A stretch of 64,000 nucleotides of DNA. It comes from Eublepharis macularius. Lineage: Eukaryota; Chordata; Lepidosauria; Squamata; Eublepharidae. This document shows, in pieces, positions 1 to 64,000 of this stretch. The stretch is from assembly GCF_028583425.1 (NCBI RefSeq), contig NC_072790.1:10336552-10400551 (forward strand). The letters run 5' to 3'. Made by a program: the position numbers and the translations under genes. The notes under the pieces were generated by a model, which was given only the letters and a program-made list of their open reading frames with translations, was not told the DNA's origin and searched no databases. The first letter of the stretch is position 1; every line of letters begins with the position of its first letter.

Positions 1-791
1 GAAATTTGAAAACAGGCATAATTCTTTTCCTGTGGTGGCCATCACAACTTTTCTGTAGTAGCCTTAAATATACAAATCCCAGCAAAATGATTTCTTCACA
101 GCATACCACTTGGCTATCCACAAATCCCAGTAATAGCCTTACTTCACGTGGTTTGGTCACAGCTCATGAGCCACCAGTGCAGGATCCGTTTCAGCATGGC
201 CCGAAGAGGGATAGCAGATGAATCTATTACATATTCATTTGATTTTTATCTTGCCCTTTCATCAAGAAGGACTCCCCCTCCTCCCATTTTATTATCACAA
301 CGATTCTCTGACATAGATTAGTGTCGGGCTCTGACTCCCACGGGACAGAGCCAGGGATTGGTGCGCCCCTGCCCCCCCCCCCGCTTCCTTTAGTGGCAGG
401 TGCAGGCAAAGCCTTAGTCGTTGGAGGAGGGGGTTCTGTCTCACCATAGCCCACTCCCCCTTGTTCCACACGTCCCCTCTCATTTGGAGGTAGAGGTCTA
501 TCTCCTTGGCTACTCTGCTTCCTACCTTTTTAAGGAATTCCTGTGGGTGGAGCAGCCCTGAGCCCATTTAAAGCCCCGTGGAAAGGGGCACGGGCCTCGG
601 CCTCGGCCTTCTCTTCCTGCACCCCTCCCTCCCAACTGCTATCTTAGAGAGCCTCTTCTCTAGTCCGAGCCAGCCTAAGCGTGGAGGGAATGCTGCCAAC
701 TTCCTCCATGGGATTGCTGGCGGGTGCAGCTTGGCAGTGGAGCTCTGCCTTTCTTCTTTGCTGTGTGAAGGGTGTGGCCAGCATGGGGAGT

Positions 792-1000
792 AGGTTTGCA
801 AGCCTCCAGGCAGAGCCTGGAGATCTCCCGGAATTACGTCTATTTTCCAGACTACAGAGATTATTTCACTTGCAGAAAAAGGCTATTTTGGAGCACAGGC
901 TCTATGGCACTATACACTCCTGAGGTCTTATCTCCCCCGCCCTCCCTTGGATCCATTCCCCAAATCTCCAGGAATTTCCCAACCTGTAGCTGGCAACCCT
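792..1000. mobile_element. Inverted-repeat element, AGGGTTGCCAGC family
   Basis: Reads AGGTTTGCAAGCCTCCAGG at the left and GTAGCTGGCAACCCT at the right, with CTGGAGATCTCCCGGAATTA inside. It is somewhat diverged and no target duplication is clear. Confidence 0.7.
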
Positions 1001-1228
1001 AATGCGGCGTGCCCCAGCCAAGCCTCCCTGCGCAATAGCCTGCCTGGTCCTTCCTTGCCTGGTCTCGGGCAGGGCTTCCACCAGGAGCTTGTTATAGTTG
1101 CTCCAGCCAACATTGGGGCCTTTTCTGCCTGCTTGAGGGCCTCCCCCAATCCAGATAACCTAGAGGCTGGGCCCTTGACCCCAGGCAGATGGAGATAATA
1201 AAGGCCACCTGGGAGGGAAGGTGGCATG

Positions 1229-1480
1229 GGATAGCCTCATCTCATCCGATCTTGGAGGCTAAGCAGGGCCAGTACTGGGATGGGCAACCACCAGGCAACA
1301 GCAAACCACCTCTGCTTCTCTCTTGCCTTGACATCCCCTTGCTGGGGTTGCCGTAAATTGATTGCAGTTTGATGGCACATGCAGACACACAAAGATCATC
1401 CAGCAAGGTCTGGCATATCAAGGCAAACTGCCGACCACCAGATTTCCCCGTGGTGTAGCAGGTACTGTCCTTTTCCACAC
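1229..1480 (+). mobile_element. 5S-rRNA-derived SINE
   Basis: CATCCGATCTTGGAGGCTAA then GCAGGGCCAGTACTGGGATG is a diverged 5S rRNA internal-promoter region. It is followed by the usual body with GGCAACAGCAAACCACCTCT and CTTGCTGGGGTTGCCGTAAA. Confidence 0.8.
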
Positions 1481-1610
1481 CTTGCGTATATGCAGATGAA
1501 TTGACCTGATAAAATCATCACAAATTAATATGAACACATCCTTGAAAACGACAGAGCCATCCAAAAGCAGAAGGAATAGGCTGAATGGTTGCTTTCATTT
1601 GATCCTACAG

Positions 1611-36040
<34,430 letters not shown>

Positions 36041-36112
36041 AGAGTAGAGGTACAGAAGACTGTTTAATTAGATGATTTAAAATATTTTTTAAAATGCAAG
36101 TCTTTATTCAAT

Positions 36113-36118
36113 AATAAA
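36113..36118 (+). promoter_or_regulatory. SEL1L2: SEL1L2 polyadenylation signal AATAAA
   Basis: The canonical hexamer lies 73 bases after the stop in an AT-rich 3' UTR. No better signal is nearer. Cleavage is expected 15-25 bases later. Confidence 0.75.
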
Positions 36119-36351
36119 GAAACCAAAACTGATGTTAGTAGTATTACTTCTGCATAATTTGAAATACAGAAAAAACTGCAATCAGAAGCCATGTGACTGC
36201 AACTCATATACCTATACCCAGAAGGCTGGAATTGGGCAACACCTGTTCAGAAAACACATCAAAGCGGCTGGGATTTGTTCATTGTAAAAGGAGGGAGTGG
36301 GGGGGGGTAAGGCCTGCCTAAAACAGATTCATTGCTTCTTTGTACGTGTGT

Positions 36352-36562
36352 GGTGGTAGTGGAGAGTACCCTCAAGTCATAGCTGACCTGTGGCAACCCC
36401 AGCAGGGTTTTCATGGCAGGAGACAAACAGGTGGTTCGCCACTGCCTGCCTCTGCAACCCTGGTCTTTGTAGGTCTCCCATCCAATTACTAACCAAGGCC
36501 AGCCTTGCTTAGTTTCTGAGACCTGACGAGATCAGGCTTACCTGGACTATCCAGATCAGGGC
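36352..36562 (-). mobile_element. 5S-rRNA-derived SINE, reverse
   Basis: CATGGCAGGAGACAAACAGG (body) and GGTCTCCCATCCAATTACTA then CCTTGCTTAGTTTCTGAGAC (5S region) read in reverse. It is the main content of the SEL1L2-NDUFAF5 gap. Confidence 0.82.
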
Positions 36563-38220
36563 TCTTTGTACATGTAGGGGACAAGAAATCTTGTCTGGAA
36601 ATAGAGTTGACAGCTTCTAGTAAGTGTGTAGCTACTGTCCTGGGATGCAGTTGTTTTCTGAAGTTCAACCTTTTTGTCTTGTTTGCCTGGTCCCATTCTC
36701 TTTTGGGCCATTCGTTCTTGAAAATTCTGAAAAGGCTTTGCTTAAAATCTCCTTCATCTTGATGTTACCCCTTTGGTGTGGTGAGATTTCCTCTATGGGG
36801 AGACCTACCAGCATGCCACGCGGCAGTCTTTTAGAAAGGACCACCAGGCTTCCAGTGCAATTCTAAACAAAGTTACACCTTTATAAGTCAATTAAAGTCC
36901 GCAGGCTTAGAAATATGTGACTGCGCATAGGACTGCACTGCTAGACACCATTTGAAGTTTAGGTTGATTTCAGCCATGCTGTATACTTGAATTGGGTGGC
37001 AGTTATATCCTTACTGGATACTGCATTAATAGTATTTATCACTCATCAGCAATTTCAGAAAGGTCGGATAGAAACCAAAAGAGCTGTCAGGATGTTGAAG
37101 CTCTGGGGGAAAGCCTCAACCACAAAAAATCAGTAAGTCTTGGGTGGGTGGGTGTTTATGTGTGTGCAAGGACAAGGTTTGTCTGCCCAAAGCAGATGAG
37201 AAATCTTTGTGATAAAGCGGTTGCAGGTACCTTGGTTGGCAGCACAGGCCAATTCCCAACAGGCACAAGGACTCTCCCCTACTGATCATAAATTCCTTTC
37301 AGATGCTGTTCTTCAGGGTTAGTAGATACTCTTCCCCAGAAGCCTTTAATGTGGGCCAAGGAGCTGCAACTGGAACAGAAAGCCATTGCCTTCCTTCCGT
37401 GCACACACCAGGCCCTCCTACTAGCAGCCCAAGAATGGATAGCTTGAGTGTGAAATCTCGTGACTCATCTCGTCATGTCCTCATTCTTAGCAAATGCCAA
37501 TTATTTATAACACGTATCAGCCATAAGTCTGTCTTGTTAACAAAAAGTATATGCTGGGAATAGATGCACTGGTGTACACAAAATTCCCATTTTCTAAAAA
37601 GCCTGTGGAAAAGCTTCTGCAAAAGGCCTTTTGAAAGCTAAATAATGGCATAACGAGGGGAACGCAACTGCCTACAACGAGCACCTGTTCCTCCAGCGGG
37701 AAGGAGCAAAGCACCCAAAGTATCCTAGTATACGGCAGATTGAAAAATACAGTATTTTCCCCACTTCCAACAGTCTATAGGGTGGCCGTTAAGACTGTAA
37801 ATATTACTGCAGAGCCACGATCCCATTTACTTCTCTGAGGTAAAGGTTAAATTCCATCCAATTTTGCATCTATTCTTCTCTCCATCACCATAAAAGCTCA
37901 TTATCAGAACTGTTTTCAACATGCCGTTAAAAGCACCTGTACCTACTCACTTGTGAGGCAGGCCTTGTTTTTTAAAATGTAATTTTATCATAATGTAATT
38001 ACTTATTACTGTATATATGATGCGACCCTACATGTCCTGCTATTCCAGGGCACTGGCTCTAGCTATTATTGCTGGAAAACTATCAGCATGTTAATCAAAT
38101 ATGCTATTTTAAAGCACTGGTTAAAGGGATGGAAGATGCTCCTTCCACTCCCATCATTAACCACAGATGCTTGCCTCACTATCGTTTCTTGTTAGCACAA
38201 TCTTAGACAGTCTCCTTATA
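36563..38220. other. Intergenic, SEL1L2-NDUFAF5 convergent gap
   Basis: Besides the reversed 5S SINE at its left, it contains only unique-looking sequence without exons. Confidence 0.5.
36847..36950. repeat. Diverged palindromic repeat relative
   Basis: GTGCAATTCTAAACAAAGTT at the left and GCATAGGACTGCACTG at the right are the family ends; the middle has decayed. Confidence 0.45.
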
Positions 38221-38240
38221 GAAGCACAAGGTATCATAAC

Positions 38241-38246
38241 TTTATT
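38241..38246 (-). promoter_or_regulatory. NDUFAF5: NDUFAF5 polyadenylation signal AATAAA
   Basis: A minus-strand AATAAA (TTTATT on +) stands about 165 bases after the stop and is the best-placed hexamer for a short 3' UTR. Confidence 0.65.
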
Positions 38247-38410
38247 GGACTGAAGCTTTATAAAATAAAATTCACACAATTTACAGACATGAGCACAACC
38301 AGTGAAGAAAGAGACAAGTGAAATGTATTATTTCCAGGTAACGAGTTAAAATGTCAAGAAGTATAACTGTCTGTACACTTCCTGCACATCCAAGACAGTC
38401 ATACCATGTC

Positions 38411-38500
38411 TCAATTTTTTTTCTTTGCTGGAACCGATGGGTTAATTTTATTAAGATCTCCAAACGATGCTGTCGCAGAACCTCTCTGGGCTGGTCTTGC
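38411..38500 (-). CDS. NDUFAF5: NDUFAF5 exon 11 (stop)
   Basis: 29 codons and [23 protein letters not shown] then PSVPAKKKN. It is shorter at the C terminus than human (MPPGKKSQ ending), within normal variation. Confidence 0.94.
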   Translation of the reverse strand, partial: ARPAQRGSATASFGDLNKINPSVPAKKKN

Positions 38501-41500
38501 CTAAAAGGAGACAAACCATTATTTCATTAACGCCAAGCCACTATTAGTCATTATTCCTTTTGTCTTCCATCAGAGCTTCCAGAATGAAAGTCCCCGATAA
38601 CACAATGCACAAAATATGCAACATGCTTATTTAACCATCCCAGGTGTAACAGCGGGGGCGGGGGGGGGGGGAGGAGAGACACATTACCTGTGATTCATGA
38701 AACTTCCAACCTATCATGTAATAGATCTGAAATGTGGCAGGTATTGTCCCATCATTGTTTCCGTACATTTCTAACAAAAAAATGCATTCCACAATATCAA
38801 AACTGCACCACACGCATGTACACTTAGTCCCTTCTAGCATTTAAATCTTTCGCTTACTAAGAGACTGTACAGCTCAAGTGGACCATCATGAAAACGGCAA
38901 TTAATTAAATTGCTTCTACCAGATACCAACAAGCTCTGTTTTCACCACATGCAAAGAGCCCCATGCCTGGAATGAGCAGCAGTGGTGGTCAGGAAGGCCC
39001 TTAAGTAGACCGCTGCGTCACGCTGTCATTCCTGGGTTAGCAAAGTCTGCCATCCCTGGGAACATCTCTGTGCTCTCTGTGCATCAGGCTAGTGGGCTTT
39101 TATGCCTGCACAGAGCAGCAGTTCAGAAGAGGATGCACTTAGGCACGAAATCCCCCCTCAGAAACGCAGCTGTGAGCATGCATGGCCAAAGGGCAGAAGC
39201 CACACCGCCCTGACATTCCCACCCCCCCAAGTTGAAGGAACCTGCTGTGCAGGAAAGGGGGGCAGGTCATGTGAATGCACACAGGATTCCATGAAAAATG
39301 GATAAGCTACATATTTCTCACATGGTGTTGCATTCATTTCCCCACACATGCCCTTTCTGGTATCCTTTTTGGCAGAAGAGAGCAAAAGATGGTAACCAGC
39401 ATAGTATTGCCCTAACAAGGAGAAACGGCACCCAACTAGTTCATGGCATCAAGGCCAGTATCATATGTGCTGAGAGTGGATGTGCAAGTGCTGGGGTGGG
39501 AAAGGGGGGAAAGCAAAGAATGCGGACAGCCCACCCGGAAACACGTGTCTGCAGGGCTGATGGACCCTCGCTGACTGACACGCCCATTCTGAGCCACTTA
39601 GCACTCCAATGGCACCAGCGAAGCCAGAGCCTCTTCACCAAAGCCGCTCATCTCCCAGCGAGACAAGACATGACTGTCTGAACGACAAGAGCCATCTGCA
39701 CTTACCCCTGTATACTGCTGCCGCCGCCAACAAAGTTTCCCTGTGTAGCATAGATTTCCTGCTCCACGAGCAATTACTTTCTCCCATACCTAAAAACAGT
39801 GTTCAGGCTTTAAAAGAAGATACAGCAGTGTCCCACTGTGTGCATGGCTGATGAGCAGCGCAGCAGTATGAGGCAGGACCAGATCGGCAACTTGTATCCC
39901 ATGGGCCAACAGCAGGCGTTGGCAGATGCCAATTTTTGCTGTGCAGCTGCGGTGACAACAAGGGAGCGATTCCTCTTCACTGCAACCCCAAGAATCAGCT
40001 TCCAAGGGAGGGGGGCAGTCGGGAGCCGTGCCTCAGTGGGACAGGCTTCCTTGGGAGGTGGTGGGTTCATCTTCTTTGGAGGTTTTTCGGTAGAGGCTAG
40101 TTGGCCACCTGTCAGCAATGCTGATTCTATGACCGAGTATGAACTTAGGCAGATCATGAGAGGAAGAGATGAGCCCAAACTAGGCCCTCATGGCTCTTTC
40201 TTATATGCCCAGGGTGATACTGATCACCACTTTGGGGTCAGGAAGAAATGTCCCTCCAGGCCAGATTGGCCAGGGATCCTGGAGGTTTTTTGCCTCCTCT
40301 GGGCATAAAATAGGGGGCACCGAGGGAGGCAAGGGGGAGAGAAAGCTGTGACTTTCCCTGCATTGTGCAGGGTCTGGACTAGATGACCCTCAGGGAGGAA
40401 AGTTTACCCAGCAAGCACAGCCTACCGCGCCATTCAGTCTCAAAAGACATGGAGATGGTCAACTAGTTGAGCACCCCAGTCTTCAGAGCGAGGAGTGTGC
40501 GTGTGTGTGGAATTCTTCAAATAAATTTCTGTATCCAGGTAATTAAAAAGCATAGTTTTGTCCCTCGACAAAACCACGTCTCTGAATTCTTATCATTAAT
40601 GGCAATTTCTCTACTGTGAATGTGCCCCTGTCATTAATCCCTCCAGTGCAGGGAACTGAATGAAACTGGCATAAATCCCCAGTGTCGTAGAATAACTTGA
40701 CTGAATGGTAAACTTTCCAGAACTACCATCCTGCTGCCCCACTGCTTAAAAAGAGCGGACTTGCCTTGCAGGTCATCCATAACTTCAAACATCCCAGGAT
40801 AGTTAACTTGGATTTCATCAGTATCCTAAAAATAATAAGATTTACGTTTTTACAAATATTTAAACAATGCATTTCTCAAAGGCTGACTAAAAAAGTCTCC
40901 TGGCTGCTGGTTAGTCTGTACCAAGGGCTGAGCGAAACATTTCTAAATACTTCAGAAGTTGTGAGCAAAGAACGTTGACAGTGCAGACTCAAGATAAAAG
41001 TGTCAGTTCGGAAGGAGAAAATACCACAACGTATCACCGATAAAAGGAAGCCTCGCTACACTAATAAAAGGTATCGATAAAGAAAGAGGCAAGCAGAGGC
41101 AGGGATCCTTCCCCTTTGACCCCGCCCTTCCAAACATCTTTCTTTGCACCTCCCTCCAAAACACTGCTGTATTTGTCCCCCTTCCCTCACAAAGACCATT
41201 CCCCTTGCCCCCCACCCACAATACCCTTCTTCCACCCCTCCAACCCTTCCCCATTTTCCAAGGTTGCCACAGGGCTAGCCCCAGAAAAGAGGGTGACTGC
41301 ATTTTCTGTACATGCGCACAGATAACGCTTTCCCCCCCTCTTCCCTGTACTTTTTTGTTATATGTAAGCTGTTTTCTCAAAGCCTGGAGTGGTCCGAAGT
41401 TTGCAGAAACATCTGGTTTGTTTTGAAGTGGTCACTATTCTCGGATTTAAGGATCTGCACGCGTTGGGGCCACTTCGGAATTAGATGGTGGTTGATAATT

Positions 41501-44500
41501 TCAAGACTAAACTGGAAGGGGCCCCAGAGGCAGAGTCACCAAAAGAAAGAGAAACTGAGCAGGCAAAGAAAGGCATTCGAGGGAGATGAGTGGGACCGGC
41601 AGCAGCACGTGGTAAAGGAGGACAGGGAGAAATAGGGGAGAGGGGAGAAAAATTAACAGAGTAACTAGAGGAAGGAAATACTGCACACTCCTGGGTAGAA
41701 AGAAAATGGGACATGTCATGGTATAGAGCGGCATAAATTGGAAAAATATATTTTAGAGGCTATTGATCAGGAAGCCAAAGTAGATTGAATTTTACATTAA
41801 CGGAACAAAATATGACAACTAATAGAGACAAATCTAAATGAATCTTGCTTAGCATACAGCTTTTTCACTTCCATAATAAAACCCTTGTCTAGAAATTATA
41901 TACTTTTCTCATTTAAGTGAGATTGTAATCTAAGAGAATAATCTTTTTTTAAACTCCAAAGCAAGGGACAACATAAGGTCTTCTTGGGAGCCACACAATT
42001 ACCACAGTTCTATTTTCTCATCAGTTCTACATGAATCACATTCTTCTCCTCCACCAATAAAGATACAAAACTGTTGCCACTATAAATGCATTAAGTCTAC
42101 ACACTCATATGCGCTTCCATTTATCTGCACAGATGACTCTCCCAATTCAACATGTACTTTTACTATAATTTTTTCCTCTTTTAGATCACAAGCCATCTTA
42201 AATTTAATTCAATGTATACTGAAATTTACAGCAAGACCCTGAGATTCAGAGCCTGCAGATTAATTTTCTACAGAAACCAAGAACGATCAGCGATCAGCAC
42301 CTGCAGTAGTTTTCTGGGCTGTTCCTTTCTCGTCATTGATAGTTACCACGGTCAGAGTGTTGAAGCCAGCACTCCCCAGCAGGTGTCCCAAGTCATTGAC
42401 GGCAGTAAAAGGAGATACGTGCGGAGAAAATCCTCCTTCTCTTTCCAGTTCTGCCAGCTGCAAAGAGCAGCGAAGCTCATAAAGGGTGTCTCCCCCGAAC
42501 ATGGCGCCAACAAACACTCCATCGGGTTTAAGGACTTGGTGTATCTGGAATACATCAGCGGAAGCGGAAAAGGTCACCCATCAAAGCATCTTCCGTAGGA
42601 ATTCCAGAGGGTTCGCTTCAGTGCAGCAAAACAGAGGACTAGAACCATCCGAGAGACTAGCAATATTTGCTCCAGCATGAGCGTTTGTGAGTCAGAATGT
42701 ACTTTTTCAGATGGAATGGATTTTTCCGTTGCCTGTGAGGAAGTGAGTTCTGACAGTGGAGAGCGCAGGCTGGAGTACATGTTGCTAGTCTTCACGGTGC
42801 CACTGGACTTCTGTTTTGCCTTCTGCAGCAGCGACAGAACCTTCGAACCTGAAGACAACGTGTTCTTGAATGTGATTTCACACAAAGCGGGATAACTTTG
42901 AACCACAGTAATATTCTAAGCTAGTTTTTTGGGCAGGAAAAGGTCTTAAATAATGTCTAATACAACTGGCCTTAAATTTTAAGAATCTCTTTACCACAAG
43001 ATCCGTACTCTGCTCCCTTCCAGAGGAGCTGGATTCTCTGCTGTTTGCTTTTCCCAACCTCCCCATTAGGCAGAAGGAACAATGTTGCCCATGGCCAGCT
43101 AATGAGCAACACTCTTGCCCATGGCCAGCTAATGAGCAACACTCTTGCCCATGGCCAGCTAATGGGCTGGCCATGGGCTAACAAGCATTGCAAATGAGCA
43201 GCCCACACAGGGCTGCCCGCCCCGCACTGACCAAAACTGCAGTTTTTAATTTGACTACCATATTCTGAGGGCTAGGACAAGAAGATGAGATTCAGAGGGA
43301 GCAGAGCACTGATACACCAGCACCTGAGCAGCCGGCATGAGAGCACTAGGATCAAAACAAACAGTAAATAGAACCCCTCAGACAATCTTCGATATGCCCA
43401 AGAGCCTATAATAAAATCAAGTGGTAGTAATCCCTGGAAGAGTTTCCAAGTAGAAAAAGATCAGTAAACCTGCATACAGATTCAATGAGATCACGGCTAG
43501 AAACAAACTCCCGTTTTGCCATAAACACCTGGACACGGGGGGGGGGGAGGGGGGGAGCCATCAGGGTTCCTAACTGGCTGAGCGCAGGATTAAGCAGCAG
43601 GAATCAAAACAGAAAGAAAACACGGCAACAGCATCAAGGCAGCCCACAGATCACGGCCGAGTGGAGGACAGAGTTTATTTTAACCGAAGAGCAGACAGGG
43701 AAGGAGCGAAAAGTGTTATGAAAATGGGGAAAAAAATCTCATTATTACAAGTGCCACAGCAGTGGATGCTCCTAGTAGCCCAATCTGTCACCTGTTTGAC
43801 AGAGGCTCGCTGGATTAAATAGTCTCACTTTGTCCACGTACTCCAAACATGGAGCCAGTAGTGAGACTGTAGCACCGGGACCTGGGAAGTGTCAGCTGGA
43901 ATTTCCACTCTGCCATGGAAGCCTGGGGTCAGTCACAAACTCTCAGCCTAACCTTCCTCAGCAGGTTGTTGTGAGAATAAATGGAGGAGAGGAGAATGAG
44001 AATAAAGTGCTTTGGGTCCCCACTGGGCAGGAAGGGTTAGGGTGCAAATAAGGTACATAAGTCATCAACATAATAATCCACTTTTCTATCTATGGTTCTA
44101 GAGGGAAACCTGAAGAACAGGAGCAGGTGGGGCACATCAGCACCTTCACAGGTGCAGCAAGACTCGCACTCACCTCACGCAATGCTTTGGGAAGGTCATT
44201 CACCCAATGCAAGCTAAAAACAGTGGAAGAAAATGAGTTAAGAGGTGGAACATATATTTCCTCACGTCACCAGATTCTGGCACATAGCTCAGGCTGGCTT
44301 ATCAATAACAAGGCACAAATGTCAAATGGTGCCAAACAAAGAAAGGACCAAGGCAATGGGCTGAGATCCAAACTCAGGTTGACATAAAGCATCACCAAGC
44401 AGTGCAAGTTCGGTGTTCGGCATTTTTATTTGCAGCTGGATGCTTTGACGTACAGATGCTATTGCAGAAATAACATTCGATTTATATACCGCCCTTCAGG

Positions 44501-47500
44501 ACAACTTAATGCCCACTCAGAGCGGTTTACAAAGTATGACATTATTATCATCGCCACAACAGTAATCACCCTGTGATTATTGCAATGCAATACATAAAGT
44601 GATATTAAGAAAGTAAGATAAACCAGTGAGCAGGCTTCAACAGTATGATGTTCTGAAATACCCAACGCTCAAATCTAATTTTAAAATTGTAGGCTGAGAT
44701 GCCAAAGAACCCACCACTGGGTTTTCCCTACAAACCATTTAAAACCAATTACCTCAAACTGCTGACAACAAGATCAAATGTGTTTTCTTTGAAAGGAAGG
44801 AATTCTTCATCGGCTACAACACTGACGGTGGGTATCTCTGATTCGATGGCGTTTTTCTAAATTGGAACAGAAAAAGTTTAGCAACGGGGGCTGAAGTAGC
44901 TGCTTCACTTTCTGGCATCAGGGATTAAGTGGCAGGCAAGTGCCATGCAGCTACTCACCAACGCATTTTCTGCCACATCGGCTTGACAAAACCTTTCAAC
45001 CACATCCTACAAAAACAAAGTTCATTGTCCTCAACCATTTCACATCTTTTTAACGACGGGGGTATTGGTTTGGTTGGGGAAGAGAAAAAAAACACGCATC
45101 ACCTCTACTCTTATCTGCAAGGGCTTCATTCAAAAGGAAACTACCACGAGTGTGTGTTTGTGTGGGCTTGTTTTAAAAATAAGGGCTAGAAACCTGCTAC
45201 TCCTTAGCTTTTTTAAAAAACCTGTAAGATGCATTTATAGAGCAGCAGCAAGGATTCTTCCTGATACAGCACATAAAATTTTACCAAGCTCAATTATTTT
45301 TTTCCAGAAAGGTTAATGTGCCACTGACCCACGAGTTTCGGCGCCGGTGCAAGGAAGTTCTCCTGCCTCCCCCTTCCTGCTGCAGCCGGTCATCCCCGTG
45401 AGACCCTGCTCCTGAGCTCAACTGACCCCATGGGAGCAACGTGGGGCACAAAGTGGAGATGAAAAAGCAAAAATCACCCCCTTGTGCCTTCCACAAACAG
45501 AAAAGGTACAACAGTAATGCCATCCTATATTCTAATACTCAAGCACGGCCCCATCTGCAGACACTTAAATCTGCAGATTGGGCCGCGGTGACAGAAGCCA
45601 GATTTTTCAGCAAACTTGAGGGACCACCTCATGTTTACAGAATGATTTGAAAACCAGGGGGGGAAATGGAGGGGAGGTTAAATCCTCTCGAACAGAAGAC
45701 CACTGTCTGCGCATGTGCAGACAAAGCATCTCTGTTAGGGAGGCGAGTTGGAGCCACTATAGCAAGCAGGTAGCAGGACGTACAGGCTGGAGGGTGGCTG
45801 GTCCGTCCAGTGAGGTGGGGAGGATAGGTGGTGTGTGGGAAGAGCAGATAGGCAGGTCCCCATTGCTACGTGGAGGAAGTGGGAGAAGAATCCACAACCG
45901 TTTGCTGGGTAGGTGGGACAGCAGCCGTTTTTGCTCCCCACCCATCACTACCCCCTGGGCCTCACAGCTCCTGGGCACAGCGTGGCTTCAGGCAGTGAAG
46001 TTGTGGTCAGCAGAGGAGTTGCATGGGAAGAGGGGATAAGAGAAGGTGGGAGGAGGAGAGGAAGCAAAGGCAGGGGGGCTGGGATTCCCCCTCCCCACAA
46101 GTTCCTTGCGAGTTTTATAATACCTAAACTGTTAGAATTAACAGGCTCAAGCAGATCTGACATCCCCCACCCCACCAATCTAGTATTTTAAATGCAGCAA
46201 AGAAAAATCAAAGGCTGGTATACTCATTACAACAGTCTGTGCAACTTTAGATTCAAACTGCATGTCATGATGAAGAAACTGCAATACCTTGTTTAAATGC
46301 TGAGCTATGTAGCTTCGTCCACAGCCAAGGTCCAAAGCCAGCGAGAAAGTCCTTTAAGATCAAAAAACAGTACTGACTCGCCAAGATGCAATCGAGTAAG
46401 CTGTGTTATACGTTACGCTTTGAAGAAATTATCGCTTTTTCAAAAAAGAGAGAGGCTGAACTTACCCCCAGAATAAGTCTCTGAGCTTAATGAAATGAAA
46501 AAAAATATTACCCTTGATGTAATTATGTATTTTAACTAGTCTCTTCATTGTGAAATTTATACTACCAGTGTTCTCCCACCTGTATCTGATTTAGTCAGAA
46601 CATTCCCAGTAGTTACCTTAATTATAAATGCAGAAAATTCTACTACTGCATTACTATTATTCATGACAGTAATGTACATTACTATTACATCCATGAATTC
46701 TAAGAAATACACAAAATATTCCTCCACACAAATATGAGGAATATTTTATGCATACTTTAGATATGACAGCGTATCTGCTAATCTCTGGAAGTTGCACCCC
46801 ACACCAAAGTAGCCCCTTGACAGACTGAGGAACTGCGATGGATGAAATGGAAACTGAGACGGCTAGATCAAGTGTGGTGGCGTATCCGTCACAAAGCAAC
46901 AAGAACATAGTACGTTTATGAAAGCCTATGAGGTGGTGGTAAAAGCCACAAAGGAGGAATACTGCACGGCTTCCATTGCATCTGCAAGCTCGGCTGGCAC
47001 AACTGTCTAGAGTGATTCGGTTGTTGACGTCCCTCTTGCAAGGGACGAAGAAAAATGCTGCTTAGGCTATAAGCTGCGAGGTGTTTGGTAGCTATTTTGT
47101 GGATAAGAACTTGCTGCTCCACCAAGATTTGCCAGGGACAGTTGATACAGTGAGTGAACGAGAGGCCCCTTTGCCAACTTGATGTTAGCTCAGTACAGGC
47201 ATCTCCCCCAGAAGGAAGTGGGCAGGATCCTGCATGCTGTGAAACCCATCACGTGCCCAGCGGACCCATACCTGTCATGGCTGGTGAAAACCAGCAATGC
47301 CTGGATCCGGGTCACTTTGGCTGACATCGTCAACCTGTCCCTGAGCTCCAGGATCTTCCCAAGCGTACTGAAGGAGGCGGCGGTGTGGCCCTTATTAAAG
47401 AAACCATCGGTGGATCCTCCTGATCCAGCCAATTACCGCCCAGTTTTGAATACAGTTTTGCCACACTTTCAATGGAGGTCCAGGTTAAGGCCGTTGCTCA

Positions 47501-49918
47501 ATCTGCCTTTTCCCACCTTCAGCAGGTCAGGCAACTGGCGTCCTAACTCTTGTCCCAGGATCTGGCTTCTGGGAACCATGCAACGGTCACCTCCAGGCTA
47601 GACTACTGCAACTCGCTCAATGCAGGGCTGCCCTTGGGCTTGTTACAGCTACTCTAGAATGCCGTGGCACACACCTTACTGGGAATCCATTTAGAGCTGT
47701 GCCAGCTGCACTGGTTTCCTGTTGAGTTCCGGATCCTGTTCAAGGTGTTGGTTTTGGTATTCAAAGCCCTTAACGGACTGGGGCCCATATACCTCTAGGA
47801 CTGCTTTTTCCACTATATCCCTTGCAGGGCCTTGCACTCTGTGGCAAGAAGCTACTCAGGGTCCCTGGCTCGAGGGATGTTCGTCTGGCCTCAACCAGGG
47901 CCAAGGCCTTTTCTGCTCTGGCCCTAGCCTTGTGGATCACTCTCTCATTGGAGATCTGGGCCCTGCAAGATTTGTTGCGGTTCTGCAGAGACTAAGAGAC
48001 GAAGAAATTCCACTGGACCATTGGTTGAGAGCTGGCATCCTGTCCATTCTTTTGACCATCACGCCTCGTCCCGTCCCACCCTGAATGCTTTACCACGGCT
48101 GAATTTTTAGCTTTTTATACTCGTCAACAGTGGAAACTGTTGATGATGCCTGAAACTGAGATTGAATTATTGTGATTTGTGACTTGCTTTTAGTTTTCTG
48201 CTTTTAAATCTGCATTTATTGTTGGTGTTGTTAGTGTTAGCTGCCCTGAGCCTGTTCGCGGGAAGGGTGGGATATAAACCGAATGAATTAAATAGACAAA
48301 TTCTTACTTGATTTAATGTTAGAAAAGACATTGATGAAATTTCTAGAAGTTAGCTGTCTCACTTGAAGTTTGTCATCACATCTGTGTAAATCAAATATAA
48401 ACCCAGGAATGGCTGTCACTCATACCTCAACCTTATTAATTCCCAAGGCTGACTTCTTTCAGAAAACTACATGCCTTATTGTAGAAATGGGATGAACTGA
48501 TTACTAAGAGAAATATGAAAGAAGTTGCCCGTCTGAAGCCCTTCTATCTTCTATAAGGTACCAATAGATATGACTTTTGACATTAATTGCAGCACATCAA
48601 CAGAAATACCAAGCTTAAAATAGTAAATTGCTGTGTTTTGTTTGTATCTACGTCATTTATGTATTTAGATATCCCACTCTAGAGACAGCTGGTCTCCAAC
48701 CTTTTGTCTGTTCCACGAGGAACGATTTAAAAAAGTCCAACGCACATTCCTTGATATCCACTTCTTCCTCCAAATGCCTCAACTGAATGGTATGGTTTAC
48801 TGTATCAAAGGCTGCAGACAGATCTGGGAGGAGCAACAAAGAAGCTTGGCCTTTGTCTACGTTCATGCGCAGATGATTAACTAAAGCCACCAATGGTCAA
48901 CTAAAGCCACCTAAAGCCTGGCCTGAACCCAGACTGAGAAAAGTAGAGAGCACAAGAACAGAACCCAATCCAATCCCAAATCCCTCTTCTTCAAAGCACA
49001 AATATCAACATTGTGCTATGTGACTCAGCAGGAATTTACTCACATTTTAAAGCTTTACACTGTAAGTCACTGAAAAAAATTATGGAAGAGGTAAACACGT
49101 TAAATATGCCACTATCTTACCTGGCAATGTCAAATACACGGTCTGCTATCCTCCCACCAACCTGTAACGAAAGTAAAAATTAGCATTTGCTACAGCATTC
49201 AGTGACTAAACTAATATTGCTATTATTTAACTTGGAAACTGCTTTGTTTTTGCCCCCTCCCCAACATGTGCACACGGCCACTTACTGCATAAACAGTTTC
49301 CAACAGAGAGAATCACGGGGTTGGAAGGGACCTCCGGGGTCATCTAGTCCAACCCCCTGCACACTGCAGGGCATTCACCACCACCTCCCCCATATGTACA
49401 CGGGACGCCTGCAGGAAACCGCTGCTGACGCCCGATCGAAGGAAGTAGATGGAGAGAGGCGCGGGCTGCTGTGCAGCCCCGGCTGCGGTGGGAAGGAGCC
49501 GGCAGGGAACTGCAAACGCGGGAGCGCCCCAGACAGGCAACGCGGGGCCGGGGCGGGCTGGAGCGGGAAGCCCCGGGCGAGGCCCTCGGGGGGGAGGCGG
49601 GGGGGAGGGCGGGAGGCTGGTCGCCCCGCAGGGAGCGGCAAAGGGGCGGCCCCGCCGCCGCGGCCCCGCAAGGGAGGCCAGGCCGGATCCCGGCCGGGAT
49701 TGCGGGAGGCCCCGCCGCCGCGCCCCGACCTCCTGCCGCAGGTACTCGCAGCGCTCGGGCTCCGGCTGGGCGGCCGCCCAGTTCTTCTGCTTCCGCTTCA
49801 GCCGCCGGTCGAAGGGCTGCAGGGCGCGGGTGGCGGCGGAGCGAGCGCCCAGGCAAGGCCGCCGCCAGGGCAGGCGCAGGCGCAGACGCCGCCCCGCTCG
49901 CACCAGCGCCGCCGCCAT
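38411..49918 (-). CDS. NDUFAF5: NDUFAF5, mitochondrial complex I assembly factor (11 exons, complete)
   Basis: Eleven exons join in phase to 333 codons and a stop (the human protein is 345 residues). The N terminus ([20 protein letters not shown]) is Arg/Ala-rich without acids, as in a mitochondrial presequence. It is followed by [16 protein letters not shown], then the class I SAM-methyltransferase motif [14 protein letters not shown] (motif I), [52 protein letters not shown] and a C-terminal region with [18 protein letters not shown]5 acts in the mitochondrial matrix and is known to hydroxylate an arginine of NDUFS7 early in complex I assembly. Human motif I is LDLGCGRGY; here the third glycine is Ser. 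The gene diverges from ESF1 at a shared CpG-rich promoter and converges on SEL1L2. Confidence 0.97.
38688..38770 (-). CDS. NDUFAF5: NDUFAF5 exon 10
   Basis: 83 bases reading [20 protein letters not shown] and GWKFHESQ; acceptor TTGTTAG, donor GTAATG. A poly-G tract lies just 3' of it in the intron. Confidence 0.95.
39706..39789 (-). CDS. NDUFAF5: NDUFAF5 exon 9
   Basis: 84 bases in phase 1 to 1: [20 protein letters not shown] and AAAAVYR. Human has [20 protein letters not shown]. Acceptor TTTTAG, donor GTAAGT. Confidence 0.95.
40020..40400 (+). mobile_element. CR1 LINE 3' UTR fragment
   Basis: The stretch ends GGTCTGGACTAGATGACCCT, the plus-orientation CR1 tail, after a body with CAGGAAGAAATGTCCCTCC. 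It lies in NDUFAF5 intron 8. Confidence 0.7.
40765..40825 (-). CDS. NDUFAF5: NDUFAF5 exon 8, GC donor
   Basis: [20 protein letters not shown] plus one base, then the intron begins GCAAGT. The frame and the human match (EDLQGMGESN) fix the boundary, so this is a GC-AG intron with the ideal AAG|GCAAGT context. Confidence 0.94.
42347..42544 (-). CDS. NDUFAF5: NDUFAF5 exon 7
   Basis: 66 codons, phase 0 to 0, with [40 protein letters not shown] and GFNTLTV. It is the largest and best conserved coding exon. Acceptor TTCCAG, donor GTAACT. Confidence 0.97.
43085..43178. repeat. 30-bp tandem repeat ending in a perfect hairpin
   Basis: Two full units starting TTGCCCATGGCCAGCTAATG (43085 and 43115) and a third partial one at 43145. 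The third runs into GCCCATGGCCAGC-TAATGG-GCTGGCCATGGGC, a hairpin with 13-bp perfect arms (43147-43178). In NDUFAF5 intron 6. Confidence 0.9.
43864..44060 (+). mobile_element. Second tRNA-SINE family
   Basis: TTTCCACTCTGCCATGGAAG, GGTTGTTGTGAGAATAAATG, GCTTTGGGTCCCCACTGGGC are marks of this family. In NDUFAF5 intron 6. Confidence 0.65.
44174..44213 (-). CDS. NDUFAF5: NDUFAF5 exon 6
   Basis: Forty bases reading [13 protein letters not shown]; acceptor TTTTAG, donor GTGAGT. Human has [13 protein letters not shown]. Confidence 0.95.
44468..44576 (-). mobile_element. Sauria SINE, tail half
   Basis: AATAACATTCGATTTATATA through CAGAGCGGTTTACAAAG to ATCACCCTGTGA; truncated. In NDUFAF5 intron 5. 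Confidence 0.8.
44753..44856 (-). CDS. NDUFAF5: NDUFAF5 exon 5
   Basis: 104 bases reading [20 protein letters not shown] and FDLVVSSL, nearly identical to human. Acceptor ATTTAG, donor GTAATT. Confidence 0.96.
44959..45006 (-). CDS. NDUFAF5: NDUFAF5 exon 4
   Basis: Sixteen codons, [16 protein letters not shown], matching human ETIGKFFQADIAENAL. The D is the acidic residue of motif II. Acceptor TTTGTAG, donor GTGAGT. Confidence 0.95.
45007..47167. other. NDUFAF5 introns 2-3, nothing beyond exon 3
   Basis: A G-rich segment at 45650-46090 has ORFs on both strands but no recognised domain. The rest is AT-rich unique-looking sequence. Confidence 0.4.
46288..46351 (-). CDS. NDUFAF5: NDUFAF5 exon 3 (SAM motif I)
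   Basis: 64 bases reading [19 protein letters not shown] then NK. It carries the SAM-binding glycine loop; the residue after GCGR is Ser where human has Gly. Confidence 0.96.
47168..48298 (+). mobile_element. CR1/L2-type LINE, RT fragment and 3' end
   Basis: The + strand encodes [18 protein letters not shown], the start of a CR1/L2 reverse transcriptase, then jumps to the C-terminal part ([13 protein letters not shown] in another frame). It ends with GGGAAGGGTGGGATATAAAC, the usual tail. Most of the RT core is missing. It lies in NDUFAF5 intron 2. Confidence 0.8.
48660..48895 (-). mobile_element. LINE reverse transcriptase fragment
   Basis: The minus strand reads [20 protein letters not shown] and [11 protein letters not shown], the RT catalytic-region neighbourhood of CR1/L2 LINEs. 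It is opposite to the fragment at 47168-48298, so it is a separate insertion or an inversion. Confidence 0.8.
49121..49161 (-). CDS. NDUFAF5: NDUFAF5 exon 2
   Basis: 41 bases reading [13 protein letters not shown] plus two bases; acceptor GTTACAG, donor GTAAGA. It matches human VGSRIADRVYDIP. Confidence 0.95.
49309..49380 (-). mobile_element. CR1 LINE 3' end fragment
   Basis: AGAATCACGGGGTTGGAAGG then CATCTAGTCCAACCCCCTGC is a classic CR1 terminus. It lies in NDUFAF5 intron 1 at the edge of the CpG island. Confidence 0.8.
49730..49918 (-). CDS. NDUFAF5: NDUFAF5 exon 1 (start codon, presequence)
   Basis: 63 codons from MAAALV to YLRQE. The start is the first ATG giving the presequence and sits in a good context (GCTATGG, also a YY1-like GCCGCCAT on the + strand). 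An upstream in-frame ATG at 50005 would add 29 residues but falls among the promoter motifs. The donor GTCGGG is unusually weak. Confidence 0.92.
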
Positions 49919-49951
49919 AGCGACCCCGAGGGCGACGCGACGCCGCCCTCT

Positions 49952-50011
49952 CCGGAAGCGGAAAGGCCAGGAGCAGAGACACAGGAAGGGAGCAGAGCGG
50001 ATCACTTCCGG
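49952..50011. promoter_or_regulatory. Two opposed ETS cores (CCGGAAGC and CACTTCCGG)
   Basis: CCGGAAGC at 49952-49959 and CACTTCCGG at 50003-50011 face in opposite directions upstream of the NDUFAF5 start. Paired ETS (GABP-type) sites are common in nuclear genes for mitochondrial proteins. A YY1-like GCCGCCAT (49911-49918) overlaps the NDUFAF5 start codon. Confidence 0.5.
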
Positions 50012-50135
50012 CGGAGGGCCGCGCCGCTCTGCCCCTGGCGTCTCTCTGCTCCCACACGGCGGGAAGGGGGAGCCGCGGAGGCGGCGCAGATCTCCCGGTC
50101 TGTTTGGCCTTCCTGAGCCGCCGTCGTTCGCGACC

Positions 50136-50147
50136 TGACGTCATTGG
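50136..50147. promoter_or_regulatory. CRE (TGACGTCA) overlapping an inverted CCAAT box
   Basis: A perfect palindromic TGACGTCA shares its last base with ATTGG, the reverse of CCAAT. This composite of CREB/ATF and NF-Y sites is typical of TATA-less housekeeping promoters and would suit either gene. Confidence 0.6.
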
Positions 50148-50149
50148 CC

Positions 50150-50234
50150 TGCGCCAGGACACGCGAGGAAGGAGGCGCTCGGCGCGCGGAGGAGCCTCAG
50201 TCAGCTGCGGGAGCGGAGCGAGCGGCGTCAGCAG
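50150..50234 (+). other. ESF1: Probable ESF1 untranslated exon 1 (3' part)
   Basis: GC-rich sequence downstream of the CRE/CCAAT pair ends at CAG|GTAGGG, the only good donor before the coding exon. The coding exon begins with an AG acceptor 33 bases before the start codon, so an upstream untranslated exon is needed. The 5' limit is not visible. Confidence 0.45.
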
Positions 50235-50236
50235 GT

Positions 50237-50508
50237 AGGGTTGCCAGCCTCCAGGGGGCGGCTGGAGATCTCCCGGGCACAGACCCCTCGGTCCCCCCTG
50301 CAGGGAACCGCGTCAGGCGGGGGACCGGAGAGGACAGCACGGCCCCCTGGCTCTCGAAATCTCCGGCCCTCGAAATCCAGGGGGGCGCTACGGTGGGGTG
50401 GGACCTGGAGGCTGGAGGGCGGGCTCTGTGGACCCAGGCCCCACCCCGCCCCCTGCAAGCTCCGCGCCCAGATCTCCAGGGACCTCCCAAGAGTGAGTTG
50501 GCAACCCT
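50237..50508. mobile_element. Inverted-repeat element at the start of ESF1 intron 1
   Basis: It begins AGGGTTGCCAGCCTCCAGG directly after the GT of the presumed exon 1 donor and ends GAGTTGGCAACCCT. It is GC-rich with a CTCGAAATCT-type interior. Confidence 0.75.
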
Positions 50509-50649
50509 CGAAGGCAGGTTGAACCACGCGGCCTTCCATAGCTTTGCCTCGAAATCCTTGGCAGAGGTGCTCAGAAGTGAGCCCCATGTTATCCCGTGGG
50601 GCTTACTTCCAAGAAAGTGTCCTTAGGAGCCTGTATACTTTGACCATAG

Positions 50650-50775
50650 ATGCAGAGGAGTTAGCCGTGTCAGTCTGTAGTTGCAAAATCAAAAAGAGGC
50701 CAGTAGCACCTTTAAGACTAACCAACTTTATTGTAGCATAAGCTTTCGAGAGCCACAGCTCTCTTCATCAGATGT
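50650..50775 (-). repeat. Tail repeat, reverse copy
   Basis: GGCCAGTAGCACCTTTAAGA, AGCATAAGCTTTCGAGAGCC and ACAGCTCTCTTCATCAGATG. In ESF1 intron 1. Confidence 0.65.
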
Positions 50776-50807
50776 ATACTTTGATGGGACTGAGAAGGAT
50801 GTAAGTC

Positions 50808-50940
50808 TGTTTAGGAGACACTCACAGCCCAACCTCCCTCAAAGGGTTGTTGGGAGGATGAAATGGAAGAGAGGAAACTAAGATTAGCTGCTTTGGTTCT
50901 CAGTTAGGGAGAAAGGCGGGATGTTAAAGTAAAATGTGAA
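50808..50940 (+). mobile_element. Second tRNA-SINE family, tail half
   Basis: AACCTCCCTCAAAGGGTTGT and GCTGCTTTGGTTCTCAG then GGAGAAAGGCGGGATGTTAA. Confidence 0.6.
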
Positions 50941-51292
50941 TTATCTCTATTCTGTCACAACAACAACCCTCTGTGCCACAAGAGAAGATTCCTTCTTATT
51001 CCTTCAGTTATAGAATCCACTTCCAGTTTAGCATGAAGGAGTTGCCGTTGAAAAGATAATGCAAAAGGCATCCTGTGTGCCTAAACTATGCCATATAGTC
51101 TGGAGTGGATAATTTGTGCACACACACACGCAGACCGCTCCCCCACCCCGCCCCAGTGTTAAGTTATTGAAAGGCGTAGTGTTATTTGGCTATCTTACAA
51201 GAACCTCATCTGCAATTTTATAGGGAGCTCTTATTCTTTTCATAAAATGTAGACACTTCATGAATTTAATCGTTCTTTTTTTTTTTCTTCAG

Positions 51293-51791
51293 AAGTTCAA
51301 GTTTGGATTTTTAAAAAGCATCAAGATGTTGCCAAAGAAGGAGCTTATTAAGGACCAGCGGTTCTCCCGCATTAACAAAGACCCCCGATTTTGGGAAATG
51401 CCAGAAAAAGACCGCAAGATTAAAATTGATAAAAGATTTCGGGCTATGTTTCATGACAAGAAATTCAAGCTTAAATATACTGTGGATAAGCGAGGACGCC
51501 CAATTCATCGCAGCTCTACAGAAGATATGAAGCGCTTTTATAACCTTTCTGATTCAGATTCTGATCTTTCAGAGGATGAGAAGGAAACTAAGGGGGAAAA
51601 GGCAAAATCTAAAGGAGAAGATGACTTTGGGAAGTCTAGTGATAAGAACTCTGAGGAAGAAAGCAAACTGATAAATGATGCTTGTTCACCAGCTTCAGGG
51701 TTAGATACCTCAAACAATGAAGGCCAGAAAAGGAAATCCTTCAAATCCACAAAGAATCTAAAAGAAATAAATGCCATTAAATTGTCACAAG
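51293..51791 (+). CDS. ESF1: ESF1 first coding exon (exon 2)
   Basis: 33 bases of 5' UTR and 155 codons plus one base. The acceptor is a long T-tract ending TTCTTCAG, the donor AAG|GTAAGG. The C-terminal half ([20 protein letters not shown] and on) is charged and of low complexity. Confidence 0.95.
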
Positions 51792-54700
51792 GTAAGGAGG
51801 AATTTGCACCATAAAAGCAAAGAGCAGTTTTTGTGCGGAGGACGTTGTTGGCTCTTGGTGGCAGTGGAAAATTGCTGCCTCGTAAGACATTCAGACCCCG
51901 AGATAATTGAATTAGGTTGGCTGAATGTAATTAATCAGTTGTCTGTTGCCCAGGCCCTACCCACTTTTTCTTGGAAGTAAGTTTCATTTATTTCAATGGA
52001 AAGTACTTACAAGTCAGTTTGAGTGTTCGGCAATAATGAACAATCTGTTCTATGTTTTTGTAAGTTTTCTTCATGTGAAATCTGTTGCATTTTCACCTCA
52101 TTCTTCCTCCAGGCAGTTTAGGGTGGCCCACACAGTCCTCCTGGCCTCCACTTTCTGCTCACAACAGCCCTGTGAGGTAGATTAGGCTGAGAGAGGGACT
52201 AACCTAGGATCATCCAGTTGATTTTATTGCAAAGTACGAAATTGAACTTGAGTGTGGCTAATCAGAGCTTTATACTATGAGCACAGCATCATACCATCTC
52301 TGTTTTGTTGGAGACAACCAATTTATTTTATGATTAGCCCAGAGAGCCAGTGTGGTTAGTGGTTAGAGCGTAGGATTACGCTCTAACCACTGGAAGCTTG
52401 CTGGGTGACCTTGGGCCATTCAGTCTCTCTCAAGCTAACCTGCCTCCCAGGGGTCGTGTCAGTTCTAGGGATGGCAGTCCATGGCAGATAGACCCCCAAA
52501 CCCCTCACAGCAAGCACTCCAGCGCATTGGTTGAAAGGTCTTTATTTAGAGATCCATTAAGTTCATGCGTACATCCATAGATGGGAAAGTTGGCAGGAAT
52601 GATTATACAGGCAAAGGCACTATTGATACAGGAAGTACTATTTCCCCTTCCTTTGGAGTAGTTTGCATTTAGGCACGAAAACCTCAGAAGTTGCATGAGA
52701 ACACAATCGCTTAGTCTGGATAGAAACAGCAGAAGATTACAAAGAATTCAAAGTCTTTCTCCCCTGGGAAATGGTTACACTTCTGGTTCCAGCTACAAGG
52801 CCAGTGCCACATATTTTCAGAGATAACAGGTTGTTTACTTTCCCTGTGAAAGCAGCATTAGCACTTTCGTTTTCAGGCAGGCCAAGGATGGCATGACTAT
52901 GTGGCTACATTACAAAGCGCAACTACCTGAACATGGCATGAAATCATACAGTGGATCAATACAGTAGATCAGAAAATACGTCAATGGCATGGGTGTGTGC
53001 ACACATGACAGGTTGTTGTGAGGATGAAATGGAGGAGAAGAAAACGACAGAAGCAGCTTTGGGGCAAAACGTGTGTGGGTGGGGGTGGGGAAGAAATGAA
53101 CTGAATAAATAAATGAATAGCATCTTTTATGGTGTCACAAAAGAATAGTAAGTCCATGTCGCAGTGCTGTGGTTGTGACAGGACAGCCGATGTGCATTTC
53201 CTCAGATCAAGAATGCAGGATGAGAAATGGACAAGGATTTGGGCAAAGGAGCGTGACGGATCCCTGTAGTGCTGAGGGACCTTCCTTTGGAAGGATGCTC
53301 CTGCTTGACTGCACTGAGCTCAGCATGATGATGAAGGAGGAGGAGGAGGAGGCGCTACGGTGGGAAGGGGCGGCTGCCTGAGTTGCTCATTGCGGGCTGC
53401 TGCCCACCCTGCTTTGCTATTGCAGTGCTGGGTCGAGAGTCGCAAACTCCAGTCTCCAGGCACTCTTCAGGAACTATTTTTACGTTACCTGCCTTCCATA
53501 TGATCTCTGCTCTTGGATTCTGGTTGCACTTGAAGTTCCGTGTTTGTGTAATGTTCTTCATTTAGCATTAAACAATTCAGGCCCCTTGAGAGCCCCGTTG
53601 AGAAAATTTTACCTGTTGTCGTCGATGAGTACTGTAGAACACAGTTTAAAGGCATTTCTGTTCTGACAGTTCTTGAAAATGCTGAGACGGGGCTGCCCAT
53701 GTGAATTCAAAGTAGTAACGGATGGAAATGCAGTGGTAGTCAAAGTGATTTTATCCAGTGCTCGGTCAAACAACTTGAATTATTTTTCCTGAATAAATAT
53801 GCTTTCTTCTCCAGCCTCCCCATTATATTTTAAAAATGTGTTGGCTTTTTCCCTACAACTACACCCAGCCAAGGTTGAAGCTTTGTTATGACAGAAGAGG
53901 AAAACAGAAGAGCCACTGCAGTTGGAAGGCTCAATCAGGCTTGAGGGTGGCTTCCAACTTCGTTGAGTGGCGTGGTGGGATCCAGGCCCTGAGGTCATTG
54001 GTTGGTCGGATTCAACCAGCTTTTGCACTGGTAAAAAAAGGAAGAGCCGGTCCCCTTCAGCCACCAAAAATGCTGTCTTGGGAATAAAGGGGACCTGCAT
54101 GAATGAGAGAGTTGGAGGAAGGAGGAGAATTAGATGAGGTGGAGTGAAAATGCTGCCAGGATCCAGCCCCGTTGATTTGTAGGCCTCTCTGTAAGTGATA
54201 AATATTTCTTCTTGCCACTTAGTGAGATCATTACCCACACTTGATTTACCAAGATGCTACGTGCTCGTTATTATCAGCTGCTTTTTGGTTTACTGTCATT
54301 TATATTTATTTGGTTAGAGGGAATATAATAAAGCCTCTGTGCAGCATGATCAGGGAGGCCCCGTATTAGGAAGCTCTATTCTTTTTTACATCCAATACTT
54401 CTGCTATGCTGTTCTTGTTTTGGAGATAATGAGATTTATCATTTTTTTAAAAGGGAAGTTTTTGCTCTGATGTCGCAGTATAAAGGTGTGTTAAATGTAT
54501 CATTGATGATTTTCTTCTTTGTATAGCAAAGGGAGGTGATTTCTCTGCTGGTCGCATCAATAAAAACTACGTAGAAAGTAAAACGTGTAAAAATGAGGAG
54601 AGCTCCGAGCTTGAAGAATTAGCTGCTGTTGAACAAAGTGAAGAGGAAAGTGAGTCAGAAGCTAGTGAAGAGTTGGAAGAGGAAAGCGGTTTGGGAGACG

Positions 54701-57700
54701 ATGGAAAAATATCAGGAGGGAGTGACTCAGAAGACGGAGGAGAAACCGAAGATGAAAGCGAGAACGACGGTGATGAAAATGACAGCGGACCTGATTTGGC
54801 AAGGGGCAAAGGCAACATAGAAACGAGTTCTGAGGAGGAGGAGGATGATGAAGAGGATTTGACTGAGACGCTTCCAAAGGAGCCTGAAGTTGTACATGAC
54901 TGGGGAGAACTGGCTAAAGGGGTTCCTCGTGCAGATAAGGTGAGTGTCAGGTACTGCCATGGCTCAGGTGTTAGGATTCAGCAGTTGCTCAGGTTCACAG
55001 GGTGAAAGTGAGTTTTAGCAATCTGTCCGGTTCTGCCAAAAGCTCTCAAGGATTTCACTGCACGAGCCCAGGAACTGCATGAGTTAAAGCAACTTTGTTG
55101 ATTAGCTGTTAGTTCATTCCCTATTACAGTCCTTGCTAAGACTCACGCCTTTCTAGAAGCATACAATAGGTAGAGGAGTTTCAGCCCAGCCCCTCCCCCG
55201 AGTCAGACAGCTAAGCATAATAAAGGAAGAGCAAAACAAAACAGAGATGTTGTCAGTTCCTGTTCAGTGGATCTTCTCAAAATATCCGCCCCAATCAGAC
55301 CAGGCAGAGACAGATTCAGTAAACGGTTTTATTCAGGAATTCCCGTACAACCAACTAACACAAGGCAATTGCTGAGAATATTTAACTGTAACAATGCAGA
55401 TTATATATTCCTTCCCCTCCCCTTTTCCTATGGAATGGAACTCTTGGCTTTGACAGCCTTTCAACGCTAGAAAACTAAACTGCAACGATGTAACTTCCAT
55501 ACCTTCTATGACCGACAGGTTAACCCCTGTCAAACATTGAACTGCAGCTATGTAACTTCTCTACCTTCTATGCCAGACAAGTTAACCCCTGTCTGACAGA
55601 TGTTACGTGCAGCTTCAAGGCCAGGCAGCCGGTTTCCCACTCTGGGACGGAGATAACAGCACGCGGAGAGATTCCAAGCCGCAGCGGCTGTTAACATCAA
55701 ACTTACACAGAATCAACCTGCTTCTGGCCCTAGAATTACACAGAGGTGCACAGAACCTCGCAAGGTGTGACAGGAGACCTCCTGACAGTGAGACTCTACC
55801 AAGGGTGATACAGCTGGAGTCCAGTGGCACATTCAGAGGCTTACAAAATGCAAGTTTTTGAGAGTCAGAGCTATCTTGATCAGGTGCACTGAGATGTATG
55901 CCTGTTTGGTTGATGCCACCCCATTTATCATATCAGTAGCTCTCAGAAATGCTGCTGGCCCTCGCCGCGTGTGTGTGTTCAGAAGTAAGTCCCGCTGAGT
56001 TCAGCAAGACTTGCCGCAGGTAGTTAGATTGGTATCCATCCAGTGAGCTTTGTGACCAGTAAAGGGAATTTCAACTTCAGCCTCTCAAACCCCAGCCGGA
56101 TAATATGACCTTGACACCATTCTAGCTCTCGGGAATAGCTATTTCTACCAACAAAATAGGCAGGAGCAAAGTTCATGTTTTGATTTACTTATTTTATTCA
56201 ATTTATATTCCACTTGCCCCTGAGCGAGTCCTTAAATCACCCTGGTTCTTTTGGAGCATGCTGTGCGGTGCTTCCCTGTGGTGCTGAGCTTGTAAACTTT
56301 AGCTGCTTTAATTTTGGTTTGCTTTTCGAAGCCCTTGGCCCTGGCTGCTGACTGCTGTCGCTAGCTGGCCTGTGCAAAGCTCGTTGCTGCGAGGAAGACC
56401 ACCTGAACCTCGGGGATAACGAGTGGGCTTTGCTGCTTGGCTTAGAGGGAATGCTGTGCCACTCCCCAACCCCTTTCTCCTTCCCCCCTTTCTGGCAGTG
56501 TTGGCGTACAGAGGGACGTTTTCCTTGTTTCTTGGAGTGCTGCAAATCGCAAACTGTTTGTCTTAGGTTCACATTGTGTCTGTGTTGACCAAGGGGAAAA
56601 ATACCACCTCAGTTATACAGAACTGTTTACGGGGACGGATTCCCGGGAGGGATCCCCATTTTTTGGCCTTTCTGCAGGGCAGGAAGCTTTGCAGCTGTTC
56701 TCAGATCAAATGGTGAATCCCCCAATCTGTTCTTGTTTTGTGCCGAAGTCTAAATTTACAGCTGAAATTCCCCCGGTTATTTACAACGGGTTGATGCATT
56801 TGTTTGCTCCTCAGGCTTAGTTTGGATAACTTAACAAAGTTAGGACCTTAACAGACTGAAGACCTGCTAACAAGATTACTTTTCTCCCATGCAGGTCACA
56901 CACAGGTTGGCGGTTTGCAACATGGACTGGGATCGGCTGAAGGCTAAGGACCTCTTGGCTTTATTTAATTCTTTTACACCGAAGGGGGGGATTATCTTTT
57001 CCGTCAAGGTAAGCACTTCTTTTGAACGGCCAAGTGCAAGCGAGAGTGCTAATTGGACTGGGGAGGTAGTCTGTCCTTGCTTGCTTGCTTGATCGATTGA
57101 TTGATTGAACTCAGTGTGGCAAACGTTCCTCTCCCCTCCTTCTTTGTATCCTTACAACAACCCTGTGAGGAGATTCGGCTGAGAGTGTGTGATTGGCTCC
57201 AGGTCACCCAGTGAGCTCCCACGGTACAGTGGGGATTTGAACCTGGTTCTCCCAGATCTTAGAGCAATGAGCTTAACCATTATGCTGTGCTGGTTCCTAC
57301 TCCCAAATTAGATTTGGCTGTGAGACCAGCAGAGGTTCTGAGGTGAGTGGGGGGGGGGGGCACGTTTGAGGAGAAGTGGGGCAGTTCAGTCTCGGCCAAG
57401 GCTGCTGTAGGGAAACCTGAGGAAATGCACTGCTAGCTGGTGTTGCTGTGGCAAGAGCAACCGTACCTGAAGAGTAAATGAAGCTTGGAGATGCTGACAT
57501 GAGGGTGTGGTAGTCCCAAGCCATGTCTCCACCTCAGAATTAAAGCCGAGGAGGGGCAGGAGTCAGGCAGAGGGGAGGGAGGGGCCCAGCAGAAATGCCT
57601 CTACACGCCAAGAGGGCTCCAGGTGCAGGCCTGACCTTCCAGAAGAGGCCCTTCTGGGGGTGGGGGGTGGGTGGGATAACCAAGCCCTGTTTAGTGAACT

Positions 57701-60700
57701 GGCTTCATCTTAGGGGCAGGCAACCATTTCTGGCATGAGTGCCCCCGCACCACAAATACCTGTCAGTCGATTTTTGGTGTGCCAGTAAACAAAAGGGAGG
57801 AAGGGGGAGACAGAAGTGCTGGACTTGGCCAGATCCACGGGGAGCAGGGCCAGCCCCAGAGGCAGTGCCTATGCTGTTGCCCCGTGGGCTTGCTCCAGGC
57901 CCAGTGCGTGGGTCCAGGAGGCCGTGACGGGAGCACCTGCTGTTGTCCCCCATGCTGTTAAGCCCGGCAGAGCTGCCAGGACCAGTGCCCTGACTGGGGG
58001 CTGCGGGGCCGGGGGTCAGATAGGGCTGAGAGAGACTGTGTTTCTGACGTGTTAAATTTTTTCTGACGCCACGTGTTATAGCTTCAGTTCTTCTAGCGAA
58101 CCAATCCAATTTCACATTGGATGCTTGAAGTCAAGGCCTTAAAATCATGCTCTTAGACATCCTCCCTAAAACCATCTAGCCTGAAGAAGAGTTCTGAAGA
58201 ACTCAAAAGCTTGCACCACTGTTCTTTACCTAGTGTTTGCTGCCTTTTTGAAAAACAAATAATTGTGTGCAAATGCATTTTCAGGCATCTGTTGCTCCGT
58301 TTGTTTGCCCTTCACCACCTCTAACTGAGGGAACGTGAATGTGCCCCCCCCCCCCATCTCTTCTGGATTTGAAGTCTCGGTCAGAAAAGAAGAGGAATGG
58401 TCCTTGGTGATAGAGAGGATGTAGGAGTGCCAGGTCAACAGCATTCCTTGGCCTGGAGACCAGTTGTAGGGTTCCTGTTTAACTTTCACATTATGCAAGT
58501 GACACATTGCCCACAAGACTGGTTAGGTGGGTGGTGAGCATAAATCTTGTTTCTGTGTTACGGAACTCTGTGATGCTTCATGGAAAGTCCCAGCCCTGGA
58601 GGAGTTGGCATCCCTGCTCTGTGGAGGCACAGGGGAGCCGTGGAAGTAGGGAAGCAGCAGAAAGATGGACGGGATGGCTTCCCTGCTCCTAAGAGAGAGT
58701 GCCATTTGCTGCCCTCCATTTTCAGGCATGTCTGTTGCAGGGGTGCATTCGGTCTGCCCTAAAGGCCCCGGTTAAAAGAAGAAGCGTTGAGTCCATTTCA
58801 GTGCTGATTTTTCTGTGATTTGTTTACAGTGCTGTGTAGGTAGCAGGTACTGTCATGCAGGCGTGGTGGTTCGAGTGATGGGTGTGAGAGAGAAGATCTA
58901 AGCCTTGGTCAGCTCTCAAGTCTTTTTAATGATACAATCAGTTTGAACTTCGTTCTGCTGTTTCTAGATTTATCCTTCCGAGTTTGGAAAAGAGAGAATG
59001 AAAGAAGAAGAGGTGAAGGGGCCAACAGAACTACTGAGCCTTCCTGAAGACGTTACAGAAAAAGATGGGTATGAAACATGATTTCAGTTTCTACTCTCCC
59101 TCTAAGCCTGCAGTCCTTTGCACGCTTGGGAGTAAGCTGTGCTTAACTCATTAGGGATTATTTCTGAGTAAACATGCACAAGAGTAGGCTGTCAATCTGT
59201 GAGGCTCAAGGCTGTGAGGTTTTAAACAAAAAAAACCCTCTCTCCCCTCAGGTATGCCCCAGAGCATTAGGCTAAAAAGAGCAGCTAAGGTATTTGTAGC
59301 CCTTGTGAAGACGGACCACGATGGATTCAGCCGTATGGGCAAACAAGGCAAAGATGGAAAAAAAGTGATGTTGAGTCTAGATATTAGGCATGCTCTGTTG
59401 TGTCTCCAAGGCTATGTAGGCAGACTGGCTTCACCAGAAAGAAATGTTTGGTAGACCAGAGCTAGTCTTTGGGCCATTAATTCCCTAATGTCAGTGGGAA
59501 TAAAAACAGCTTCGGCATAGCTTCGGAGTATTCAGCCTGCTTTATCTCAGATAGTTTTCACAACAGCTTTGTTATCATCATCATCATCATAGCATTCGAT
59601 TTATATACCGCCCTTCAGGACAACTTAATGCCCGCTCAGAGCAGTCTACAAAATATGTTTTTATTATCCCCACAACAATCGCCCTGTGAGGTGGGTGGGG
59701 CTGAGAGAGCTCTGGAAGAGCTGTGACTAGCCCAAAGCCACCCAGCAGGCTTCCAGTGGAGGAGTGAGGAATCAAACCCGGCTCTCCAGATTAGAGTCCT
59801 GCGCTCTTAACCACTACACCAAACTTTCTCTCAGTAGGCCAGTTTGATCCCTGTGTTACAGAAAGGGAGAAGGGAGGCTGAATCTCGCTGAGAGCCATTT
59901 TCCTAGGGCGGTGATCTCCAGGCGGTGTGCATGGGTGCCATGGTGCCTGTTGATGTGTTCTCTAGCACACTCTTGCTTTTTACCCAAACCAAAGAGCCAT
60001 TGCTGACTTCTTGCTTCGTGAGAGCCCAGAAGGCATCTGCTTTGTGTCTGCAGGGAGCCCCAGTCTAGAAACAGCAACCTCCCTCAGGGGAGAACACTTG
60101 GTTTGGATTGGCCCCAGCCCCCATGGCAGCCATTTTGTTTTCAGAACTCCAGAAGTGGCTGGAAGGTCAGCAGTATTGGAGACCCCTGACCCAGGGTTGC
60201 TCGGCAAATTCATGACTGAAGCAGAATTTGAAGTAGGGATTTCCTAGCTCACCGGTCCGTCTTCTAGCCCCCTTTTGGAAATCCATGAATCTTCTTCATC
60301 TTCATTAGATTCGCTGTTGAATCCATCTGTTCAGCCACGTCCTCAACTCGTGTTGCTTGAAGAGGGCTGCTTCCCTCACTGTATTTAAATGTAAACCTAA
60401 TCTTTATACCTTAACAACTGTGCCGTGAGAATGTGACTGATACAGTCACCAAACAGGTACATGTGCACCTGCCCCCGTCCACTTTCCCCCCTTCAAGAGC
60501 CGGGATTAATTGCAGCCTCTTGCGAAAGAGGCACGTTGATAGCAATGACAAGGGTATTGTGCAGTGGGCGTTCACCATTAGATGGCGCTTTCCTCCAGCA
60601 TTGGATGACCAACGCTGATCTGCTAGTGCGGAAAAGCCTGAGCTGTTCCACCTTGAGCACTGGAAAAGGGACACATTCTGCTAGTACTTTGCTTGACATC

Positions 60701-63700
60701 TCCTACATATTAGGTGATCTGGTGAACAGGATGGTCCTGGCCCAGAAGGGAAACCTTAAGGGATCCTTCTCAGTGCTGCTACTTCTGTGCACGGGCTGCC
60801 GGCAAAGCAGCACTTTAAGGGGAATTGTAGAAGAAATCATCACTGCTGCTTATTGAAGAATTTCAGCCACATTCTTGGCTGATTGATAAAATCAGGGGAC
60901 ACGTCCACTTGCACACGGCAGTTGTGCATTAGATCTGGACCATCATCAACAACAACATAACAACAACAACAGCAACATTCAATTTATATACTGCCCACTC
61001 AATAGTTTACAAAGTATGTCATTGTTATCCCCACAACAACCACCCTGCGAGGTGTGTGGGGCTGAGAGAGCTCTGAGAAGCTGTGCCTGACCCAAGGTCA
61101 CCCAGCTGGCCTCAAGCAGAGGAGTGGGGGAATTGGACCCGGCTCTCCAGATTAGAGTCCTGCTTCTCTTAACTCCAAACTGGTGCGAGCCTCCCCTTTC
61201 CAGGAGGGCCAAGATCCCAAAGGCTGGATCCTGACATCTGGGGGCAGAGTCCCATTTGCGGTACGGGGCTTGCCTGCTTCTTTTGCTGCTGCAGCAGCCT
61301 GCATGCCCTGGAAAGCAGCTTTGAAGCATCGAGAAACTTCTGGAATAGCTTTTGATGGGGGGGGGGGGCCGTGGCAGCACTGCAACCTAAAGGGTGTGTA
61401 TGGAAGTTGGGGAACCCTTGAGCAAATGCACGTAGCCAGTACAAGCAGAAAGCACCTTTGGGGCCAACCCACAGAATTATGCCAAACTTCGCACATCTTT
61501 TTATCTAGTAGATATTCCTGATGCCACACGAAACGTTGCTTTTGAAGGTCAAGGGGGCTGCTGTTCAGGGGGGCGGGGGCGGAATTCGAAATCATAAAAA
61601 TACAAGTACACAAAAGCACTAAAGTGGATCTCAGCATCCTGTTCCCTGAGCCCTGCCTGGGAGGTCCCACTTGCTTGATAATAATGCTTGTGCAGTTATA
61701 CTGCTGGCCTCTGTCCCTACAGGTCCAGGCTCAGTCCTGGCATGAGAAAATAACAACAATAACAACATTCAATTTATATACGGCCCTTCAGGATGACTTA
61801 ACACCCACTCAGAGCGGTTTACAAAGTTTCCATTATTATCCCCACAACAACAATCCCCCTGTGAGGTGGGTGGGGCTGAGAGAGCTATGGAAGAGCTGTA
61901 ACTAGCCCAAGGTCACCCAGCTGGCTTGGGGAATCAAACCTGGCTCTCCAGATTAGAGTCCTGCCGCTCTTAACCACGACACCAAACTGGCTCTCAAATA
62001 CCTTTGAAACACTTTCTCAGCTCCTGCAGTATCATGCTTGGGGGACAGGGAGTTGGCAGTGAGCCTCGAAGCATCTCATAAATCTTGTCTTTAGTCATAA
62101 GCATTGTTAGCGTATCTGACAGTGAAATCCTAAACAGAGTTACTCCAGTCTAAGCCCATTGATTTCAGTGGACTTAGGCTGAAGTAACTGTGCTTAGGAT
62201 TTCACTGTGAACCTGGTAAAGAGCCTCATACTTATACTTTGACACACACTCTTAAGCTCTCCTGCCCAGTGTGTTCATAATTAAAAAATGAGATTGCAAT
62301 GCGTAACATTGACTTAACTCTCTTCATTTTTGCAGCATTTTTAAGGAGAAACAGAGAGATTATCAGTTCAAGCGGCTGAAATATTTCTATGCTGTAGTAG
62401 AATGTGACTCTCCAGACACTGCCAATAAAATTTATGAAGAATGCGATGGGCTGGAGTTCGAAAGCAGTTGTTCGTTTGTGGACCTGAGGTATAATGAATG
62501 GATGGCCTGTGTAATGTTTTTAAAAGCCTAGTTAAAAAGGGTTAAATTTAAGCATCTTCTCAAGCTGATGCTAAAGTAAGTGACTGAAGTCTCCCGCTAA
62601 ACGGGGGTCTTCAGGTGTCTTCAGAGAACTCAGATGTGTGCAAGAGAATTCCATGCTTATAAAACAGCACTGAGATGCAAAGGGTGGGCAGCGTGCTTCG
62701 CTCTGCATTTCGGCCTAAGGCTCGTTGGTTATTTGATTGGAGGTAGGGGTGTTAAGATACGTTCACGTTTAGCAGACTCGAGGCATGAAGTTGCCGTAAC
62801 TTCTGTGGTGGAAAGTTGCATGACGATACTCTCCCGTGATACAAGGGGCATAACCTCAGGATCTTTCCTGTATCCTCTTAGTACTATTTTAATGCCAACA
62901 TTAAAAGTTACAGATATTTCATTACAGGTCAGTTTAATTGGCGGTGTTCAGTTATAGAAAGGTCAGAAACCGTATCTGACCATGGGGCCTAAGTAAAGTA
63001 GGTATGGTGATGGCTGCTAGCACAGATGGTATCGAAAGGGGGTTAGACACATTCATGGAAGAGAGGTCCGCCAGTGGCTACACACCATGGTGAGCAAAGG
63101 GAACCTCCGTGTCCAGAGGCAGTCAACCTCTGAAACTCAGTGCTAGGAGGCAACGGGGGTGGGGGGGGTGGGAGGGGAAGCCTGGCCTTCACGCGCTGCT
63201 GGCTGGCCTTCCGGGGCAACCGGTAGCCACTGTGTGGAACTGGATGCTGGACTGGATGGACCACTGCTCTGATCCCACAGGGCTCTTCTTACGTTCCAGA
63301 GGGCCCTCCCAGTTCCCTGCGAATGACGAACAACGATTGCGGGTCTAGATCCAGTGCGGACAGTTGATCCCAGGTTGGGTCCAGAGCGCCATCAGCTCAG
63401 TGAAGGTGGTGGGAAGGAAGAGCGGAATGAACTTCCGCGGCCTCCCACAGCAGTGGCTCTGGGCTGAGGGCGTTCACAGCCTTCTTGCTTGAGATCCTTA
63501 AACAGAAGATGCCAGGAATTGAACTTTCAGCCTTTTAGGTTGATATCAAGCCCCCCTCCTTCGAGGCCTTATCACGTGTTCCGGGTGGTGAGGATTATTC
63601 TCTGTTAGTCTCCAGCATCTTTGATTCAGCAGCAATAATAGAAACTCAGTCGTTTTCCGTGGAGCTGCTCTGGAGCCGGCCAGACATTCCCGGTGCAGAG

Positions 63701-63988
63701 CCAAAGGGCCATCCTTCCCTCTCCTGACTGAGCTTGAGCAACAGGTCTCTGTTTATCTCACAGCTAATATGTACAGCATTAATTGGAAAGAAACCGGGCC
63801 TATCGCTGCTTTGTTCCTTTGAAGGCTTGCGCTACGTATTTTAATAACACTTCATTTTCTTTTGCCTTTTAAGATTCGTTCCAGATGATGTGACATTTGA
63901 CGACGAGCCAAAGGACATGGCCTCAGAAATGGACGGAATGGCGTATAAACCCAAGTTCTTCACATCTGCTGCTGTAGCAACATCAAAG
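51326..63988 (+). CDS. ESF1: ESF1, nucleolar pre-rRNA processing factor, 5' part (6 coding exons)
   Basis: Six exons join in phase to 454 residues and the gene continues past the right edge. The N terminus ([20 protein letters not shown] then [14 protein letters not shown]) is almost identical to human ESF1. It is followed by a Lys/Ser/Glu-rich segment and a long acidic tract ending [16 protein letters not shown]. The conserved core comes next: [59 protein letters not shown] and [22 protein letters not shown]1 acts in the nucleolus in 18S rRNA maturation; the core resembles an RNA-binding fold. The chosen ATG gives [13 protein letters not shown], matching human MSSKQEIMSDQRF; an in-frame ATG at 51260 lies inside the intron. 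The acidic segment is clearly shorter than in human. Confidence 0.96.
52105..52300 (-). mobile_element. tRNA-derived SINE, reverse, diverged
   Basis: ACAGCCCTGTGAGGTAGATT and GGATCATCCAGTTGATTTTA match the same family, with a decayed head. Confidence 0.5.
52345..52460 (+). mobile_element. Second tRNA-SINE family, with internal hairpin
   Basis: GAGAGCCAGTGTGGTTAGTG, then a snapback hairpin (52359-52390), then GCTTGCTGGGTGACCTTGGG. Confidence 0.6.
53008..53130 (+). mobile_element. Second tRNA-SINE family, tail half
   Basis: ACAGGTTGTTGTGAGGATGA, AGCAGCTTTGGGGCAAAACG and a (GAATAAATAAAT) end. Confidence 0.55.
53989..54173. mobile_element. GGGTTGGATCCAGCC-family element in ESF1 intron 2
   Basis: TTGGTTGGTCGGATTCAACC at the left and GCCAGGATCCAGCCCCGT at the right are diverged family ends. 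The interior (GGAGTGAAAATGCTG) matches the other copies. Confidence 0.55.
54527..54939 (+). CDS. ESF1: ESF1 acidic exon (exon 3)
   Basis: 137 codons rich in Glu, Asp and Ser (for example [18 protein letters not shown] and [12 protein letters not shown]) with the conserved [13 protein letters not shown]. It ends AAG followed at once by GTGAG, the left target duplication of a solo LTR. Confidence 0.95.
54945..55787. mobile_element. Solo LTR with 5-bp target duplication
   Basis: An 843-bp unit begins TGTCAGG and ends CCTGACA (TG...CA with a 7-bp inverted repeat) and is flanked by GTGAG at 54940-54944 and 55788-55792. No internal retroviral or Gypsy-type region is attached, so it is a solo LTR left by recombination. 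It includes two imperfect tandem units of about 70 bp (around 55470-55600, with GTTAACCCCTGTC in each). AATAAA-type signals exist on both strands; the minus-strand one suggests a minus orientation, without certainty. The intact ends and duplication suggest a fairly recent insertion. Confidence 0.85.
55808..55885 (-). repeat. Tail repeat, reverse, partial
   Basis: GCTGGAGTCCAGTGGCACAT and TTGAGAGTCAGAGCTATCTT. It starts just after the solo LTR. Confidence 0.5.
56895..57008 (+). CDS. ESF1: ESF1 exon 4
   Basis: 38 codons: [20 protein letters not shown] then [18 protein letters not shown]. Nearly identical to human. Acceptor CATGCAG, donor GTAAGC. Confidence 0.97.
57120..57298 (-). mobile_element. 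tRNA-derived SINE, reverse
   Basis: ACAACCCTGTGAGGAGATTC, CAGGTCACCCAGTGAGCTCC, GGATTTGAACCTGGTTCTCC and AGCTTAACCATTATGCTGTG read as a reversed tRNA SINE. Confidence 0.65.
58165..58240 (+). repeat. Tail repeat, forward, partial
   Basis: GCCTGAAGAAGAGTTCTGAA and CTCAAAAGCTTGCACCACTG; weak but recognisable. Confidence 0.4.
58968..59068 (+). CDS. ESF1: ESF1 exon 5
   Basis: [20 protein letters not shown] then [13 protein letters not shown] plus two bases; acceptor TTTCTAG, donor GTATGA. Confidence 0.96.
59105..59190. repeat. Diverged palindromic repeat relative
   Basis: TGCAGTCCTTTGCACGCTTG, GGGAGTAAGC and TTCTGAGTAAACATGCAC are family marks of this lizard repeat. Partial copies also lie at 50565-50630, 51955-52020 and 55965-56050. 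Confidence 0.45.
59573..59832 (-). mobile_element. Sauria-type tRNA SINE
   Basis: (ATC)n then GCATTCGATTTATATACCGC, full body, ending CTCTTAACCACTACACCAAA (tRNA-like head reversed). In ESF1 intron 5. Confidence 0.88.
59833..60948. other. ESF1 intron 5, unique-looking part
   Basis: No gene or clear repeat was recognised between the Sauria SINEs. ORFs at 60461-60856 lack family resemblance. Confidence 0.4.
60949..61182 (-). mobile_element. Sauria-type tRNA SINE
   Basis: (AAC)n then ATTCAATTTATATACTGCCC, with part of the tail deleted, ending TCTTAACTCCAAACTGG. Confidence 0.85.
61750..61995 (-). mobile_element. Sauria-type tRNA SINE
   Basis: TAACAACAATAACAACATTC tail and full body, ending CCACGACACCAAACTGGCTC. 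It is the third Sauria copy in ESF1 intron 5, all in the same orientation. Confidence 0.88.
62120..62207. mobile_element. Short palindromic MITE (CAGTGAAATCCTAA)
   Basis: CAGTGAAATCCTAAACAGAG pairs with CTGTGCTTAGGATTTCACTG around a central TTGATTTCA. TGA flanks each side. Diverged relatives occur near 36847, 50565, 51955, 55965 and 59105. Confidence 0.65.
62336..62488 (+). CDS. ESF1: ESF1 exon 6
   Basis: Reads [39 protein letters not shown]; phase 2 to 2; acceptor TTTGCAG, donor GTATAA. The junction codon is Gly where human has Trp (EKDWTSREK), and the following residues differ. Confidence 0.96.
62990..63300 (+). mobile_element. CR1 LINE 3' end fragment
   Basis: GGGGGTTAGACACATTCATG and TGGACTGGATGGACCACTGC, ending CTCTTCTTACGTTCC, are CR1-type 3' UTR marks. 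It lies in ESF1 intron 6. Confidence 0.7.
63874..63988 (+). CDS. ESF1: ESF1 exon 7
   Basis: [20 protein letters not shown] then [18 protein letters not shown]; acceptor TTTTAAG, donor GTACCT. This is the last exon before the window ends. Confidence 0.96.
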
Positions 63989-64000
63989 GTACCTTAACCA

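Follow-up and report, generated by a model that had tools for sequence, protein, structure and literature searches.

Two nested antisense Ty3/Gypsy elements directly on the splice donor of ESF1 exon 3 in Eublepharis macularius

The ESF1 locus and the insert beside exon 3

The window analyzed here, a stretch of 64,000 nucleotides from Eublepharis macularius (C1:10336552-10400551 of a 2.24-Gb assembly in 72 contigs, which was also the genome searched for related copies), contains two genes arranged head to head: a first exon on the minus strand at 49340-50140, which we take to be NDUFAF5-like, and ESF1 on the plus strand from 51321 onward. Pfam returned no match on the NDUFAF5-like stretch, and an NCBIfam search in one unchecked frame returned none either. 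The plus-strand gene was assigned to ESF1 because its translated exons 2, 3, and 4, joined by eye, match the Pfam family RRM_ESF1 (E 2.7e-12), with the RRM_ESF1 match following in exon 4. Exon 3 occupies 54527-54939, its start placed by eye at an acceptor candidate at 54527 and its frame open throughout; exon 4, preceded by a pyrimidine-rich acceptor, starts at 56895. These boundaries, likewise drawn by eye, presumably agree with those of human ESF1. Searches of other kinds were negative: no relatives of ESF1 and no exact patterns were found in a viral contig collection (a 15-base pattern recurred there in 8 stretches, taken as chance), a phage search gave nothing, Rfam gave no match at the gathering threshold, and no solved structures were found for the ESF1 junction.

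Several other repeats lie in the window. A 198-bp near-perfect palindrome (11102-11299, 96% identical to its own reverse complement) is probably a hairpin-type transposon, and weaker palindromes occur at 4534-4765, 13260-13398, 15117-15260, and 34139-34312. A roughly 240-bp dispersed repeat, probably a SINE, is present in at least 7 places and in both orientations, with 71-89% identity among the best 40 pairs (4867-5110, 15963-16219, 21240-21456, 33552-33764, 59593-59833, 60989-61173, and 61750-61996). Two 74-bp stretches 15 kb apart (5705-5778 and 20846-20919) are 95% identical, each near short tandem repeats with GGGCCC. There are also a perfect TCTT microsatellite of 34 copies (14804-14939) and, at 43078-43164, a minisatellite with a 30-bp unit in 2.9 copies (96% matches).

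Exon 3 ends in GATAAG, its last base being 54939, and is followed by GTGAG (54940-54944), which makes up donor positions +1 to +5 and is at the same time the left target-site duplication of an 843-bp insert (54945-55787, minus strand) that starts with TGTCAGG and ends with CCTGACA. The right-hand GTGAG (55788-55792) is directly followed by ACTCTACC and forms a weak donor-like site, ACA/GTGAGA (the slash marks the would-be junction); the rest of intron 3 runs from 55793 to the acceptor at 56894. The coordinates of AAG, both copies of GTGAG, and the 843-bp insert had been given in the initial annotation and were confirmed in the sequence. The insert termini form a perfect 7-bp inverted repeat flanked by the perfect 5-bp repeat. 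Across the whole window, structures of this kind (TG/CA-ended 7-bp terminal inverted repeats with a perfect 5-bp flanking repeat, 200-2000 bp long) were found once, versus an average of 0.975 over 40 dinucleotide shuffles, and 1988 were counted in a larger set of 2174 shuffles; taken alone, the terminal and flanking repeats are not significant above chance. The insert is nevertheless a real element, because copies of both its inner and its outer part exist elsewhere in the genome, which rules out mere chance repeats as an account of it.

Two Ty3/Gypsy families, one inside the other

The initial annotation had described the insert as one 843-bp solo LTR. A genome search with all 843 bp returned 659 candidates, and among the 40 scored, the 39 besides the window all lay within query positions 296-662. 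A single LTR of one family would fit the ends and the outer duplication, yet none of those 39 matches reaches beyond this inner part, which has a GATGT duplication of its own (55246-55250 and 55599-55603), and the flanks come from a different family, copies of which continue across the inner site; we regard that account as almost certainly wrong. As judged from its genomic copies, the insert is instead two nested Ty3/Gypsy elements, both antisense to ESF1: a 490-bp outer remnant holding a 348-bp solo LTR of a different family.

The inner element (55251-55598, 348 bp, minus strand) is a complete LTR with TGTCAG...CTGACA ends, a 5-bp duplication, and no internal sequence, as expected of a solo LTR, and the boundaries seen in other copies (29 of the 39 non-self scored matches were fetched) agree with these coordinates. 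Perfect 5-bp duplications flank 7 of the 29 other places, all of them different (tgctg, cctat, tcgag, ggtac, cttag, caggg, and gatat), and two more places match at four of five bases. In about 15 (by eye) of the remaining 20, a primer site or a purine tract adjoins one side, as in LTRs of longer copies. One copy, on C8, has two LTRs between GTATC repeats. The LTRs of the C8 pair differ at 16 of 351 sites and those of a pair on C16 at 15 of 341; L017 and L018, both on C1, show 31 differences over 343 sites and fail to group together in the tree, and they were therefore not counted as one provirus.

Read in the sense direction, the internal region of the inner family starts with TTTTGCTGAGAATCATC and ends with the purine tract AATAAGGGGGGCAGAA, so that the minus strand of the window is the sense strand of the element. 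One C1 copy has an Integrase_H2C2 match about 1 kb from its LTR (Pfam, E 1.7e-10) and a Chromo match within 0.2 kb of the same LTR (E 6.3e-10); the integrase core stretch between zinc domain and chromodomain gave no Pfam match. With a Gypsy integrase and a chromodomain, the family is placed among the Ty3/Gypsy chromoviruses, Tf1/Sushi-like. Its primer stretch is complementary to 11 nt of the LTR (55369-55379, minus strand) that start 28 nt after the start of the TATA box, a complement reached by 3 of 2000 shuffles of the inner LTR. The primer site is thereby complementary to the inferred 5' end of the transcript, pointing to putative self-priming. TATATAA (55401-55407, minus strand), AATAAA (55328-55333, minus strand), and a 62-bp tandem duplication, when taken as the anatomy of an 843-bp element, were assigned the wrong scope: all are located in the inner LTR. 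A comparable TATA-AATAAA pair was present in 253 of 3901 random pieces of the window.

The outer element, which measures 490 bp without the inner LTR, comes from a second Ty3/Gypsy family, one that is apparently older than the inner family. With the left 306 bp as query, 442 further candidates were found; among the 40 scored, the 39 besides the window were 73-84% identical, and 29 of these non-self matches were fetched. Copies share a sharp right boundary, and most of those extending that far have TGTCAGGATGTCTCCT there in sense. On the left, 11 of the 29 copies stop at query positions 75-86, corresponding to about 55024 in the window rather than to 54945, and 17 continue into a leader by way of GATTGC or a similar sequence, most of them as far as a presumed gag start (for example, GCCATGGCAGCAGGGGG); the left boundary of the one other copy (L073) is unclear. 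Because copies either stop there or run on into the leader, the LTR of this family is taken to be 411 bp long. Its 5' part in sense (TGTCAGGAGGTCTCC...) lies at 55604-55787 and its 3' part at 55024-55250, both on the minus strand. Of seven solo copies with both ends visible, L055 has a duplication at all five bases and L056, L068, L074, and L076 at four of five; L054 (two of five) and L075 (one of five) fail. On C13, a copy that carries LTR sequence at each end is bordered by CTGAG on both sides.

Copies of the outer family encode Gypsy-type reverse transcriptase (Pfam RVT_1, E 3.1e-23) and RNase H (RT_RNaseH_2, E 1.7e-14) domains, and we rate the family as Ty3/Gypsy; a candidate integrase match (rve, 21.5 bits) is below the cut-off of 32.6. 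A 9- to 12-nt complement to the primer site is found just after a TATA-like box in five of eight other copies (L049, L051, L065, L067, and L077) and is absent from the expected place in three (L052, L064, and L070). The outer copy in the window has a 7-nt complement at the expected place, a length reached by 155 of 500 shuffles. Among these five copies, primer site and LTR complement change together and exist in two versions, CAGTCCTAGCAA and ATTCCTGGCAA, which separate L049 and L051 from L065, L067, and L077; such covariation between subfamilies would favor self-priming.

Outer-family copies read through the site of the inner LTR, indicating that the latter inserted into a copy of a different repeat that was already present. 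With the inner LTR removed from the query, 24 of the 29 copies gave a single alignment spanning the insertion point, and near copies have no insert there (L049, for example, reads ACAAAACAGAGATGTTATGTGCAG). L056 has a deletion at the point, and more distant copies have small gaps. On trees with 22 other outer copies (7 of the 29 fetched were left out for short cover) and 29 other inner copies, the terminal branch of the window copy, an upper bound in each case, was 0.105 for the outer and 0.043 for the inner element; the order of outer before inner agrees with both the nesting and the longer outer branch. Taken together, the anatomy, nesting, family membership, and orientation of both elements are established from sequence.

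The shape of the outer copy

The outer element differs from a solo LTR in that 70 bp of leader and the tail of a second LTR remain at its exon-proximal end. In sense, the window copy consists of the 411-bp LTR, the 70-bp leader to GCCATGGCAG, TACCTGACA, and the duplication. The 79 bp nearest the exon are thus leader (54954-55023, minus strand, from the primer site to the presumed gag start with its sense ATG at 54960-54958; 17 of the 29 copies continue through it) plus the tail of a 3' LTR (54945-54959, minus strand), joined through six bases, TGGCAG (54954-54959), that are common to the LTR tail and the gag start. An ordinary LTR of this family, that of L050, ends in TGGCAGAACCTGACA, which shares 14 of 15 bases with the window end, TGGCAGTACCTGACA. 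The fusion junction, TGTCAGG-NN-CTGCCATGG (also written TGTCAGG-NN-CTGCCATGGCTCAG), is known from the window copy alone.

We infer from this arrangement that the outer element is not a solo LTR but a 490-bp, internally deleted remnant of a Ty3/Gypsy provirus, for which the simplest account would be a deletion between two copies of TGGCAG. A different view is that it is the solo LTR of a variant subfamily, in which the LTR truly extends to TACCTGACA at 54945 and has taken in the leader. The perfect 7-bp inverted ends and the perfect duplication would be in keeping with such an LTR, and the search for the fusion junction covered the window and the 29 fetched copies. Yet TGTCAGG stands at the position of the window's left end in none of the 29 fetched copies, 14 of the 15 tail bases are those of an ordinary LTR end in this family, and L056, a solo copy that is the closest relative on the tree, stops at the 411-bp position and has a four-of-five duplication. 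A variant subfamily is accordingly rated improbable, and the internally deleted provirus is the reading we carry forward.

The exon 3 donor in light of known systems

An LTR-type insertion with its GTGAG duplication directly on the ESF1 exon 3 donor, as the initial annotation proposed, is borne out: the donor AAG/GTGAGT (54937-54945, plus strand) is made of host GTGAG plus the first base of the element, which serves as +6. If the right flank has stayed unmutated, the donor before insertion would have been AAG/GTGAGA, and the expected empty site would be AAG/GTGAGACTC without insert. The suggestion that this older donor was weaker agrees with prediction: the U1 duplex energy goes from -9.6 kcal/mol for AAG/GTGAGA to -12.6 kcal/mol for AAG/GTGAGT (these and all U1 values below are approximate and were computed as simple RNA duplex energies, taking the best register), and the rank among the 3230 plus-strand GT sites of the window moves from 8 to 2. 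The matrices behind this and the other splice-site ranks also give approximate scores; two intronic AG sites, 56678 and 56499, outscore the true acceptor. Any functional gain for the donor is a prediction only.

Simulated insertions at successive offsets gave U1 energies of -4.1 to -6.9 at offsets 0-4, -12.6 at offset 5, and -9.6 at offsets 6-15. In this model, no tested intronic offset below 5 would spare the donor, and none but 5 would improve it, in line with the earlier proposal that the insertion is as close to the exon as it could be without harm to splicing. The same annotation had seen a second donor-like site in the right-hand duplication. The letters ACA/GTGAGA are indeed there, but with U1 pairing of -4.6 kcal/mol and rank 277 of 3230 under the approximate matrix, the site is predicted to be a poor and nominal donor only.

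The insert need not be neutral, since the inner LTR carries a fair cryptic acceptor at 55577 (rank 57 of 4712 AG sites, approximate matrix) and a weak cryptic donor lies in the insert at 55008 (same approximate matrix). Read-through beyond exon 3 would run into a stop at 55003-55005, so leakage would probably give a truncated product. That the insertion harms ESF1 splicing, for example through retention to the right-hand donor or an exon made from LTR sequence, could draw on these sites (acceptor 55577, donors 55008 and 55788); against this, the normal donor stands second and the right-hand one 277th of the GT sites under the rough matrix, with U1 pairing of -12.6 versus -4.6, and we think such harm unlikely. 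Splicing is most likely maintained at 54939/54940, where the predicted strength of the donor is somewhat higher than before, and the full 843 bp would be removed with the intron.

A history consistent with these features would begin with a Ty3/Gypsy retrotransposon that integrated antisense to ESF1, its 5-bp staggered cut falling exactly over donor positions +1 to +5 (GTGAG). Target duplication would have kept a donor on the exon side, with the terminal T of the element in place of host A at +6. Deletion between the two TGGCAG hexamers could then have removed the inside of the provirus together with almost the whole 3' LTR, so that one LTR, the leader, and a short piece of LTR tail remained. 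Later, a chromodomain Gypsy element would have entered the remaining outer LTR and shrunk to a solo LTR. We consider this history as a whole, from the antisense Gypsy on the donor through the TGGCAG deletion and the nested second Gypsy to retained splicing, to be highly probable; within it, what we infer is the deletion, the route by which it arose, and its timing relative to the second insertion, as well as the donor sequence before insertion, the use of the present donor, and neutrality. More tentatively, a retrotransposon's terminal base may long have served as +6, and its target duplication as +1 to +5, of an upgraded donor, and the element end TGTCAG might since have been held by selection as part of the splice signal, a possibility to which we give a minority of our belief. 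Apart from its unusual tightness to the exon, the insert is ordinary mobile DNA in an intron.

The locus shows clearly, in a natural case, how near to a coding exon an LTR element can come while leaving the donor intact, and GTGAGA versus GTGAGT at one exon, in species without and with the insertion, is a ready comparison for splicing research. It also illustrates that LTR boundaries drawn from a single copy can mislead: an "843-bp solo LTR" became two nested elements and a probable local deletion. A narrow literature search found no report of the ESF1 insert or of a donor with an LTR-end +6 base.

Self-priming is described in PMC4600332 and implicated there from fungi to vertebrates; the paper cites Butler et al. 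2001 for the vertebrate Tf1/Sushi group. The present families resemble that group in (i) Gypsy-type pol domains, (ii) 5-bp duplications, and (iii) a primer site that pairs with LTR sequence shortly downstream of the TATA box, seen in the inner family and in five of the eight other outer copies tested, as well as in the chromodomain of the inner family; the window itself has only LTR and leader remnants. LTR elements in human and mouse are scarce near exons and favored in antisense, according to Zhang, Romanish and Mager 2011 (PMC3088655), and those less than 20 bp away lie at donors rather than acceptors: of six full-length mouse elements at that distance, only one was near an acceptor. The ESF1 insert, antisense and at a donor from +6, fits this pattern; in contrast to the human and mouse cases that the paper covers, the target duplication here is itself the donor, and the element supplies +6. 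Introners likewise carry a functional 5' splice site in the target-site duplication (PMC9860276). Unlike introners, which make a new intron inside an exon, the ESF1 insert created none: exon sequence is absent after the right duplication, where another 1.1 kb of intron leads to the acceptor of exon 4, an exon that starts at 56895. With its anatomy corrected, the ESF1 insert is a further example of a known phenomenon.
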